From assembly GCA_011525365.1 (NCBI GenBank), contig WTGQ01000002.1, positions 795,367-859,366 of the forward strand: DNA of 64,000 nt, read 5' to 3'. The notes beneath the pieces are model-generated. The model was not told where the DNA came from, did no database searches, and saw nothing but the letters and a program-made list of their open reading frames with translations. The DNA is from Acidobacteriota bacterium (GTDB taxonomy: Bacteria; Acidobacteriota; Thermoanaerobaculia; Multivoradales; Multivoraceae). Shown one piece after another: positions 1-64,000 of the stretch (its first letter is position 1; every line of letters begins with the position of its first letter). The translations under genes and the position numbers were made by a program.

Positions 1-362
1 TCGGCGCCGACCACCTGAACCACCGCGTGATCGAACTCGCGGAGATCGCGGCCGATCTCGTGCCCGGCTGCGAGATCGAGGTGCGCGGCGAGCCCGGCGC
101 CGACCAGCGCACGTACCGCGCCTCGTTCGGGAAGTTCGCCGCCGCTTTCCCGGGCTTCGAGTTCCGGGACGCGGCGGCCGGCGCGAAACGGCTGATCGAG
201 GACTATCGCCGCGTCGGCCTCGATGCGGCGCTCTACGGCGACGCGCGCTTCGTTCGGCTGCGCTGGCTCAACCGGCTGCTCGACTCGGGACGGCTGGACG
301 GCTCCCTGCGCTGGAAGGCCTGCGCCAGCGGCGAAGAGACAGAACGGGAGGAGAAGGGATGA
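1..362 (+). CDS. NAD-dependent epimerase/dehydratase (SDR), C-terminal part
   Basis: The reading frame is open to the left edge, so only about the last 120 residues are present and the start lies outside the window. The visible part has the layout of the C-terminal cap of extended SDR sugar epimerases: a helix ending in VPGCEIEV, then DQRTYRAS and a segment on FPGFEFR, which matches the usual 'D-R-x-Y-R-V-D-x-S-K ... GF-x-P' ending of nucleotide-sugar epimerases. The NAD-binding Rossmann part and the YxxxK site are off-window. Its stop overlaps the next start by four bases (ATGA), so it is cotranscribed with the cupin, kinase and methyltransferase. Role is inferred as nucleotide-sugar modification for a surface polysaccharide. 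Substrate cannot be told. Confidence 0.75.
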   Translation, partial: GADHLNHRVIELAEIAADLVPGCEIEVRGEPGADQRTYRASFGKFAAAFPGFEFRDAAAGAKRLIEDYRRVGLDAALYGDARFVRLRWLNRLLDSGRLDGSLRWKACASGEETEREEKG

Positions 363-808
363 TCCACGGCGTCAAGGTAGTGCCGCTTCGTCAGATCGTC
401 GACGAACGGGGCAAGATCATGCACATGCTGAAGGCCACGGACGAGCACTTCCTCGGCTTCGGCGAGATCTACTTCTCGACCGCCTGGCCGGGGACGATCA
501 AGGCCTGGCATGTCCACCGGTCGATGACCGTCAACAACGCGGTGATCAGCGGCCGGGCGAAGCTCGTCATGTACGACCTGCGTGAAGACTCGCCGACCTA
601 CGGCGAGCTCCAGGAGGTCTTCTTCGGCGAGGACAACTACGTCCTGGTCCAGATCCCGCCGGGGATCGCCAACGGCTACAAGGCCTACGGGGACAGGCAG
701 GTCATCATGGCGAACGCCGCCACCGAGCCGCACGATCCGGAGGAGATGGAGCGGCTCGATCCGTTCACCGACCGGATTCCCTACGACTGGGCCCTCCAGC
801 ACGGTTGA
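359..808 (+). CDS. dTDP-4-dehydrorhamnose 3,5-epimerase-like cupin (RmlC family)
   Basis: This is a 149-residue cupin protein resembling RmlC and the FdtA/WbmH-type sugar isomerases. Typical features seen are the 'D-E-R-G-K' turn near residue 15, the WPGTIKAWHVH segment (about 42-52, metal or catalytic His region of the beta-barrel), QIPPGIANGYKAYGD (about 97-111) and the late PYDW motif near the C-terminus that RmlC-like proteins share. RmlC proteins epimerise C3 and C5 of 4-keto sugars bound to nucleotides. Short members can also be isomerases, so the exact reaction is uncertain. The start ATG overlaps the stop of the upstream epimerase gene. Neighbours point to synthesis of a modified heptose or deoxysugar. 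Confidence 0.8.
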   Translation: MIHGVKVVPLRQIVDERGKIMHMLKATDEHFLGFGEIYFSTAWPGTIKAWHVHRSMTVNNAVISGRAKLVMYDLREDSPTYGELQEVFFGEDNYVLVQIPPGIANGYKAYGDRQVIMANAATEPHDPEEMERLDPFTDRIPYDWALQHG

Positions 809-829
809 GGCGGCGGGAACCGACGCAAC

Positions 830-1837
830 GTGGATGCTTCGCGGCTGATCGTGACCCGCACGCCGTTGCGGGTGTCCCTGGTGGGCGGCGGCACCGACCT
901 GCCGGCGTTCTACCGGCGGGAGGGAGGCGCGGTGCTCTCGACGACGATCGACCGCTACGTCTACGTCACGGTGAAACGGCACAGCGAGCTGTTCTTCGAG
1001 CCGGTCCGCGTCAACTACTCCCGGAGCGAGCAGGTCGAACGGATCGACGAATTGGACAACAACATCGCGCGCGAGTGCCTGCGTTTCGTGGGCGTCGACC
1101 CGCCGGTCTACATCTCGACCGTCGGCGACGTGCCGGCGTCCACCGGTCTCGGCGGCTCGAGCGCCTTCGCCGTCGGCCTGCTGAACGCGTTGCACTCCTA
1201 CAAGGGCGAGCGCGCCTCGGCGGGTCAGTTGGCGGAGGAGGCCTGTCACATCGAGATCGACGTCCTGGGTGCGCGGATCGGCAAGCAGGACCAGTACGCG
1301 GCGGCCTACGGCGGACTCAACCTGCTGTCGTTCAAGCGGGACGGCGGCGTCACCGTCGAGCACCTGCGGATCCCCGGCGACCGGCTGCGCGAGCTGTTCC
1401 GTTCCGTGCTCATGTTCTGGACCGGTCACCAGCGGGACGCGAGCGCGGTGCTTTCGGAGCAGGACGACCGTACTGAGCTGAACCTGGAGTCGCTGCGCAG
1501 GATGCGGGACCAGGCGAGCGACCTGCACCGGGATCTCGGCGCCGGCGATGTCGACGTCGAGGGCATCGGCCGGCTCCTCGACGAGGGCTGGCGGATGAAG
1601 CGGGAGCTGGCGGGATCGATCACGACGCCGCTGATCGACGGCTGGTACGGCGCGGCCATCGCGGCCGGCGCTCTGGGAGGCAAGCTCTGCGGCGCCGGCG
1701 GCGGCGGATTCCTGCTGTTCGTCGTGCCGCCCGAACGGCAGGCCGCGGTCCGCGCGGCACTCGCCGACCTGTACGAGTTGCCCGTCGGCCACGAGTCGCA
1801 CGGCTCGCAGCTCGTTGCCCCGTTCCACCATGGGTAG
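830..1837 (+). CDS. hddA: GHMP-family sugar kinase, D-glycero-D-manno-heptose 7-phosphate kinase-like
   Basis: This is a 335-residue GHMP kinase. The N-terminus has the substrate segment TPLRVSLVGGGTDLPAFY, which is characteristic of the HddA/FKP kinase branch. The ATP-binding motif PASTGLGGSSAFAVGLL lies at about residues 101-117, and the C-terminal GHMP motif is KLCGAGGGGFLLF near 284-296. HddA phosphorylates D-glycero-alpha-D-manno-heptose 7-phosphate at C1 on the way to GDP-heptose for S-layer, capsule or O-chain glycans. A GTG start is chosen because no in-frame ATG precedes the conserved N-terminus. The end overlaps the following methyltransferase by eight bases. The HddA assignment over other sugar kinases is by family resemblance and by the sugar-modification neighbours. 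Confidence 0.82.
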   Translation: MDASRLIVTRTPLRVSLVGGGTDLPAFYRREGGAVLSTTIDRYVYVTVKRHSELFFEPVRVNYSRSEQVERIDELDNNIARECLRFVGVDPPVYISTVGDVPASTGLGGSSAFAVGLLNALHSYKGERASAGQLAEEACHIEIDVLGARIGKQDQYAAAYGGLNLLSFKRDGGVTVEHLRIPGDRLRELFRSVLMFWTGHQRDASAVLSEQDDRTELNLESLRRMRDQASDLHRDLGAGDVDVEGIGRLLDEGWRMKRELAGSITTPLIDGWYGAAIAAGALGGKLCGAGGGGFLLFVVPPERQAAVRAALADLYELPVGHESHGSQLVAPFHHG

Positions 1838-3053
1838 TTGCCTGGTCTGCTCTGAACCCGGCGTCGAGACCTTCCTCGACCTCGGCAGCACCGCGCTCGC
1901 CAACAAGTTCCCGAGCGCCGGGGACCTGAGCCGCCCCGAACCGCGCTTCCCGCTGCGCGTCGGCTTCTGCCATGGCTGCGGACACGTGCAACTCGTCGAA
2001 CGCGTGCCGCCCGCCGCGATGTTCACGGACTACCTCTACGTGTCGTCCGCCTCGGACACGCTGCGTGCCCACTTCGACGACCTGGCGGCCACGCTCACGT
2101 CCCGGCACGGCCTCGCCGACGGCGGCCTCGTCATCGACATCGGCTGCAACGACGCTTCGCTTCTCTGCTGCTTCCGCGACCGCGGCGCCAGGACCCTCGG
2201 CGTCGACCCGGCCGAGAACCTGGCCGAGTACAGCCGCGACACGGGGATCGAGCGCTACCGGGGCTTCTTCGGCGCAGACACCGCCGGCGAGATCGCGGAA
2301 CGTTGGGGCCGGGCGGCGCTCGTGACCGCGACGAACACGTTCCCGCATGTACCCGACCTCTCGGGCTTCGTGTCCGGCCTCGACGAGGTCCTCGCGCTTG
2401 GCGGCGCTTTCGTCCTCGAGGCGCACTACCTGGTCGACCTGCTCGACCAGCTCGCGTTCGACACCGTGTACCACGAGCACGTCTCCTACTGGGCGCTGGG
2501 CCCGATGGTGCGGCTCTTCGAAGACCACGGCCTGGAGGTGGTGCGGGCGGAACGGCTGCCGATCCATCACGGCCAGCTCCGCGCCACCGTGATGCGCCGC
2601 GGTGAGGGCGAGGTGGACCGCAGCGTCGTCGAGGTCCTGGCCGCCGAAACTCAGCTCGGCATCGACCGGTTCGACACCTGGCTCGCGTTCGCCGGACGGG
2701 TCGGCCGGTTGAAGAGGGAGGTCATGGACTGCCTCAACGGCCTCAAGGCGGACGGCAACCGGCTCGCCGGCTACGGCGCGCCCGCCAAGGGCAGCACGCT
2801 GCTCGAGTTCTTCGGCGTGGGCCCGGAACTGCTCGACTTCATCGCCGACCGCAGCCCGCTCAAGCAGGGTCGCTACACCCCGGGCTCCCACATCCCGATC
2901 GTCGCGCCGGAGCGACTCCTGCAGGAGCCGTCGGCCGACCACGTGCTGCTCCTGGCCTGGAACTTCGAAGACGAGATCCTCGCGCAGCAGGCCGAGTTCC
3001 GCCGGCGCGGCGGCAGGTTCATCCTGCCGGTGCCGGAAGTCCGGATCGTCTGA
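1830..3053 (+). CDS. SAM-dependent sugar C-methyltransferase
   Basis: This 407-residue protein has the three-part layout of NDP-sugar C-methyltransferases (TylC3/CloU type). An N-terminal zinc-binding segment begins CLVCSEPG and continues with CHGCGHVQL. A central SAM-binding Rossmann domain has the glycine motif VIDIGCNDASLL, followed by the H-Y-x-x-D-L-L and YHEHVSYW segments typical of the family. A C-terminal domain carries GYGAPAKGSTLLEFFG and a DRSPLKQG region. These enzymes methylate a carbon of 4-keto nucleotide sugars. ATG at 1830 is preferred to a TTG 15 bases upstream because the zinc motif then starts at the usual distance. It ends the operon that begins upstream of the window. 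Confidence 0.85.
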   Translation: MGSCLVCSEPGVETFLDLGSTALANKFPSAGDLSRPEPRFPLRVGFCHGCGHVQLVERVPPAAMFTDYLYVSSASDTLRAHFDDLAATLTSRHGLADGGLVIDIGCNDASLLCCFRDRGARTLGVDPAENLAEYSRDTGIERYRGFFGADTAGEIAERWGRAALVTATNTFPHVPDLSGFVSGLDEVLALGGAFVLEAHYLVDLLDQLAFDTVYHEHVSYWALGPMVRLFEDHGLEVVRAERLPIHHGQLRATVMRRGEGEVDRSVVEVLAAETQLGIDRFDTWLAFAGRVGRLKREVMDCLNGLKADGNRLAGYGAPAKGSTLLEFFGVGPELLDFIADRSPLKQGRYTPGSHIPIVAPERLLQEPSADHVLLLAWNFEDEILAQQAEFRRRGGRFILPVPEVRIV

Positions 3054-3063
3054 GCCGGCGGCC

Positions 3064-3831
3064 GTGTTCCGTTCGCGACCGGGAACCGATCTCGCGGTCC
3101 TCCTGCTCGTCTGCTTCGCCTGCGCCGGACCGGCACCGCCGCCCGAGCAACCGCCCTATCGCGGCACCGCCTTCATCGATCCCGACTTGATCGTCGGGTC
3201 CGATCCGTCGACCCTGCGGAGTCTCGACTACACGGGGCTGGACACCCGCAGGATGTTCGACCGGCGCGCGGACGCCTTCGTGTTGACCGATGCCTACCTG
3301 TTCGACGCCACCTTCGAGGGCGCGATGGTCGTGGAGGTCCAGGTCAACACCGAGTTCGACGATGCCGCCACCGCCGAACGCCATGCGCGGTTCTACGCCC
3401 GGGCGATCGGCCAGCTGCCGGCGGGCCTGCGGACGCGGGTCGAGACGGTGTGGATCCACCGGGGCGACCAGCCCTTCGGAGGCGGCAACGACAACATCCT
3501 GATCCACACGGGCAAGGCCGCGGAGTACCTGCACGACGGTGTGCTGGAGGAGATCCTGATGCACGAGGCGGCGCACACCTCCCTGGACCCGGTTCATGCG
3601 GCCGCCGACGGCTGGCTCGCCGCGCAGGCCGCGGACGGCGGCTTCATCTCCGACTACGCTCGCGACCATCCCGGCCGGGAAGACGTCGCCGAGAGCTTTG
3701 GACCGTTCTTCGCGGTTCGGCACCGCCCGGAGAGGATCTCCCGCAGCATGGCGAAGACGATTCAGGCGACGATGCCGAATCGCATCGAGTTCTTCGACCG
3801 CCTGGAACTCGATATGCATCCCGTCCGCTAG
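3064..3831 (+). CDS. secreted protein with HExxH zinc-peptidase-like motif, unknown family
   Basis: This 255-residue protein starts at a GTG 10 bases after the methyltransferase. The N-terminus has a hydrophobic stretch ending LLLVCFACAG, which reads as a secretion signal and possibly a weak lipobox, followed by a proline-rich linker. Residues about 165-175 contain HEAAHTSLD, an HExxH zinc motif, and about 40 residues later come DYARDHPGREDVAESFGPFF. The spaced 'Y-A...ED-x-AE' part is a pattern seen in secreted metallopeptidase-like proteins of unknown function, where the second acidic segment may supply the third ligand. No convincing named family is recognised. It may be cotranscribed with the sugar genes, but its function need not be related. 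Confidence 0.6.
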   Translation: MFRSRPGTDLAVLLLVCFACAGPAPPPEQPPYRGTAFIDPDLIVGSDPSTLRSLDYTGLDTRRMFDRRADAFVLTDAYLFDATFEGAMVVEVQVNTEFDDAATAERHARFYARAIGQLPAGLRTRVETVWIHRGDQPFGGGNDNILIHTGKAAEYLHDGVLEEILMHEAAHTSLDPVHAAADGWLAAQAADGGFISDYARDHPGREDVAESFGPFFAVRHRPERISRSMAKTIQATMPNRIEFFDRLELDMHPVR

Positions 3832-3965
3832 AGCCGCCAAACCCGTCGCAGACTCCGTGTTTGGCCCCAGCCCCCACCTCACTAGCATCCTGCGTCGCAG
3901 AGCTCGCTTCGCTGCGTTCTACGGCGCAGGCTCCTAGCGTCGCGTCCGAATCGGCGCAAACTAGG

Positions 3966-4019
3966 TTCTCCTTGTGACAAGGAGAAATATGTGGCATATT
4001 CTCCCTCTTGTAGGGAGAA
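3966..4019 (+). promoter_or_regulatory. double palindrome sequestering Shine-Dalgarno sites before the DUF4143 gene
   Basis: Two 21-bp dyads with the same outer arms (TTCTCC ... GGAGAA) lie at 3966-3986 (perfect 10-bp arms, one-base centre) and 3999-4019 (8-bp arms, CTTGT centre), 33 bp apart. Between them, 3987-3999 is ATATG-TGG-CATAT, so the whole 54 bp is itself roughly symmetric about 3993. The right arms contain AAGGAG and AGGGAG, well placed as ribosome binding sites for GTG 3991 and GTG 4024. In RNA each site would be paired with its own left arm. This could be a protein operator, a translational hairpin switch, or both. Confidence 0.6.
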
Positions 4020-5349
4020 AACTGTGGAATCAGTGCCAGCTCAGCTCCGACAGGTCCTCTCGGAGCTACTCTCCGAGTCGCTGCGGAACCCGCTCCCCGC
4101 TCACACCCCCCGGCGAGTGTCCGGGCGCACTCGGTTTTCCGGCAAGGTAACGGCGGTGGTGGGTATGCGGAGGGCCGGCAAGACCACGTTCCTTCACCAG
4201 CTCAGGAGAGAGCGGACGCTGGAAGGCGAGGCGCCGTTCCACGCGCCCTACCTATCGTTCGAGGACGACCGGCTGACGGGTTTGGAGACGAGACACCTTG
4301 ACCTTCTTCTCAACGAGTACGACCGGCTAGCGCCGCCGGGCCCGGACACCGCGACCATGTGGTGCTTTGACGAAGTCCACCTCGTGCCGGGCTGGGAGCG
4401 CTTCGTGAGACGGTTGCTCGACACCCGGAACGTGGAAGTGTTCGTTTCGGGATCGTCGGCCGCGTTGCTGTCCCGGGAGATTGCCACGGCGCTTCGCGGT
4501 CGCGCTTGGCAAGTGCTGATCCATCCGTTCAGCTTCGAGGAGGCTCTTCTCCACCAGGGCGTCGCCGTTCCGGTCGAAACGGAGAGGCTTGCCCGCGAAG
4601 AGCGGGTGCACCTGGAGCGGGTGTTCTCCGCCTGGCTCGGTACTGGCGGATTCCCCGAGGCGCAGAGCCTCGACGCACTCTCACGGCAACAGTTGTTGAG
4701 GGACTACGTGGACGTTGCCATCCTGCGGGACGTGGTGGAACGCCACAGCGTCAGCAACGTCACCGGGTTGCGGTGGCTCGTTCGGCAGTTGCTAGGGAAT
4801 GCCGGCGGCCTCTTCAGTGTCGAGAAGTTCCACGCCGTGGTCAAGTCTCAGGGACTTGCCATCGCGCGAGACACGGTACATCGGTTTCTCGGTTACCTGG
4901 AGGACTGCTTTCTCGTCCGTGTGGTGTGGATGGAGTCGGGCTCGGAACGGCAGCGCATGGTCAATCCGCGCAAGGTGTACCCCGTCGATACGGGTCTGAT
5001 TCCGCTTTTCGATCGGACTGGGCGTGCGAATGTGGGCCATGCCCTCGAAACGGCCGTTCTGGTCGAACTCGAACGCAGGCGGCTCGACGTGACCTACGTG
5101 CGCACTCGAAAGGGATACGAGGTCGATTTCCTCGTTCGCTCCGCCGACGGGCGTCGCGAGCTCATTCAGGTTTGCGCCGACGCATCGGATCCGGTGACCG
5201 CTGAACGGGAGGTGCGGGCTCTTGAGGCGGCGGGGGAGACGTTTCCCGATGCGCGCAAGCTCCTGCTCACCCTCCATCGAGACGGCATCCCGCCGGAGCT
5301 GCCGAATGACGTGGTGGCCAAGCCGGCCTACATCTGGGTGCTCGAGTAG
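3991..5349 (+). CDS. AAA-family ATPase with DUF4143 C-terminal domain
   Basis: This is a 452-residue P-loop ATPase of the widespread AAA_14/DUF4143 type. Walker A is GMRRAGKT at about residues 58-65. Walker B is MWCFDEVHLVPGWE near 123-136, followed by a sensor-like VFVSGSSA. The C-terminal DUF4143 part (about 225-400) includes a winged-helix-like region and the nuclease-fold-like ending ETAVLVELERRR ... YVRTRKGYEVDFLV. The cellular role of this family is not established. Two GTG starts are possible, 3991 and 4024, each preceded by a good ribosome site inside a palindrome. 3991 is used here but 4024 is as likely. It stands alone between unrelated genes, and its A+T-richer leader differs from its surroundings, so it may be a mobile or selfish gene. 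Confidence 0.85.
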   Translation: MAYSPSCREKTVESVPAQLRQVLSELLSESLRNPLPAHTPRRVSGRTRFSGKVTAVVGMRRAGKTTFLHQLRRERTLEGEAPFHAPYLSFEDDRLTGLETRHLDLLLNEYDRLAPPGPDTATMWCFDEVHLVPGWERFVRRLLDTRNVEVFVSGSSAALLSREIATALRGRAWQVLIHPFSFEEALLHQGVAVPVETERLAREERVHLERVFSAWLGTGGFPEAQSLDALSRQQLLRDYVDVAILRDVVERHSVSNVTGLRWLVRQLLGNAGGLFSVEKFHAVVKSQGLAIARDTVHRFLGYLEDCFLVRVVWMESGSERQRMVNPRKVYPVDTGLIPLFDRTGRANVGHALETAVLVELERRRLDVTYVRTRKGYEVDFLVRSADGRRELIQVCADASDPVTAEREVRALEAAGETFPDARKLLLTLHRDGIPPELPNDVVAKPAYIWVLE

Positions 5350-5375
5350 CGCCGGTGGGATGCGCCCTTCGCGCG

Positions 5376-6857
5376 TCAGCGTTCCCGGAAGCTGTACAGC
5401 TTCGACCGCGTTCGCATGACCAGCCGGTCGCCGGCGAGCGCCGGAGACGCGAGGGTCATCTCGTCCAGCGGATTCGCGTGGAGTTGCTCGAACTCGTCGC
5501 CTGTTCCGAACACGAACGTCGTGCCGGCCTCGTCGGTCGCGAAGATGCGGTCGCGGTAGGCCCAGGGCGAGGTCGTGAAGTGGCCGTTCGAGTCCCTGAT
5601 CCGGGCCCGGGACAGCCGTTCCCCGGTGGCCGCGTCGTAGCGGGCGAAGATGCCCCGGTCGTAGACCACCCACAGTGAGCCCTTGTAGGCGACAGGCGTA
5701 GGAATGTAGGTGCCGGCGCGGTCGTCGTTCCAGACGACGAACTCGCTGCTCGTCTCGTCCTCAGCCAGGGTGAGATCGCCGGCGGCGCCGGGGCGGATCG
5801 CGGTGATCGGGCGGTTCTGATCGCCGTGAACGCCCGATGTCACGTACAGGAGCCCGCTGTAGGCGAAGGGTGTCGGCACCGGCAGCAGCGAGTGCCTGGT
5901 CAGCCGCCACAACTCGCGGCCCATCGTGTCGTAGCTGATCGCTGTGTAGGGGCCGAGCGCGACGATCTCGGTGCGCTCGTCGTGACGCCAGACGAAGGGT
6001 GTGGTCCAGGAACTTCGGTGGTTGGGGGCGTGCGGAGCGGCGAGCCGTCCCCGGGCCGCTCGCCAGAACTCGCGCCCGTCCTGTTTGGAGAAGGCGGCGA
6101 GGAATGGGTGCTCCTGGTTGTCGTTCAGGATGACGACGAGGTTGTCCGTGAGGGCGGGCGAGCCGCCGGTCCCGAAGTCCATGTAGATCTGGAAGGAATC
6201 CAGCCGCCGCTCCCAGCGCAGCTCGCCCTCTAGTGAGTAGGCCCAGAGGCCGAGACCGGTGGTGTAGACGAAGATCGTCTCGCCGTCCGTGACCGGTGTC
6301 TCGGAGGCGAAGGTGTTCTTGGAGTGGCGGCCGCCAGGAGGCGGTCCGGCGAAGAAGGTGCGTCGCCAGAGTTCGGCGCCGTCTTCTAGCGACCAGGCGA
6401 TCAACTGGTAGTCGAGATCGACTTCGTCGGGAAACTCGATGAAGCGTTCGTCGTGGCGCTTGAGCACTTCCTCCCAGGGAAGCCCCTGCTCCCGGAGCTC
6501 GCGCATGAACTCGTTGCTGTACTCGGTGCCGAACTCCGGCCGCTTGGTTGCCTCGGTCGATCTGGCGGCCGTGGTCAGGAAGACGGTGTTGCCGACGACG
6601 ATCGGCGACGACCAGCCGGCGCCGGGTACGTCGACGCTCCATTCGACGTTCTCGGTGGTCGACCAGTGGAGCGGCAGGCGGTCGTTGTCCGAGACCGGGA
6701 TGCCGTCTGGACCGCGAAACCCGGGCCAGAGGGCGGTCGGCGTCTCGTTCGCTGCCGACTGCGCCAGAGCGGGCGTGACGGTTCCGGCCATGGCGAGGCC
6801 GCAGATGAGAAGAACGAGTGCGTGGAGGCGAAGTTCGTTCGCCGACGGTGGCGGCAT
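5376..6857 (-). CDS. secreted PQQ-type beta-propeller repeat protein
   Basis: This 493-residue protein starts at ATG 6857, which places a clean signal peptide at the N-terminus (hydrophobic stretch LHALVLLICGLAMAGTVT, cleavage near ALAQSAAN). The mature part holds repeated blades with signatures such as WSSPIVVGNTVFLTT, ETPVTDGETIFVYTTGLGLWAYSLEG and GGSPALTDNLVVILNDN, characteristic of PQQ_2/BamB-like eight-bladed propellers. Such proteins act in the periplasm. Many from Acidobacteriota and Planctomycetes have no known enzymatic role, and nothing here proves PQQ binding or a BamB function. It is divergent from the glycosyltransferase gene, with about 46 bases between starts. Confidence 0.82.
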   Translation of the reverse strand: MPPPSANELRLHALVLLICGLAMAGTVTPALAQSAANETPTALWPGFRGPDGIPVSDNDRLPLHWSTTENVEWSVDVPGAGWSSPIVVGNTVFLTTAARSTEATKRPEFGTEYSNEFMRELREQGLPWEEVLKRHDERFIEFPDEVDLDYQLIAWSLEDGAELWRRTFFAGPPPGGRHSKNTFASETPVTDGETIFVYTTGLGLWAYSLEGELRWERRLDSFQIYMDFGTGGSPALTDNLVVILNDNQEHPFLAAFSKQDGREFWRAARGRLAAPHAPNHRSSWTTPFVWRHDERTEIVALGPYTAISYDTMGRELWRLTRHSLLPVPTPFAYSGLLYVTSGVHGDQNRPITAIRPGAAGDLTLAEDETSSEFVVWNDDRAGTYIPTPVAYKGSLWVVYDRGIFARYDAATGERLSRARIRDSNGHFTTSPWAYRDRIFATDEAGTTFVFGTGDEFEQLHANPLDEMTLASPALAGDRLVMRTRSKLYSFRER

Positions 6858-6903
6858 GACGCGGCATGTTAGCGGTCGGGAGTGCTGCGTTACGCTCCCA
6901 TTC

Positions 6904-7839
6904 GTGGTTTCCGGACGTGTACCGAGGGTCGCCGCCATCGTCCTCAACTACAACGGCCGCGACATCACGCTTCAGGCGCTCCAGAGCCTGGAGGCGATGA
7001 CCTATCCCGCCTTCGAGCTGATCCACATCGACAACGGTTCCAGCGACGGTTCGAGCGAAGCGGTGGCCGCTGCCCACCCGAACGTTATTCAGATCCGGGT
7101 CGAGGAGAATCAGGGCGTCGTCTACGGCATGAATCTGGGGATCGAGTTGGCGGTGGCGCGCGGTGTCGATTACCTGCTTCTGCTCAACAACGACATCGAG
7201 GTCGAGCCGGACTTTCTCGACCAACTGGTGGCGGTTGCCGAGGTGGATCCCTGCATCGGCTGCGTGGGACCGAAGATCCTCTACCACGGGGAGCGGGACC
7301 GGCTGTGGTCGGCCGGCGGCCGCATCCGCTTCCGCGAGTCGATGACCCGGGAACGTGGCGAGGGGCAGGTCGATCGCGGTCAGTACGACCGCGACGAGGA
7401 AGTGCCCTACGTGAACGGCTGCGCGATGCTGGTGCGTCGCTCGGTCGTCGAGGAGATCGGTCTCTGGGATCCGCTGTTCCACCTCGCGCTGGACGACGCC
7501 GACTGGTGCATGCGGATGAAGGCGCGCGGCTACCGCTGCTACTACGCGCACCGGGCCGTACTCTACCACATGGTGGCGCGGACGGTCGGCGGCTACCGCG
7601 CCTCCCGGACGTTCTTCAACGGCCGCAGCGCCGCCCTGTTCGTGCGCCGCTACGGCGGGCCAGCCCAGTGGTGCTCGTTCCTCCTGTTTCTCTCGGCGGG
7701 ACTCGTTCTCGCCTTCTTTCGCGAACTCGTCCGCGGCAACCAGGGCGCCGTCATCGCCAAGCTCCGCGGCGTGATCGAGGGCCTCCGGGTGCCGATGGCG
7801 CCGCCGCCGGGGATCGACGAGGGTGCCAGAGCATGTTGA
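6904..7839 (+). CDS. glycosyltransferase family 2 (rhamnosyltransferase-like)
   Basis: This is a 311-residue GT-A glycosyltransferase. The nucleotide-binding start AAIVLNYNGRD lies at about residues 9-19, IDNGSSDGS near 45, and the acidic metal-binding motif LLLNNDIEVEPDFL near 98-111. Later come NGCAMLVRRSVVEEIGLWDP and the catalytic-region DDADWCMR, all as in WbbL-type GT2 enzymes. A C-terminal hydrophobic stretch (FLLFLSAGLVLAFF) suggests membrane association. A GTG start is taken because it sits just ahead of the conserved core; the open frame runs further upstream only as antisense of the propeller gene. It overlaps the following acetyltransferase by seven bases. The acceptor glycan is unknown. 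Confidence 0.87.
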   Translation: MVSGRVPRVAAIVLNYNGRDITLQALQSLEAMTYPAFELIHIDNGSSDGSSEAVAAAHPNVIQIRVEENQGVVYGMNLGIELAVARGVDYLLLLNNDIEVEPDFLDQLVAVAEVDPCIGCVGPKILYHGERDRLWSAGGRIRFRESMTRERGEGQVDRGQYDRDEEVPYVNGCAMLVRRSVVEEIGLWDPLFHLALDDADWCMRMKARGYRCYYAHRAVLYHMVARTVGGYRASRTFFNGRSAALFVRRYGGPAQWCSFLLFLSAGLVLAFFRELVRGNQGAVIAKLRGVIEGLRVPMAPPPGIDEGARAC

Positions 7840-8384
7840 AGAACCTGCGCGAAGACACGCGCCGCCTGCGCGCGATCAAGACCAAGCCGTTCCCCTTCTA
7901 CGTGATCGAGTCGCTGCTGTTCGAGAACGGCTACCAGGCCGTCGTGCTCTACCGGATCGCCCACTGGTTCAAGAGCCGTCGCATTCCGGTCGTAGGGCCG
8001 TTCGTCGCCCGGCTGTCGCTGTTTCTCAACAGCGTCGACATCGCGCCGGGGGCCCGCATCGGACCGGGTCTGTTCATCAGCCACGGCATCGGCCTGGTGA
8101 TCGGCAACGGCGTGCGCATCGGGCGCAACGGAACGTTGCTGCATCAGGTGACGATCGGCGCCCCGACCGGCAGGCGGCTGGATCAGATGCCGACCCTCGG
8201 CGACAACGTCTTCGTCGGCGCCGGCAGCCGCCTGATCGGCAGCATCGGGGTCGGGAACGACGTCTTCATCGGGGTGAACTGCGTCGTGACAGAGGACATC
8301 CCGGCCGGCACCAAGGTCACGACGACCGCGGGCCTGGTGCTCGAGGCCACCGGCGACGTCCAGGCGGACGAGGAGAGGCAGTAG
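7833..8384 (+). CDS. serine acetyltransferase-like hexapeptide-repeat transferase
   Basis: This 183-residue protein has the CysE/left-handed beta-helix fold. A helical N-terminus is followed by an SRIPVVG-type linker and then hexapeptide repeats: IAPGARIGPGLFISH, GIGLVIGNGVRIGRNG, and a final coil IGSIGVGNDVFIGVNCVV with the loop PTLGDNVFVGAG. The catalytic-type His of LFISHGIG is present. CysE itself is usually longer at the N-terminus and sits with cysteine genes. Here it overlaps a GT2 glycosyltransferase, so O-acetylation of a glycan or lipid-linked sugar is at least as likely as cysteine synthesis. The ATG start overlaps the upstream stop. Confidence 0.82.
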   Translation: MLKNLREDTRRLRAIKTKPFPFYVIESLLFENGYQAVVLYRIAHWFKSRRIPVVGPFVARLSLFLNSVDIAPGARIGPGLFISHGIGLVIGNGVRIGRNGTLLHQVTIGAPTGRRLDQMPTLGDNVFVGAGSRLIGSIGVGNDVFIGVNCVVTEDIPAGTKVTTTAGLVLEATGDVQADEERQ

Positions 8385-8482
8385 GACGCCGCGCCGCGCG
8401 AAGACGGGGCGCCGCCCGTAGCTCGGAGCGCATTGGTACGCTTGGCAATCACCTTGGAGAACATCGAGGAGCCGCCGCGCGG

Positions 8483-8743
8483 ATGATTGAAGTCAGTCGC
8501 TTCTACGGAATCGTCGTCGAGATGGAGTGTGAAGACACGCCTCCGGCCCACTTTCACGTCCGATACGGCGGTGCGATCGTGCTGATCGGCATCGAGAGGC
8601 TGACCGTGTTGAAGGGCCGCCTTCCCCCGCGCGCCCTCGGCTTGGTGATGGAGTGGGCCGAGCTGCACCGGGCCGAGCTGCGGCAGGCCTGGAAGCGCGC
8701 GCAGCGCTCGGAGGACCTGGGGAAGATCGCGCCGCTGGAGTGA
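8483..8743 (+). CDS. DUF4160 small protein
   Basis: This 86-residue protein matches the DUF4160 pattern: an early RFYGIVVEM, the signature PPAHFHVRYGG (about residues 21-31), and a later helical part LGLVMEWAELHRAELRQAW. DUF4160 proteins are small and commonly paired with a DUF2442 gene, and such pairs have been suggested to be toxin-antitoxin-like, but the function is not settled. No DUF2442 partner is visible here: the next gene downstream is an unrelated lipoprotein about 100 bases away. ATG 8483 is preceded by GAGGAG at a slightly long distance. It is probably its own transcript or the tail of the glycosyltransferase operon. Confidence 0.75.
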   Translation: MIEVSRFYGIVVEMECEDTPPAHFHVRYGGAIVLIGIERLTVLKGRLPPRALGLVMEWAELHRAELRQAWKRAQRSEDLGKIAPLE

Positions 8744-8845
8744 AAGCGAGACATCTTCCGCGGCCCGTCGTCGCGGGATTCGGGCGGCGACGCGATCAGG
8801 AGCGTCGCGGTCCTTGACACCGACCAGGAAAGAGAGGTTCTCCTG

Positions 8846-9790
8846 ATGCTTCGTTCCGTCATGAGGTTCGCGCTGGTTACCGGCGCCGCACTTGTCGTGT
8901 CGACGGGCTGCTACGGCCAGGAACTGGTCTACCGGCTCGACCCTGAAGTCGGGGTCCCCTATAGGGGCACTACGACGACGGAAACCAGGACGCAGTCCCA
9001 AGTGCAGGGTATGGACGTCGAGATAGCGATGACCATGCAGATGGACCAGGACGTGGTCTTCGAGGCGGGGGCCGACGATACGGTCGTCGGGCGATACACG
9101 ATCTCGTCGGTGTCCGCGGAGTTCGGAGGGATGCCCGGCCTGGACCAGGCCCCCTTTGACCCGAACGACCTGTATCAGGGCATGGTCGGCTTGACCTTCA
9201 CGACGGTGATGAACCGGAACGGCCGCATGGTCGACTTGGGCGGGCTCGAAGAGATGTTCGAGGCGATGCTCGATCAGACGGAAGCCTCGGCCCAGATGCG
9301 GGAGATGTTCAGCCAGGTTCTCGAGGCGAACCTCGGTGAGGAACAGATGAAGCAGATGACCGGGCAGTCCGGTCTCTCGATGCCCGATCATCCGGTCGCC
9401 GTCGACGACGTCTGGACGGATTCGGTGAGTGTGCTCGGCATCGAACTGGAAACCTCATACACGCTGGCGGAGCGAAACGACGGTGTGGCGTCCATCGAGG
9501 CATCGGGGAGCATCTCGGGCGCGGACGATGCCGGGTTCGAGTTTCCAGGGCTACCCAACATGCCTGGTCTGGGAATGCTCTACGAGAACCTGTCCGGCTC
9601 GATCGCCGGTTCGTTCGAACTCGAGGAGGCGACCGGACTCACTGTCGCCTACAGCATGAACATGACCATGGCTACCGACTTGGTGATGGAAGTGCCGGCC
9701 GTGGAGGGACAGCCGGCTGGCGCCACCTCGATGTCGATGTCAGTGTCGATGCAGACGACGGTCGAGGGCACGCTGGCCAGGGCGGAGTAA
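8846..9790 (+). CDS. predicted lipoprotein, DUF6263-like
   Basis: This 314-residue protein has a classical lipoprotein signal: MLRSVMRFALVTGAALVV followed by the lipobox STGC at about residues 19-22. The mature part begins with a beta-rich region in which an acylated N-terminus leads to VYRLDPEVGVPYRGTTTT, and contains many Met-rich alternating strands (DVEIAMTMQMDQDV, MNMTMATDLVM, TSMSMSVSMQTT). This fits the DUF6263-type proteins found in envelope gene sets, but I rely on overall pattern only and the assignment is tentative. The high Met content of alternating strands is unusual. A ribosome site (AGGAAAGAGAGG region) precedes ATG 8846. Function unknown; location probably the outer-membrane periplasmic face. 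Confidence 0.65.
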   Translation: MLRSVMRFALVTGAALVVSTGCYGQELVYRLDPEVGVPYRGTTTTETRTQSQVQGMDVEIAMTMQMDQDVVFEAGADDTVVGRYTISSVSAEFGGMPGLDQAPFDPNDLYQGMVGLTFTTVMNRNGRMVDLGGLEEMFEAMLDQTEASAQMREMFSQVLEANLGEEQMKQMTGQSGLSMPDHPVAVDDVWTDSVSVLGIELETSYTLAERNDGVASIEASGSISGADDAGFEFPGLPNMPGLGMLYENLSGSIAGSFELEEATGLTVAYSMNMTMATDLVMEVPAVEGQPAGATSMSMSVSMQTTVEGTLARAE

Positions 9791-9879
9791 CGTCGGCCGG
9801 CGGAGTCCGAGCCTGCGGGCAGGAGGCGCTTCAGTAGGGACGGCGTCCCGGTCACTGCCGGGTCACCGCGTGGCCTCGA

Positions 9880-10533
9880 TCAACCTGAGCAGTTCCCAGG
9901 CCGACTGCGAAACACTCCCCCCGGCCCGTCGTAGGAGGAAACCGTCCAGGCGGTCATGCGCGCGTGGCCCAGCGACTCGTTCGAGAACGTCTGTACGCCA
10001 TGCTCCCATCGGCCACGCCTCCGGACGCTTACGCCCTCGTGGTGGCCGGCATAGGACATCACTGTCCCCTCTTCGCCCATCCCGTGGCGCAGCCCGAGAT
10101 TGTGGCCAATCTCGTGCGCGACGGCCCTTGGAAGGTTTACGCGACGCTTACCGCTTGAAGTGGCGACGATCGAGTATCCGAAGTCCCGTCCGTGAAAGAG
10201 GAAGCCCCTGCCGGCAACGTGCGGGCTGTCTGACGCTGACACCCAGATGAGGACCAGATCAGCGCGCCGGCAGAGACGTTCGCGCTCAACGTCCTGGCGA
10301 ACCTCCCGCAGGGCTGGCGTGCGGCCGGACAGGATCGCGCCCAGGTCGCCACTCAGTACCTCCGGGATTGGAGGCAGCCGGACCAGTCCGGCGAACCGCA
10401 ATGCCAGCAAGCCGTTGGATTCGTAGATCTTCGATGCGTCGCTGATCAATCGAGCGGCGGAAACGTCTGACTCGAAGCCTTCGGGAGCAACGACCATGAC
10501 GTCGATGACCGGGATCTCCTGCGCCTCCGCCAT
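9880..10533 (-). CDS. metzincin-type zinc metalloprotease
   Basis: This protein of about 217 residues carries the full metzincin zinc site AHEIGHNLGLRHG (HExxHxxGxxH) around residue 139 and a Met-turn GTVMSYAGHHE about 13 residues later, as in reprolysin-like peptidases. The N-terminal half has EIPVIDVMVVAPEG and the LVLIWVSAS strand. ATG 10533 gives no signal peptide. The in-frame codons just upstream (back to about 10584) encode a hydrophobic stretch, TWLATSLLLHTAPWGG, that looks like a signal peptide but has only CTG codons as possible starts. The protein is therefore probably secreted, with the true start unresolved. It follows the MBL hydrolase gene on the same strand and may share its transcript. 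Confidence 0.78.
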   Translation of the reverse strand: MAEAQEIPVIDVMVVAPEGFESDVSAARLISDASKIYESNGLLALRFAGLVRLPPIPEVLSGDLGAILSGRTPALREVRQDVERERLCRRADLVLIWVSASDSPHVAGRGFLFHGRDFGYSIVATSSGKRRVNLPRAVAHEIGHNLGLRHGMGEEGTVMSYAGHHEGVSVRRRGRWEHGVQTFSNESLGHARMTAWTVSSYDGPGGVFRSRPGNCSG

Positions 10534-10588
10534 GCCTCCCCAGGGCGCAGTGTGCAGGAGCAGGCTGGTCGCCAGCCAGGTCAGGGCG

Positions 10589-11578
10589 CTACGCGCTGTA
10601 CAGAATCCGCTCGCCCGCGTCTTCCCGCTGCAGTTCTCCCAGGTCCTCCAGCCACCGCAAGTGCGCGATCGCTTCGCCGGTCGCGAACCAGCGCTGCATG
10701 ATCGGGAAGTCGTCCCACGACCTGGCGCGGATGTCCCAGGTCATTTCGCTGGCGGTCTGGTAGGCGTTGCGGCTGCCGTTCGCGCGCAGGATGTCGAGGA
10801 CCTCCTGGCCGCGGACCTGGTGGTGACGGCGTAGTTCCGCGCAGCGGCCCTTGAAGTCGTGGATCAGGCTGCGGTGGCCGGGCAGGCAGAGGTCGACATC
10901 GAGCGCCTCGACCTTGGCGACGCTTTCCAGGTAGAGCCCGAGAGGATCGTGGTCGTCGGCCCAGGCCTGGATGTTGGGCGTGATGTCGCCCAGGATGTGG
11001 TCGCCGGCGATGAAGAGGCGTCTTTCCCGGTCGTAGAGCGAGATGTGGCCGAACGTGTGGCCGGGCGTGTCGATGACCTCGAGGCGGTAGCCGGCGATCT
11101 CGATCACATCGCCTTCGTACAGGGGCGCGTACTCGATCATCCGGCCGCTGAAGCGCGCGCCCGGGTGGCGCTTGAAGGACTCGGCCAGCTCGTCGGGCGG
11201 GAAGCCGCTGCGCCTGAGGTAGACGCCCATCGGGCTGTTCTCGGACCAGCCGCCGTGAGCCCGGCCCATTGCCGCGGCGTCGATGGCGCCCATCGAAGCA
11301 GTCCGCCCTGGTCGCAGAAGTTCCGGGATCAGGCCGTGGTGATCGGCGTGGAGGTGAGTCGCCAGGAAGTCGGTCTTCTCGAGGTCGACTCCGATCTCGT
11401 CTAGCCCCGCTGTCAGCACTTCGCGGCACTCGGGCCGGTTCATGCCCGTGTCGATGACGAGGAAGCGGTCGTCCTCGGCGAGGACGTAACAGTTCACTTC
11501 CTTGAGCGGGTTCCGCGGCAGCGGCACGACGACCCGGTAGAGCGAGTCGAGGACCTTCTCGGCGACTGGTTCCGTCAT
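10589..11578 (-). CDS. MBL-fold metallo-hydrolase
   Basis: This 329-residue metallo-beta-lactamase-fold hydrolase has the metal motif THLHADHHG (HxHxDH, about residues 74-82), preceded by the strand FLVIDTGMNRPE. The second His is in DTPGHTFGHISLY, the bridging Asp in LFIAGDHILGD, and the last His in LCLPGHRSLI. A C-terminal helical domain of about 80 residues is similar to those of glyoxalase-II-like or LACTB2-like members. ATG 11578 is chosen rather than an upstream start because it begins MTEPVAEKVL just ahead of the fold. Divergent from the acyl-CoA synthetase (about 60 bases between starts), so a thioesterase or lactonase role linked to acyl-CoA use is possible but not shown. Confidence 0.82.
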   Translation of the reverse strand: MTEPVAEKVLDSLYRVVVPLPRNPLKEVNCYVLAEDDRFLVIDTGMNRPECREVLTAGLDEIGVDLEKTDFLATHLHADHHGLIPELLRPGRTASMGAIDAAAMGRAHGGWSENSPMGVYLRRSGFPPDELAESFKRHPGARFSGRMIEYAPLYEGDVIEIAGYRLEVIDTPGHTFGHISLYDRERRLFIAGDHILGDITPNIQAWADDHDPLGLYLESVAKVEALDVDLCLPGHRSLIHDFKGRCAELRRHHQVRGQEVLDILRANGSRNAYQTASEMTWDIRARSWDDFPIMQRWFATGEAIAHLRWLEDLGELQREDAGERILYSA

Positions 11579-11637
11579 GGGCGCGAAGGGTAGCAAGCGG
11601 CTACGATTCACGGTTCACGCGCCGAGAGGAGACCCCG

Positions 11638-13239
11638 ATGCCGCTGACCGAGAGCTACGTTCCCGTCGACACCAGTTCACCCGTTCTCGAGACGACGGTC
11701 GGCGGCATCCTCCGCGACGCCGCGGCCAAAGCCCCGGAGCAGGTAGCGCTGATCGAAGGTGTGCCGGGCGAGCGCCGATCCTGGACCTACGCTGAACTCC
11801 TGGCGGATGCGGAGCGCGTGGCGCGGGCCATTGCCGCCCGCTTCGAGAAGGGCGACCGGGTCGCCGTCTGGGCGCCGAACATCCCGGAGTGGGTGCTGCT
11901 CGAGTACGGCGCGGGCCTCGCCGGCGTGGTCCTGGTGACGGTCAACCCGGCCTACCAGCCGAAGGAACTCGAGTACGTGCTGCGCCAGTCCCGGTCGTCG
12001 GGCATCTTCTACCTGCGCTCGTTCCGCGGCAATCCGATGGAGGAGTCGCTGAAGCAGGTGGCCGACGGACTGCCGGAACTCAGGGAGATCATCCCGTTTG
12101 ACGAGTTCGAGGAGTTCGTGGCCTCGGCGCCGGACGACGTCGAGCTTCCCGAGGTGAGTCCGGACGACCCGGTCCAGATCCAGTACACGTCGGGCACCAC
12201 CGGTTTCCCCAAGGGCGCCTACCTCCACCACCGCGGGATCACGAACAACGCCCGTTTCGTCGCCGAGCGGCTGAGTGTCAGGCCCGGCGACGCCTACGTC
12301 AACCCGATGCCCCTGTTCCACACGGGCGGCTGCGTGCTGGGCGTCCTCGGTCCCTGCCAGCAGCAGGCGACCTTGGTCAACCTGGTCATGTTCGAGCCCG
12401 GGCTCATGCTGGCCCTGGTCGAAGAACTCCGGGCGACGCACCTGCTGGGCGTGCCGACGATGCTGATCGCGGTGATGGAGCATCCCGACTTCGCCAGCCG
12501 CGACCTGTCGTCCGTGCACACCGTTTGCTCCGGCGGCGCGACGGTGCCGGCCGACCTGGTGCGGCGGATCGAGAAGACGCTCGGCGTGCAGTTCTCGATC
12601 ATCTACGGCCAGACCGAGGCGTCGCCGGGCGTCACGTTGATGAAGCCGGACGACAGCGAAGAGGACAAGGCGAACACGCTCGGTCCGGTGCTGCCGCAGA
12701 CCGAGATGAAGGTGATCGACCCCTCGACCGGCGCCACGTTGCCGATCGGCGAACAGGGCGAACTCTGCTGCCGCGGCTATCTGGTCATGCTCGGCTACTT
12801 CGACATGCCGGACAAGACCGCCGAGACGATCGACGAGGACGGCTGGCTGCGCACCGGCGACCTGGTGACGATGGACGACCGCGGCTACACGACGATCACC
12901 GGCCGGCTGAAGGACATGATCATCCGCGGCGGCGAGAACATCTACCCGCGCGAGATCGAGGAGCTGCTGTTCGAGCATCCGCAGGTCGCGGACGTCGCGG
13001 TCGTCGGCCTGCCGGACGAGCGCTGGGGCGAGATCGTCGGCGCCTTCGTCCGCGACGCGGACCCGTCCAACCCGGCGAGCGACGGCGAGCTCCACACCTA
13101 CTGCCGCGAGAACCTGTCTCCGCAAAAGACGCCGAAGGCCTGGTACCGCGTGGACGAGTTCCCGCTCACGCCGTCCGGCAAGATCCAGAAGTTCGTGCTG
13201 GTGGAGGAGTGGAAAAAGGGGGCCCACAGCGCGGCCTGA
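11638..13239 (+). CDS. acyl-CoA synthetase (AMP-forming)
   Basis: This 533-residue enzyme of the ANL superfamily activates carboxylic acids to acyl-CoA through an acyl-adenylate. The P-loop YTSGTTGFPKGAYLHH is at about residues 183-198. The acyl/AMP motif IIYGQTEASPG lies near 321, GWLRTGDL near 402, the hinge GRLKDMIIRGGENIYPREIE near 422, and the catalytic-lysine motif TPSGKIQKF near 511. The length and the GENIYP hinge match the medium/long-chain fatty-acyl-CoA synthase group. It heads a run of genes for carboxylation and hydration of acyl-CoAs, so it probably loads a branched or isoprenoid acid. The start has good context and no competing upstream ATG. Confidence 0.88.
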   Translation: MPLTESYVPVDTSSPVLETTVGGILRDAAAKAPEQVALIEGVPGERRSWTYAELLADAERVARAIAARFEKGDRVAVWAPNIPEWVLLEYGAGLAGVVLVTVNPAYQPKELEYVLRQSRSSGIFYLRSFRGNPMEESLKQVADGLPELREIIPFDEFEEFVASAPDDVELPEVSPDDPVQIQYTSGTTGFPKGAYLHHRGITNNARFVAERLSVRPGDAYVNPMPLFHTGGCVLGVLGPCQQQATLVNLVMFEPGLMLALVEELRATHLLGVPTMLIAVMEHPDFASRDLSSVHTVCSGGATVPADLVRRIEKTLGVQFSIIYGQTEASPGVTLMKPDDSEEDKANTLGPVLPQTEMKVIDPSTGATLPIGEQGELCCRGYLVMLGYFDMPDKTAETIDEDGWLRTGDLVTMDDRGYTTITGRLKDMIIRGGENIYPREIEELLFEHPQVADVAVVGLPDERWGEIVGAFVRDADPSNPASDGELHTYCRENLSPQKTPKAWYRVDEFPLTPSGKIQKFVLVEEWKKGAHSAA

Positions 13240-13347
13240 ATCGGCGTTGGTGCGGCAGCTACACGAAGCGGATCCGATCTGACATGATCGCCGCTCTTTA
13301 CGCAGACTTCCCTTAAGCCGCTCCGTCGCTCGCGGGGCGGATAGCGA

Positions 13348-14979
13348 ATGCAGGCCCTCAAATCCAACGTCGACGTCCGGTCGGAGCAGTTCAAGAAGAA
13401 CCGCGCCGACATCCTGGAACAGATAGACCAGGTGAACGACCTGCTCGAGCAGGTGGCCGGCGGTGGCGGGCCGGAGGCGATGAACCGCCTGCGGAGCCGC
13501 GGCAGGCTGCCGGTGCGCGAGCGCGTGGCGAACGCCCTCGACCGGGACAGCCCGTTCCTCGAGATCTCGCCGCTCGCTGCCTGGAACTCGTACTACACGG
13601 TCGGCTCCGGGTTCGTGCTCGGGGTCGGCGTGATCTCGGGCACGGAGTGTGTGATTCTCGGCCACGACCCGTCGGTGCGGGCCGGCGCCTTCAACGAGTT
13701 CAACTCGAAGAAGCTGATGCGCGGCCTGGAGATCGCGCGGATCAACCGGTTGCCCTACGTCCAGTTCGTGGAGTCCGCGGGCGCCGACCTGCGCGGCAAC
13801 ACGGGCGACGATCCGGACGCGCAGACGAAGCGCACGCTCGGGCACTTCGCCGAGTCCGGCCGCCTCTTCTACGAGATCTCCGAACTGTCCAAGATGCGCA
13901 TTCCGACCGTGTCGATCGTCTTCGGCGCCTCGACCGCCGGCGGCGCCTACCAGCCGGGGATGAGCGACTACAACATCTTCGTCAAGAACCAGGCCATGGT
14001 TTCGCTCGGCGGTCCGCCCCTGGTCAAGATGGCGACCGGCGAAGACGCGGAACCGGAGAGCGTCGGCGGCGCCGACATGCACTGCCGCATCTCGGGGCTC
14101 GGCGACTATCTCGCTCAGGACGAGATGGACGGCATCCGCCTCTGCCGCGACGTGATCGCTCACCTGAACTGGCGCAAGGAAGGCCCGGGGCCGAGCCTGC
14201 CCGCCGACGACCCGGTGCTCGATCCGGAGGAGCTGCTCGGCCTCGTCTCGCGCGACCTGCGCTCCCCGCTGGACATCCGGGAGGTGATCGGCCGGATCGT
14301 CGACGGATCGCGCTTCGAGGAGTTCAAGCCGCTCTACGGGCCGACGATCGTCTGCGGCTGGTCGTCGATCCACGGCTACCCGGTAGGGATCCTGGGCAAC
14401 AACGGCGCGCTCTTCTCCGAGTCGGCGGAGAAAGCGACCCAGTTCATCCAGCTCTGCAACCAGATCGACGTACCGCTGCTGTTCCTGCACAACATCACCG
14501 GCTACATCGTCGGCACGGACTACGAGCAGGGCGGGATCACGAAGAACGGCTCGAAGATGATCAACGCCGTCGCCAACTCGACCGTGCCCCACCTGTCGGT
14601 GATCGTGGGCGCGTCGTACGGGGCCGGCAACTACGGCATGAGCGGCCGCGCCTACGGCACCCGCTTCACCTACATCTGGCCGACCGCGAAGATCGCGGTC
14701 ATGGGCCCGGAGCAGATGGCCGGCGTGATGACGATCGTGACCCGGGCGGCGGCGAAGCGGCGGGGCATCCCCTTCGACGAGGAGGCGGACCGGAAGCGAG
14801 CTGCCGGTGTCATCCACTGGGCCGAGAAGCGCTCCCTGGGTCTCTACGCGACCTCCCGGGTTTCCGACGACGGGATGATCGACCCGCGCGACACCCGCAC
14901 CGTGCTCGGTCTGTCGCTCTCCGCCTGCCATAGCCGGGCTGTCGAGGGGGCGAAGGGCTATGCGGTCTTCAGGATGTAG
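13348..14979 (+). CDS. acyl-CoA carboxylase, carboxyltransferase (beta) subunit
   Basis: This 543-residue carboxyltransferase has the two crotonase-like halves of MccB/AtuC/LiuB proteins: the N-half with VQFVESAGADLRG and FGASTAGGAYQPGMSDY, the C-half with LLFLHNITGYIVG, GASYGAGNYGMSGRAYG and MGPEQMAGV. It transfers carboxybiotin carbon to an acyl-CoA. The sequence FLHNITGYIVG followed by KMINAVANSTVPHLSVI looks closer to geranyl-CoA/AtuC-type subunits than to classical methylcrotonyl-CoA carboxylase, but I cannot fix the substrate. It sits 21 bases before the biotin carboxylase subunit and clearly forms one enzyme with it. Confidence 0.88.
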   Translation: MQALKSNVDVRSEQFKKNRADILEQIDQVNDLLEQVAGGGGPEAMNRLRSRGRLPVRERVANALDRDSPFLEISPLAAWNSYYTVGSGFVLGVGVISGTECVILGHDPSVRAGAFNEFNSKKLMRGLEIARINRLPYVQFVESAGADLRGNTGDDPDAQTKRTLGHFAESGRLFYEISELSKMRIPTVSIVFGASTAGGAYQPGMSDYNIFVKNQAMVSLGGPPLVKMATGEDAEPESVGGADMHCRISGLGDYLAQDEMDGIRLCRDVIAHLNWRKEGPGPSLPADDPVLDPEELLGLVSRDLRSPLDIREVIGRIVDGSRFEEFKPLYGPTIVCGWSSIHGYPVGILGNNGALFSESAEKATQFIQLCNQIDVPLLFLHNITGYIVGTDYEQGGITKNGSKMINAVANSTVPHLSVIVGASYGAGNYGMSGRAYGTRFTYIWPTAKIAVMGPEQMAGVMTIVTRAAAKRRGIPFDEEADRKRAAGVIHWAEKRSLGLYATSRVSDDGMIDPRDTRTVLGLSLSACHSRAVEGAKGYAVFRM

Positions 14980-15000
14980 CGGCGGTGTGATGAGGGCGCC

Positions 15001-17004
15001 ATGATCACGCGGCTCCTGGTCGCCAACAGGGCTGAGATCGCGCGGCGGATCTTCCGCTCGGCGCGTGAGATGGGCATCGCGACCGTTGCGGTCTATGCCG
15101 ACGGCGACGCCGATGCGCCCTTCGTGGCCGAGGCCGATGAAGCGATCGCGCTCGACGGGCGGTCGTCGGCGGAGAGCTACCTGGACATCGGCAAGGTGCT
15201 CGCCGCGGCCGCGCGCACCGGCGCCGACGCGATTCACCCCGGCTACGGCTTCCTGTCCGAGAACGCGGACTTCGCCCGGGCGGTTACCGAGGCCGGGCTG
15301 GTCTGGGTCGGCCCGTCGCCCGAAGCGATCGCCGCGATGGGCGACAAGCTCTCCGCGAAGGAGTTGATGCGAGAGGCGGGCGTGCCCACGCTTCAGGCCG
15401 TCGAGCTCGGTGACGACGCCGACCTGGCCGCGGCGGCGGCGGAAGTCGGCTTCCCGGCCCTGGTCAAGGCGGCGGCTGGCGGCGGCGGCCGTGGCATGCG
15501 GGTGGTGGAGTCGGAAGCCGAGCTGGCCGACGCCGTCGAGGGCGCGCGCCGCGAGGCGGAAGCCGCGTTCGGCGACGGCACCGTGTTCCTCGAGCGCTGG
15601 CTGGCCTCGTCGCGGCACGTCGAAATCCAGATCCTGGGCGACCTGCACGGCAACCTCGTCCACTGCTTCGAGCGGGAGTGCTCGATCCAGCGCCGCCACC
15701 AGAAGATCATCGAGGAGGCCCCGTCGCCGGTCGTGAGCGAGGACCTGCGGGCGCGCATGGGCGCCGCGGCGGTGGCCGCCGGACAGGCGATCGGGTACAG
15801 CTCGGCAGGCACGGTGGAATTCCTGGTCGAGCAACCGGCGGACGGCTCGGCGCCGACCGACTTTCGGTTCCTGGAGGTGAACACCCGCCTGCAGGTCGAA
15901 CATCCGGTCACCGAGGAGATCACCGGACTCGATCTGGTCCGCGAGCAGTTGCGGATCGCTCAGGGGGAGCCTCTCGGTTTCGGCCAGGACGACCTGGCGA
16001 TCGACGGCCACGCGATCGAAGCGCGGCTCTACGCCGAGGATCCGGCGAACGACTTCCTGCCCCAGACGGGACGGATCGAGCGCTGGCAGCCGGCCTCCGG
16101 CACGAACGCGCGCTTCGACTCGGGTGTCGAGAGCGGCAGCGATGTCGGCATCGAGTTCGATCCGATGCTGGCCAAGGTCATCGTCGGCGCGCCGAACCGG
16201 CGCGAAGCGGCGCTCCGGCTCGCCCGGGTGCTCGAGACGACGCGGGTTCAGGGCATCCGGACGAACCGTGACTTCCTCGTCGCGACACTGCGGTCGCCCG
16301 AGTTCCTGGCCGGCGACACGACGACCGACTTCATCGAGCGCGTGGCACCGGACCCCGTGCACTTGCCGTCCGCCGGCGAGGTGGTCACCGCGGGAATCTG
16401 CGCGGCGATGGCCGCCCAGCACGATCGCAGGCAGGCGGCACGGATCCATCCGACGATCACGAGCGGCTGGCGCAACACGGTCATGCCCTACGAGCGGACC
16501 GACTTCGAGACCGGCGCGGGTGATGCGCTGCGAATCGAGTACCGGATCCAGCGCGACGGCCGGTTCGATACCCGTGCCAACGTAGGCGACGGCGAGCCGA
16601 GCCAGCACTCGGTCGAACTCCTGCGGCGCACCGGGGACGGTGCCGAGGTCGTCATCGACGGACGTAGACTGCGGGCGACCGTCACTTCCCGTGGCGACCG
16701 CTGGCTCGTGCACGGACCCCAGGGCGACGTGGAACTGCGCGAACTGCCCCGCTTCCCCGTCGCCGGCCTGGAGGCCGTCGCCGGCGGTCTGACCGCGCCG
16801 ATGCCCGGCAAGGTGATCACGACGCACGCCGCGGTCGGGGATCGGGTCGAGTCGGGTCAGCTCCTCCTGGTTCTGGAAGCGATGAAGATGGAGCACCGCG
16901 TGACGGCGCCGGCGCCGGGCACGGTCTCGGAGTTCCGCGTCGCCGAGGGCGAGCAGGTCGGGAACGGCGAGCTGCTCGTCGTGATCGACGAAGACGCCGC
17001 CTAG
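15001..17004 (+). CDS. acyl-CoA carboxylase, biotin carboxylase/BCCP (alpha) subunit
   Basis: This 667-residue alpha subunit has, in order, the biotin carboxylase N-domain (LLVANRAEIARRIFRSA; HPGYGFLSENADFA), the ATP-grasp region with the glycine-rich loop KAAAGGGGRGMR near residue 155, the catalytic region QRRHQKIIEEAPSP and EVNTRLQVEHPVTEE, then a linking BT-type domain. It ends with a biotinyl domain in which EAMKMEH places the biotinylated lysine at about K629. It carboxylates biotin with ATP and bicarbonate and works with the upstream carboxyltransferase. It is followed 31 bases later by the enoyl-CoA hydratase. The length is normal for MccA/AtuF/AccA3-like proteins. Confidence 0.9.
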   Translation: MITRLLVANRAEIARRIFRSAREMGIATVAVYADGDADAPFVAEADEAIALDGRSSAESYLDIGKVLAAAARTGADAIHPGYGFLSENADFARAVTEAGLVWVGPSPEAIAAMGDKLSAKELMREAGVPTLQAVELGDDADLAAAAAEVGFPALVKAAAGGGGRGMRVVESEAELADAVEGARREAEAAFGDGTVFLERWLASSRHVEIQILGDLHGNLVHCFERECSIQRRHQKIIEEAPSPVVSEDLRARMGAAAVAAGQAIGYSSAGTVEFLVEQPADGSAPTDFRFLEVNTRLQVEHPVTEEITGLDLVREQLRIAQGEPLGFGQDDLAIDGHAIEARLYAEDPANDFLPQTGRIERWQPASGTNARFDSGVESGSDVGIEFDPMLAKVIVGAPNRREAALRLARVLETTRVQGIRTNRDFLVATLRSPEFLAGDTTTDFIERVAPDPVHLPSAGEVVTAGICAAMAAQHDRRQAARIHPTITSGWRNTVMPYERTDFETGAGDALRIEYRIQRDGRFDTRANVGDGEPSQHSVELLRRTGDGAEVVIDGRRLRATVTSRGDRWLVHGPQGDVELRELPRFPVAGLEAVAGGLTAPMPGKVITTHAAVGDRVESGQLLLVLEAMKMEHRVTAPAPGTVSEFRVAEGEQVGNGELLVVIDEDAA

Positions 17005-17035
17005 ATCGCGGGACGTTGACGCGAGGAGGATCCGC

Positions 17036-17839
17036 ATGTCGAACCAGCCTGGTACGGAGTGCACGCTCTACGAGGTCAAGAGCGGCGCCGCCTGGATCAC
17101 GCTGAACCGTCCGGAACGCCGGAACGCGCTGTCGCCCACGCTGGTCACGGAGGTCCATGACCACCTGGCCGCGGCGCAGGCCGACGACGGCGTGCGCTCG
17201 ATCGTCATCACCGGTGCCGGCAAGGGCTTCTGCTCGGGCGCCGATCTCAAGCGGCAGCCGGGCGAGAGCGAGCCGGAGCGCATCGTGCCGTATCCGGATG
17301 TGCTGACCGCGATCTGGGAGGGCGAGAAGCCGGTGATCGCCGCGGTGAACGGCCATGCCTTTGCCGGCGGTCTGGGCATGGTCGCGGCCTCGGACCTCGT
17401 GATCACCGCCGAGGAGGCGATGTTCAGCTTCAGCGAGGTGCGGATCGGCGTCATCCCCGCGATCATCGCCGTCGTCTGCCTGCGCAAGCTGGGGCCGCAC
17501 CACGGCATGCGGCTGTTCCTGACCGGAGACCGGTTCAGCGGCCGTCAGGCGGTGGAGTACGGCCTCGCCCACAAGTCGGTGCCGCGCGAGGAGTTGATGG
17601 CAACGGTCCAGGAGGAGATCGACGCGATCAACCTGGGCGGCCCGAACGCGGTCGTCGAGTGCAAGAAGCTGGTGCGAGCGGTGCCGGACATCTCGCTCGC
17701 CGAGGGGTTCGAACTGACCCAGGGCTGGAGCCGACGCATGTTCCAGAGCGACGAGGCGGCCGAGGGCATGGCGGCCTTCCGCGAGAAGCGCAAGCCGAGC
17801 TGGGCGGCGGCCGTCGGGCCTGGCGGGGAGTCCTCGTGA
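17036..17839 (+). CDS. enoyl-CoA hydratase/isomerase
   Basis: This 267-residue crotonase-family protein has WITLNRPERRNALS near residue 20, the oxyanion-hole segment GAGKGFCSGADLKR near 60-75, and the second oxyanion region VNGHAFAGGLGMVAASDLVI near 103-122. It then has FSEVRIGVIPAI with the glutamate position expected of hydratases. Together with the acyl-CoA synthetase and carboxylase this makes a catabolic set resembling the leucine (liu) or acyclic terpene (atu) pathways, where a hydratase acts on the carboxylated acyl-CoA. A ribosome site (GAGGAGG) precedes ATG 17036. It overlaps the following GST gene by four bases (GTGA). Confidence 0.87.
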   Translation: MSNQPGTECTLYEVKSGAAWITLNRPERRNALSPTLVTEVHDHLAAAQADDGVRSIVITGAGKGFCSGADLKRQPGESEPERIVPYPDVLTAIWEGEKPVIAAVNGHAFAGGLGMVAASDLVITAEEAMFSFSEVRIGVIPAIIAVVCLRKLGPHHGMRLFLTGDRFSGRQAVEYGLAHKSVPREELMATVQEEIDAINLGGPNAVVECKKLVRAVPDISLAEGFELTQGWSRRMFQSDEAAEGMAAFREKRKPSWAAAVGPGGESS

Positions 17840-18447
17840 CGATTCAGCTCTACCACTGCCAGGGGGCCCGCTCGCTACGCGCTGTCTGGACGCTGGAGGA
17901 GATGGGCATCGACTACGACCTGCACGTCCTGCCCTTCCCGCCGCGGGTGTTCAAGAAGGACTACCTCGGCACGAACCTCCTCGGCACCGTTCCCTACATG
18001 ATCGACGGCGACGTCCACATGACGGAGTCGTCGGGCATCGCCAAGTACCTGGTCGACCGCTACGGTCCGACGCCGCTCGCGGTCGACGTGGACGACCCGG
18101 AGTACGGCGCGTACCTGAACTGGCTGTTCTACAGCGATGCGACGCTGACCTTCCCGCAGACGCTGTTCCTGCGCTACACGCGGCTGGAGCCAGAGGAACG
18201 CCGGGCTCCACAGGTCGCGGAGGACTACCGGAAGTGGTTCCTGGGCCGGTTGCGGCTCGTTGAGGCGGCGACTTCGGACGGCCGCGACTTTCTGTGCTGC
18301 GGCCGGTTCACGATCGCCGATATCTGCGTCGGCTACGGCCTGAAGCTCGCGGCCTCGCTCGGCATCGACGACTTCGGCGACAACGTCCGCCGCTACTGGA
18401 CGGGGCTGCAGCGGGTTCCCTCGTACCAGCGGATCCGCGAGGTCTGA
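17836..18447 (+). CDS. glutathione S-transferase family protein
   Basis: This 203-residue protein has an N-terminal thioredoxin-like domain with QLYHCQGARSLRAVWTLEEMG (the S-x-R-x-x-W-x-L-E-E pattern of bacterial GSTs), LLGTVPYMIDGD with the cis-Pro, and the glutathione-contact segment MTESSGIAKYLVDRYG. An all-helical C-terminal domain contains FTIADICVGYGL, the GST N-capping motif. GTG 17836 is used because it overlaps the hydratase stop and starts right before the first beta strand. It may detoxify or isomerise an acyl-CoA pathway intermediate, but that is inference from position only. It is the last gene of the operon. Confidence 0.85.
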   Translation: MTIQLYHCQGARSLRAVWTLEEMGIDYDLHVLPFPPRVFKKDYLGTNLLGTVPYMIDGDVHMTESSGIAKYLVDRYGPTPLAVDVDDPEYGAYLNWLFYSDATLTFPQTLFLRYTRLEPEERRAPQVAEDYRKWFLGRLRLVEAATSDGRDFLCCGRFTIADICVGYGLKLAASLGIDDFGDNVRRYWTGLQRVPSYQRIREV

Positions 18448-18459
18448 GGCGCGGCTGCG

Positions 18460-19002
18460 GTGGAACGGCGTCGGTTGTACCCGCCTGGGGCGCGGCCGGA
18501 TTGTCGGTGCGCCGGCCCTCTGGCCGGCATCTGGATTCTGGGGCTCGCCTTCGTCGCTTGCGGCCCGACCCAGAATCTGCCGACCCCCGACCAGCCGATC
18601 GCTTACGACCACCAGGTCCACATCGAGGCGGGGTTGGAGTGCGTTCGTTGCCATCGGGGTGCGGAGGAGGGGGTTCATGCGGGGATGCCGTCGGTGCAGT
18701 CCTGCGCCGCCTGTCATCGGCGTGAGATTCCCGAGCATCCCGAGGTCCAGAAGGTGATGCTCGCGAATGAGAACCGGGAGCCGATCCTGTGGGCGAAGGT
18801 CAACGTGATCCCGGACTCGGCGATGGTGCACTTCAACCACAGGGCCCATGCCCGGGCAGGGATCGAGTGTTTGACTTGCCACGGCGACGTGGCCTCGATG
18901 ACGGTGGCGGAGCCGGTGCGCAACGTGGCCGACATGGGCTGGTGCGTCGAGTGCCACCGCGAGAACGAGGCCAGCGACGACTGTCTGGCTTGCCACCGGT
19001 GA
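18460..19002 (+). CDS. pentaheme cytochrome c (ActA/QrcA-like)
   Basis: This 180-residue protein has five CxxCH haem sites: CVRCH (about 61), CAACH (82), CLTCH (137), CVECH (162) and CLACH (175). Single His residues between them (for example YDHQVHIEAG and VHFNHRAHARAG) are positioned as distal ligands, as in cytochrome c7/ActA-like domains. The N-terminus from the GTG start has a hydrophobic segment IWILGLAFVACG that could be a membrane anchor or a poor lipobox. It is eight bases ahead of the MopB gene and must be the haem subunit of the same respiratory complex. It would act outside the cytoplasmic membrane, passing electrons to or from the Fe-S subunits. Confidence 0.85.
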   Translation: MERRRLYPPGARPDCRCAGPLAGIWILGLAFVACGPTQNLPTPDQPIAYDHQVHIEAGLECVRCHRGAEEGVHAGMPSVQSCAACHRREIPEHPEVQKVMLANENREPILWAKVNVIPDSAMVHFNHRAHARAGIECLTCHGDVASMTVAEPVRNVADMGWCVECHRENEASDDCLACHR

Positions 19003-19009
19003 GGATGGG

Positions 19010-21310
19010 ATGAGCAGCGGCAACGGCAAGCGCGGTGAGCCGCGGGTGACGATCGGGCGGCGGGACTTCTTCAAGGTCTACGCCGCGGCCGGGGTGGCGG
19101 TGCTCCAGGGCTGCCGGCGGCGTGACCAGGAGCTGATCGAGTCGCCGGTGCGGCGGAGCACGGCTCTGCCCGGCGCCTCGGTGTGGCGGCGCTCGATCTG
19201 CGAGCAGTGTGGCGCCGGCTGTGAGATCGAAGTGCGGACGGTCGACCGGCTGGCGAAGAAGATCGAGGGGTTGCCCGGCGGCTTCGTCAACGCGGGCGGC
19301 GTCTGCGCGCTGGGGCACTCGGCGCTGCAGGAGCTGTATCACCCGGACCGGGTGACGGAGCCGATGCGGCGGGGGTCCTCGGGCGAGTTGGAGCCGGTCT
19401 CGTGGGAGGAGGCGCTCGAAACCACGGCGATGGCGATCGCGGCCGCGCCGGATACGACGACGGTTGTCGCGGGGGCGCCGTCGGGACCACTTCTCGGTTT
19501 GTGGCGGCGGTTCGCGGCTGCTGTTGGCGCGCCGGCGCCGGTGCACTGGCAGCCGTCCGACGCGGTGGTCGAGCGGGAAGCCGCGCGGCTCGCGTTTGGC
19601 GAATCGACTCGGCCGGCCTACGACCTGGCGCGGTCCGACTATGTCGTCTCTGTCGGCGCTCCCTTCCTCGACCGCTGGCGTAGCCCCGTCCACTACGGCG
19701 CCGCCTGGGCTGAGCTCACCGCCGACCGGCGCGGCAAGCTGGTGCAGGTCGAGGCGCGGCACTCGCTGACCGCGGCCAACGCCGACGAATGGCTGCCGGT
19801 CCGGCCGGGCAGCGAGGGTTTCTTCGCGCGTGGCCTCGCCGGACTTCTGCTCGGATCGGGAACGGTGGGCGAGGAGGAGCGGGAGGCCTACGAGGCGCTC
19901 TATCCCGAAGCGCCGCCCGACCTCGCGGCGACCGGGGAGCGCTGCGGTATCGACACCGGCCGGATCGAGCGGCTCGCCGCCGAACTTCCGCGTGCCCGCC
20001 GGCCGCTGGTGATGGCTGGCGGATCGGCCCTCGAAGGCGAGAACGGCGTCGCGGCGGGTGCCGCCGCGCTGGCGCTCAACCTGTTGCTGGGCGGAGTGGG
20101 CCGCCAGGGCGGTGTCTTCGCCGGCGTCGACTTCGGTTTCGAAGACCGGCTGGCCGGCGATGCCGCCGCGGCGCTCCCGCCGGCGGCGCTCGCGGATCGG
20201 CTGGCCGGAGACGGCGAATCGGGCGTTCTCGTCGTGTCGGAGGCGGACACGCTGCACGGAATGCCGGGGCTCGAGGCCGCCTTCGAGCATGCCGGCACGG
20301 TGATCGCTTGCTCCGCCTTCTTCGACGACGCCGCGTTGCGGGCCGATGTCGTGCTGCCGGTCCAGACGGACCTGGAGCGCTTCCAGGCCGTGGAGCCGGA
20401 CCCGGTGCGCGGCGTTCCGGCCCTGCTCGTCGCATCGCCGACGGTGGCGCCGCGCGGCGAGGCGCGTCATCCCGGCGATGTGGCGCTGGCCCTGGCCGCG
20501 GCCGCCGGCAGCGCTCTGCCGTGGCCGGGCTTCCAGGAGGCGGTCGAGTCGGCGCTAAGCGACGCCTTCGCGGCGACGCGGGCGGCCGACGACGACGCGA
20601 GCGATCCGGCCGCCCTGCCGGCGCCGCTGATCGCCGGCGCGCTGAACGCGCGGCAGTTCGTGCGGCGGACGACGGATGCCGGCGGCCTGGTGGGCACCGA
20701 GGAGATGCGGCGCGCGCCCGCAGCGCCGGCTTCGGGCGACGCGGCCGAGGCGCCGGGCTCGATTCCCGATCCGGCTTCGCTGCCGGCGCCGGCCGCTCCG
20801 GCGGGCGTCGAGTCCTTCACGCTGATTCCGTTCGAGTCGCTGAAACTGGCCGATGGCCGCGGCGCCAACCGGCCGTGGCTGCAGGAGTTGCCGGACCCGT
20901 TGTCGACCGTCATGTGGGGCTCTTGGGTAGAGGTGGCAACTGCCGACGCGGACCGCCTGGGCATCCACACCGGTGACATCGTGCGGCTGACCGGAACCGC
21001 GGCGGAGATCGAACTGCCGGCGATCGTGCTGCCCACGGTGAGGCCCGGTTCCGTCGGCGTGCCGGTCGGCGGCGGTCACGCGGACTACGGCCGCTACGCC
21101 CGCGGCAGGGGCGTCAATGTGAACGCCCTGCTCGATCCGGACCGCCGCGTGGAGGGCGCCGGCGCGTTCGCCCGGGGAGATGTGCGGGTACGGATTGAGA
21201 GGCTGCGCCGACCGCGCCGCAGCGAGCGGCCGGTGATCTACGGCCGCGGCCTGCGCCAGGCCGAGGAGATACCGGTCGGCTGGGCGCCGCACGATGGAGG
21301 GAAGGCATGA
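19010..21310 (+). CDS. MopB-family oxidoreductase-like subunit, Tat lipoprotein (ActB1/QrcB-like)
   Basis: This 766-residue protein starts with a twin-arginine motif GRRDFFK (residues 16-22), a short hydrophobic stretch and a lipobox VLQGC (Cys about 35), so it is exported folded and lipid-anchored. A cluster motif follows: C64-x2-C67-x3-C71-x27-C99, the usual MopB N-terminal [4Fe-4S] spacing. The rest has the molybdopterin oxidoreductase fold, with ADVVLPVQTDLERFQAV and a C-terminal molydopterin-dinucleotide-binding-like barrel (GIHTGDIVRLTG). In alternative complex III and Qrc the equivalent subunit carries no molybdenum; whether this one does cannot be read from the sequence. It overlaps the Fe-S subunit by four bases. 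Gene order matches QrcABCD. Confidence 0.83.
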   Translation: MSSGNGKRGEPRVTIGRRDFFKVYAAAGVAVLQGCRRRDQELIESPVRRSTALPGASVWRRSICEQCGAGCEIEVRTVDRLAKKIEGLPGGFVNAGGVCALGHSALQELYHPDRVTEPMRRGSSGELEPVSWEEALETTAMAIAAAPDTTTVVAGAPSGPLLGLWRRFAAAVGAPAPVHWQPSDAVVEREAARLAFGESTRPAYDLARSDYVVSVGAPFLDRWRSPVHYGAAWAELTADRRGKLVQVEARHSLTAANADEWLPVRPGSEGFFARGLAGLLLGSGTVGEEEREAYEALYPEAPPDLAATGERCGIDTGRIERLAAELPRARRPLVMAGGSALEGENGVAAGAAALALNLLLGGVGRQGGVFAGVDFGFEDRLAGDAAAALPPAALADRLAGDGESGVLVVSEADTLHGMPGLEAAFEHAGTVIACSAFFDDAALRADVVLPVQTDLERFQAVEPDPVRGVPALLVASPTVAPRGEARHPGDVALALAAAAGSALPWPGFQEAVESALSDAFAATRAADDDASDPAALPAPLIAGALNARQFVRRTTDAGGLVGTEEMRRAPAAPASGDAAEAPGSIPDPASLPAPAAPAGVESFTLIPFESLKLADGRGANRPWLQELPDPLSTVMWGSWVEVATADADRLGIHTGDIVRLTGTAAEIELPAIVLPTVRPGSVGVPVGGGHADYGRYARGRGVNVNALLDPDRRVEGAGAFARGDVRVRIERLRRPRRSERPVIYGRGLRQAEEIPVGWAPHDGGKA

Positions 21311-22008
21311 CGCGCTGGGGCATGGCCATCGATCTCGACCGCTGCACCGGCTGCGAGGCCTGCGTCGTCGCCTGCGCGGCCGAGAACAACATCCAGACCG
21401 TCGGTGAGGAACAGGCTCGTGAGGGCCGGGCGATGCACTGGTTGCGGATCGAGCGCTACTACGAGGGTGAGTTCCCCGATGTCCGCACCCGCTTCATGCC
21501 GGTGCTCTGCCAGCAATGCGGCGCCGCTCCGTGCGAGCCGGTCTGCCCGGTCTACGCCACGTACCGCAATCCGGAAGGGCTGAACGCGATGGTGTACAGC
21601 CGCTGCATCGGCACGCGGTTCTGCGCCAACAACTGCCCGTACACGGTGCGCGTCTTCAACTGGTTCGACGCCGAGTTTCCGGCGCCGCTCGACTCCCAGT
21701 TGAACCCGGACGTCAGCGTCCGCCCGGGCGGCGTGATGGAGAAGTGCACGTTCTGCGTCCAACGCATTCAGGCCGGCAAGGACGACGCGGCTCAGGAGGA
21801 CCGAGAGGTGGCGGACGGCGAGATCAAGACGGCCTGCCAGCAGTCGTGCCCGACGAAGGCGATCGCCTTCGGCGATCTCGAGGACCCGGACAGCGAGGTG
21901 TCCAGGTGGGCCGAGTCGCCGCGGGCGTTCAGCCTTTTGGGTGACCTCGATACGCGCCCCGGCGTCGTCTACCTGAGCGGTACGGAATGGCGGGAGCCGG
22001 CCGAGTGA
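21307..22008 (+). CDS. four-cluster ferredoxin-type Fe-S subunit (ActB2/QrcC-like)
   Basis: This 233-residue protein has the DmsB/NrfC-type arrangement of Fe-S sites: C13-x2-C16-x2-C19-x3-C23, C68-x2-C71-x4-C76-x3-C80, C147-x2-C150 with C177 and C181, and a site at C100, C106, C110. In the last one the second Cys of the usual CxxC is replaced by Thr (RCIGTRFC). A missing ligand at that place is the usual mark of a [3Fe-4S] cluster, giving three [4Fe-4S] and one [3Fe-4S], as reported for the QrcC and ActB families. There is no signal peptide, so it would ride on the Tat-exported MopB partner. Four-base overlaps on both sides. Confidence 0.88.
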   Translation: MTRWGMAIDLDRCTGCEACVVACAAENNIQTVGEEQAREGRAMHWLRIERYYEGEFPDVRTRFMPVLCQQCGAAPCEPVCPVYATYRNPEGLNAMVYSRCIGTRFCANNCPYTVRVFNWFDAEFPAPLDSQLNPDVSVRPGGVMEKCTFCVQRIQAGKDDAAQEDREVADGEIKTACQQSCPTKAIAFGDLEDPDSEVSRWAESPRAFSLLGDLDTRPGVVYLSGTEWREPAE

Positions 22009-23402
22009 CGAGCGAAGTCCAGGCCTCGGCCAGGGCACTCGACGGCGAGCTGCTCGGCCGTCTCGACCGGCGACGTCCGGGTCTGTTCATCGGTTCGCTC
22101 GCCAGCGGCGCCCTGGTCCTCGTCTTCTTCTACTGCTGGGGCTACCAGATCGCGAACGGCATCGGCGTTACCGGTATCAACCGGCCGGTGTTCTGGGGCT
22201 TCTACATCATCAATTTCGTCTTCTGGATCGGCATCAGCCACGCCGGCACGCTGATCTCGGCGATCCTGCGAGTAACGAAGGCCGAGTGGCGACGGCCGGT
22301 CACGCGGTCGGCCGAGGCGATCACGCTGTTCGCGCTCGCGATCGGCGGCCTGTTTCCGCTGATCCACCTTGGCCGGGTGACGATCTTCTACTACATGATC
22401 CCGTACCCGAACAGCCGGATGCTGTGGCCGAACTTCCGTTCGCCGCTGGTTTGGGACATCGCCGCGATCACGACCTACATCATCGGCAGCGCGCTCTACC
22501 TGTTCCTGCCGCTGATTCCGGACGCGGCGGTCATGCGGGACCGCGCGGCGGCGGGCCTCAAGAAGCGCTTCTACGCGATTCTGGCGCTCGGCTGGCGCGG
22601 CACGGCGCAGCAGTGGCACAGCCTGGAGTGGGGGATCCGCATCCTGGCGGTGGCGATCATTCCGGTCGCGGTCTCCGTCCACACGATCGTGTCCTGGGAC
22701 TTCGCGATGACCCAGACGCCGGGCTGGAAGAGCACGATCTTCGGCCCCTACTTCGTCGTCGGCGCGATCTTCTCGGGGATCGCGGTGCTGATGATCGCGA
22801 TGGCGCTGCTCCGGCGCGGCCTCGCGCTCGAGCGCTTCCTGACCGACCGGGTCTTCAACAACCTGGGGCTCCTGTTCGTGACGATGTCCCTGGTCTGGGG
22901 CTACTTCACGTTCGCGGAGCACCTGACCGTCTGGTACAGCGGCGATCTGTTCGAGAAGAACGTGCATCACGTCCTGCTGCACGGCGACTTCGCGGTGCCT
23001 TTCTGGACGATGGTCGTGGTCAACCTCGTGATTCCGGTGGCCGTGCTCTCCTTCCCGCGCGGGCGGCGGCCGCTGCCGACCGCGCTGGTCGGCTGCGGTG
23101 TTCTGGTCGGCATGTGGCTCGAACGGTTCCTGATCGTCGTGCCGGCCCTTTCGACGCCGCGGCTGGCCTACAGCATCGGCGACTACCTGCCGAGTTGGGT
23201 GGAGCTCGGGATCATGATCGGAGCGGTCGGCGTCTTCGCCTGCCTGTACTTCACCTTCACCCAGTTGCTGCCGATCGTCTCCGTGTGGGAGATGCGGGAA
23301 GGCTGGCGCCACGCGGGAAGTGGCGGCGAGGGCGGGAAGGCTGCCGAGGCGGTGCCGACGTCCGGGGCGGCGTCACCGGTGCCCGGAGGAGGGGCTGCAT
23401 GA
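22005..23402 (+). CDS. NrfD/PsrC-type quinone-binding membrane subunit (ActC/QrcD-like)
   Basis: This is a 465-residue polytopic membrane protein with about ten hydrophobic segments, among them GLFIGSLASGALVLVFFY, FWGFYIINFVFWIGISHAG, DIAAITTYIIGSALYLFL and FNNLGLLFVTMSLVWGYF. The motifs WIGISHAGTLISAIL and ITTYIIGSALYLFLP, with a conserved Asp/His set, are those of ActC/QrcD proteins that bind quinol at the periplasmic side. GTG 22005 overlaps the Fe-S gene stop as GTGA and is preferred; ATG 21987 is in frame six codons earlier. The C-terminus is a cytoplasmic Gly/Ala-rich tail. It oxidises or reduces the quinone pool for the complex. Confidence 0.87.
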   Translation: MTSEVQASARALDGELLGRLDRRRPGLFIGSLASGALVLVFFYCWGYQIANGIGVTGINRPVFWGFYIINFVFWIGISHAGTLISAILRVTKAEWRRPVTRSAEAITLFALAIGGLFPLIHLGRVTIFYYMIPYPNSRMLWPNFRSPLVWDIAAITTYIIGSALYLFLPLIPDAAVMRDRAAAGLKKRFYAILALGWRGTAQQWHSLEWGIRILAVAIIPVAVSVHTIVSWDFAMTQTPGWKSTIFGPYFVVGAIFSGIAVLMIAMALLRRGLALERFLTDRVFNNLGLLFVTMSLVWGYFTFAEHLTVWYSGDLFEKNVHHVLLHGDFAVPFWTMVVVNLVIPVAVLSFPRGRRPLPTALVGCGVLVGMWLERFLIVVPALSTPRLAYSIGDYLPSWVELGIMIGAVGVFACLYFTFTQLLPIVSVWEMREGWRHAGSGGEGGKAAEAVPTSGAASPVPGGGAA

Positions 23403-23935
23403 CCGCGGCCACGCAGGACCATCTCGTCGAAGCCGTCTTCGAGCGCGTCGAGGACGTGCGTGCGGTCGTCGAAGCCGTGCTGGAGTCGGGCGTTGCGGCC
23501 TCGCAGGTCGAGGTACGGAGTCCGGCGCCGCTGGAAGAAGACGAGCTGCCGTTGCCGAAGCCGAAGTCCCGTGTGCTGTTGTTCGCCCTTGCCGGCGCCG
23601 TCCTCGGCGGTCTGACCGCCTTCGGCCTGGCGGCCGGTACGGCGCTGGCCTACCCGCTGCCGACGGGCGGCATGTCGATCGTCGCCGGGCCGCCGGTGGG
23701 CGTGGTGACCTACGAGGGCACGGCGCTCGGACTGATCATCATGACGGTTCTGAGGGTGCTGTGGGAAGGCGGGCTGCTCCCGGGCCGCGCGATTCGGGGC
23801 GGCCGGGGCCGGGCCTCGGCGCTGGATCACCACGTCGCCAGCGGCCGGCTGCTGTTGCGGGTTCACGGCCTGAGCGAGGAGCAGGCCGGCAGGCTGCGCG
23901 GCTTGAGTCGTGGTTCCGCGGTGGACGTGGGTTAG
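23399..23935 (+). CDS. ActD-like membrane protein (DUF3341 type)
   Basis: This 178-residue protein has the layout of ActD. An N-terminal soluble ferredoxin-like domain of about 50 residues begins LVEAVFERVEDVRAVVEAVL. Two transmembrane hairpins follow, with the characteristic connecting sequence YPLPTGGMSIVAGPPVGVVTYEGTALGLII (compare the PTGGMPI...P motif of DUF3341), then a C-terminal domain. In DUF3341 proteins of alternative complex III this is an accessory subunit next to ActC. Its presence links this module to ACIII rather than to Qrc, yet no ActE or ActF genes follow. It overlaps the NrfD gene by four bases. Confidence 0.78.
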   Translation: MTAATQDHLVEAVFERVEDVRAVVEAVLESGVAASQVEVRSPAPLEEDELPLPKPKSRVLLFALAGAVLGGLTAFGLAAGTALAYPLPTGGMSIVAGPPVGVVTYEGTALGLIIMTVLRVLWEGGLLPGRAIRGGRGRASALDHHVASGRLLLRVHGLSEEQAGRLRGLSRGSAVDVG

Positions 23936-23970
23936 GGTCCGACGCCTCGCCCCTTTGAGACGCCGGACCC
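23935..23970. terminator. possible bidirectional hairpin between convergent genes
   Basis: GGGTCCG at 23935-23941 pairs with CGGACCC at 23964-23970, with imperfect further pairing inside. It lies between the end of the respiratory operon and the end of the TonB receptor gene on the opposite strand. There is no T-run, so it is a weak terminator candidate. Confidence 0.35.
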
Positions 23971-24017
23971 TCGCCGTCCGTTTGCCAACTGAACGGGCTC
24001 GCGAACGGCCACAGCTC

Positions 24018-26744
24018 CTAGAACTCGAAGCGGACGCCGGCCTCGAATCGGCGCGGTTGCGCGTAAGCAGTAGCGGCATCCAGATCGATGCCGCCGGCGC
24101 AACCTTCGACTCGCGTGCAGACGGTGGTTACCTGCTCGTCGTCGAAGAGGTTGAACACGGCTCCGATGAGTTCGAAGCGCATGTCGCGGCCGAAGGTGAA
24201 GGCCTTGGTCAGCCCGAGGTCCATGCCGTAGCGGTCATTCGCCTCCCGGCTACCACGTCGCTCCGTGAAGATGCGTCCGTACTCTTCCGACGCCGTCGTC
24301 GGCGCATAGACACCGGCCGAGGACCAGAAACCTCCGAAGGACAGCGTGAAGTCGAGCGGCAGGTCTACGTAACCGTTCACCTTTACGCGGTGTCTTCGAT
24401 GGTCCGACAGGTAGCCATAGGCGTTCTCGAAGTGGTCAGGGTAGATGTCGAAGGCGACGCCCGAGTTCTGCGTGTACTCGACGTTGCCCTCCGACTCCGA
24501 GTTTGTGTACGAGGCGAGGACATGGATCCAGTCCGCGAACCGGGACTCGAAGTCGAGGATGAAGCCGCTGTAGTCGCGCGTCAGCCCCGGCAAGTTCGCC
24601 ATCACGTAGTAGTCGCAGTCCGCGCCTGCTGCCGGAGTGGGGAGGTTGCCGTTGCACGTGTCCTCGAAGATGTCCAACGTCTCCTTGTCGATGTAGGTCA
24701 GACCAATGGATGTGCGGCGGGTGAGCTCGCGCTCGATGCCGATGCTCCACTGGTCGGCGTAGGTGGCCTCGAGATCCGGCGCGATCCTGCTCGGGTCGCT
24801 TGAGAACACCGTGTTGTAGAACCAGCCGTTCGGGTCGAAGCCGACCGGATCGGCGATCCAGTTCGAGAACGTCAGGCCGCCGACCGTTCGTTCGCCAGGG
24901 AAAGCGTCGCGACAATTCGCGCCGAGCTGGGGAACGAACGAGGAGCAGGAGATCCAGCGGACGGTGGGGAACTGGTTGACCCTGGCGAAGCTGGGCAGCG
25001 TCAGAGCGTTCGGGTGCATGAACCGGCCCCAGTTGGCACGAGCGACTGTCCTGGCGTCGCCGCCGATGTCCCACGCAATCCCGAATCGGGGCTGCAACTT
25101 GGACAGGTCGGCCACTTCGTCGCCGATGTCGTTCTCGAACGCGACCTGGTCGTGGCGCAGCCCGACCTTGAGCGTCAGGTTCGGCAGCACGCGCCAGGTG
25201 TCCTGGACGTACGCCGTGAACTGCCTGCCGTTGTTCTCGGCCGGCGACTCGATGGGCGAAAAGAGCAGCGTGTAGGGCGCGCCGAACCGATCCCCGAACG
25301 AGTAGCCGCCGCCGGTCGTGTTGTTCTGGCTGGAAAAGAAGTTGCTGGCGTAGTCAACGCCCACCTGAACTTCGTGGTCTCCGGCGAAACCGTCGGCGAA
25401 CCAGGTCAGGTTGGTCGTCAGGTCGTCGCGGTCGCGGCTCGAGAACTGCTGGTTCGTGTAATTCACGGAGCTGGAGCCGTCGCCCCACGAGTCGACATGC
25501 CCGATCGTCTCGAAGTCCCGGCTCTGCGGGAACGAGTTCAGCTCGCCTCGGACGGTGGCCGCCTTGACGTGCCACTGCAGGCTCGAACTCAGGATTCCGA
25601 GAGCGTCCAGGCCCAGGATGGTCTTCGGCTGCTCCTGGAAACGGGTCGCTTCCGGCGCGACGGAACGAGACGCGTTCGCGTTGGCGATCGTCGCGTCTTC
25701 GCCGATGTAGCGGGCGACGACCTGCCATTCCGGGTTGACCTGCCAACTGAGCTTGCCGTTGAGGTTCGTGCCCTCGAAGTCGCGCGTGGTTGGCGACTCG
25801 GTGGGCGTGTTCTTCGATCGCACCGGGTTGGCGGCGACGAGGAACCAGAGCTCGTCCCGGCGGATCGGACCGCCGACGGTGACGGCGGTTTCCTGGAACT
25901 CGACGACGTTCTCTTCCTTGTCGAAGTGCTCGCCGCTGGTGTTGAAGTCCGTATCCCGGTAGCGGACGTCCAGGCTGCCCGACAGCTCGTTGCCGCCGGA
26001 CTTCGTGATGACGTTGATCACGCCGCCTGTCGCGTTCCCGAAGCGGGCCTCGTAGCCGCTGGTCTCGAAATTGATCTCCTGGATCGTGTCGAAGTTCATG
26101 TTGATGTTCCAGGTCGCGGTGACCGGATCGGTCGTGTTCACGCCGTCGACGGTGAAGTTGTTCTCACCCAGAGTGGAGCCGAACACGTTCGGGTTGGAAC
26201 CGCCGGCTACCCCGCCGACATCCGTCAGCACGCTCTGGTAGCTACGGTTCGCCGAGCCGATGGAGGCCTTCTTCAGGTACTCGACGCCGAAAGTCTGCGA
26301 GGTCGAGACCTGCTCCGGGTCGACCACGGGGGTCTCGGCGACCACCATGACTTCCTCGCTGAACTCCCCGGGGGCCATCGAGAGCTGAATCTCGGTGACC
26401 CGGTTGAGCCGGACCTCGATCTCTCTCCGCTGTTGCGGAACGAAGCCGTCCAGCTTGGCCTCGACCGTGTAGACACCCGGCGGCAGGCTGGGGAAGCTGA
26501 AGCCGCCTTCCGCGTCGGCGAAGTCGGTTCGCGAGCCCATCAGGTTGGGCGAGTTGACGGTGACCGTGGCGCCCGGAAGCGGCGAGCCCTCGGCGTCCAT
26601 GACCTGGCCGGCCAGCCGGCCGGTGAGCTGTGCGGTCGTCGGGGCGGCGAGGAAAGCAAGCGCCAGGGCGGCGCATAGGCCGAGGATCATGCTTCGGCTC
26701 AGGCCGGCACTTTTTCGTCGGTGGTTGTCTTGAAGATGTGACAC
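24018..26744 (-). CDS. TonB-dependent receptor, Oar-like with carboxypeptidase-regulatory domain
   Basis: This is an outer-membrane receptor of about 908 residues. After a signal peptide (MILGLCAALALAFLAAPTTA) comes a CarboxypepD_reg-like domain (QVMDAEGSPLPGATVTV ... FSFPSLPPGVYTVEA). A plug region includes the NNFTVDGVNTTDPVT segment and GNATGGVINVITKSGGNE. A long beta-barrel ends with the aromatic C-terminus VRFEF expected for BAM insertion. GTG 26744 is chosen because AGGAGG lies 11 bases upstream; ATG 26690 is an alternative that leaves just the signal peptide. Such receptors take up large substrates or, in Oar-like cases, act in adhesion or signalling. No ligand can be inferred. Confidence 0.87.
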   Translation of the reverse strand: MSHLQDNHRRKSAGLSRSMILGLCAALALAFLAAPTTAQLTGRLAGQVMDAEGSPLPGATVTVNSPNLMGSRTDFADAEGGFSFPSLPPGVYTVEAKLDGFVPQQRREIEVRLNRVTEIQLSMAPGEFSEEVMVVAETPVVDPEQVSTSQTFGVEYLKKASIGSANRSYQSVLTDVGGVAGGSNPNVFGSTLGENNFTVDGVNTTDPVTATWNINMNFDTIQEINFETSGYEARFGNATGGVINVITKSGGNELSGSLDVRYRDTDFNTSGEHFDKEENVVEFQETAVTVGGPIRRDELWFLVAANPVRSKNTPTESPTTRDFEGTNLNGKLSWQVNPEWQVVARYIGEDATIANANASRSVAPEATRFQEQPKTILGLDALGILSSSLQWHVKAATVRGELNSFPQSRDFETIGHVDSWGDGSSSVNYTNQQFSSRDRDDLTTNLTWFADGFAGDHEVQVGVDYASNFFSSQNNTTGGGYSFGDRFGAPYTLLFSPIESPAENNGRQFTAYVQDTWRVLPNLTLKVGLRHDQVAFENDIGDEVADLSKLQPRFGIAWDIGGDARTVARANWGRFMHPNALTLPSFARVNQFPTVRWISCSSFVPQLGANCRDAFPGERTVGGLTFSNWIADPVGFDPNGWFYNTVFSSDPSRIAPDLEATYADQWSIGIERELTRRTSIGLTYIDKETLDIFEDTCNGNLPTPAAGADCDYYVMANLPGLTRDYSGFILDFESRFADWIHVLASYTNSESEGNVEYTQNSGVAFDIYPDHFENAYGYLSDHRRHRVKVNGYVDLPLDFTLSFGGFWSSAGVYAPTTASEEYGRIFTERRGSREANDRYGMDLGLTKAFTFGRDMRFELIGAVFNLFDDEQVTTVCTRVEGCAGGIDLDAATAYAQPRRFEAGVRFEF

Positions 26745-27111
26745 TAGGGAAAGTCCCTCCTGGTTGCGGGGCACAAGGCCGGTGAGCAAGGCGGATGCCA
26801 GCCGTTGTGACGAGGGCCGGACGAGCACCCGGTCAGGCCGTCTAGTGTTGTTTTCGCGCGGGTTTCTTGAGTTTGGTCGCCGGTTGACTCCAGGTCGTCC
26901 CAGGGTGGCAATTCACCGTACTGGACGGATCTCCTACGGACCGCTGGATCTGGCGGATCCAGAATTCGGCTCTCGGATCCCGGTTCTTGAATCTGGTGGC
27001 AACGGAAACGGCGTCCGCGTGGGGCGGCGTGTGGCGCCCGCCGGCCGCCTGCGATAGCTTCGCGGCCTCAAATCACGGAGCCCTCTAGCTGGGAGAAGGA
27101 GCAAGCGAGCC
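26745..27111. other. intergenic region between divergent genes
   Basis: These ~370 bases separate the TonB receptor (minus) and the acyl-CoA dehydrogenase (plus) and must hold both promoters. A small dyad CTGGATC-N5-GATCCAG is at 26944-26962, surrounded by several further GGATC words. GGGAGAAGGAG lies just before ATG 27112. I see no convincing ORF, RNA or repeat otherwise. Confidence 0.45.
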
Positions 27112-28386
27112 ATGCCCGATCTCGACCCGTTCGGCATCGACGCCGAGTTGTACGACCTTTCGATGTCCGATGCAGCGAAGCCGCTTCTGACGAAGGTCAA
27201 GAACTTCATGGCCGACTACGTCGAGCCGATCACCGAGGAGTACTACCGACGGGGCGAAGGGCGGGAGGACCGCTGGAGCTACGGCGAAGGCCAGTTGGAG
27301 TTGCTCGACGGCGCCAAGGCGAAGGCCAGGGAGATGGGACTCTGGAACTTCTTCCTGCCGGACGCGGAGACGGGAGAAGGTCTGAAGAACCTCGACTACG
27401 CCTACATCGCCCAGGAACTCGGCAAGAACCCGCTCGCCTCGCAGTGCATGAACTGCAGCGCGCCGGACACCGGCAACATGGAGGTCCTCGAGCGCGTCGG
27501 TACGGAGGAGCAGAAGGAGAAGTGGCTCGTTCCTCTGCTGAACGGCGAGATCCGCTCCTGTTTCGGCATGACGGAACCGAACCTGGCTTCGTCCGACGCC
27601 AAGAACATCGGCACCCGCGCGACGCTGGACGGCGACGAATGGGTGATCGAGGGAGAGAAGTACTACATCTCCGGCGCCGGCGACCCCCGCTGCAAGATCA
27701 TGATCTGCATGGTGAAGACGAGCCCGGGCGGGCCTGCCCACCGCCAGCAGTCCCAGATCCTGGTGCCAATGGACACCCCGGGCGTGAACGTCCTGGGGCC
27801 GATGAAGGTCTTCGGGCACGACCACGCACCGCACGGCCACATGCACATCAAGCTGGACAACGTCCGCGTGCCGAAGGAGAACATTCTCCTCGGCGAGGGC
27901 CGGGGCTTCGAGATCTCGCAGTTGCGGCTCGGGCCGGGCCGGATCCACCACTGCATGCGGTCCGTGGGCCAGGCCGAAAAGGCGCTCGACCTGATGGTTC
28001 AGCGCGGCATGTCCCGCGAGGCCTTCGGCCGGCCGATCATCCAGCTCGGCAAGAACATCGAGCTCGTGTCGCGTGCCCGGATCGACATCGAGGCGATGCG
28101 TCTCATGGTGCTCCGCGCCGCCAAGGCGATGGACGTGCTGGGCAACCGCGAAGCGCGGGTGTGGGTCCACGCGGTCAAGGCGATGGTCCCGGAACGCACC
28201 TGCCAGATCATCGACCAGGCGATCCAGATGCACGGCGCTACCGGCGTCTCGCAATGGACGCCGCTCGCCGACATGTACACCGGTCAGCGGACTCTGCGCA
28301 TCGCGGACGGCCCGGACGAGGTCCATCACCTCGTCGTCGGCCGCGCCGAACTGCGGCGGTACACGGAGGCGAGCGCCGCGAACTAG
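27112..28386 (+). CDS. acyl-CoA dehydrogenase
   Basis: This is a 424-residue FAD-dependent acyl-CoA dehydrogenase. The N-terminal helical domain is followed by the middle beta-domain with CFGMTEPNLASSDAKNIGTRA (FAD/substrate signature) and WVIEGEKYYISGAGDPRCK. The C-terminal helical domain contains GPGRIHHCMRSVGQAEKALDLM, RGMSREAFGRPI and the late QMHGATGVSQWTPLADMY. Length and motifs resemble the ACAD10/11-like and short/medium-chain bacterial group. It oxidises acyl-CoA to enoyl-CoA and would feed electrons through ETF to quinone. It is apart from the carboxylase operon by about 9 kb and appears to be monocistronic. Confidence 0.88.
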   Translation: MPDLDPFGIDAELYDLSMSDAAKPLLTKVKNFMADYVEPITEEYYRRGEGREDRWSYGEGQLELLDGAKAKAREMGLWNFFLPDAETGEGLKNLDYAYIAQELGKNPLASQCMNCSAPDTGNMEVLERVGTEEQKEKWLVPLLNGEIRSCFGMTEPNLASSDAKNIGTRATLDGDEWVIEGEKYYISGAGDPRCKIMICMVKTSPGGPAHRQQSQILVPMDTPGVNVLGPMKVFGHDHAPHGHMHIKLDNVRVPKENILLGEGRGFEISQLRLGPGRIHHCMRSVGQAEKALDLMVQRGMSREAFGRPIIQLGKNIELVSRARIDIEAMRLMVLRAAKAMDVLGNREARVWVHAVKAMVPERTCQIIDQAIQMHGATGVSQWTPLADMYTGQRTLRIADGPDEVHHLVVGRAELRRYTEASAAN

Positions 28387-28427
28387 CGGCGTCGGCGCGT
28401 CGGCACACTAGCCTGCGAGCAAGGGGG

Positions 28428-29078
28428 GTGAGCGCGGTGTTGCGGAAGCCCATCGAGATCGAGACGCGCTTGACGCCCGCTTGGGTCGGCGCGTTCATGG
28501 TCTGGCCGTTCATCCTGTATCGGCCCGGGCAGAGGGTGCCCAGGACGGCAACGTACATGCACCATCTCTGGCACCAGTGTCGGCGGTGCTGGGTGTTGCC
28601 TTGGCTTCTCTGCTACCTGGTCCTCGGGCTGTTCTATCTACCTCGGAAGCGATGGTGGCAGCATCCGCTGCAGATTTACGCTCACGCCGTCAGTGCCGGT
28701 GTCGGCGAGCCGCTTCGCCTTGCCGGCAAGGAAGGGAGAACCGTCGCCCTTCCGTACCGGGTGAGTGGGGGATGTGGCCGCGGGAGCGGACCGCCGGGTC
28801 ATCCCGGGGAGTTGATCGGCAAGATGTTCCTGGACGGTTTGGGGTTCACTGAGGACGAGTTCGCGCAGCGGCTGGGTGTCCCCGCAGTGCTTCTGGGCGC
28901 GGTTGTGCGAGGGGAGGAGGGGGTCACCGTGGACTTGGCGTTGCGCCTGGAGCGCGTGACCCGAGTGGGTGCGGACTTCTGGTTGGGTTTGCAGAATCGG
29001 TCCGATCAATGGCAGGTCTGCCAGTCGGAGGGCGCTTCGGCGATTGAGTCGTTGGAGCCTCTGCCCTTGGCTACCTGA
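28428..29078 (+). CDS. membrane-segment protein fused to a HigA-like HTH antitoxin domain
   Basis: This is a 216-residue single frame from GTG 28428 (preceded by a G-rich ribosome site). Residues about 20-75 hold a hydrophobic protein with PAWVGAFMVWPFILYRPGQ, then YMHHLWHQCRRC and WVLPWLLCYLVLGLFYLP. This resembles small membrane proteins of unknown function in which an HExxH-like motif sits just before a membrane helix; here the Glu is replaced (HHLWH). After a Gly-rich linker, residues from about 125 match HigA/XRE antitoxins: HPGELIGKMFLDGLGF, EDEFAQRLGVP, VRGEEGVTVDLALRLERV and ADFWLGLQNRSDQW. No HigB toxin gene lies on either side. A membrane-anchored DNA-binding or target-binding regulator is one reading; an old gene fusion with no function is another. 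Confidence 0.65.
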   Translation: MSAVLRKPIEIETRLTPAWVGAFMVWPFILYRPGQRVPRTATYMHHLWHQCRRCWVLPWLLCYLVLGLFYLPRKRWWQHPLQIYAHAVSAGVGEPLRLAGKEGRTVALPYRVSGGCGRGSGPPGHPGELIGKMFLDGLGFTEDEFAQRLGVPAVLLGAVVRGEEGVTVDLALRLERVTRVGADFWLGLQNRSDQWQVCQSEGASAIESLEPLPLAT

Positions 29079-29088
29079 GACTCTCGCC

Positions 29089-30456
29089 CTACTCGATGTA
29101 GATCGGATTCGAGTAGATCCACGTCCGCCATTCGCCGTCGACTTCTAGCCAGCCTTCGACTCGGTAGACGCCGGTTTGATCAAGGCGGTGTGTGAGGGAT
29201 CGGGCTTCGGCGACGGCGATCTCCTCGCCGTTGCGGATGAGTCTGATGTAGGCGGGTAAGGGGAAGTGGGCTTTGAGTTCGGCCGTGGAGCCGACTACCA
29301 ACTTCCACTCATCGCCCACGATGGCGGCCGGTGCTTCGGCTTCGCCGACGAAGAACTGGAAGCCGGTCGGATCGGCCAGCCAGTCGTGGGCGACGTAGAC
29401 GTGGCCGGCGTCTACAGCGGCCCGGATGGATGCTTCGTCGAGCGTGGGCGCGAGGATGTGGGTCGTCGAGTTCCGCATCGACACCCAGTACGGGTCGAGG
29501 TCGTAGCGGCCGATGACGGCGCCGGGTTCGTGACCGCGGACCAGTTCCGGGATCCGTGGCGCGTCTGCTGAGGTCAGGACTCTCATCTCCTCGGGATCGT
29601 CGACGATCGTGCCGACGCGGACGGACTCGTCGTCGACCTTGATCACGACGAAAACCTGGTTGTGGTGGCAGTCGTTCGCGTTGACTCCGACGATCCGGCG
29701 GCGGACGGTCTCCCGGTCCCACTTGCCGAGGTACAGGGCGGGGTAGTCGAACTGGGCGCCGAAGACCTCCTCGGGATGCAACTCGACGGCGCGGGCCAGG
29801 ACCTTCGACTGGTCCGGATCGACGATCCAGCTGACCAGAGCGCGCATCGAGTCGCCGTTGTCGAGGGCGTCGGCGTGGCGGTTGTAGATCTCCATGCCGG
29901 TCAGGCCGTCCATGGAGTGATCGACCCGCTCTTCGACGTGGGAGAGGAAGGCCATGCCGGCGCCGCGACTCACCTGGCGCAGCAAGGCGCCGGCGTCGGC
30001 CCCCATGTACTCGACGACCGATCCCTCGGGGTGGATCAGAAAGCCGTGCGCCTCCGAGCCGGGGATGAACAGAACGCCATCGCGCAGTCCGCGCCAACTG
30101 TCCATGAAGTCTCGCGGCGGCCGGTAGTGGTCGGAGAGGAAGACGACGTCGACGCCGATTCGCTTGGCGTCCCGGAGCAACTCCTCGGGGGTGCCGCCGG
30201 TGTGATCGGAGTCGCCGGCGTGGGCGTGGAACACGCCGCGGTAGTCGTTGAGGCGGGGCAGCGCCCGCGGCGGTTGAACCGCCGCGCGGAGCCGTTCGAC
30301 GTCGGCGTGCGCCGCCGCGAGGCGCTCCGCGGACAGGCGCTCGAGGGTGGTCCAGCGCCGCGCCGGCGGCTCGCCCGGCGGTGGTGCGGCCGGCTGACTC
30401 CAGGCGGACGCCGCGGCCAGTAAGCCGCAGACTCCAACCTGGAGAGGCAGCTTCAC
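29089..30456 (-). CDS. secreted PHP-domain metal-dependent phosphoesterase-like protein
   Basis: This 455-residue protein begins at GTG 30456, which overlaps the upstream stop (GTGA) and gives a signal peptide (LPLQVGVCGLLAAASAWSQ). A proline-rich segment follows, then a PHP fold: GVFHAHAGDSDHTGG with the HxH metal motif, VFLSDHYRP, FIPGSEAH, HVEERVDHSMDG, and VNANDCHHN near the end of the domain. The C-terminal 110 residues are an Ig-like or beta-sandwich region that includes YIRLIRNGEEI and the final RTWIYSNPIYIE. PHP enzymes cleave phosphate esters or act as nucleases. The secreted form with this C-terminal domain is common in environmental bacteria but has no fixed substrate. Confidence 0.78.
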   Translation of the reverse strand: MKLPLQVGVCGLLAAASAWSQPAAPPPGEPPARRWTTLERLSAERLAAAHADVERLRAAVQPPRALPRLNDYRGVFHAHAGDSDHTGGTPEELLRDAKRIGVDVVFLSDHYRPPRDFMDSWRGLRDGVLFIPGSEAHGFLIHPEGSVVEYMGADAGALLRQVSRGAGMAFLSHVEERVDHSMDGLTGMEIYNRHADALDNGDSMRALVSWIVDPDQSKVLARAVELHPEEVFGAQFDYPALYLGKWDRETVRRRIVGVNANDCHHNQVFVVIKVDDESVRVGTIVDDPEEMRVLTSADAPRIPELVRGHEPGAVIGRYDLDPYWVSMRNSTTHILAPTLDEASIRAAVDAGHVYVAHDWLADPTGFQFFVGEAEAPAAIVGDEWKLVVGSTAELKAHFPLPAYIRLIRNGEEIAVAEARSLTHRLDQTGVYRVEGWLEVDGEWRTWIYSNPIYIE

Positions 30457-31475
30457 AAGGAATAGACCCTGGCCGCGGTCCGGTAGAACATCGCGTCCTG
30501 CTCGTCGTCCGGGAACCCGGCCGTAATCTTTTTCAGCGCGTTGTAGAGCACGTGGTAGGAGATCGAGAGCTTGTCGACCGGGAAGTTGCTCTCGAACATG
30601 CAGCGCTCCGGGCCGAAGCACTCGATCGTGTGCAGGTAGTAGCGGCGGTGGGCGGCGAAGAGTTCGTCGGAGGTCGCGGGGGTGGCGCGCTCGCTCCAGC
30701 CGAAGCCGTTGTCGGGCATCGCCAGGCCGCCGATCTTGGCGACGACGTTGGGACACTCCGCGATCTCGGCGATGTCGTTCTTCCAGCTTTCGAAGATCTC
30801 CTCGCGCCGGTCCGCGTAGGGGCCGACCCCCAGCGGCGTGCCGAAGTGGTCGAGGATCATCGTCGTTCCGGGCACGTCGCGCGCCAGGGCGGCGAAGTCG
30901 CCGTTCTGGTGGTGGTAGTGCCAGGTGTCGAAGGTCAACCCTCGATCTCCCAGCACCTTCATGCCGCGCCGGAAGTCGTCGCGGGCGTACAGGCCTTCGG
31001 GCGCCCTGCCCGCGATCCGCAGGTGTTCGGAGTGCGGGTCACGGGCCCCCGAGTGGCGGATGCCGCGGAACAGGCCGTTGCCCGCCTCTTCGTGGGCGTC
31101 GAGCACTTCGGCGACGCCTTCGCCCAGGGTCAGATTCGCGTGACTGACGATGCCGGCGATCGTCGCACCGGCACCTGCGGCGGAGGCGGCGGCAGCTTCC
31201 GCCACGAACTCGGTCTCGCCCACGCAGCGCAGGTGCTCCGGCCCGTCTTCGCGGTAGCAGGCCCGGCACTCGACGAACACGGTTTTCTCGACGTTGTGGC
31301 TCTGGCCGTCGGAACCGGCTTTCTCCGTGTCGCCCCACAGGTCCTCCAGCAGGTAGTCGCCGGTGGGCCGTCGCCAGAGGTGGTGGTGCGGATCGACGAT
31401 CCGGCGCGCAGGGTCGACCGTCTCTTCCTGGACCTGGGCGAGCCACTCGGGCGTGCCGGGCTTGGGTGCTGACAT
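30453..31475 (-). CDS. amidohydrolase family protein (TIM-barrel hydrolase)
   Basis: This 340-residue amidohydrolase-2 type protein carries the N-terminal metal-binding motif IVDPHHHLW (about residues 26-34). It then has TVFVECRACY, the barrel motif GIRHSG, a segment around FDTWHYHHQ (second His), MILDHFGTPLG with the Asp/His pair, and FESNFPVDKLSISY near the C-terminus. These resemble lactonase/decarboxylase-type members that act on small organic acids or lactones. There is no signal peptide, so it is cytoplasmic. It overlaps the PHP gene start by four bases and probably forms a two-gene operon with it. Confidence 0.83.
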   Translation of the reverse strand: MSAPKPGTPEWLAQVQEETVDPARRIVDPHHHLWRRPTGDYLLEDLWGDTEKAGSDGQSHNVEKTVFVECRACYREDGPEHLRCVGETEFVAEAAAASAAGAGATIAGIVSHANLTLGEGVAEVLDAHEEAGNGLFRGIRHSGARDPHSEHLRIAGRAPEGLYARDDFRRGMKVLGDRGLTFDTWHYHHQNGDFAALARDVPGTTMILDHFGTPLGVGPYADRREEIFESWKNDIAEIAECPNVVAKIGGLAMPDNGFGWSERATPATSDELFAAHRRYYLHTIECFGPERCMFESNFPVDKLSISYHVLYNALKKITAGFPDDEQDAMFYRTAARVYSL

Positions 31476-31518
31476 TGCGCCTCCTGGGTGTTGGGGGCGC
31501 TACCGTAGCAGCGTCGCC

Positions 31519-32556
31519 TCAGTGCTTGTAGTCGCGGTGGTGCTGGGCCAGCAGATCGCGGCCGAAGTCGCCGTCGAAGTCGCGCCAGACGGTGTGGCTG
31601 TGGTTCGCGCGGTTCTGGACGTTGTCGTACTCGATGACGAAGTCCGGCGCCTGGACCCGGTAGTAGTGGGGCGCTCCGGCTTCGCCGGGACCGATCCATG
31701 CGAAGTGGATCGCGTCGCCGGCCGCCTCGACCTGGGCGCGGCGCTTCTCGGCCAGGTCCGGCGGCACGTTGCCGGCGTACTCCTCGATCAGCGCGTCGAG
31801 GAGCTTCCGCTGGTCGGGTCGGAGTGCGCTTGCGGCCAGACCCTGAGCCTCTTCGGGGGTCACGCGCGCCTGGTTCGACGTGAAGATGTCGCGGGGAGCC
31901 TCGTCGCCGATCACGGCCTGCGTGCGCTGTTCGTCGTCGAGCGAATCGAGCAGTGCGCGGGCGAGGTCCTCCTCGCGGCCCAGGGCCCGCAGCCCTTCGC
32001 GCGGGCCGCTCGGGACCCGGTGCGGATTGGCGCCCAGGAACAGGGGTGTGGAGGCCGTCGCGTCGCCGGCGACGACGGTGAAGTTGAGCGAAACGTGGTG
32101 CCCCTCGAAGCTCCAGCCCCAGTCGCCTTCTTCGCTCGGTTCGCCGAAGAACGTGACGTGGTAGCGGAGCGGATCCCGCATCGACGTGAAGCGGTTGGCG
32201 CCTGCGGCCTCCTCAAGCCTGCGCAGCACGGACTCCAGGCTCATCACGGTCGTCGTCTTGCCGTAGCCCGTGCGGCTGAGCGATGCGCTGAGCAGGGCGT
32301 GGAGCAGGTGGTGCTGCGCGGGATCCATGTCCAGCATCGAGAGGCCCTTGCGCTCCTTCGGGATGAAGTGCCAGTCGACGCGTTCGGCGGCGTCGAAGTC
32401 GAGCATGACGGTCGCGCGCTGGTCGTCGCTCAGAGCGGCGAGCAGGTTGTGTGCCGCCGAGGCCATCGTGTCGGAAGTCTTGTCGTTGCCGGCTGCTCCG
32501 AGGAATCCGGCCGCGCCGGCGCAGCCCAGGGCGATCAACAGCATGCGTGCGGACAT
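31519..32556 (-). CDS. DUF3500 domain protein, secreted
   Basis: This 345-residue protein has a short N-terminal hydrophobic signal (MLLIALGCAGAAGFLGAAG) followed by the DUF3500 pattern: SDDQRATVMLDFDAAERVDWHFIPKERKGL, HLLHALLSASLSRTGY, a later GHHVSLNFTVV and FLGANPHRV. It ends with RVQAPDFVIEYDNVQNRANHSHTVWRD (segments quoted separately), with several conserved His and Asp residues towards the C-terminus. DUF3500 proteins are widespread in environmental bacteria and of unknown function. Cys near the signal (GCAGAAG) makes a lipoprotein possible. Divergent from the DUF5916 protein gene. Confidence 0.8.
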   Translation of the reverse strand: MSARMLLIALGCAGAAGFLGAAGNDKTSDTMASAAHNLLAALSDDQRATVMLDFDAAERVDWHFIPKERKGLSMLDMDPAQHHLLHALLSASLSRTGYGKTTTVMSLESVLRRLEEAAGANRFTSMRDPLRYHVTFFGEPSEEGDWGWSFEGHHVSLNFTVVAGDATASTPLFLGANPHRVPSGPREGLRALGREEDLARALLDSLDDEQRTQAVIGDEAPRDIFTSNQARVTPEEAQGLAASALRPDQRKLLDALIEEYAGNVPPDLAEKRRAQVEAAGDAIHFAWIGPGEAGAPHYYRVQAPDFVIEYDNVQNRANHSHTVWRDFDGDFGRDLLAQHHRDYKH

Positions 32557-32684
32557 CGTATGTCTCCTGCGGTCTCGGCGCCGGCGGCGATCGCCGGGCT
32601 CGCTCGTTGCCGGTTCGGACGCTCCAGCGTATCGCGCATCGGTGCGGGTGCGGCGGCCGGAGAGCTCGCGGCTAGTATCGCGCG

Positions 32685-34907
32685 GTGAGCGGGCGGAGCA
32701 AGTGCCGGGCAGTCTGGTGCGCTGTCGTTCTCGGCCTGCTGGCTTCCTTCTCCGTCGCCGCCCAGGACCGGCCTTCCGTCACGGCGCTCCAGACCAAGCA
32801 GGCGGTTCGGGTCGACGGCGAACTGACGGACTCCGCCTGGCTGGAGGCCGAGTGGGCGGGCGACTTCACGCAGCGCGATCCGAGCCCCGGCGCGCCGTCG
32901 ACGGAAACGACGGAGTTCGCGGTCGCCTACACGCCGGACACCCTGTTCGTCGCGGTGCGCGCCAACGACCGCGAGCCGGAGCGGATCGTGGCGAAGGAGA
33001 TGGAGAGGGACAGCGACCTGTTCCAGGACGATTCGATCCTGTTGATGCTGGACACGTTCCACGACCTCCGCAACGGCTACGTCCTGGTCACGAACCCGAA
33101 CGGCGCCCGCGGCGACGCGCTGATCACCGACGAGGGCCGCGACGTGAATTGGGCGTGGGACGGCGTATGGCGGGTCTCGGCCCGTCGGACGGCGGCGGGC
33201 TGGGTGGCGGAGATCGCGATTCCGGTTTCCACCCTCCGGTTCGATCCCCAGGTCGAGAAGTGGGGCCTCAACGTCCAGCGGATCATCCGCCGGCGCAACG
33301 AGGAGACTCACTGGGCGGCGCTGCCTCTCGAAGCCAGCGCTGAGGATCTCAACCAGCAGGGGAAGATCGCGGTGTATCGCGTCTCCCTGGCCGGTGATCT
33401 GGTCGGTCTTCGAGGGCTCCGGCCCTCGCGTCAGTTCGACGTGAAGCCCTATGTCATCGGAGGCCGCACCGAGGACCCGGCCCTGGGCAGCACCGACGAC
33501 TCAGACGGAGGCATCGACCTGAAGTGGGGCCTGACGCGTTCGATGGTCCTGGACTTGAGCTGGAACACGGACTTCGCCGAAACGGAAGTCGACGATCAGC
33601 AGGTGAACCTGACCCGGTTCTCCCTGTTCTTCCCGGAGAAGCGCGACTTCTTCCTCGAGAACGCGGGCGTGTTCGACTTCGGGCCCAGGCCCAAGGTGCC
33701 GTGGGAGAGCGCGCTGATGAGGCCGTTCTTCTCCCGCCGCATCGGCCTCGACCAGGGTCGCACGGTTCCGCTCGAGGTCGGTGCCAGACTCACCGGCCGC
33801 GCCGGGGGCTGGAACGTCGGCGCTCTCGGTGCGCGGACCGGAGAGCTCCTCGATGACGGCGGTGGCGTGCTGGTTCCCGAGACGACCTACGGCGTGACCC
33901 GAGTCACGCGGAACATTGGCGACCGTTCAACGGTCGGCGGCATCTTCACGGAGAGGAGCCGCGAGGGGTTCGAGAGTGAACGGCTCTACGGACTCGATGT
34001 CGACTTCAAGCCGACCCAACGCCTCGAGTTCTCCGGGTTCTGGGCAGTGAGCGATCGGGGACTCCCGGATTCCGAGCAGGAGGCCAACGAGACGCGCGGG
34101 GCCGGGTTCATCTACCAGGGGCCGGAGCTCAGTCTGACGGGGGACTACGTCGAGGTTGAGCCGGACTACGAACCGGCGGTCGGATTCCTGCAGCGTCGCG
34201 ACTTCCGGATGATCAATCCCCGTCTCGAGTGGCGTCCCAGGATCGAGAGGGCCGGTCTCCTCAGTTGGTGGTCCGATCTGAGCTACGAGCGCTTCGAACG
34301 GAGCAGCGACGGCCGGCTCGAGAGCGAGACGGTCGGTGTCTCGCCCCTTGGCTTTCAGACCCTGAGCGGCGAGTTCCTCTGGGGCGGCGTCAGGAGAACG
34401 AAGGAACAGTTGTTCGTCCCGTTCGAGATCTCCCCCGGGATCGTGGTGCAGCCGGGGCTCTACGAGAACGACGGTTTCGCCGGCGGGTTCTCGACGAGCG
34501 GCAGGCGGGCCGTCTGGTTCGACAACATCACCTTCGGCGGCGGCTTCTTCGACGGCAACTGGCTGAGAACGAACTCCGGGTTGACCTTCCGCCTGTCCCG
34601 GTTCATACGCGCCTCGACGCAGTGGACCTACGCGGACGTCAAACTCCAGGCCGGCAGCTTCAGCTTCGACCAGTTCCGCCAGAGGATCGACGTTTCATTC
34701 AGCCCGAACATCCGGCTCAACCTGCTGGCCCAGTACAACACGTCCGACGAACTACTCGGCGTCAACGCGCGCTTTCACTGGATCTACCGGCCGGGCTCGG
34801 ACCTCTTCATCGTCTACAACGAGAACTGGACGGCGGAGACGATCAGCCGCCGGGAGCCGCTGGGCCGGCAGTTGATCGTCAAAGTGAACTACCTGCTGCA
34901 GCGCTAA
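32685..34907 (+). CDS. DUF5916/CBM9-domain outer-membrane protein (copy 1)
   Basis: This 740-residue protein has a signal peptide (AVVLGLLASFSVAAQ), a carbohydrate-binding-module-9-like N-domain (VRVDGELTDSAWLEAE ... EFAVAYTPDTLFVAVRAND; MERDSDLFQDDSILLMLDTF), and a DUF5916 C-terminal beta-barrel. The hallmark LTRFSLFFPEKRDFFLENA is at about residues 306-324, and the end is typical of the family: FHWIYRPGSDLFIVYNENW. Such proteins are presumed outer-membrane, with a periplasmic CBM9-like domain, and are numerous in Bacteroidota and Acidobacteriota, with no assigned function. The start is GTG. It is a distant paralogue of the two genes at 51-56 kb. Its stop is two bases from the end of the convergent VWA gene. 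Confidence 0.82.
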   Translation: MSGRSKCRAVWCAVVLGLLASFSVAAQDRPSVTALQTKQAVRVDGELTDSAWLEAEWAGDFTQRDPSPGAPSTETTEFAVAYTPDTLFVAVRANDREPERIVAKEMERDSDLFQDDSILLMLDTFHDLRNGYVLVTNPNGARGDALITDEGRDVNWAWDGVWRVSARRTAAGWVAEIAIPVSTLRFDPQVEKWGLNVQRIIRRRNEETHWAALPLEASAEDLNQQGKIAVYRVSLAGDLVGLRGLRPSRQFDVKPYVIGGRTEDPALGSTDDSDGGIDLKWGLTRSMVLDLSWNTDFAETEVDDQQVNLTRFSLFFPEKRDFFLENAGVFDFGPRPKVPWESALMRPFFSRRIGLDQGRTVPLEVGARLTGRAGGWNVGALGARTGELLDDGGGVLVPETTYGVTRVTRNIGDRSTVGGIFTERSREGFESERLYGLDVDFKPTQRLEFSGFWAVSDRGLPDSEQEANETRGAGFIYQGPELSLTGDYVEVEPDYEPAVGFLQRRDFRMINPRLEWRPRIERAGLLSWWSDLSYERFERSSDGRLESETVGVSPLGFQTLSGEFLWGGVRRTKEQLFVPFEISPGIVVQPGLYENDGFAGGFSTSGRRAVWFDNITFGGGFFDGNWLRTNSGLTFRLSRFIRASTQWTYADVKLQAGSFSFDQFRQRIDVSFSPNIRLNLLAQYNTSDELLGVNARFHWIYRPGSDLFIVYNENWTAETISRREPLGRQLIVKVNYLLQR

Positions 34908-34908
34908 C

Positions 34909-36801
34909 TCAGGCGACGCTTGGGTCCGCCTGGACCGCCAGCTCCCGGACCACGAAGGACGAGCGCCCGCTGTTCTCCTCCCAGATCCCGACCGCCAGCC
35001 GGTAGGAGCCCGGCGGCAGCAGCACTTCGCTGCGGACGGCGATGTACTGGCCCGCCGCCTGCTCGAGTTCGGCGACCGGCACGTTCAGCTCGAAGTCGAA
35101 GTGCTGTGGCGGCATTCGGCTGCCGTCTTCGCGCTGGACCTGGACCACGACGCGGAAGAAGCCGCTGGCGACCGGGTTCCGGGTCGCCCGGGTGGGCGCG
35201 AGTTCGAGGTCGCCGATCGGCAGGCTGGCTCTGACCTCCAGCGGGGTCTGCCCGGGCTGGTCCGGCCGTTCGCGCGACGCGGACCGCCTGACCTGGACCT
35301 CCATGCCGTGGTTGTTTTCCTCCCAGCCGAACAGCAGCGTTCCCCAGGCCCGGCTGGCGAGGTTCTGCTGGATCGTCACCGGCGCGTAGCTCGCCCGGTA
35401 GCGGAGCGAGCCTTTCCGCGCGAGAGGCCGCTGCCGCAGCCGGAGCGTGATCTCGCGAATGCCGGAGTCGCCCATCGAGTCGGGCGGCGTGAAAGACAGG
35501 GAGTAGTAGGTGGAGATGTCGGTTCGGGTCGACTGCAGGAACTCGGCGACGCCCGTATCGGACACGAAGGAGAGGCCGCCGGTCAGGCCGGCGAGACTGT
35601 TCAGGCCTGTCCGCACGTTCGACAGCTCGACGATCGAGCCGCGGTCCTTGGCGCTCTCGCCGAGCTCGCTGATCGCCGGGTCGATGACCGGCGGCTTGAG
35701 TGGGTAGAACGTGACCCGGTGGGTGTTCGCGAGTGCCGCCAGTTGATCGAAGGCGTCCGCGCAACTCAGCTCGGCGGCCATGGTCTGGAAGGCGAAGGCG
35801 CCCCCGTCGTCGACTTGGACGATGTTCGTCGCTCTTCCCATGCGGTCGGCGCGGTCGACGCCGAAAGGTCGGTGATTGCGGTCGTTCAGGTCGAGCGAGC
35901 CGGGCGCGCTGATCATCTCGTCGCCCTCGAGCTGCCTGGAAGCCCCCGCGAGGCGGTCGTACATCGTCTTGGCGGCGCTGTCGAGGGGATGGCGGGGCAG
36001 GCCGTCGCTCACGAACAGGATCGCCTTGCGGCCGGGAACGAAGGCCAGCGCCTCGACCAGAGAGCGCACCGCGCTGACGGTCAAGAGCGTGTCCTGCCGC
36101 AGGGCCTGGCCGAAGCTCCGGAGGTTCGCCTCCACGCTGGCGAGGGAGGCCTCGCCGAGACGGTAGCGGCTGCCCCTCGCCGCCATCATCCGCAGCGTCT
36201 CTCTCATGGCCAGGGAAGCGGAGCGCTGCTGGGAGCGCAGGGTCGTCGTCGGGATGTCCCGTTCCATCGCGGCTTCGATCGTCGTCCGCACCGCCGCGCG
36301 GTCTCGGGTCGGCGAGAGCAGCGGTTCGAGACGTTCACCGAAAACGGCGGCCGCCACCCAGGTCGGGTTGGCCGCGATCTCCGCGTCGAGGGCTTCCGCG
36401 ATCTCGGCCAGGGCCGCGTCGCGGTGCTTCCGCTGCAGGTGGCGCTCGTCGATGAACAGAAGAATCGTCAGCCGCCCGGTGACGGTAGTACGGAGGTCCT
36501 GTCCCGCGGCGACGCTCAGTATCTCCACTGGTTCGTTCTCGACCTTGAGTTCGAAGTCGTCCTTGGTCAGGCCGGTCACCGGCCGGTCTGAGGAGTCGGT
36601 GACGACGGCGTCGAGGCTGATCAGCCGGACGTCGATCGACTCGCGGAGCACGATGTCCTCTCGAATCGGATGCTGCCGCGGCGAACGGTCCTGCGCGCGG
36701 GCCGCTTCCGGGCCCGCGAAGTGGGACGCGGCCGTGAGCGCCATCGCGGCGGTAGCGACCAGCAGCCTCGGCGGCCGGCGGTGGCGTGCGGAACCGGTCA
36801 A
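34909..36801 (-). CDS. VWFA-related (acidobacterial-type) secreted protein
   Basis: This 630-residue protein has a signal peptide (LLVATAAMALTAASHFAG) and the acidobacterial VWFA layout: an N-terminal strand set VRLISLDAVVTDSSDRPVTGL followed by DDFELKVENEPVEI, then a von Willebrand A domain. The MIDAS DxSxS is not kept: at the expected strand it reads LLFIDERHLQRK, so metal-dependent ligand binding is doubtful. FVPGRKAILFVSDGLPR is the late VWA strand. The C-terminal half holds beta-sandwich repeats. The only start before the signal is TTG 36801; ATG 36744 would cut the signal. Function unknown; the family marks Acidobacteriota. Confidence 0.78.
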   Translation of the reverse strand: MTGSARHRRPPRLLVATAAMALTAASHFAGPEAARAQDRSPRQHPIREDIVLRESIDVRLISLDAVVTDSSDRPVTGLTKDDFELKVENEPVEILSVAAGQDLRTTVTGRLTILLFIDERHLQRKHRDAALAEIAEALDAEIAANPTWVAAAVFGERLEPLLSPTRDRAAVRTTIEAAMERDIPTTTLRSQQRSASLAMRETLRMMAARGSRYRLGEASLASVEANLRSFGQALRQDTLLTVSAVRSLVEALAFVPGRKAILFVSDGLPRHPLDSAAKTMYDRLAGASRQLEGDEMISAPGSLDLNDRNHRPFGVDRADRMGRATNIVQVDDGGAFAFQTMAAELSCADAFDQLAALANTHRVTFYPLKPPVIDPAISELGESAKDRGSIVELSNVRTGLNSLAGLTGGLSFVSDTGVAEFLQSTRTDISTYYSLSFTPPDSMGDSGIREITLRLRQRPLARKGSLRYRASYAPVTIQQNLASRAWGTLLFGWEENNHGMEVQVRRSASRERPDQPGQTPLEVRASLPIGDLELAPTRATRNPVASGFFRVVVQVQREDGSRMPPQHFDFELNVPVAELEQAAGQYIAVRSEVLLPPGSYRLAVGIWEENSGRSSFVVRELAVQADPSVA

Positions 36802-36908
36802 CGGACATCCATGTTAGCGCCAGCGCGTCGCGGCGGAACCGGGAGAGCGGGCTGCTATTCTCGCCGTTCGCGACCAGAGCAGGCCCTCATCGGAGGAGGC
36901 AGATTGTG

Positions 36909-37745
36909 ATGAAGCGGGTTCTCACGGAACGGGCGGTGTTGACGCGGCTTGCGGCGTTGTTGCTTGCGGCCCTGGTGCTGGCGGCGGCGCCCGCGGCGGC
37001 GCAGGACACCGACTACAGGGCGCCACGCACCCACGACGACAAGCCGGATCTCAACGGGATCTGGCAGGCGTTGGGAGCGGCCCACTGGGACATCGAACCG
37101 CACGCCGCGCGCCACGGCCCGGTGGTTGAGATGGCCGCGCTGGGCGCGATTCCAGGCGGTCTCGGCATCGTCGAAGGCGGCAGGATCCCGTACCTGCCGG
37201 AGGCGCTCGAGAAGCGCAATCAGAATCGCGAGAACTGGCTGGCGCTCGATCCGGCGGTGAAGTGCTACATGCCTGGCATCCCGCGCGCAAACTACATGCC
37301 CTTCCCGTTTCAGATCGTCCAGACCCCCGAGCATGTGCTGATCGCCTACGAGTTCGCCAGCGCCAGCCGCGTGATCTACATGGACCGGGAGGGCTTCGAG
37401 GCTCCGTTCGACACCTGGATGGGACACTCGATCGGGCGCTGGGAAGGGGAGACGCTGGTGGTCGACGTAACGAGCCAGGTGCCCGATACCTGGCTCGACT
37501 CGAGCGGCAACCACCACACGGACGCGATCCACGTCGAGGAGCGCTGGACCGCGATGAGTCCCCATCACCTCCAGTACGAGGCGACGATCACGGACGAGAA
37601 CGTCTACAGCCAGCCCTGGAAGATCAGCCTGCCGCTCTACCGCCGGGTCGACCCGAACATGCAGCTACTCGAATTCAAGTGCGTCGAGTTCGCCGAGGAG
37701 CTGATGTACGGCCACCTGCGCAAGGGCGCCGACTCGGATCCCTGA
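36909..37745 (+). CDS. secreted protein of unknown function, paralogue of the 38234-39334 gene
   Basis: This 278-residue protein is preceded by GGAGGAGG and a GTG/ATG pair; ATG 36909 is used. It has a signal peptide (TRLAALLLAALVLAAAPAAAQ) and then PRTHDDKPDLNGIWQALGAA, a GxW-type start common to a large group of acidobacterial secreted proteins. Later come VKCYMPGIPRANYMPFPFQIVQ, HVLIAYEFASASRVIYMDREG, and GHSIGRWEGETLVVDVTSQV, the same core as the protein encoded at 38234-39334. It is followed by a DUF6152 gene. Function unknown. The trio is probably one envelope unit. Confidence 0.7.
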   Translation: MKRVLTERAVLTRLAALLLAALVLAAAPAAAQDTDYRAPRTHDDKPDLNGIWQALGAAHWDIEPHAARHGPVVEMAALGAIPGGLGIVEGGRIPYLPEALEKRNQNRENWLALDPAVKCYMPGIPRANYMPFPFQIVQTPEHVLIAYEFASASRVIYMDREGFEAPFDTWMGHSIGRWEGETLVVDVTSQVPDTWLDSSGNHHTDAIHVEERWTAMSPHHLQYEATITDENVYSQPWKISLPLYRRVDPNMQLLEFKCVEFAEELMYGHLRKGADSDP

Positions 37746-37774
37746 CCGGCACCGCCATGAAGAGGAGAACAGCG

Positions 37775-38200
37775 ATGAAGATCCAGCGAATCGTCCTACT
37801 GGCCGCAGGCCTGGCCCTGGTGCTCGCCATCCCGCTCGCCGCTCATCACGCCTTCTCGGCCGAGTTCGACGCCGACCGGCCGCTCCAGCTTCGCGGCAAG
37901 GTGACGAAGATGGAGTGGATCAATCCCCACGCCTGGATTCACCTGGAGGTGATGAACGACGACGGCTCGTCGACCGTCTGGATGGTTGAAGGCGGTACGC
38001 CGAACACGCTCGCCCGGCGCGGCTTCACGAAGAAGTCGCTCCTGCCCGGGACCGAGATCGTCGTCGACGGCTATCAGGCCAAGGACGGCTCGAACAAGGC
38101 GAACGGCCGCGACCTAACCTTCCCGGACGGCCGCAAGCTGTTCATGGGTTCCTCCGGCACGGGCGCCCCGCGCGACGGCCGGGATCCGACCGAGCAATAG
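37775..38200 (+). CDS. DUF6152 family secreted protein
   Basis: This 141-residue protein begins at ATG 37775, with AGAGGAG ten bases upstream; an ATG six codons earlier is a weaker alternative. The signal peptide is VLLAAGLALVLAIPLAA, and the mature part starts HHAFSAEFDADRPLQLRGK. It then has VTKMEWINPHAWIHLEV, PNTLARRGFTKKSLLPG and VVDGYQAKDGS, which is the DUF6152 pattern throughout. The His-rich start of the mature chain and the NPHAW core suggest metal or small-ligand binding, but function is unknown. It is sandwiched between two genes of a shared secreted-protein family (36909 and 38234). Confidence 0.82.
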   Translation: MKIQRIVLLAAGLALVLAIPLAAHHAFSAEFDADRPLQLRGKVTKMEWINPHAWIHLEVMNDDGSSTVWMVEGGTPNTLARRGFTKKSLLPGTEIVVDGYQAKDGSNKANGRDLTFPDGRKLFMGSSGTGAPRDGRDPTEQ

Positions 38201-38233
38201 CGGAAGCAGCTCTTCGGCGGGAGTTGGCGGGAG

Positions 38234-39334
38234 CTACTGGCCGCCGCTGGCCGCGCTGCGCGTCTCGTCCTCCAGCAGTCGGGCGCCTCTGAGGATGTTG
38301 CCCATCGCGTAGTTTCCCTCGTGGCAGGCGTACTCGTAGACCTTTGCCGGCGTGCCGGGCCACAGGTACTCGCCGCTCCAGGGCGCGCTCCACACGGTCG
38401 GGTCCTCGACCGTGAAGGCGTAGAGTAAATCGTCGGCGTTGACCCGGGTGAATCGCTCGGTCACCTTGAGGTTCCGCGAGGCGAGGAAGAGCGCCGGGGG
38501 GTCGATGAAGTTCGTCGTCTCGACCACGAGGGTGTCGCCTTCCCACCAGCCGATCGAGTCGCCGAGCCAGCGGCGCTCGTCCTCCGGGATGTGCTCGCCG
38601 CCGATGCGGACGATGCGCGCGTCGTGGACCATCTCGACCAGGATCATCAGGTGGTCCTCGGTCTGCACGATCCGCTTGGCGTTGTTGTAGAGCACGGGCA
38701 GCATCGGCGGTCCGCCGGTGGAGCCGAAGCCGATCAGGCAGCGTTCGGGCACGCCCAGAGTCTCCGGGCCGTCGTAAGGACCGGGGCCTTCGACCTCGAG
38801 CCACCAGGCGGTGCCGTCGTTGCCGCGCCGGCGACCGCGCCGCTCGGACATCCGCTGCATCGTCTCGGCGGTCAGTTGCGGCATCCGGCCGTTCGGCGGG
38901 TCGACGATGATCGAGGTCCGGAACTTGCCGTCGATCGAGAACACGTCACTGCCGCGATCGGTCCAGAAGTTGTTGTAGCCGCCGACGTTGCCGGCGCCGC
39001 TCGTCTCCCGGAACTCGTCGCCGAGGCCGATTGGCGGCGCGCCGCCGGGCGGGGGCGGTTCGTCGATCTGGCGGACGGCGGCCCGTGACGCTACCCGCTG
39101 CCGCTCCCGTTCGACGATCTCTTTCGCCTGCTCGGGCGTCAGGTACAGGTTGTCGCCGAACTCCTGCGGACGCTGCAACGGCGTCAGCGTGGCGATCTCG
39201 TAGTCGCCGGTGAAGTCGGGACGGCCGGAGGCCGTGCGCGGGATCGCGCCCTCGTCGGCGCCAGGCGCGGCGGGCGCCGCGAGGAAGACGAGGGCGGCGG
39301 CCGTGGCGGAAGCGAGGGAGACTCTGCTCTGCAT
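38234..39334 (-). CDS. secreted protein of unknown function, GHSIG/WEGDTLVVET family
   Basis: This 366-residue protein starts at ATG 39334, with AGGAG eight bases before it; upstream in-frame codons are not needed. It has a signal peptide (SLASATAAALVFLAAPAAPGAD) and then GRPDFTGDYEIATLTP. The family core is shared with the 36909 product: VQTEDHLMILVEMVHDARIVRIGG and GDSIGWWEGDTLVVETTNFIDPP. A NDGTAWWLEVEGPGPYDG segment and several Trp are notable. It is on the opposite strand, converging with the DUF6152 gene. Its leader carries one of the two related elements described at 39411-39542. Function unknown. Confidence 0.7.
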   Translation of the reverse strand: MQSRVSLASATAAALVFLAAPAAPGADEGAIPRTASGRPDFTGDYEIATLTPLQRPQEFGDNLYLTPEQAKEIVERERQRVASRAAVRQIDEPPPPGGAPPIGLGDEFRETSGAGNVGGYNNFWTDRGSDVFSIDGKFRTSIIVDPPNGRMPQLTAETMQRMSERRGRRRGNDGTAWWLEVEGPGPYDGPETLGVPERCLIGFGSTGGPPMLPVLYNNAKRIVQTEDHLMILVEMVHDARIVRIGGEHIPEDERRWLGDSIGWWEGDTLVVETTNFIDPPALFLASRNLKVTERFTRVNADDLLYAFTVEDPTVWSAPWSGEYLWPGTPAKVYEYACHEGNYAMGNILRGARLLEDETRSAASGGQ

Positions 39335-39410
39335 GGTGGCTCTCCTCATCGAGAGGGTTGGCGCCGGGCCTTGTTGGTCGCCATGCACAGTGGGCACGAA
39401 ACGCCCTGCC

Positions 39411-39542
39411 TATTCGCCGAGCGCCGGGAGCGACCCGGCGCCTGGTGTCGACTGTTGTATTCGGCAGGAGACCCGGCTCGCAGGCCCACGGCGCGACGAC
39501 AACCAACGACGGGAAGCTACCGCGCGGTCGAATGTCCGTCAA
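39411..39542 (-). ncRNA. putative promoter plus structured leader, copy 1 of a two-copy element
   Basis: On the minus strand TTGACG (39542-39537), a 17-base spacer and TAGCTT (39519-39514) read as a weak promoter. The leader that follows shares long blocks with the element at 43604-43738: GTTGGTTGTC, GTGGGCCTGCGAGCCGG, CCTGCC and a hairpin CGCCGGG-TCGCT-CCCGGCG. In the second copy the same TCGCT loop has a different but still paired stem (CAGGG/CCCTG). It lies 77-200 bases before ATG 39334. No known riboswitch motif was recognised. Confidence 0.5.
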
Positions 39543-39551
39543 ACGACGCGG

Positions 39552-40250
39552 TCAGGGGAGGGAGGCCGTCGCCGCCGCGACCATCAGGCCCGCCAGACCG
39601 ATCTCCAGGACCTTTCCTGCCGCCCAGTTGATGGCGGCGATGGCGAAACCCGCCGGCCTGGACAGCCGGAACACCGCGGCGGCGCCCAGGCCGAGGAGGA
39701 GAAAGGACCAGACGAAGACGAAGGAGCTGACCATCAGGTCGAGTATCGCGCCGGGCGCGATGTCGGCCACGAGCCCCATCATCTCGCGCCCGGAGTAGGG
39801 TGCCATGTCGAAGGCCCTCCGCTGAAGATCGACGATGCCGTCGACCTGGGTGGTTCTCAACAGCGAGCGGGCCACGAGCCCCGCAGCGCTGATCAGGCCG
39901 ATGTGGACCGCCAGCGACAGGCACTGTTCGATGCGCGCCCGACCTTTCAGGGCCGCGGCCAGGAGCCGGAGCACGACCGCCTCGAACAACAGCACGAGCG
40001 GGAGGGCCGCGAACAAGAAGGAGACGATTCCGTAGGGGATTTCGAGGGCGTCACCGATGCTGCCCATGGCATCGCCAAACCACCATGCAGTCAGCAGCCC
40101 GGTAAGGAGCATGAGGAAGATGCCCAATGCCAGGCCGGCGACCCACGGGTGGTGCTCGCGGATGACCACGAAGCTCTTCCCCGGAGCGATGAAGATCCAG
40201 ATCAGGCTCTTGAACCGGAAGTGGCCACTCACCTCCGGTTGCTCGCCCAT
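39552..40250 (-). CDS. Yip1-family membrane protein (copy A)
   Basis: This 232-residue protein has four or five transmembrane segments: PWVAGLALGIFLMLLTGLLTAW, GIVSFLFAALPLVLLFEAVVL, a helix after SLAVHIGLISAAGLV, LMVSSFVFVWSFLLLGLGAAAVF and VLEIGLAGLMVAAATA. The opening KSLIWIFIAPGKSFVVIREHHPW is the standard bacterial Yip1 start ('...P-x-x-xF-x-x-I...PW'). ATG 40250 is used. It lies downstream of a second Yip1 gene and the ABC pair on the minus strand. Yip1 proteins have no firm bacterial function; membrane remodelling or secretion support is a guess by analogy with eukaryotic Yip1. Confidence 0.78.
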   Translation of the reverse strand: MGEQPEVSGHFRFKSLIWIFIAPGKSFVVIREHHPWVAGLALGIFLMLLTGLLTAWWFGDAMGSIGDALEIPYGIVSFLFAALPLVLLFEAVVLRLLAAALKGRARIEQCLSLAVHIGLISAAGLVARSLLRTTQVDGIVDLQRRAFDMAPYSGREMMGLVADIAPGAILDLMVSSFVFVWSFLLLGLGAAAVFRLSRPAGFAIAAINWAAGKVLEIGLAGLMVAAATASLP

Positions 40251-40294
40251 TGGGGGACTGTATCGATTCGGGATCGACCAGCCCGAAGGCCGCG

Positions 40295-41074
40295 TCAGGT
40301 CGGCATGAGGCGGGCCGCCAGGCCGGTTGTCGCGGCCGTGAAGGCCGTCGCCGCCGCCCAGTAGATCGCGGCCAGCAGCCAGGCCTTGCGCTGCGGGACC
40401 TCGAACACCGTCGCGGCGCCCAGGGCGAGCAACGCGAGAGACCAGATCGTGAACGGGTTGATGCTCGCGTAGACGACGTTGAGCGTCGCGCTGTCGCCGG
40501 CCAGCAGCAGGTCGAGTCCCATCGGCGCCTGGAGGTCCAGTTGCGATCGGATCGCGTCGGTGCCGCGGACGTGGAGGAGAAGGAAGTTGGCCCAACCCTT
40601 GAGGTGGGTGATCACGCCCAGATGGACCATCAGGGAGAGGGACTGGGCGAATCGGAGCCGTCCCTGGAGCGCGATCGCCAGCAGCCACACGAAGACGGTC
40701 TGAACCGCAAGTCCGAGGGCCAGGGTCAGGGGTCCGGTGGCGATCGCCACCCCGCGTGCTGCCGCGGCTGTCTGCTCGAACTGCGCCATCATGGCCTCGA
40801 CCTGCTCCGGGTTTCCCGGCAGCCGTTCGGTCAGTTGGTTCCGCATCACCTGAAGGCCCAGAGGCGCCGAGGCCATCGCCAGGGCGGCGCTTCCGGCTAC
40901 CAGTAGAAGCAGCGGCGCGAGCCACGGGTTGCGGCTCCGGATGATCTCGAAGCTCTGCCGCGGCGCCCCGAAGATTCCGATCAGTGCCTCGAGCCAGGCG
41001 TTCCGGCCCTGTACGTGGTCAGCGGTCGTCTCGATCTTGCGTCCGTCGTGGATGCTGCCTGGGTGCTCGGTCAT
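40295..41074 (-). CDS. Yip1-family membrane protein (copy B)
   Basis: This 259-residue protein begins with a soluble stretch and then WLEALIGIFGAPRQSFEIIRSRNPW, the Yip1 lead motif. About five hydrophobic segments follow (APLLLLVAGSAALAMASAP; GPLTLALGLAVQTVFVWLLAIA; SLSLMVHLGVI; TIWSLALLALGAATVF; AAIYWAAATAFTAATTG). The likeness to copy A, including the SLSLMVHLG/SLAVHIGL strand before a short loop, shows that the two arose by duplication, although they are well diverged. The ATG overlaps the stop of the ABC ATPase gene (41071-41074, ATGA), so it is translationally coupled to the transporter. Confidence 0.8.
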   Translation of the reverse strand: MTEHPGSIHDGRKIETTADHVQGRNAWLEALIGIFGAPRQSFEIIRSRNPWLAPLLLLVAGSAALAMASAPLGLQVMRNQLTERLPGNPEQVEAMMAQFEQTAAAARGVAIATGPLTLALGLAVQTVFVWLLAIALQGRLRFAQSLSLMVHLGVITHLKGWANFLLLHVRGTDAIRSQLDLQAPMGLDLLLAGDSATLNVVYASINPFTIWSLALLALGAATVFEVPQRKAWLLAAIYWAAATAFTAATTGLAARLMPT

Positions 41075-41856
41075 GTCGCGCTCCTGTTGCCGATCCAGGA
41101 GAGGCGGGAGAACCTCTCGCGCCTGGAAATGCTGAGAATGAGGTTTTCGAGCCGCCCGGCGCCGTCTTCTCCCTCGGCCGCGGGCAGTTCACGGAACTCC
41201 TCCCGGGAGCACGACAGCAGGACCTTGCCGTCCCTGATGACGGCGATGTGAGTGGACACCCGCTCGACGTAGTCGAGCATGTGGGAAGTGAGGAAGACGG
41301 CTGCTCCCTGCTCGGCCATCTGCTGCAGGATCGACATGACGGTCCGGGCGCTCAAGGCGTCCATTCCCTCGAACGGCTCGTCGAGGAACAGGACCCGCGG
41401 CGCGTGAAGCGTCGCTGCCGCGAGGCGGATCTTCTTCCTCATCCCGTGCGAGTAGGTCGTGATCGGTCGCCTGGCGGCGTCCTCGAGGTCGAAGACCGAG
41501 AGCGCCTCGTCGGTTCGCTGCCCGGCGTCCTCGCGGCTCAGGCCGTAGATGCGGGCATACGACAGGAGCAGTTCCTCGCCGGTGAGGCTCTCGAACATCA
41601 CGCTGTGGTCGGGGACGATGCCGAGTTGTTGCTTGAGCTCCGTGTCGTTGATGTTGATCGGCCTGCCGAGCAGGCGCACCGTGCCGCTCGTGGGATTGAG
41701 CACCCCGGTCAACATCGACCAGGTCGTCGTCTTTCCGGCCCCGTTGGGACCGACGAAGCCCAGGATCTGTCCCTCCCGGACGTTCAGGTCGACGCCGTCG
41801 ACGACGACGTTGCCTCCGTACGACCGGGTCAGGTTCTCTGCCTTGATTACTTCCAT
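41071..41856 (-). CDS. ABC transporter ATP-binding protein
   Basis: This 261-residue ABC ATPase has Walker A GPNGAGKTT near residues 36-44, the Q-loop region GIVPDHSVMFESLTGEE, the ABC signature YSHGMRKKIRLA (variant of LSGGQ), Walker B VLFLDEPFEGMD with the catalytic Glu, and the H-loop FLTSHMLDYVER. The variant signature and the 'GNVVVDGVDLNVREGQILG' start match ABC-2-type exporters such as the CcmA/antibiotic-export group. It is followed by a short extra C-terminal segment of about 30 residues. It pairs with the large permease encoded upstream (41909-43495). The substrate may be the peptides of the adjacent cluster, a producer self-protection target, or something else. Confidence 0.88.
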   Translation of the reverse strand: MEVIKAENLTRSYGGNVVVDGVDLNVREGQILGFVGPNGAGKTTTWSMLTGVLNPTSGTVRLLGRPININDTELKQQLGIVPDHSVMFESLTGEELLLSYARIYGLSREDAGQRTDEALSVFDLEDAARRPITTYSHGMRKKIRLAAATLHAPRVLFLDEPFEGMDALSARTVMSILQQMAEQGAAVFLTSHMLDYVERVSTHIAVIRDGKVLLSCSREEFRELPAAEGEDGAGRLENLILSISRRERFSRLSWIGNRSAT

Positions 41857-41908
41857 CCGTGAGTTCTTCCTTGTGGTTGCAGGGGCGGGAGAGGTTAGGG
41901 GCAGGTGT

Positions 41909-43495
41909 CTAGGGGGACGGGTCCTTGAGCAGAAGTTCGCGGCCGCGGGCTGCCAGCATCCGTCTCTGCCTTCGTCGAGAGGCGTATGCGGCCGCGGCGG
42001 CGAGGAGCACTACCGAGACCGCGATGATCGCGGTCGTCAGCATCGTCACGCGCTGGCGTTCCAGGAGCGCCCAGAGCAGAAAGGAGAGGGCGCCTGGCAG
42101 GCCGACGAGGTGTGCGGCCACCAGGGCGGCGCCGAGCCTGGCGCCGTCGGGGTCGTGCAGGAACCCCTCGTTGCGTTGGGGCCAGCGAAGCTGAATCAGG
42201 CCGTACGTTGCGGCGGCCATGAGGAAGCCCGCGAGCATCAGACAGACGGCGACGAAGAAGAACTGCCAGCCGAACCACTCAAGCGGCGTCAGACCCAGAA
42301 TGAACGCGATGGCGAAGACGATGACCACGTTCATCGCGCGGCCGGGCGCGCTGAAGACTCCCCGGACCGGGAACGGCAGCGGGAGCGACTCCCGCCATAC
42401 ATGGCAGGTCGGGGGCTGCTTTCCTATGCGAAAGTCGTTCAGAAAGATGGCGAAGAGGGCCGCCGGCCCCACCGCGAAGCCGCCCACGGTGGGTACGAGG
42501 ACGAGGGAGGTACCCAAGACCAACGCGAGAAAGAGCCGTGCCGGCTTCAGACGCAGGAGGCACTCGATCTCAACCAGCGTGAGGACGCCCGTTGGAGTGA
42601 GACGCTTCGCCTTGCGGAGCAGCCTGGCAAGAGGCAGGCTTCCGGAAGCCGTGCGCCGGTCGCCACCGGGACGTTCCAGGTAGCCGCGAAGCAGGAGCCG
42701 ACTCTCGAGCACGGCCAATACGCCGAGAACGGCCATCAGGCCGCTGAGTCTCGCCAGATTCGACGCCGAAGGCCCCGGTTGGTGGACGATGGCGGCGACG
42801 AGTCCGGGCGGCGTGTAGCCGAGTCCGCCGAGAACGTCCGACTCCTCGATCGCCTGAGTGAGCCCTTCGGAAGCGATCTCCCCGCCGAAGGCCAGCACCC
42901 CGAGCATGATCGCGCCCTGGCACGCGGCAACGATCGCCACGATGGCCAGGGCGCCGAGCTTGCCTTCGACCGGCCGGTTGACGAGAAGCGACAGGATCGC
43001 CGCGGTGCGGCCGAAGATCCAGACCAGGCTCAGGATGGCGAGCAGGGTGATCGGCGCTCCGCCGACGCCTCCCGATCTTGCGACGGCGAGGTAAACGCCG
43101 GCGGGACCGAGAACCGGGAGCCAGTAGCCGATCGTGCTGAGAGCGAAACGGAGCCCGTAAAGGTCCCGGAAGCCGACCGGCAGCCGCAGCAGGTCCTCCA
43201 GGTCGAGCAGCCAGGTGACGGGCACTCGAAGCAGCACTTGGCCGAGCAACGCGATCGCCGTCACGGAGCAGGCGATCAGGCTCAGGAGGTTGCCTCGCAG
43301 GGCGTCGCTCTCGATGGCGAAGATCGCCGGAAGCAGCCCCAGAGTCAGGACAGTCGCAAACGCGAGGAACAGGACGGCCATGAAGATCGCCACCGCCAGC
43401 GGCTGTTTGCTCCGTCGCACCGCGTCCGGCAAGGCCAGCCGCGCGAGCGTCAGCAGCAGATCGGCCCGGCTACCCGGGTGCGTGAACATCGCCAT
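41909..43495 (-). CDS. ABC-2-type transporter permease
   Basis: This 528-residue polytopic protein has at least ten hydrophobic segments, for example QPLAVAIFMAVLFLAFATVLTLG, LLSLIACSVTAIALLGQVLL, LAIVAIVAACQGAIMLGVLAF, LFLALVLGTSLVLVPTVGGFA and VVIVFAIAFILGLTPLEWFGW. This is roughly twice the usual ABC-2 permease size, as in fused dual-permease exporters. Between the second and third groups lies a soluble part rich in Arg (RTASGSLPLARLLRKAKRL). ATG 43495 is chosen (AGGAC a few bases upstream); an upstream extension to 43546 adds a non-hydrophobic tail and is not favoured. It is followed by the ATPase gene 53 bases later. An element like that at 39411 precedes it. Confidence 0.8.
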   Translation of the reverse strand: MAMFTHPGSRADLLLTLARLALPDAVRRSKQPLAVAIFMAVLFLAFATVLTLGLLPAIFAIESDALRGNLLSLIACSVTAIALLGQVLLRVPVTWLLDLEDLLRLPVGFRDLYGLRFALSTIGYWLPVLGPAGVYLAVARSGGVGGAPITLLAILSLVWIFGRTAAILSLLVNRPVEGKLGALAIVAIVAACQGAIMLGVLAFGGEIASEGLTQAIEESDVLGGLGYTPPGLVAAIVHQPGPSASNLARLSGLMAVLGVLAVLESRLLLRGYLERPGGDRRTASGSLPLARLLRKAKRLTPTGVLTLVEIECLLRLKPARLFLALVLGTSLVLVPTVGGFAVGPAALFAIFLNDFRIGKQPPTCHVWRESLPLPFPVRGVFSAPGRAMNVVIVFAIAFILGLTPLEWFGWQFFFVAVCLMLAGFLMAAATYGLIQLRWPQRNEGFLHDPDGARLGAALVAAHLVGLPGALSFLLWALLERQRVTMLTTAIIAVSVVLLAAAAAYASRRRQRRMLAARGRELLLKDPSP

Positions 43496-43603
43496 CGAGT
43501 CCTGGTGTGTCGCTCTAGCCGGCTCTGAGGAAAGGTGGGCCGGCACCTGGACCGGTGGCGGGCCGAATCGGCCGCTCTGCGCAGGGGAAACGAGACCCCC
43601 CGC

Positions 43604-43738
43604 CGACTTGCCCGACGCAGGGAGCGACCCTGGGCCCAGGGGCGACGGCTAGGTCTGGCAGGGGGTCCGGCTCGCAGGCCCACTGCGCCTCTGACGACCA
43701 ACAGACGGACGCTAGCGCGCCGGGATGGCGTCCGTCAA
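43604..43738 (-). ncRNA. putative promoter plus structured leader, copy 2 of a two-copy element
   Basis: On the minus strand TTGACG (43738-43733), an 18-base spacer and TAGCGT read as a weak promoter. The leader then shares GTTGGTCGTC, GTGGGCCTGCGAGCCGG and CCTGCC with copy 1, and has CAGGG-TCGCT-CCCTG where copy 1 has CGCCGGG-TCGCT-CCCGGCG. The same loop with changed but paired stem bases suggests an RNA structure. It sits ~110-240 bases before the ABC permease start and 130 bases after the last peptide gene. Apart from this element I see nothing else in the 376-base gap 43496-43871. Confidence 0.5.
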
Positions 43739-43871
43739 ACATCTCTGCGGGGTGGAGAGCCGATGGCAACGAAGAGGAAGCGGGCGGTCGAGCTGACCGG
43801 GGCCGCTCGCGGGGGATCTCCGTTGCCATCGAACTCTCTCTACGCCGATCTACCGAGAGTGAGGGCGGGAC

Positions 43872-44159
43872 CTACTTGCAGAAGACCAGCGCAACAGGTG
43901 CGTACGCTCCGGCGATGGCGAGCCCGGCACCGCCGGTGACGGCGGCGGCTGTGAGCGCGGCGAAGCTGAAGCCGAGGACGGCGCCTACGCAACTCCAGTT
44001 CGTTCCGCCGGTTGCCGTCGCGAGCAACGCTTCCCCGGTCTGCTGGGCCTCGACCGGGATGCTGTCCGTGGGGACGGCGGGTCCACTGGCGCCCGTGGCC
44101 GGGGCCAGCGCGAACACAAACGTGAGAAGGAGGGTTGCAGCTACTGCTTTCCTGGACAT
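43872..44159 (-). CDS. bacteriocin-like secreted peptide 1 (Gly/Ala-rich, two Cys)
   Basis: This 95-residue precursor has a Sec-type signal (AVAATLLLTFVFALAPATGA, residues 5-24), then a short propeptide (SGPAVPTDSIPVEAQQ) and a double-glycine site ending LLATATGG at residues 51-52. The remaining 43 residues are hydrophobic and Gly/Ala-rich, as in two-peptide or pore-forming bacteriocins, with exactly two cysteines, C57 and C94 (the second next to the last residue), so one disulfide is possible. ATG 44159 is preceded by AAAGGAAA. It is the last of four small genes read from 45.1 to 43.9 kb and is not similar in its mature part to peptide 3 beyond composition. Family unknown; mature activity is inferred only. 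Confidence 0.6.
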   Translation of the reverse strand: MSRKAVAATLLLTFVFALAPATGASGPAVPTDSIPVEAQQTGEALLATATGGTNWSCVGAVLGFSFAALTAAAVTGGAGLAIAGAYAPVALVFCK

Positions 44160-44228
44160 GTCGTTTCCTTTCAGTGATTCAGAGTGTCTTCGGTGTAGGG
44201 GTCTGATTGGTTTCTGGTAGGGCCGGAC

Positions 44229-44588
44229 TCAGAAGAACATGGCGCAGACCATGCCAGCGCCTGCCAGCGCCAAGCCGGGGCCGGCACCGACGCCGCTCAG
44301 GGCGAGAGCGAAGCCGGCGCCAGTGGCGGCGCCGCACAGAAAGTCGGAAGTGGGGCCTGCCCCTGCTGTTCGAGCCAGAACCCGGTCGGACAGGGACTGC
44401 GGCCCGAGGCCGGGGGCAGGCTGGAGGGCGGACACGTCTGGGGCCGGGGTTGCGACCGGCCCGAGATCCCAGGTGGCCCTCAGCGTGGCCGCGCCTGGGT
44501 CCTGCGCCTCGCCGGCAGCCGGTGTAGCCATCGCGGCGCCGGCAAGGAACAGGAAGAGGACGGAAAGAAGGGAAATGCGGAGTTTCAT
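44229..44588 (-). CDS. bacteriocin-like secreted peptide 2 (Gly/Ala-rich, two Cys)
   Basis: This is a 119-residue precursor. Its signal peptide MKLRISLLSVLFLFLAGAAM is almost the same as that of peptide 4, and so is the following PAAGEA. A long Pro/Ala-rich propeptide follows, then a helical segment SLSDRVLARTAGAG (a glycine-type cleavage site, GAG at 76-78, or A-G). A 41-residue Gly/Ala-rich hydrophobic tail has two cysteines, C85 and C115. The tail AATGAGFALALSGVGAG and LALAGAGMVC looks like a membrane-active peptide. ATG 44588 is used; the open frame continues upstream only as noise. The leader shared with peptide 4 and the unrelated mature part point to duplication followed by change of the product. 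Confidence 0.6.
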   Translation of the reverse strand: MKLRISLLSVLFLFLAGAAMATPAAGEAQDPGAATLRATWDLGPVATPAPDVSALQPAPGLGPQSLSDRVLARTAGAGPTSDFLCGAATGAGFALALSGVGAGPGLALAGAGMVCAMFF

Positions 44589-44649
44589 CGAGAGTTGGTT
44601 CCTTCGAGGTTTGGGTTTTGTTTGAGGAGGACGGGTGGTTCGGCCTGCC

Positions 44650-44823
44650 TCAGAGTGGGATGTAGCAGGAAAGGGCGACCAGGGCGCCCAGGCCGGGAGC
44701 GACGGTGTCGACCAGTGCGGCTGCCGCCCAGCAGGCCGCCGAGACGACCCAGCCGGATCCGCCGGTGACGGTCGCGAGGCCTGCATCGGGCAGGTTCGCG
44801 ATCAGGGTTGAAGTGGCGTGCAT
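44650..44823 (-). CDS. bacteriocin-like peptide 3 with double-glycine leader (57 aa)
   Basis: This 57-residue peptide lacks a Sec signal and instead has a classical double-glycine-type leader of 22 residues: MHATSTLIANLPDAGLATVT followed by GG at 21-22. The 35-residue product SGWVVSAACWAAAALV ... LSCYIPL is hydrophobic, with Trp, Gly and two cysteines, C31 and C53. GAAAGAAG lies about 6 bases before ATG 44823. The leader's LIANLPDAGLATVTGG pattern is what C39 peptidases recognise in class II bacteriocins and related RiPP precursors. It is the shortest gene here. The mature peptide would have one disulfide and two potential amphipathic helices. How it leaves the cell without a Sec signal is unclear. 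Confidence 0.6.
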   Translation of the reverse strand: MHATSTLIANLPDAGLATVTGGSGWVVSAACWAAAALVDTVAPGLGALVALSCYIPL

Positions 44824-44857
44824 CTCGCTTCTTTCAGCGTTACCGGTGTCAGCGACG

Positions 44858-45124
44858 CTAGATGGGGAAGGGGTTGGGGATGCACTGGTCGGTGGGACCG
44901 GGCCACGGGCTTGGGAACGGCCAGGGAACCGGGAAGGGGCGGGGCGAGGGAGGAAAGGGAAAGTCGTCGCAGGGCACCGGGTAGTACTGAGCCGTCTGGC
45001 TTGGCGCTGAGGGCGGTAGCGTGACGTCGTCCGTGCCCGGCGCCTCGCCGGCGGTCGGAACAGCCAGCACGGCGCCGGCGAGGAAGAGGAAGAGGACGGA
45101 AAGGAAGGCAATGCGGAGTTTCAT
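44858..45124 (-). CDS. secreted Pro-rich two-Cys peptide 4
   Basis: This 88-residue precursor carries a signal peptide (MKLRIAFLSVLFLFLAGAVL) and a short post-signal segment (VPTAGEA) nearly identical to peptide 2. The mature part is quite different: after an acidic TDDVTLPPSA linker comes YYPVPCDDFPFPPSPRPFPV and a run rich in Pro, Phe and Trp, then PTDQCIPNPFPI at the end. It has exactly two cysteines, C52 and C81, 29 apart. Its Pro/Phe-rich character is unlike the other three and recalls proline-rich antimicrobial peptides, although that is analogy only. ATG 45124 is preceded by GAAGGAGA. It lies 15 bases downstream of the C39 peptidase gene. Confidence 0.6.
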   Translation of the reverse strand: MKLRIAFLSVLFLFLAGAVLAVPTAGEAPGTDDVTLPPSAPSQTAQYYPVPCDDFPFPPSPRPFPVPWPFPSPWPGPTDQCIPNPFPI

Positions 45125-45139
45125 TGAGGGCTATCTCCT

Positions 45140-45742
45140 TCAAGGGTTGTAGGTTGCGGGTGAGACGGACGGCGTTCGTACCGTCCGAGAAGGCAGTGGC
45201 GGGCCGCTGGTGAAGGACAGAACGACGCCGTCCCAGGAACGTTCGAAGGTCCTGGAACTCATGCGCAGCCGACCGAGGGATGGGTCGTCGATGACGAGTT
45301 CGTCGCCGGCGCTGCGGATGACGACGAAGTGGTCGCCGTGCACGTGCGCGATCGCGGGCAGCGCAATGTCGCGGAGCCGCTGGACGGGAAGCCGGAGCCC
45401 CTGGCTCGTCACGCCCCGCTCCTCAGCGGCCTTCTTGAGAGCCAGCAGGCTGGTGCCGTCGGGACCGGTTCCGGTGGCGATCTCGAGTTCGGCGAGTGTC
45501 GTGTCCCGGATGCCCCAGTGGTCGAGGACCATCTTCAGGGCCGCCGGACCGCAGTCGGCGCGCCTCTGCTGGCGAACGATCTCGCCCGGGGCCGGCGCCG
45601 ATGGGTCGAGTGTGGCGGCCCAGGCGAGCCGGTCCATGGTCGGCCCCAGTGCCCGGGCCGCGACCGTCACGAGGCCGGCCGCAAGCAGCAGACCGGCGGC
45701 GGCCGCATGCGGTGGGCGAATCCGGAACCGTTCAGAGCGCAT
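45140..45742 (-). CDS. stand-alone C39-family cysteine peptidase, membrane-anchored or exported
   Basis: This 200-residue protein has an N-terminal hydrophobic segment (AAAAGLLLAAGLVTVAARAL, residues 13-32) that is a signal anchor or uncleaved signal. The peptidase_C39 fold follows: Q58 and C64 in QQRRADCGPAALKMVLDHWG, a middle region DGTSLLALKKAAEERGV, H138 in HVHGDHFVVI and the Asp of VIDDPSLG near 153. C39 enzymes cut after double-glycine leaders and are normally the N-terminal domain of an ABC exporter; this one has no transporter domain. The start overlaps the thioredoxin-like gene end by 11 bases, and peptide gene 4 begins 15 bases after its stop. It is the best candidate for maturing the four peptides outside the cytoplasm. 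Confidence 0.82.
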   Translation of the reverse strand: MRSERFRIRPPHAAAAGLLLAAGLVTVAARALGPTMDRLAWAATLDPSAPAPGEIVRQQRRADCGPAALKMVLDHWGIRDTTLAELEIATGTGPDGTSLLALKKAAEERGVTSQGLRLPVQRLRDIALPAIAHVHGDHFVVIRSAGDELVIDDPSLGRLRMSSRTFERSWDGVVLSFTSGPPLPSRTVRTPSVSPATYNP

Positions 45743-46238
45743 CGGTTCCGGACTCCAGAAAGGAGCGCCAGGCCGTGTCTGGACGTTCTCCGGTTGTGAC
45801 CGCGAGGACCCGGGACTGCTCGTCGACCAGGAACACCAGCGGTACGTGGATGACGCCGAAGCGCCTGGAGACGGCGCCGTTGGGATCGGCGATGGCCGCG
45901 TGGACGCCGTCGCCGTCGAGTTCGGGCGAATCAGAGTCGGCGACGACCGCGATCAGGTCGAAGGCCGGAACCTCGGTCCGAGCCAGACGGCGCAGGGCGG
46001 TGATGGTGCGGTCGCAGTTCCCGCAGCCTGCCCTGGCGAAGGTCACGATCCGTAGCCGGCCGGGAGAGGCCGGCAGGGCTTCACGGTCCGCGAGGCCCGG
46101 CAGCGCGGGGAACAGTGCGCCGACTTCGGGACGCTGAGCCTGGCGCGCGCGGATTCCGGATTCGAACCAGATCAGACCTCCGAGGGGGGCGAGGACGGCC
46201 ACGGCGACGGTGGCGATGGCAAGTTGGCGACGGTTCAT
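45732..46238 (-). CDS. thioredoxin-like membrane-anchored protein with CGNC active site
   Basis: This 168-residue protein has an N-terminal hydrophobic anchor (LAIATVAVAVLAPLGGLIWF, residues 6-25) and a thioredoxin fold: strand RIVTFARAGCGNCDRTI (CxxC = C72/C75), DLIAVVADSDSPEL, then FGVIHVPLVFLVDEQS with the cis-Pro at about 133 and a final strand VLAVTTGERP. This is the TlpA/peroxiredoxin-like layout facing the periplasm. The CGNC centre is unusual but keeps the two Cys needed for thiol-disulfide exchange. Being translationally coupled to the C39 peptidase and next to four two-Cys peptides, it may form or check their disulfides. ATG 46238 is used; upstream codons of the open frame look non-coding. 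Confidence 0.8.
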   Translation of the reverse strand: MNRRQLAIATVAVAVLAPLGGLIWFESGIRARQAQRPEVGALFPALPGLADREALPASPGRLRIVTFARAGCGNCDRTITALRRLARTEVPAFDLIAVVADSDSPELDGDGVHAAIADPNGAVSRRFGVIHVPLVFLVDEQSRVLAVTTGERPDTAWRSFLESGTDAL

Positions 46239-46477
46239 CGCCGCTCTCCGGGCAAACCGGTCGCCCGGCCACGGACCGCCGGTCTTGTCCGGCTGTACAG
46301 CATGGAGACCAGGGGCGCGGACCGCGCGCCGAGCATGCGGAACGCACGTGCCAGGCCTGCTTCGAGGGTGCTGGCGGGAGGATGGGAGAGTCGGGGATTC
46401 CATCCGCGCAGCCGATGACGGGCGCGCCGACCGGTTGGCGGTTGGCGGAGGTTCAAAGGAAGGTTCGGGGACGTCAT
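46235..46477 (-). CDS. possible small protein upstream of the thioredoxin-like gene
   Basis: This 80-codon frame starts at ATG 46477 (GGAG seven bases before) and its TGA overlaps the next ATG as ATGA, which suggests translational coupling. The product, with PASTLEAGLARAFRMLGA and an Arg-rich end, matches no family that I recognise, and composition alone does not prove coding: another frame is open over the same bases. It could be the first gene of the peptide operon or a leader ORF. Confidence 0.3.
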   Translation of the reverse strand: MTSPNLPLNLRQPPTGRRARHRLRGWNPRLSHPPASTLEAGLARAFRMLGARSAPLVSMLYSRTRPAVRGRATGLPGERR

Positions 46478-46584
46478 CGTCCAGCTCCAGTGGTTCCGTT
46501 CCTGACGGCCAGACGGCCGTTGGGCGTCGGGTCGTGGTGATCAACGGCCGGGTTCAGCGGCCGCGTGTATCGACTAAGACGCAA

Positions 46585-46622
46585 AAGGGCCTTCGGAACC
46601 CGTAGCGGTTCCGAAGGCCCTT
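46585..46622 (-). terminator. strong intrinsic terminator after the SNF2 helicase gene
   Basis: AAGGGCCTTCGGAACC (46585-46600) pairs perfectly over 16 bp with GGTTCCGAAGGCCCTT (46607-46622) around the six-base loop CGTAGC. On the minus strand it is followed by TTTT, and it lies 34 bases past the helicase stop. It should separate that gene from the peptide cluster downstream. Confidence 0.85.
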
Positions 46623-46655
46623 CGATGCAGCCGGAAGGACCGGGCTACACGGGCG

Positions 46656-49600
46656 CTAGCTCAGCAGGAGCCGGAGATCGTCGGCGGTGAGATCCCGCAG
46701 GGACGATCCGCCGCCTTCGAGGATCGCGTCGGCGATCTGCCGTTTCGAGCGCTGGAGTTCCAGCATCTTCTCTTCCACGGTGTCGCGGGCGATCAGGCGA
46801 TAGGCGAATACAGGCTGGGTCTGGCCAATGCGGTGGGTGCGGTCGATGGCCTGCGCCTCGACGGCCGGGTTCCACCACGGGTCGAGCAGGAAGACGTAGC
46901 CGGCCGCGGTCAGGTTCAGGCCGACGCCGCCCGCCTTCAGGCTGATCAGGAAGATGTTCGTGTCCGGGTCGCTCTGGAAGTGGTCGACCACCTCGCCGCG
47001 GTTCCGGGTCTGGCCGTCGAGGTAGGCGTACGGGACGCCCTGCTCTTCGAAGTGGCTCCGTACGTAGGCCAGCAACGATGTGAACTGGGAGAACACGAGG
47101 CACTTGTGCCCCTCGGCGAGCACCTCGGACACTTGCTCGAACAGCGACTCGAGCTTGGCGCTGCCGGCGTCGTTCCAGGACTCGTCGATGAGCCCGGGGT
47201 GGCAGGCGACCTGCCGCAGGCGGAGCAGCGCCTCGAGCACCTGCATCGCCGATCCGCCCACCCCCTTGTCCTCGACCTGCTTCAGGAGGCTGTCGCGGTA
47301 ACCGGCGCGAAGCTGATCGTAGATCTCCTGCTGCTTCGGGTTCAGGGTGCACTGCAGGATCTGCTCGGTCTTCTCGGGCAGGTCCGGGAGCACCTCTCGC
47401 TTGCTGCGGCGGAGAATGAAGGGCCGCAGACCCTTGGCAACAAGGGCGAGTTCCTGCTCGCTCGGCGCCCGGCCGCCGGCAAGCACGTCAAGGGCCGGCA
47501 GCCGCCCGAGCAGACCCGGGTTGAGGAACTCGAAGATCGAGCCGAGTTCGCCCAGGTGGTTCTCGATCGGAGTGCCGGTCAGCGCCAGGCGGTGCTGGCC
47601 GTTCAGCAGGCGGCAGGCCTTGGCGGTCTGCGAGGTCGCGTTCTTGATCGCCTGGGCTTCGTCGAGGATCACGGTGTCGAAGTCGACGGTCGCGAGGTAG
47701 CCGATGTCGCGGCGGACGGTGCCGTAGGTCGTGACGACGACGTCGGCGGAGGTGACCTCGTCCCGCAGTTCCTCGCGGTCGCGACCGGCGTACTCCAGCA
47801 CCTTGAGATCAGGCGTGAAGCGGGCGGCCTCGTCGATCCAGTTGTACACCAGGCTGCGCGGCGCTACGACCAGGTATGGCAGCTTCGTCGTCCGCGAGGC
47901 GGTTCGGTACATGCGGAGCAGGGCCAGCGCCTGGATCGTCTTGCCCAGTCCCATGTCGTCCGCGAGCACGCCGCCGAGGCCGAACTCACGCAGGAAGCAC
48001 AGCCAGCCCAGGCCGAGACGCTGGTACTTGCGGAGCGCGCCGACGAAGCTGCGCGGCTCTTTCTTCGGCTTGATCGAGGAGAAGGTGCTCAGTTTCTCGC
48101 GCAGCTCGGCAAAGGTCTTGCTGACGTTCAGCGGCGGCGTCACCGCCAGGAGCGCGTCGACCAGCAGGGCCTGCGAGGGCAGGAAGCGCAGTCCCTCGTC
48201 GCTCGAGGCCTGCGCGAGCTGGCTGAGCGAGCCGTAGCTCTCGACCCAGGCCGCCGGCAGGAGTCCCTTCGAGCCGTCGTCCAGCTCGACCGATCGCCGG
48301 CCCTCCGAGATCGCCGACAGGATCTCCGAGAGCTCGATCTGGTCCCCGCCGAAGTCGATCTGGCCGCTGAGTTCGAACCAGTCGACACCACTCTCGATGC
48401 GTAACGCCGGCGGGCTTGGCGGCCGGATCGAGGCGCCGTGCGCCTCGACCTCCCATCCCTCCGTGAGCAGCGGCTCCGCGACCGCGGGCAGGTCTCGTGG
48501 CTCAAGCTCCAGGCTGTGGCCGGTCTTGGATGCGACCGGCTTCAGGCCGAGCTCGAGGAGACGCACGAGCGCGTCCTGTTCGACTTTCGGGTCGCGCCGG
48601 ACGAAGCGGTGTTCCTCCCAGTCGACTACCGCCGACCTCGGATCGCCGGCGTCGACGGTCAGACTGCCGTAGCCGAAGGAGAGGCGGGCCTCGAGCTGGG
48701 GATTCATCCACTCCGGCGCGTCCTCCGGCTCGAGCGCCAGTCGCGGTTGGGGAACCGGAGACTCTTCCGAGAGGTAGACCTCTTCCGGAAGCTCAAGAGG
48801 GGGCAGTGTGGGCAGCTCCAGGAGGCTGGTGACGGCCGCTTCCAGGTCTTCGTCCGGGATGACCAGGTCGCCGCTCGCGCCGAGCAGGGAGTACCAGGGC
48901 TGGTCGCGCTGCGGTTCGAGGTGCAGGCGGCCGATTGAGTTGTCGAGCAGCAGCAGCGTGTTGCCGGCTTCTTCCGGGTTGGCGCCGGACGTGACGCCGT
49001 TGCCGTTGGGGAACGGCAGCACGAGTGCCGCGCGGCTGAGAGGGGTCGTCTCGTCGCCGCGCTTGAGCAGTCCGCGGAGCCGAATCCGGCTGGCGGCAGC
49101 GATCTCCAGTTGCAGCGTGAGGCGCCAGGGCTCGCCGTCGTCGAAGCTCACCGGGTGCAGGTTGGCGAGGGATCGGCCGTCCCACCAGAAGAGCTGGCCG
49201 TCCGCGCTGAGGCGCGGCAGCAGGTGGTCGACCCAGTTCAGGGGCACGAAGACGCGCTGGATCTGAGGCCGGCCCGGGGGTCGGCCGCGCCCGGCCTTGC
49301 GCTTGCGGCCCTGGCGCTGCGGCGCCTCGGGCGGCAGCGCCGTGACCATCGCCGGCTCCCCGGTCGGGGATCCGCCGTTTGTCGATGGAGCCTCGGCATC
49401 GAACGAGTTGAGACTGAGCAGTTCCTCGACCTTTTCGTGGTCGATGTTGAGCCGCTTCAGTTTGCCGAACTCGCCTTGCGGATTCCGTTTCCGGCCGAAA
49501 ATGTCGATCATCAGGCCGCCGGCGTTGCGGCTCGTTGCCGCGTTGATCAGGAACCGGATCTCGGGCTCTCCGTGCCTTGCCGAGGTCTTCTCGGGAAGGG

Positions 49601-50267
49601 CCTGCCGGTCGATGTCCTCCCGAACGGCGTCGACGACCGACCGCCAGCTCGTCGTTGCGGGTGTTCGCCGCCGGCGCCGGCTGCGGCTTCTGCGGGTGCG
49701 TCGGGAAGGGCGGGGCGCCTCGTTCTTGGCGCCGGCCGCTGGGTCCATTGCGGTCAGTGCCGATCCTGGTATGGAGACCTGTGGAGGCCGTGTCTTCCGC
49801 AGCGAAACGCGGCCTGATCCCGCTGGCTGGCTGCTCGGCTCGCTTGCGGCGAGTTCCAGCAGCGACGCCCAGATGTGCCCGCAGGCCGTGCCGGCGGCGA
49901 ACTGTTGACAGCCGCACACCGCGTGGAGGATGCGTTCGTCGGGCACTCTCGACCAGTCGATCTCGACGGTGGCGACGCCGCTCGTTGACGACTCGTTCGG
50001 GGCGGCGCCGTCGCCCGGCGTCAGCGCTTGAACGATGGCCCGGGCGCTCGTTCCATCGACTTCCAGCTTTACGTTGCCCTCCGAGAAGACCGACTTGCCC
50101 TGTTCGCGATCCTCGGGGCGGAAGTGAGACGCACTGCGCTGGTGGAGCGCGACCGTGCGCGTCTTGCCCGCGCCCCCGCGTTGGCGGGGACGTCGCCTAC
50201 GGCGGGTCGGCCGCCGCTTGGGGGCGGCAGGTGTCCCGGTGGGGTGTTCGCCTTGCGCTTCTGGCAT
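46656..50267 (-). CDS. SNF2-family DEAD/DEAH helicase with N-terminal SWIM zinc finger
   Basis: This protein of about 1200 residues has an N-terminal basic region (RRPTRRRRRPRQRGG) and a SWIM zinc finger: CGCQQFAAGTACGH (CxCx8CxH). A long central region follows, then the SNF2 ATPase: motif I GLGGVLADDMGLGKTIQALALL, YLVVAPRSLVYNW, the DEAQ box VILDEAQAIKN, and LTGTPIENHLGELGSIFEFLNPG. The helicase C-domain includes LVFSQFTSLLAYVRSHFE, ISLKAGGVGLNLTAAGYV and DRTHRIGQTQPVFAYRLIA. Bacterial SNF2 proteins of this type act on DNA or nucleoprotein; the exact role is unknown. The start is uncertain: ATG 50267 is used, but GTG 50321 with GGAGG close upstream is also possible. Confidence 0.85.
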   Translation of the reverse strand: MPEAQGEHPTGTPAAPKRRPTRRRRRPRQRGGAGKTRTVALHQRSASHFRPEDREQGKSVFSEGNVKLEVDGTSARAIVQALTPGDGAAPNESSTSGVATVEIDWSRVPDERILHAVCGCQQFAAGTACGHIWASLLELAASEPSSQPAGSGRVSLRKTRPPQVSIPGSALTAMDPAAGAKNEAPRPSRRTRRSRSRRRRRTPATTSWRSVVDAVREDIDRQALPEKTSARHGEPEIRFLINAATSRNAGGLMIDIFGRKRNPQGEFGKLKRLNIDHEKVEELLSLNSFDAEAPSTNGGSPTGEPAMVTALPPEAPQRQGRKRKAGRGRPPGRPQIQRVFVPLNWVDHLLPRLSADGQLFWWDGRSLANLHPVSFDDGEPWRLTLQLEIAAASRIRLRGLLKRGDETTPLSRAALVLPFPNGNGVTSGANPEEAGNTLLLLDNSIGRLHLEPQRDQPWYSLLGASGDLVIPDEDLEAAVTSLLELPTLPPLELPEEVYLSEESPVPQPRLALEPEDAPEWMNPQLEARLSFGYGSLTVDAGDPRSAVVDWEEHRFVRRDPKVEQDALVRLLELGLKPVASKTGHSLELEPRDLPAVAEPLLTEGWEVEAHGASIRPPSPPALRIESGVDWFELSGQIDFGGDQIELSEILSAISEGRRSVELDDGSKGLLPAAWVESYGSLSQLAQASSDEGLRFLPSQALLVDALLAVTPPLNVSKTFAELREKLSTFSSIKPKKEPRSFVGALRKYQRLGLGWLCFLREFGLGGVLADDMGLGKTIQALALLRMYRTASRTTKLPYLVVAPRSLVYNWIDEAARFTPDLKVLEYAGRDREELRDEVTSADVVVTTYGTVRRDIGYLATVDFDTVILDEAQAIKNATSQTAKACRLLNGQHRLALTGTPIENHLGELGSIFEFLNPGLLGRLPALDVLAGGRAPSEQELALVAKGLRPFILRRSKREVLPDLPEKTEQILQCTLNPKQQEIYDQLRAGYRDSLLKQVEDKGVGGSAMQVLEALLRLRQVACHPGLIDESWNDAGSAKLESLFEQVSEVLAEGHKCLVFSQFTSLLAYVRSHFEEQGVPYAYLDGQTRNRGEVVDHFQSDPDTNIFLISLKAGGVGLNLTAAGYVFLLDPWWNPAVEAQAIDRTHRIGQTQPVFAYRLIARDTVEEKMLELQRSKRQIADAILEGGGSSLRDLTADDLRLLLS

Positions 50268-50539
50268 TCCGGTGGGGTATCGACCCGTTGAGTCCACTGG
50301 CGCCGCCGGCTGGCAGTTCACTTCCTCCCGGAGGACGGAGCGACGTGGTTGACGTCTCGGGAGCTGAAGCGCGGCCGCTTTGAGGCATCTGGTGGCGACA
50401 GCCGGGGTGGACGGTCCCCTGCCTCGCGGCGCCGTGAAAGCTCCGCGATTGTAGCCCAAACAAGGGATGAGGCCAAGTGGCCTGTTACGATCCCAGGTTC
50501 CTGGGAAACATCGACCCGGATCGATTGGGGAGTTCCACG

Positions 50540-51439
50540 ATGGCGCAGAGCGCGACCGCGCAACTCGAAAGGCCGGCATCCCGGAATGAGGCGCGGCCGG
50601 TAACGGAACGGCTGACGGAGACCCGGCAGCCGTTCGACCTCTCGGACGAGGTGGCGGCGACCGTCGAGCGGCTCGGGATGGCGCAGAACGTCCACGACAT
50701 GCAGGAGCAGGGTTACACCATCCTGCGCGACGTGGCGCCGCCTGAGTTCACGGAGCAGTTGCGGGAAACCTGCCTGCGTCTTGCGGAGGAGACGGAGGGC
50801 CGCTCGAAAGGTCGGTCGGCCGCTCTCCTGCTCGGCCGAGACCCGATCTTCGAGGAAGTCGTCCTCAGGCCGAAGGTCCAGTCTCTGGTCGAGATCATGT
50901 GCGGCAAGGGAGCTCTGCTCTCGCAGTTGATCTGCAGCGTCCGACCTTTGGGCGCGGCGAAGCTGCCTCTGCACGCGGACCAGAACTGGCTGCCGGCGCC
51001 GTTTCCGGTCCACAACCAGTTGCTCACGCTTTGCTGGGCATGCGACGAGTTCACCGAGGCCGGCGGCTGCACCAAGGTCATCCCGGGAACCCACCGCCTG
51101 CGCCGCCACCCGAACGAGGAGGAAGTGGCGACCGAACCCGGTGCCACTCCGACGGAGTGCCCGGCGGGATCCGTTGTGGCCTGGGACGGTTCGGTCTGGC
51201 ACGGCAACTATCCGCGCTCGATTCCCGGAGAGCGCGTCGTGCTGCACATCACCTTCTCCCGCCTGGCGCTGCGCCCTGTGGAGGACTACAGCCACCTGGA
51301 CGAGGAGTGGCTCGAGGGCAAGCCCTGGCCACTGCGGGTGATGCTGGGCCGCGAGGACTTCCTGGGCAGCACGACGATCGCGCGCGGTCACGCGGACTAC
51401 ACGCATCTCGTCCGCACCTTCAACTGGGCGAAGACGTAG
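50540..51439 (+). CDS. phytanoyl-CoA dioxygenase (PhyH) family protein
   Basis: This 299-residue Fe(II)/2-oxoglutarate dioxygenase-fold protein has the metal motif HAD in LPLHADQNWLPAP (H145/D147) and the distal His in VWDGSVWHGNYPRS (about H221), with an Arg (RVVLHITFSR) some 13 residues on for 2-oxoglutarate. The sequence EAGGCTKVIPGTHRLRRHP is a typical PhyH hairpin. ATG 50540 is preceded by GGGGAG at good spacing; GTG 50477 would add 21 poorly structured residues. These enzymes hydroxylate acyl-CoAs, alkaloids, ectoine-type or other small substrates, so the substrate cannot be named. Divergent from the SNF2 gene. Confidence 0.85.
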   Translation: MAQSATAQLERPASRNEARPVTERLTETRQPFDLSDEVAATVERLGMAQNVHDMQEQGYTILRDVAPPEFTEQLRETCLRLAEETEGRSKGRSAALLLGRDPIFEEVVLRPKVQSLVEIMCGKGALLSQLICSVRPLGAAKLPLHADQNWLPAPFPVHNQLLTLCWACDEFTEAGGCTKVIPGTHRLRRHPNEEEVATEPGATPTECPAGSVVAWDGSVWHGNYPRSIPGERVVLHITFSRLALRPVEDYSHLDEEWLEGKPWPLRVMLGREDFLGSTTIARGHADYTHLVRTFNWAKT

Positions 51440-51450
51440 CCTCCCGGGCT

Positions 51451-53718
51451 CTACGGCTGGATCAAGTAGGTGAACTTCACCGCGATCTGGCGGTGCGTGC
51501 TTTGCCGGTAGCGCAGGTCTTCGGCCATCCAGTTCTCGTTGTAGACGACGAACAGGTCGGAGCCCGGCTTGTAGATCCAGTGCAGGCGGATGTTCGTTCC
51601 GAGGTCTCCTGAGAGGTCGTTGTACTGGAGGATCGTGTTGAGCCGCAGGTTCGGGGTGAAGGTGAAGTTCACGATCTGGCTGTAGAGGCCTACGTCGAAG
51701 GCGCCCTGGGGGAGTTCGACGTTGTTGAAGACCCAACGGGTTTCGGTCTGCAGATGCTTGGAGACCCGGAGGGTGAAGGTGACGCGGCCGGATTCCTGGG
51801 TACCGTTGTAGAAATCGCCGATACCGATGCGCCCTCGGAAGCCGAGAAGGCGGCTCTGATTGGTAAAGCTGGCGACCTCGATGGTGTCGAACTCGTAGCG
51901 GCCCGGCGGGATGACGATGCCGGGCGACACCTCGAAGGGCGCGACCAGGTTCTCCGTTTCGTTGACGTAGCCCAGCCGCCAGCGATCTTCGGTCGTCATC
52001 CTCATGCCGATGGGGGAGAGTTCGATCCGCCGGGTCTCCAGCTCGCCGCCGTCCAGCGTCTCGTAGTAGTCGACGTTCAGTTCCGTAAACCAGGAGCGGA
52101 CGGGACCCCGGTCGATCCGGGGCAACCACTGGATCAGCGGGTTCAGATGGCGGACGTTCCGGCGTAGAAGGAAGCCGGCCCTGGGGTCGTAGTCCTTCTC
52201 GATCTCCTGGGCGTCCAGGAACACGGTCAGGGTGCGGCCCTGGTAGTCGAAGTTCAATCCGTAGGCGGATTCGCCGTCGTCGCCGTCGTCGGCCGGCGCC
52301 GGGTCCTCCGAGCTGGCGGACCGCTCCTCGCTGATGCCACTGCTCGACCAGAAACCGCCGAAGATCACCTTCGGGCGCGGCTTGTAGACGAAGTCGACGC
52401 CGGCGACCCGATTCGTGAGTTCGCCGTCCGGCGCCGCTTCGGTGAGCATGGCGCCGATCGAGGACCGTTCGCCGACGTTCCGCTTCAGCCGGGCGACCGT
52501 GAACGCGTTCGGAGGCAGTGTTCCGCCGTCCCCCTCGAGGCCGGCCGTAGCGACCCGGAGTACGCCGATGTCCCAGCCGCCCATGCGCCCGGTGAGGCGA
52601 GCCCCCCAGTCGATCGGTACCTGCCGTCCCGCGTCCAGACCGACGCGCCTCGAGAAGAACGCCTTGAGCACCGGGGGTTGGTAGAAGCGGCGGTGGGGTG
52701 GGCCGAAGTCGAAGATCCCCGCGTTCTCGAGAAAGAAGTCGCGCTTCTCCGGAAAGTAGAGCGAGAACCGGGTGAGGTTGGTCTGCAGTTCGTCGACTTC
52801 CACTTCGGCGAAATCCGTGTTGTAGGTCAGGTCGAGGGCCAGGGAACGGGTGACGCCCCACTTGAGGTCGAGTCCGTAGTCGCCGTCGGTCGCCGGGTCC
52901 AGGTCGAGGCGGGGATCCTCGCTGACGTCGCCGATGACGTAGGGCTTGATCTGAAGCTGCGCCGACTGGCTGAGCCCGGTCAGCCCGGTCAGTTCTCCGG
53001 CCATGGACACCCGGTGCACGGGCTGGACCTCGGAGCCAACCTGCCCGAGCACGCCGACTTCGCGCGGCAGACCGGACCAGTGGGTCATCTCGCGCTTGTG
53101 GGCAATGTAGCGCTGGACGTTCAGGCCCCAGGCCGGCGCGGCCGGATCGAACCGGAGCGTCGAGATGGGAATGGCGATTTCGGTGGTCCAACCCGCGGCG
53201 GTCTTCCGGGACGCGACGGACCAGATGCCGTCCCATTCCAGGTTCAGGTCGCGCCCCTCGTCCGTGACCAGGGTGTCGGTCCGTGCGCCGTTCAGGTTCG
53301 TTTCGAAGGCGTAGGCGTTCCGCCGGTCGTGGAAGGTGTCGAGGAGCAGGATGATGGAGTCGTCCTGGAAGATGCGGCTGTCGCGCTCCATCTCCTTGGC
53401 GATGATCGCGTCCGGTTCCGCGTCGAAGGCGGTGATGCCGAAGAAGATCGTGCTGTCCGTGAACACGACCCGCACTTCCGTCTGCTCGGTCGCCGGCACG
53501 CCGTCGAGCGGTTCGTGCTGCATGAAGTCGGTGCCCACCTCGGACGCCTGCCAGGCCCGGTCGCTCAGGTCGCCGTCGACGGTAGGGGCCTGGTCGACGC
53601 GGGTGGCGGCCATCGTTGGGCGCTCGGCGCCGGACGCCGCTTCCTGGATGCCGGCGGCCGGCCCGGCTGCCACGAGAGTGAGCGCCAGGGCGGGGGCGAA
53701 CTGCTTCGGTCTCGACAT
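51451..53718 (-). CDS. DUF5916/CBM9-domain outer-membrane protein (copy 2)
   Basis: This 755-residue protein has a signal peptide (ALALTLVAAGPAAG), the CBM9-like N-domain (TVDGDLSDRAWQASE; VRVVFTDSTIFFGITAFDAE; MERDSRIFQDDSIILLLDTFHDRRN) and the DUF5916 barrel with TRFSLYFPEKRDFFLENAGI and a late NENWMAEDLRYR. It is strongly similar along its whole length to the adjacent copy 3, with only six bases between the two genes, so they are tandem duplicates. The short Ser/Asp-rich insert SEERSASSEDPAPADDGDD is a clear difference. Function unknown; an outer-membrane barrel with a periplasmic sugar-binding-like domain is the usual assumption. Confidence 0.82.
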   Translation of the reverse strand: MSRPKQFAPALALTLVAAGPAAGIQEAASGAERPTMAATRVDQAPTVDGDLSDRAWQASEVGTDFMQHEPLDGVPATEQTEVRVVFTDSTIFFGITAFDAEPDAIIAKEMERDSRIFQDDSIILLLDTFHDRRNAYAFETNLNGARTDTLVTDEGRDLNLEWDGIWSVASRKTAAGWTTEIAIPISTLRFDPAAPAWGLNVQRYIAHKREMTHWSGLPREVGVLGQVGSEVQPVHRVSMAGELTGLTGLSQSAQLQIKPYVIGDVSEDPRLDLDPATDGDYGLDLKWGVTRSLALDLTYNTDFAEVEVDELQTNLTRFSLYFPEKRDFFLENAGIFDFGPPHRRFYQPPVLKAFFSRRVGLDAGRQVPIDWGARLTGRMGGWDIGVLRVATAGLEGDGGTLPPNAFTVARLKRNVGERSSIGAMLTEAAPDGELTNRVAGVDFVYKPRPKVIFGGFWSSSGISEERSASSEDPAPADDGDDGESAYGLNFDYQGRTLTVFLDAQEIEKDYDPRAGFLLRRNVRHLNPLIQWLPRIDRGPVRSWFTELNVDYYETLDGGELETRRIELSPIGMRMTTEDRWRLGYVNETENLVAPFEVSPGIVIPPGRYEFDTIEVASFTNQSRLLGFRGRIGIGDFYNGTQESGRVTFTLRVSKHLQTETRWVFNNVELPQGAFDVGLYSQIVNFTFTPNLRLNTILQYNDLSGDLGTNIRLHWIYKPGSDLFVVYNENWMAEDLRYRQSTHRQIAVKFTYLIQP

Positions 53719-53724
53719 GGGGCT

Positions 53725-55971
53725 CTAGGGCTGGATCAGGTAGGTGAACTTCACCGCGATCTGCCGGTGAGTGCTGGTCCGGTAGCGCAGATCCTCAGCC
53801 ATCCAGTTCTCGTTGTACACGACGAAGAGGTCGGAACCGGGCTTGTAGATCCAGTGCAGGCGGATGTTCGTGCCGAGGTCGCCGGAGAGATCGTTGTACT
53901 GGACGATCGTGTTGAGCCGCAGGTTCGGGGTGAAGGTGAAGTTCACGAGCTGGCTGTAGAGGCCGATGTCGAAGGCGCCCTGGGGAAGTTCGATGTTGTT
54001 GAAGACCCATCGGGTCTCGGTCTGAATGTGCTTCGAGAACTTGAGGTTGATCGTGGTGCGGCCGGACACCTGCGTACCGGTGTAGAAGTCGCCGACGGCG
54101 ATGCGGGAGCGCAGGCCGAAGAAGCGGCTCTGGTTGCTGTAGATGGAGAAGCGCAGAGCGTCGAATTCGTAGTAGCCGGGCGGAATCACGACTCCCGGCG
54201 AGACTTCGAAGGGTTCGACCAGGTTCTCGGTCTCGTGGAGATAGCCCAGCCGCCAGCGATCCTCGCTCGTTGTCCGCATGCCGATCGGGGATATCTCGAT
54301 CTGGCGGGATTCCAGCTCGCCCCCATCCAGGGTCTCGTAGTAGTCGGCCCTGATCTCCGTGAACCAGGTGCGGACGAAGCCCCGTTCGATCCGAGGCAGC
54401 CACTGGATCATCGGGTTCAGGTGACGGACGTTCTTCCGCAGCAGGAACCCTGCCGCGGGGTGGTAGTCCTCTTCGATGTCCTGGGCGTCGAGGTAGACCG
54501 TCAGGTCGCGGCCCTGGTAGTCGAAATTGAAGCCGTAGGCAGCCTCTCCGGAGTCGCTGGATCCGCCGCCGCCGGCCGTTTCCTCGCTCACACCGCTGCT
54601 CGTCCAGAAGCCGCCGAAGCCGAGCGTCGTTGAGGGCTTGTAGTCGAAGTCGACGCCGACGACCCGGTTCGCCGCCTCGCCGTCGGGCGCCGCTTCGGTG
54701 ATCATCGCGCCGACCGACGAGCGCCGGCCCACGTTGCGCTTGAGCCGGGCGACGGTGAACGCGTTGGCCGGAAGCTCTCCGTCGTCTCTTGCGATTCCGG
54801 CAGTCGCGACCCGAAGAACGCCCAGGTTCCAGCCTCCGACCCGTCCGGTCAGGCGGGCGCCCCAGTCGATCGGGACCTGTTCCCCCTCGTCCAGGCCGAC
54901 CCGGCGCGAGAAGAAGGTCTTGAGCACGGGAGGCTCGTAGAAGAGCCGGTGGGGAGGACCGAAGTCGAAGATGCCGGCGTTCTCCAGGAAGAAGTCGCGC
55001 TTTTCCGGGAAGTACAGCGAGAACCGGGTCAGGTTCGTCTGCAGTTCGTCGACCTCGACTTCCGCGAAATCCGTGTTGTAGGTCAGGTCGAGCGCCAGAG
55101 AGCGGGTGACGCCCCACTTCAGGTCGAGACCGTAGTCGCCGTCGGAGGCCGGGTCGACGTCGAGGCGCGGGTCCTCGCTGACGTCGCCGATGACGAAGGG
55201 CTTGATCTGAAGTTGCGCCGACTGGGACAGCCCGGCGAGCCCGGTGAGTTCACCCGCCATCGACACCCGGTGTACGGGCAGGATCTGGGAGCCGACCTGC
55301 CCGAGCGTGCCGACCTCGCGTGGCAGGCCCGACCAGTGCGTCATCTCGCGCTTGTGGGCGATGTAGCGCTGGACGTTGAAGCCCCAGGCCGGAGCGGCCG
55401 GATCGAAACGGAGCGTGGAGATCGGAAGCGCGATCTCCACCGTCCAGCCGAAGCCGGTTCGCCGGGCGGCGGATTGCCAGATGCCGTCCCACTCCAGGTT
55501 CAGGTCGCGACCTTCGTCGGTGACCAGGGTGTCGGTTCGGGCGCCGTTGAGGTTCGTCTCGAAGGCGTAGGCGTTGCGCCGATCGTAGAAGGTGTCCAGC
55601 AACAGGATGATCGAGTCGTCCTGGAAGATGCGGCTGTCGCGCTCCATCTCCCTGGCGATGATCGCGTCGGGGTTCGCGTCGAAGGCGGTGATGCCGAAGT
55701 AGATCGTGCTGTCGGTGAACACGACACGAACTTCCGTCTGTTCGGTCGCCGGCACGCCGTCGAGCGGTTCGTGCTGGATGAAGTTCGTGCCGACTTCCGA
55801 CTGGGCCCAGACGGCGTCACTCAGATCGCCGTCGACATTCGGCCCCCGCTCCACGCGGGTCGCGGCCATGCTCGGGCGCTCGGCGCCGGCTTCCGGCTGC
55901 TCCTGACCGGCGACGGGGGCGCCCGCGAGGAAACCCAACAGGCCCACAGTCGCGGGCAGGCTCCGTTTCAC
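53725..55971 (-). CDS. DUF5916/CBM9-domain outer-membrane protein (copy 3)
   Basis: This protein of about 748 residues starts at GTG 55971, which puts the signal peptide RSLPATVGLLGFLAGAPVAG right at the N-terminus; an upstream ATG (56040) would add 23 charged residues and overlap the divergent gene. Order of parts: CBM9-like NVDGDLSDAVWAQSEVG and FTDSTIYFGITAFDANPDA, the DDSIILLLDTF segment, then the DUF5916 barrel with FPEKRDFFLENAGIFDFGPP and a final HWIYKPGSDLFVVYNENWM. It differs from copy 2 in a small number of variable loops, for example EETAGGGGSSDSG against SEERSASSEDPAP. Probable outer-membrane protein; ligand unknown. Confidence 0.82.
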   Translation of the reverse strand: MKRSLPATVGLLGFLAGAPVAGQEQPEAGAERPSMAATRVERGPNVDGDLSDAVWAQSEVGTNFIQHEPLDGVPATEQTEVRVVFTDSTIYFGITAFDANPDAIIAREMERDSRIFQDDSIILLLDTFYDRRNAYAFETNLNGARTDTLVTDEGRDLNLEWDGIWQSAARRTGFGWTVEIALPISTLRFDPAAPAWGFNVQRYIAHKREMTHWSGLPREVGTLGQVGSQILPVHRVSMAGELTGLAGLSQSAQLQIKPFVIGDVSEDPRLDVDPASDGDYGLDLKWGVTRSLALDLTYNTDFAEVEVDELQTNLTRFSLYFPEKRDFFLENAGIFDFGPPHRLFYEPPVLKTFFSRRVGLDEGEQVPIDWGARLTGRVGGWNLGVLRVATAGIARDDGELPANAFTVARLKRNVGRRSSVGAMITEAAPDGEAANRVVGVDFDYKPSTTLGFGGFWTSSGVSEETAGGGGSSDSGEAAYGFNFDYQGRDLTVYLDAQDIEEDYHPAAGFLLRKNVRHLNPMIQWLPRIERGFVRTWFTEIRADYYETLDGGELESRQIEISPIGMRTTSEDRWRLGYLHETENLVEPFEVSPGVVIPPGYYEFDALRFSIYSNQSRFFGLRSRIAVGDFYTGTQVSGRTTINLKFSKHIQTETRWVFNNIELPQGAFDIGLYSQLVNFTFTPNLRLNTIVQYNDLSGDLGTNIRLHWIYKPGSDLFVVYNENWMAEDLRYRTSTHRQIAVKFTYLIQP

Positions 55972-56038
55972 GGCACGGAGGCTAACAGCAGCATTCTTCG
56001 GCCGCCGGCCGCTCGCGCTGCGGTAACGTCCGCTCCCC

Positions 56039-57343
56039 ATGCCCGACGAACAGCACCCGAGTCTTCTCGCTCTGGCGGAGCGCGCCTGGCGCGGGGAGCT
56101 CGATCTTCAGTTCGAGCACCACCCGGTCCACCGCTACTACCCGGGCTCCTGCCGGCTCGCGGACGGTCTGCTCGGCTTCAAGGGCATCGCCGGCTTCTAC
56201 GTCATCGACAGCGGCGACGGCCTGGTGATGCTCGACGCCGGCCACCTGCTCGACGTGAAGCGCTGCTTCGAGGAGACGAGAGGGGAATGGCCTGACACGC
56301 CGGTCGTGGCCGCGATCTACTCGCACCATCACGTGGATCATGTGTTCTCGGTCACCGCGTTCGACGCCGAGGCGGACAAGAGGGGCTGGCCGCGCCCTGT
56401 CGTGTACGCCCACGAGCGGGTGCCGGCCCATTTCGACCGCTACCAGGCGACCCTGGGCTGGAACACGGCGATCAACCGGCGCCAGTTCGCGATCGACGCG
56501 CCGCACTACCGCTGGCCGGACAGCTACCGGTACCCGGACGTCCTGTACCGCCGCAACCTGACCTTCCGGCGCGGCGAGCTGACCTTCGAGCTGACCCACG
56601 GCCGCGGCGAGACGGACGACATCACCTGGACCTGGATCCCGGAGCGGCGCATCCTGCACACCGGCGACCTCTTCATCTGGGCGGTGCCGAACGCCGGCAA
56701 CCCGCAGAAGGTGCAGCGCTTCGTCGGCGACTGGGCGGACAGTCTGGAGCGGATGCTGCCGCTCGGCGCCGAGATCCTGCTCCCGGGGCACGGCCTGCCG
56801 ATCCTCGGCGCCGACCGGGTGCGCCGGGCGCTGGACGGCACCGCCCGCTACCTGCGTTCGATCGAGGAACAGAGCGTGGCGGCCATGAACCGGGGGCTGA
56901 GCCTCGACCAGGTGGTCCAGGCGGTCACTCCGCCCCCCGACCTCGCCGACGAGCCGTACCTGCAGCCGGTGTACGACGATCCGAGCTTCCTGGTGCGGAT
57001 GGTCTGGCGGCGCTACGGTGGCTGGTGGGACGGTGAGTTCGACAACGTCGTGCCGGCGACGAAGAGGGAGCTGGCCGAAGCCTGGGTCGAGCTGGCGGGC
57101 GGAATCGACCGGGTGGTCGAGCGGGCGCTGGCCGCTTCGTCGGACCGTGACTACGCCGTGGCCTGCCACCTGATCGAAGCTGTCCTGCACGCGGCTCCCG
57201 GGAACGCCGGAGTCCACGAGGCCAGGGCCGCGATCTACCGGGCCAACGCCGGCACGCAGGTGTCTTCCATGGCGCGGAACATCCTGAACCACGCGGCGCT
57301 GGCCAGCGACCAGGGCCGGCGGGATCTCGCCTCGGATGAGTGA
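56039..57343 (+). CDS. MBL-fold hydrolase of the alkylsulfatase type
   Basis: This 434-residue protein has a metallo-beta-lactamase core with SHHHVDHVF at residues 95-103 (HxHxDH) and the strand GDGLVMLDAGH before it. LHTGDLFIWAVPNAG and LLPGHGLPILG supply the later metal ligands. The following helical part (AEAWVELAGGIDRVVERALAASSDRD) and LIEAVLHAAPGNAGVHEARAA resemble the alkylsulfatase dimerisation domain of SdsA1/BDS1-like enzymes. The C-terminal SCP-like domain of classical alkylsulfatases is not present, so it may hydrolyse another ester or thioester. It overlaps the next small membrane gene by eight bases. Confidence 0.82.
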   Translation: MPDEQHPSLLALAERAWRGELDLQFEHHPVHRYYPGSCRLADGLLGFKGIAGFYVIDSGDGLVMLDAGHLLDVKRCFEETRGEWPDTPVVAAIYSHHHVDHVFSVTAFDAEADKRGWPRPVVYAHERVPAHFDRYQATLGWNTAINRRQFAIDAPHYRWPDSYRYPDVLYRRNLTFRRGELTFELTHGRGETDDITWTWIPERRILHTGDLFIWAVPNAGNPQKVQRFVGDWADSLERMLPLGAEILLPGHGLPILGADRVRRALDGTARYLRSIEEQSVAAMNRGLSLDQVVQAVTPPPDLADEPYLQPVYDDPSFLVRMVWRRYGGWWDGEFDNVVPATKRELAEAWVELAGGIDRVVERALAASSDRDYAVACHLIEAVLHAAPGNAGVHEARAAIYRANAGTQVSSMARNILNHAALASDQGRRDLASDE

Positions 57344-57854
57344 AGCGGGAACCGCCGGCTACGAGGCGCCCGGCATCGGCCGCGCGGTGGCCACGGCCGG
57401 CGCGCTGTGGGCGGTCGGCGGGATCGTCGGTCTGCTGGTGTGGGCGGTCTACCGTCTGGCCCGGATCTCCATCGCCGCGTTCGACTACCCGTTCGCCTGG
57501 TACCACTGGGCTTCGCTGCTCGCGATCATCCCCTTCATGGCCTGGTCGGAAGGGCTGCGCGGCTTTCAGTTGCGGTTCTCGCCGCGCGTGGCGGAGCGGG
57601 CGATGACGGTTCGCAGCGAGCCGACGCTTCTGCGAGTCGTGCTGGCGCCCTTCTACGCGGCCGGCTACTTCGAGGGCACGAGACGCGAACGGCTCGGCGT
57701 CTGGCTCGGAACCGTCGGCATCCTGGTGCTGATCGTGTTGGTCCACCGGCTGGATCAGCCGTGGCGGGGGATTCTGGACGCCGGTGTGGTCGTCGGCCTG
57801 TCCTGGGGGACGATCGCGACGCTGGCCCTGAGCGTACGGGCCTGGCGCAGCTAG
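57336..57854 (+). CDS. membrane protein of unknown function
   Basis: This 172-residue protein has four predicted transmembrane segments: ALWAVGGIVGLLVWAVYRLA, YHWASLLAIIPFMAW, WLGTVGILVLIVLVHRL, and VVVGLSWGTIATLALSVRAW. The loop between the second and third is charged, and the motif WSEGLRGFQLRFSPRVAERA resembles small conserved membrane proteins found next to sulfatase-like or lipid genes, but no family can be named. Its start overlaps the end of the MBL hydrolase gene, so the two are cotranscribed. Its end meets the convergent S9 peptidase with a four-base overlap. Function unknown. Confidence 0.7.
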   Translation: MSEAGTAGYEAPGIGRAVATAGALWAVGGIVGLLVWAVYRLARISIAAFDYPFAWYHWASLLAIIPFMAWSEGLRGFQLRFSPRVAERAMTVRSEPTLLRVVLAPFYAAGYFEGTRRERLGVWLGTVGILVLIVLVHRLDQPWRGILDAGVVVGLSWGTIATLALSVRAWRS

Positions 57855-60070
57855 GGTTCGATCGTCTTCAGGATGAAGCGAGCCATCGTCTGGCGCAGGT
57901 GCAGCGAGAGGTCCGGGTCGGTCACGCCGTGGCGTGACTTCGGGTAGAGCATCATCTCGAAGGGCTTGCCGGCCTTCTGGAGCTTCCAGGCCATCTGCAG
58001 GGTGTTCTGCATGTGGACGTTGTCGTCCATCGTGCCGTGGATGATCAGCAGGTCGCCGTGGAGGTCACCGGCCGACTCGAGCACCGAGGTGCGCTCGTAG
58101 CCGTCGGGATTGTCGTCGGGCGTCGACATGTACCGCTCGGTGTAGATCGAGTCGTAGGCGCGCCAGTCGACGACGCTGCCGCCGGCGATACCCGCGCGGA
58201 AACGGTCGGAGCGGGTGAGCGCGAAGAGGGTCATGTAGCCGCCGAAGCTCCAGCCGTCGAGGCCGATCCGCTCCGCGTCGACCCACGGCTTCGCGCCGAG
58301 CCAGTCGACGGCTTCGACCAGATCGATGAGCTCCTGCTCGCCGAAGTTCCGGTACACCGGCCAGGTCGACTCGACCCCCTTGCCCGAGGCGATCCGGTTG
58401 TCGACGACGAGGACGACGATTCCCTGCTGGGCGAGGTACTGGAACCACATGCCGCGCGACCCCGGCCAGCCGTTGCGGACCTGTTGCGCGTGCGGTCCGC
58501 CGTAGACGTGCACCCATGCCGGATAGACACTGTCGGGATCGAAGCCGTGCGGCCGGATGAGCATCGCTTCGAGGTCGACGCCGTCGCTGGTGCTGATCTT
58601 CAGGAGTTCCGGCTTCGATATGTCGAACCGAGCCAGATCGGGCACGTCGCCGCCGCCGAGCTTGCGGACCGGGTCGCCGTCGGCGTTGCGCAGCGTCATG
58701 GTCGTCGGCGTGTGGAGATCGCTGGACGTCGCGATCCAGTGCCGGATCGGCCCCTCCTCCGGGAGGTTGCCGCGGTGACTGCCGGTCGCCTCCGTGAGAA
58801 GGGTCGGGGCGGCGCCTTCGAGCGCCACCCGGAGCACGTCGGCGCCGAGCGCTGAACGGTAAGTGCCGGAGACGTAGGCCGCGTCCGCGTCCTCGTCGAC
58901 CGCCAGCAGCGAGCGGACCTCCCAGCGCCCGTCGGTGAGCGTCCGGACCAGCTTGCCGCCCTGGTCGTAGCGGTACAGGTGCTGGAAGCCGGTCCGTTCG
59001 CTGAGCCAGAGGAAGCCGCCGTCCTCGAGGAAACGAGGTGGTCCGAGCACGTTGACCCATGCATGGGATTCCTCCCGCAGCACCCGTTCCGACTTGCCGG
59101 TATCGGGGTCGGCCCGGTGCAGGTCGAGGAAGGTCTGGCGGCGATCCTGGACCTGGTACCAGACATCGCCGTCGGGCGAGAACGCGACGTTGACGATCAG
59201 AATCTCGTCGTGTCCGTAGAGGCCCGGGTCGATCCAGGTGATGCCCCCGCCGCTGGCCTTCGCGACTCCCAGCCGGACGCGCGGGTTCGGATCGCCGGCC
59301 TTGGGGTAGGGGTAGACCTCGAGCGGCGGCCGGAACGGGATGTGGTCGACCACCGTGAAGCGGGGCACGTCGCGTTCGTCGGTCTGCAGGAAGGCGATGC
59401 GGCGGCTATCGGGGCTCCACCAGTGGGCCTGGTAGTTGCCACGGCCGTAGATCTCCTCCTGGTAGACCCAGTCGAGCTTGCCGTTCAGGGTGTTCTCGCC
59501 GCCGTCGGTCGTCAGACGGAGTTCGTCGCCGGAGGCGTCGACGATGTAGAGGTCCGCGTCGCGCACGAACGCGACGCGGCGGCCGTTGGGCGCGAAGCGG
59601 GCCAGTTCCTCGGCTTCCGGTCCCCGGGTCAACCGCGTGAGCGTTTCGTCGTCGAAACTCCAGACGAACAGGTCCGAGGCGAGTTGGAGCAGCAGCCGGT
59701 CGGCGCCGGGCGACATCCGCAGCGAACCGGGGCGCGCCCTCGACGCCGCGTCCTCGGCGCTCAGGTCCAACTGGTCCGCGAGCGCGGCGGCGAGTGGCTC
59801 CGGGTCGTAGAAGGGCCGGGTTTCGCCCGACGCGGCGGCGACGATTCTCCAGGACCGGCCGTCGTCGCCCTCTTCACCAAGCAGGTACTCCTCGCCGCCG
59901 GGCAGCCAGCGGATCCGCGGCAGATCGGGCGAGAAATCGAGCGCGTCCGGCCCGTAGATGTAGTGAAGCTCCAGGGGCTCCGGCTGCCCTGTTGCCGGCT
60001 GAAAGGCCCAGATGGTTCCGGTGGCAGCAACGAGATACGCAAGAATCAGGCGGCGGGAAGAGGTCGACAT
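57851..60070 (-). CDS. S9B dipeptidyl-peptidase IV-like serine peptidase
   Basis: This 739-residue secreted peptidase has a signal peptide (RLILAYLVAATGTIWAFQ), a seven/eight-bladed propeller (for example RIAFLQTDERDVPRFTVVDH and DPGLYGHDEILIVNVAFSPDGD) and an alpha/beta-hydrolase domain. The DPP-IV motif GRGNYQAHWWSPD is present. The catalytic serine lies in LDGWSFGGYMTLF (about S608), with Asp in IIHGTMDDNVH (about 681) and His in YPKSRHGVTD (about 712). It cleaves X-Pro or X-Ala dipeptides from peptide ends in the periplasm or outside. Its gene converges with the small membrane gene, overlapping it by four bases. Confidence 0.88.
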   Translation of the reverse strand: MSTSSRRLILAYLVAATGTIWAFQPATGQPEPLELHYIYGPDALDFSPDLPRIRWLPGGEEYLLGEEGDDGRSWRIVAAASGETRPFYDPEPLAAALADQLDLSAEDAASRARPGSLRMSPGADRLLLQLASDLFVWSFDDETLTRLTRGPEAEELARFAPNGRRVAFVRDADLYIVDASGDELRLTTDGGENTLNGKLDWVYQEEIYGRGNYQAHWWSPDSRRIAFLQTDERDVPRFTVVDHIPFRPPLEVYPYPKAGDPNPRVRLGVAKASGGGITWIDPGLYGHDEILIVNVAFSPDGDVWYQVQDRRQTFLDLHRADPDTGKSERVLREESHAWVNVLGPPRFLEDGGFLWLSERTGFQHLYRYDQGGKLVRTLTDGRWEVRSLLAVDEDADAAYVSGTYRSALGADVLRVALEGAAPTLLTEATGSHRGNLPEEGPIRHWIATSSDLHTPTTMTLRNADGDPVRKLGGGDVPDLARFDISKPELLKISTSDGVDLEAMLIRPHGFDPDSVYPAWVHVYGGPHAQQVRNGWPGSRGMWFQYLAQQGIVVLVVDNRIASGKGVESTWPVYRNFGEQELIDLVEAVDWLGAKPWVDAERIGLDGWSFGGYMTLFALTRSDRFRAGIAGGSVVDWRAYDSIYTERYMSTPDDNPDGYERTSVLESAGDLHGDLLIIHGTMDDNVHMQNTLQMAWKLQKAGKPFEMMLYPKSRHGVTDPDLSLHLRQTMARFILKTIEP

Positions 60071-60290
60071 GGCGGAACAGTAACGGAGGAGCCGAGTCTC
60101 GGTGGCGGCTGATCTCCACAGGTGGCTCAGACGGATCTTCTGGCGGTCGTGGCTCGAGGATCTGGTGGAGCGTGTACTGGACGAGTTGCTCCCGCCTGGG
60201 CGACGGCTTCTGCCGATCAGGCGGGTACCCGAAGCGTCCGGAATGGCGGGACAGACGACGGCGCCCCGAAGAACCTCGCGGCGCAGGCTC

Positions 60291-61124
60291 CTAGAACTCG
60301 AACTCCAGCAGCACGTCTACGCTCTGACCCTCCGCCGAGACGGTGAACCGGTTCATGCCATGGCGGAAGTGTTCGGCCAGCTCCTGGAAGTCGACTTCGC
60401 CCATTCCGTCGACGATGTAGACCTCGATCCGTCGGATCTTCTGGCCGTTGACCGCGGTGACGTGGACCTCGCCGGTATCCGGCGCCAGGCCCGTGAACAA
60501 GAGCGGCAGGCGGGCGAGCCTGACTTCGGGGTCGATGCTGTCGTACGGGATGCTGACTTCGAATCCGGGGATGTCGGCGCGAAGAACCGGGAGATCCGGC
60601 GGCGCACCGACTTCCACCTCGGTCGGAACCGCGGTCTGGGCGTCGAAGATGACGCCGCGACTCAGGCGCGCCTGCTTGCCCTTGATCAGGATGAAGGGCC
60701 AGGCGATGACCTTGGCCAGGACCGCGGCGGTCACGAAGCGGCCCCTGCCGGAGCGGTCGTAGCCGCCGGCGAGCCGGATCGAGGTGTCGTCCACCGCGGC
60801 GACGGTATTGGCTTCGACCTCGAGCCTGCCCCGGATGCCGGCGATCTTGGCTCGCCGGGCCTTGCTGACCTCGGACCAGACCACGGTGCCCGCTTCGATG
60901 ACGACGCGGCCGTCGATCACGACATCCTCGGCGACCCTGGCGCGGACGCGGTCTCCCAGCCGTACGAAGTTGCTTGATTTCTTCTTCGTCGAGAGGCTCT
61001 CGTCGAGGACGCAGTAGACGGTCGTTCCGGCTGGAATGCGGACCCTCTCGGCCATCAGGGCGGTCGGCAGGGTAAGGAACAGCAGGCCGACAACGGCTGC
61101 CCGGAACGTAGTGGCGTGACGCAT
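60291..61124 (-). CDS. secreted protein of unknown function
   Basis: This 277-residue protein begins at ATG 61124, with a signal peptide (TFRAAVVGLLFLTLPTALMA). The mature part starts with VRIPAGTTVYCVLDESLSTKKK, FVRLGDRVRARVAEDVVIDGRVVIEAG and TVVWSEVSKARRAKI, as in proteins with repeated strand pairs carrying 'G-x-V-V-x-x-V', resembling TrbI/VirB10-type or peptidoglycan-associated beta domains. The middle contains a VTAAVLAKVIAWPFILIKGK amphipathic/hydrophobic stretch and the end HFRHGMNRFTVSAEGQSVDV. No family is recognised. The 220-base gap between it and the S9 peptidase gene holds a short open stretch on the plus strand that I do not regard as a gene. Confidence 0.6.
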   Translation of the reverse strand: MRHATTFRAAVVGLLFLTLPTALMAERVRIPAGTTVYCVLDESLSTKKKSSNFVRLGDRVRARVAEDVVIDGRVVIEAGTVVWSEVSKARRAKIAGIRGRLEVEANTVAAVDDTSIRLAGGYDRSGRGRFVTAAVLAKVIAWPFILIKGKQARLSRGVIFDAQTAVPTEVEVGAPPDLPVLRADIPGFEVSIPYDSIDPEVRLARLPLLFTGLAPDTGEVHVTAVNGQKIRRIEVYIVDGMGEVDFQELAEHFRHGMNRFTVSAEGQSVDVLLEFEF

Positions 61125-61222
61125 GAAGAGGCCCTCTGGGTTGTGGTCTTCGTAGTACCAGTACGGCGAGAGGCGTCTTCCGGTTTCGCCGTGCGGCAGG
61201 TGATACGGTGACGCCTTCGCGC

Positions 61223-62794
61223 ATGAGCTTGATCGTCTGGTCCTGGCTGTTCCTGGTCGTCTATCTGGGCGGCATGCTGGCGTTCGGGGTGATCGGCCGG
61301 AACCGGGTTCAGGGCGCCGACGACTTCGCGACGGCTCGGGCCGCCTACGGGCCCTTCTTCCTGGCCCTCGCGTTCGCCGCAACGACCGCGAGCGGCGCGA
61401 CCTTCCTCGGCTTCCCGGGCCTCGCCTACGAGCACGGCACGGCGGCGCTGCTGTCGGCGGTCCTCTACCCGGCGGGTGTGTATCTGGGCGTGCTGATCTG
61501 CATGCGGCTGGTGGCCAACGTGGGCGACCGGTTCGGCTCGCGTTCGATCCCCGAGTTCCTGGGAGACCGCTACCAGTCCGACGGCATCCGCGTGATCGTG
61601 ACCGTGGCGTCCCTGCTCCTCTTCTTCTACCTCGCCGGTCAGCTCCTGTCCGGCCTGGTCATGTTCGAGACGATGCTCGGCCTGTCGCCGGCCTGGGCGC
61701 TCGGGATCACGGCCGTCGTGCTGATGATCTACGTGTCCCTGGGCGGCGCCCACGCGGACATCCTCACCGACGGCGTGCAGGGTTTTCTCATGCTGGTGAT
61801 CGGCGTCCTCGTCATCCTGCTGTTCGTCTTCGGCGCCGGCCTCGACGGCGGCCTCGGGTCGGTCATCTCCAGCATCCGGTCACAGGACCCGAACCAGGTC
61901 GGCTGGATCAACCGCTCGACACCGCTCTACCACTCCTGGTGGTCGCAGATGGCGGTGCTCCTGGCCCACATTCCGCTCGGACTGCTACCGCACATCGGCA
62001 ACAAGATCTGGGCGCTCAAGACCGGCAAGTCGCGGTTCACCTTCCTTCGCTTCGCTTCCGTCTTCGGCGTCACGCTGGGCATGCTCGGCCTGGGCGGCGC
62101 CTTGGCCCGGGCGGTGCTCGGAGGCCGCCTGTACGAAGAGGGATCGACCCCGAACGAGGCGCTGCCGGCGCTGTTCATCGAGCTCTTCCCGGCCTGGCTG
62201 GCCGCGCTGATCGGCGTCGGCATCCTGTCGGCCGTTATGTCGACGGCGGACGGGCTGGTGGTGTCCTCGTCCCAGATCGTGGCGAACGATCTCTACCGGC
62301 GGACGATCGCGCCGCGCTTCCACTCGCACCTGAGCGACGAGCAACTCGACCGCCGCGTGCTGGTCATCAGCCGCTGGGCGACGGTGGGCGTCATGGTCGT
62401 CTGCGTGACGATGGCCTGGATGCTGATGGACATGAACATCGCCATCCTGGTCTGGACGGGGAACGGCGGCATGATGGCGGCGTTCGCGGGTCCGCTCGTG
62501 CTCGGAGCGCTCTGGAGCGGCGTGACGCGCACCGGTGCGTACACGGGGCTGATCGTGGGCTTGAGCTCCTTCCTGATCCTGCACACCGGCGTGATCAATC
62601 CGGCCTGGTTCGAGGGCAGTTTCCTGCACCCGGTCTTCTCCTGGCTGCACGGGGAGGCGCCGAACCCGACCTCCTGCGCGGCGCTGGCCGGACTGTTCGC
62701 GATGGGTTGCACCGCGGCCGTGTCGCTGGCGACGAAGCCGCTGCCCGAGGCCCATGTCGGGTCGCTGTTCCGGCGCGTTCCGGTGACGGACTAG
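61223..62794 (+). CDS. sodium:solute symporter family transporter
   Basis: This 523-residue membrane protein has about thirteen hydrophobic segments of the SSS fold: LIVWSWLFLVVYLGGMLAFG, FLALAFAATTASGATFLGF, VIVTVASLLLFFYLAGQLLSG, GITAVVLMIYVSLGGAHADI, the LMLVIGVLVILLFVFGAG helix and later FIELFPAWLAALIGVGILSAVMST. The SSS motif GGAHADILTDGVQGFLM and the broken TM1 (FATARAAYG) are evident. It would use the Na+ gradient to import a solute such as a sugar, amino acid or carboxylate. ATG 61223 is chosen; GTG 61208 would add five residues. The following RutE-like gene begins four bases after its stop and may work on the imported compound. Confidence 0.86.
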   Translation: MSLIVWSWLFLVVYLGGMLAFGVIGRNRVQGADDFATARAAYGPFFLALAFAATTASGATFLGFPGLAYEHGTAALLSAVLYPAGVYLGVLICMRLVANVGDRFGSRSIPEFLGDRYQSDGIRVIVTVASLLLFFYLAGQLLSGLVMFETMLGLSPAWALGITAVVLMIYVSLGGAHADILTDGVQGFLMLVIGVLVILLFVFGAGLDGGLGSVISSIRSQDPNQVGWINRSTPLYHSWWSQMAVLLAHIPLGLLPHIGNKIWALKTGKSRFTFLRFASVFGVTLGMLGLGGALARAVLGGRLYEEGSTPNEALPALFIELFPAWLAALIGVGILSAVMSTADGLVVSSSQIVANDLYRRTIAPRFHSHLSDEQLDRRVLVISRWATVGVMVVCVTMAWMLMDMNIAILVWTGNGGMMAAFAGPLVLGALWSGVTRTGAYTGLIVGLSSFLILHTGVINPAWFEGSFLHPVFSWLHGEAPNPTSCAALAGLFAMGCTAAVSLATKPLPEAHVGSLFRRVPVTD

Positions 62795-62797
62795 GCC

Positions 62798-63388
62798 ATG
62801 GCGAGGATTTCAGAGGACGCGATGGACGTCCTGTTCCGGGACGCCCGGAGCCAGAACAGGTGGTTGCCGCGCGAGGTGCCGCGGGAAACCCTGCAAGAAC
62901 TCCACGACCTCCTGAAGTGGGGGCCGACGAGTGCCAACTGCTGGCCGCAGCGAGTCGTCTTCACGGTCACCGAGGAGGCGAAGGAGCGGCTGGCTTCGAT
63001 CGCCATGCCGGGCAACCAGGACAAGATCCGGCAGGCGCCGGCGACCGCGATCCTGGGCTACGACCTCGCGTTCTTCGAGAAGATGGACGTGCTGTTCGCC
63101 CACAACCCGGGTATGGCCGAGATGTTCCGCAACAATGCGGAACTGGCCGAGGTGACGGCTTTCCGCAACGCGACCCTGCAGGGGGCCTATTTCATGCTAG
63201 CCGCTCGCTCGCTCGGCCTCGACTGCGGCCCGATGTCGGGGTTCGACAACGCGAAGTGCGACGAGCTCTTCTTCCCCGGCACGACGGTGCGCTCGAACTT
63301 CCTCTGCTCGATCGGCTACGGCGACCCCGAGGGCCTGTTCGGGCGCCTGCCGCGGCCGGAGTTCGAGGACGTCTGCCGCGTCGAATAG
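62798..63388 (+). CDS. rutE: malonic semialdehyde reductase / RutE-like nitroreductase
   Basis: This 196-residue FMN-dependent nitroreductase-fold protein is close to RutE throughout: ALxxLFxDAR-type start (DVLFRDARSQNRW), the signature LLKWGPTSANCWPQRVVF (RutE has MKWGPTSANCSPARIVF), APATAILGYDLAFFEKM, AEVTAFRNATLQGAYFMLAARSLGLDCGPMSGFD, and a final IGYGDPEGLFGRLPRPEFEDVC. RutE reduces malonic semialdehyde to 3-hydroxypropionate in uracil catabolism, but no other rut genes are visible here. The start is four bases after the symporter stop, so they are cotranscribed. Confidence 0.88.
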   Translation: MARISEDAMDVLFRDARSQNRWLPREVPRETLQELHDLLKWGPTSANCWPQRVVFTVTEEAKERLASIAMPGNQDKIRQAPATAILGYDLAFFEKMDVLFAHNPGMAEMFRNNAELAEVTAFRNATLQGAYFMLAARSLGLDCGPMSGFDNAKCDELFFPGTTVRSNFLCSIGYGDPEGLFGRLPRPEFEDVCRVE

Positions 63389-63389
63389 C

Positions 63390-64000
63390 TCAACGCCGCC
63401 AGAACGCGGGCAGGAGGATCGCCGTGACGGCGACGATCTCGAGCCGGCCCAGCCACATCAGGAAGATCAGCAGCAGCTTCTCCCAGCCGGCGAAGAAGGC
63501 GTAGTTGAGCGACGGACCCGCCGCGCCCATCGCCGGACCGACGTTCGACAGGCAGGCCAGGGAAGTCGACAGGGAGGTCACCATGTCGTTACCCGCGATC
63601 GCGAGGGTGGCGGCGACGCCCAGCCACAGGAAGGCGAAGAGCGTCATGAAGCCGCCGAGGCTGCGCGCCACCTGGTCGCTGATCGTCCGCTTGCCGACCC
63701 AGAGGGCCAGGACCCGGCGCGGGTTGAACATGAGATGGACCTCGCGCAGCGCCATCTTCAGCGTCATGACCAGCCGGCCGACCTTGACGCCGCCCGCGGT
63801 CGAACCGGCGCAGCCCCCGACGAACATGGCCAGCAGCAGCAGGGTGCGCGACGTGTCACTCCACGAGTCGTAGTCCCTGGTGGTGTAGCCGGTCGTCGTC
63901 ATCAGGGAAACGGAGTTGAACGCGGCCTCCCGGAGCGCCTCCAGCAGCGGCAGATCCGTGCTGCGCCAGCGGTCCAGGGTGACCAGCGCCACCAGCACGG
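63390..64000 (-). CDS. trkH: TrkH-family potassium uptake protein, C-terminal part
   Basis: The frame runs off the right edge, so the start is outside the window and about 203 residues are seen. The visible part has the last pore loops of a Trk/Ktr/HKT subunit: FNSVSLMTTTGYTTRDYDSW (pore helix and filter with TTGY), GGCAGSTAGGVKVGRL with the P-loop GSTAGGVK, LACLSNVGPAMGAAG (last filter loop), and the final helix LLIFLMWLGRLEIVAVTAILL. K+ moves through this subunit with a TrkA-type regulator. It ends one base from the convergent RutE gene stop. The regulator gene is not in the window. Confidence 0.88.
   Translation of the reverse strand, partial: VLVALVTLDRWRSTDLPLLEALREAAFNSVSLMTTTGYTTRDYDSWSDTSRTLLLLAMFVGGCAGSTAGGVKVGRLVMTLKMALREVHLMFNPRRVLALWVGKRTISDQVARSLGGFMTLFAFLWLGVAATLAIAGNDMVTSLSTSLACLSNVGPAMGAAGPSLNYAFFAGWEKLLLIFLMWLGRLEIVAVTAILLPAFWRR

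What the first reader, a model, noticed from the sequence alone, without database searches (positions are those of the whole stretch)
43872..46238. Candidate extracytoplasmic bacteriocin-like system: four two-Cys peptides, stand-alone C39 peptidase, CGNC thioredoxin-like protein
Six adjacent minus-strand genes encode four small peptides (57-119 aa), a C39 peptidase with no ABC transporter domain but an N-terminal hydrophobic segment, and a membrane-anchored CxxC protein. C39 domains normally sit on peptidase-containing ABC exporters and cut leaders in the cytoplasm. Here three of the four precursors carry Sec-type signals, and the peptidase itself looks exported, so cleavage would happen outside the cytoplasm after Sec export. 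The order thioredoxin-like, peptidase, peptide 4, 3, 2, 1 with overlaps or 15-65-base gaps supports one operon. I know of no described system with this combination.
Basis: partly seen in the sequence, partly recalled or inferred. Interest (0 to 1): 0.88.

Follow-up and report, generated by a model that had tools for sequence, protein, structure and literature searches.

The report
Sec-exported bacteriocin-like peptides, periplasmic C39 protease
A sponge- and coral-associated acidobacterial lineage carries a conserved gene cluster in which small toxin-like peptides seem to be exported by the general secretion route and only afterwards trimmed at a double-glycine site by a membrane-anchored protease that normally works inside the cell, an order of events I found described nowhere for bacteriocins.

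Summary
The window's C39 protein is a LahT-type double-glycine protease without ABC domains and with an N-in membrane segment. It has relatives in all 14 sampled genomes of its genus (Acidobacteriota, Thermoanaerobaculia) and, more distantly, in other acidobacterial families. Of 81 precursors at 26 loci, 70 have a Sec-type signal and 11 (57-aa type) do not. In 39 of 40 non-redundant non-proline-rich precursors a G-[GATS] site lies just before the first core Cys, with hydrophobic residues at -4, -7 and -12, the rule published for LahT (permutation p<5e-5). Cores hold exactly 2 or 4 Cys. Related loci keep the C39 but swap the last two precursors as matched pairs. Best reading: bacteriocin-like pre-pro-peptides, Sec-exported, oxidised, then cut at GG in the periplasm, with ABC-Yip1 as immunity or export. 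Extracytoplasmic C39 has one precedent (FapD, amyloid); a GG-leader bacteriocin version was not found in the literature searched. Weak points: no activity data, the 57-aa peptide lacks Sec, the proline-rich peptide lacks GG.

The parts
43872..44159 (-). Peptide 1 precursor, 95 aa: Sec-type signal, pro-segment ending LLATATGG, core TNWSC...VFCK with 2 Cys (pair member 'b')
44229..44588 (-). Peptide 2 precursor, 119 aa: Sec-type signal, pro-segment ending LSDRVLARTAGA, core GPTSDFLC...VCAMFF with 2 Cys (pair member 'a')
44650..44823 (-). Peptide 3 precursor, 57 aa: canonical GG leader LPDAGLATVTGG without Sec signal; hydrophobic 2-Cys core that varies between loci
44858..45124 (-). Peptide 4, 88 aa: Sec-type signal, proline-rich C-terminal part with 2 Cys, no GG site
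45140..45742 (-). Stand-alone C39 double-glycine protease with N-terminal membrane segment (N-in, C-out by positive-inside rule); Q58, C64, H138, D153 invariant in distant relatives
45732..46238 (-). Membrane-anchored CGNC thioredoxin/redoxin-like protein, start overlaps the end of the upstream small ORF
46235..46477 (-). Conserved small ORF (80 aa), overlaps the start of the thioredoxin-like gene; Ka/Ks 0.49; probable extra member of the operon
41909..43495 (-). ABC-2-like permease, about 528 aa, no Pfam family; follows the peptide genes in the genus; permeases in the same place in other acidobacterial families
41071..41856 (-). ABC ATPase paired with the permease
40295..41074 (-). Yip1-domain membrane protein, YknW-like (75 bits, below the equivalog cut-off of 110)
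39552..40250 (-). Second Yip1-domain protein

Best explanation
A bacteriocin-like pre-pro-peptide system with extracytoplasmic maturation. Precursors 1 and 2 (and proline-rich peptide 4) are exported by Sec and lose their signal; the remaining pro-segment is recognised by the membrane-anchored C39 protease facing the periplasm, which cuts after G-[G/A/T/S] (the same register LahT uses inside the cell) and releases a 33-59 aa, very hydrophobic core. The CxxC thioredoxin-like protein, with the general DsbA proteins, helps form the one or two disulfides. The matched pair in the last two gene slots probably acts together on membranes of close competitors. The ABC permease, ATPase and Yip1 proteins act as immunity or as exporter. 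Seen in the sequence and by comparison: gene order, exported topology (predicted), GG register, even Cys number, cassette swapping. Not shown: Sec export itself, cleavage, disulfides, toxicity, the roles of Trx and ABC-Yip1.
For: C39 fold matches LahT150 with bound leader (PDB 6mpz, E 1.5e-8; profile E 1.4e-18), with no ABC domain and N-in/C-out topology in nearly all relatives. 70 of 70 non-57-type precursors have a signal-like N terminus. Hydrophobic residues at -4/-7/-12: 79 of 117 against 43 of 273 at other offsets (permutation 0 of 20,000); stringent set 46 of 78 against 35 of 182, Sec-only subset equally significant; the rule is published for LahT (PMC10885120). Cys per core always 2 (32) or 4 (7), none in the pro-segment. 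Matched pairs a-b, c-d, e-f swapped while C39 stays at least 90% identical; Ks 0.55-0.59 for peptides 1, 2 and 4 against 0.28 for C39 and Trx; peptide 3 leader constrained, core not. Same order in other families. ABC with Yip1 recurs in leaderless and circular bacteriocin clusters and in SDP immunity. DsbA homologues present in the genome.
Against: Peptide 3 has a canonical GG leader but no Sec signal, so a purely periplasmic protease does not explain it. Peptide 4 has no GG. L062 has Trx-C39-Yip1 without a visible peptide gene and L063 a C39 alone. Most cores are neutral or acidic, unlike typical cationic class II bacteriocins, and GxxxG is not enriched beyond composition (p 0.11). No outer-membrane exit component is in the cluster. 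No peptide matches a known bacteriocin family. The non-redundant set still contains homologous leaders.
Confidence: 0.58

Rival explanations
1. Ordinary class II bacteriocin cluster: C39 cuts GG leaders on the cytoplasmic side and the separate ABC permease/ATPase exports the cores; the N-terminal hydrophobic stretches of the precursors are longer leaders, not Sec signals.
For: Peptide 3 has a canonical leader without Sec signal; an ABC permease and ATPase follow the peptide genes; bacteriocin clusters with separate ABC parts and Yip1 exist.
Against: All 70 longer precursors have a non-negative N terminus followed by a hydrophobic stretch at signal-peptide position, and the cut site lies 36-66 residues from the start; the C39 has its own N-in/C-out membrane segment; export by the ABC proteins after GG cleavage would make the signal pointless.
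Confidence: 0.15
2. Sec-exported, C39-matured peptides with a non-toxic role: signalling peptides, or membrane/surface structural peptides (an analogue of the FapD amyloid pathway).
For: FapD is a periplasmic C39 protease needed for amyloid secretion (PMC5557850); the window C39 matches the FapD model weakly (45 bits, cut-off 330); cores are mostly weakly charged and very hydrophobic.
Against: No FapF-like channel or amyloid repeats seen in the cluster; LahT is a far better match; swapping of matched pairs and the unconstrained peptide 3 core are typical of antagonistic peptides; ABC-Yip1 neighbours are typical of bacteriocin clusters.
Confidence: 0.2
3. Two systems sharing an operon: the C39 processes only peptides 1-2 in the periplasm, while peptide 3 and the proline-rich peptide 4 follow another route (for example ABC-mediated export or direct membrane insertion). 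This is compatible with the best explanation and limits its reach.
For: Peptides 3 and 4 each lack one of the two features; peptide 4 stays next to C39 in the genus loci examined.
Against: Peptide 3 has the same leader register as the others; a chimeric L017 precursor joins a GG-type pro-segment to a proline-rich end, linking the two types.
Confidence: 0.25

Closest known systems
FapD of the Pseudomonas functional amyloid system (NF058616)
   Same: C39 peptidase without ABC domain, Sec-exported, active in the periplasm on a Sec-exported partner (PMC5557850)
   Different: Fap proteins lack canonical C39 leaders and the target of FapD was left unclear in that paper; works with the FapF channel and amyloid subunits; the window protein scores 45 bits against a cut-off of 330
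LahT and other PCAT double-glycine peptidases of class II bacteriocin/lanthipeptide clusters
   Same: Same fold, catalytic residues and leader rule (-4, -7, -12, G-[G/A]); one protease serving several precursors with diverse cores
   Different: Those domains sit on an ABC exporter and cut in the cytoplasm; precursors have no Sec signal
SDP (sdpABC) and YknWXYZ of Bacillus
   Same: Peptide toxin of 42 aa with a single disulfide; ABC plus Yip1-family protein (YknW) gives protection (PMC4887032)
   Different: No C39 protease known in SDP maturation (own knowledge); YknWXYZ has an MFP and a MacB-like permease, absent here
Leaderless and circular bacteriocin clusters with ABC-Yip1 genes (bawcin, aureocin-like, circular groups 1-3)
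   Same: Small bacteriocin peptides with ABC ATPase, permease and Yip1 protein (PMC10707071, PMC11580447, PMC8659200)
   Different: No C39 with Sec-signal GG precursors
FilB, putative pilus-system C39 peptidase (NF050078)
   Same: Stand-alone C39 protein
   Different: 25.6 bits against a cut-off of 475; pilus system by its name, nothing like that here

Membership tests
LahT-type C39 double-glycine peptidase | C39 fold with catalytic Cys-His-Asp and oxyanion Gln | tested here: met
   PF03412 109 bits; Q58, C64, H138, D153 invariant; 6mpz match
LahT-type C39 double-glycine peptidase | Substrates with hydrophobic -4, -7, -12 and G at -2 | tested here: met
   rule from PMC10885120
PCAT/AMS bacteriocin exporter | C39 fused to ABC transmembrane and nucleotide-binding domains | tested here: not met
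   200 aa protein, no ABC domain; only one PF03412 hit in the genome
FapD | Reaches the FapD equivalog cut-off | tested here: not met
   45.3 bits against 330
FapD | Exported N terminus placing the peptidase in the periplasm | tested here: inconclusive
   topology by positive-inside rule supports it; prediction only
Class II bacteriocin precursor | GG-type leader followed by a small unmodified or disulfide core | tested here: met
   (peptides 1-3; not peptide 4)
Class II bacteriocin precursor | Antimicrobial activity of the core | not testable with these tools
   needs synthesis or expression
Two-peptide (class IIb) bacteriocin | Two adjacent precursor genes that occur as a pair | tested here: met
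   a-b, c-d, e-f matched in the 18 loci compared; phylogenetic non-independence not removed
Two-peptide (class IIb) bacteriocin | GxxxG motifs above expectation | tested here: not met
   p 0.11 against shuffles
YknWXYZ immunity system | YknW-family protein at equivalog level | tested here: not met
   75.2 bits against 110; Yip1 domain itself met
YknWXYZ immunity system | MFP subunit YknX next to the ABC genes | tested here: not met
   no such gene among those called between 38234 and 46544

The most novel reading that the evidence does not exclude
A previously undescribed maturation route for bacteriocins: Sec-exported pre-pro-peptides whose pro-segment is a C39 double-glycine leader read in the periplasm by a membrane-anchored LahT-like protease, with cassette-swapped two-peptide cores and an ABC-Yip1 partner, spread through several acidobacterial families.
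Probability: 0.5. Interest if true: 0.85.

Novelty: new variant of a known kind. Interest (0 to 1): 0.74.

Why it matters
If true, the order of bacteriocin maturation is reversed: export and folding come first, activation by leader removal last, outside the cytoplasm. That would protect the producer, allow disulfides to form before activation, and separate the C39 protease from its ABC exporter. It offers a concrete class of probable antagonistic peptides for an uncultivated, sponge- and coral-associated lineage where experimentally studied peptides are only just appearing (PMC13083261), a search rule for finding more (exported C39 plus Sec-GG two-Cys ORFs plus Yip1), and a simple laboratory test with heterologous genes in E. 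coli.

Tried and rejected
Structure of the ABC permease: AlphaFold model poor (pLDDT 57.8) and no PDB match, so its class stays unknown. VKOR as disulfide catalyst: absent. GxxxG enrichment: not significant. Strict regular-expression test for the leader gave only modest enrichment (13 of 40 against 4.7); the anchored test was used instead. The region 43540-43702 as a coding ORF or as the 6S RNA: the genome's 6S lies elsewhere and Rfam has no match. Phages and plasmids: only weak C39 hits, the annotated ones on ABC exporters. Promoter and terminator scans were uninformative.

Full report
What is there. The C39 protein is a clear PF03412 member (109 bits) with no ABC domain; it is the only PF03412 hit in the 4.2 Mb genome, so the organism has no peptidase-containing ABC exporter detectable by this model. 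Its AlphaFold model (pLDDT 71, catalytic domain mostly 76-92) matches LahT150 in complex with its leader peptide (6mpz, E 1.5e-8; TM 0.77 by target length) and then PCAT1 and ComA; a profile search of PDB sequences gives the same set. Q58, C64, H138 and D153 are invariant over distant relatives. Residues 13-29 are a membrane segment preceded by a positive N terminus, and the same holds in nearly all relatives, so the catalytic domain should face the periplasm. This is a prediction, not a demonstration.

Recurrence. A scan of species-level genomes found 20 related loci, nearly all in MAGs labelled Acidobacteriota, Holophagales or Thermoanaerobaculia, one named Candidatus Multivorans thiocomprendens. 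The profile search found the gene in 14 of 14 genomes of the window's genus in the sample, several with a second copy, and not in G144, another genus of the same family. More distant stand-alone C39 loci with Sec-type peptide genes and an ABC permease, ATPase and Yip1 protein occur in other families and classes of the phylum (L059, L060, L065 complete; L064 without a called ATPase; L061 cut by the contig end), and in paralogue loci of the genus (L020, L021/L053, L054, L057). A thioredoxin-like gene precedes C39 in the genus and in L053, L057, L060 and L065, but was not seen in L059, L061 or L064. L062 (Trx-C39-Yip1 with no peptide ORF found) and L063 (C39 alone) are exceptions.

The precursors. 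I collected 81 precursors from 26 loci. All 70 that are not of the 57-aa type have a signal-like N terminus (hydrophobic 12-mer within residues 3-20, non-negative start); the 11 of the 57-aa type do not reach that hydrophobicity. I anchored each non-redundant non-proline-rich precursor on a G-[GATS] before the first core cysteine: 39 of 40 have one within 11 residues. Hydrophobic residues (LIVMF) then occupy position -12 in 82%, -7 in 72%, -4 in 49%, against 43 of 273 at the remaining offsets (permutation 0 of 20,000). With leaders below 50% identity (26) and with the Sec type alone (25) the effect remains. Positions -4, -7 and -12 are those published for LahT (PMC10885120). Cut sites lie 36-66 residues from the start, so a pro-segment remains after signal removal. 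Cores have 2 (32) or 4 (7) cysteines, never an odd number, and none lies in the pro-segment. Cores are very hydrophobic, GRAVY 0.9 to 1.75, and often neutral or acidic.

Evolution. In the genus, Ka/Ks is 0.14 for C39, 0.30 for Trx and 0.40-0.48 for peptides 1, 2 and 4, with third-position excess, which supports translation. Peptide 3 shows the boundary expected of a leader peptide: leader pN/pS 0.46, core 1.08, changing at the GG. Peptides 1, 2 and 4 have about twice the Ks of their neighbours. The last two slots hold matched pairs: a-type with b-type (counting the related j, k and h types), c with d, e with f, in the 18 loci compared, while C39 in the window's clade stays at least 90% identical; pair c-d occurs in both clades. 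Independent assortment would give this with probability about 9e-6, but shared ancestry is not removed. One core (a) is found behind clearly different N-terminal modules, and one module (MRYRIA) in front of two different cores, a sign of exchange within genes.

Function. ABC transporters with a Yip1 protein are recurrent in clusters of leaderless and circular bacteriocins (PMC11580447, PMC10707071, PMC8659200), and YknWXYZ, with the Yip1 protein YknW, protects Bacillus from SDP, a 42-aa disulfide-bonded toxin (PMC4887032). The Yip1 protein here is YknW-like but below the equivalog cut-off. This, with the cassette swapping, makes a bacteriocin-like role the likeliest, with ABC-Yip1 as immunity or exporter. 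The known precedent for a C39 protease outside the cytoplasm is FapD, needed for amyloid secretion in Pseudomonas, whose target was left open (PMC5557850). My literature searches (open-access papers only) found no Sec-exported precursor matured at a double-glycine site by a stand-alone C39 protease; this is absence from that library, not proof.

What does not fit. Peptide 3 has the best GG leader but no Sec signal. Peptide 4 is proline-rich without a GG, although L017 carries a chimera of a GG-type pro-segment and a proline-rich end. No outer-membrane exit was seen nearby. GxxxG is not enriched. These points keep my confidence in the whole model at 0.58, although the export-then-C39 logic taken alone deserves more.

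Noticed in passing
window 43540-43702 (-) and 39363-39507 (-): A conserved element of about 165 nt, predicted to form one long hairpin, lies between peptide 1 and the permease; a 71% identical paralogue lies after the second Yip1 gene. Both are preceded by a promoter-like TTGACG-N17-TAGC. Two copies in the genome, conserved across the genus, no Rfam match; the genome's 6S RNA is elsewhere. The paralogue folds better than shuffles (z -3.1), the first copy weakly (z -1.6); covariation is slight.
   Followed up: partly
window 46235-46477 (-): Conserved small ORF of about 73-87 aa overlapping the start of the thioredoxin-like gene in most genus loci; Ka/Ks 0.49 over 12 loci; function unknown.
   Followed up: partly
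G108:C47, G160:C25, G214:C117, G386:C125: Tandem or broken second copies of the ABC permease next to the first, suggesting duplication and decay.
   Followed up: partly
L056:6224-8397: A reduced C39 locus with one peptide gene next to an integrase-like fragment and an ABC-2-like fragment, possibly a mobile or decaying copy.
   Followed up: no
L013:9208-11648: A locus with a 94% identical C39 but peptides e-f and an only 31% identical permease, as if peptides and permease had been replaced together.
   Followed up: partly
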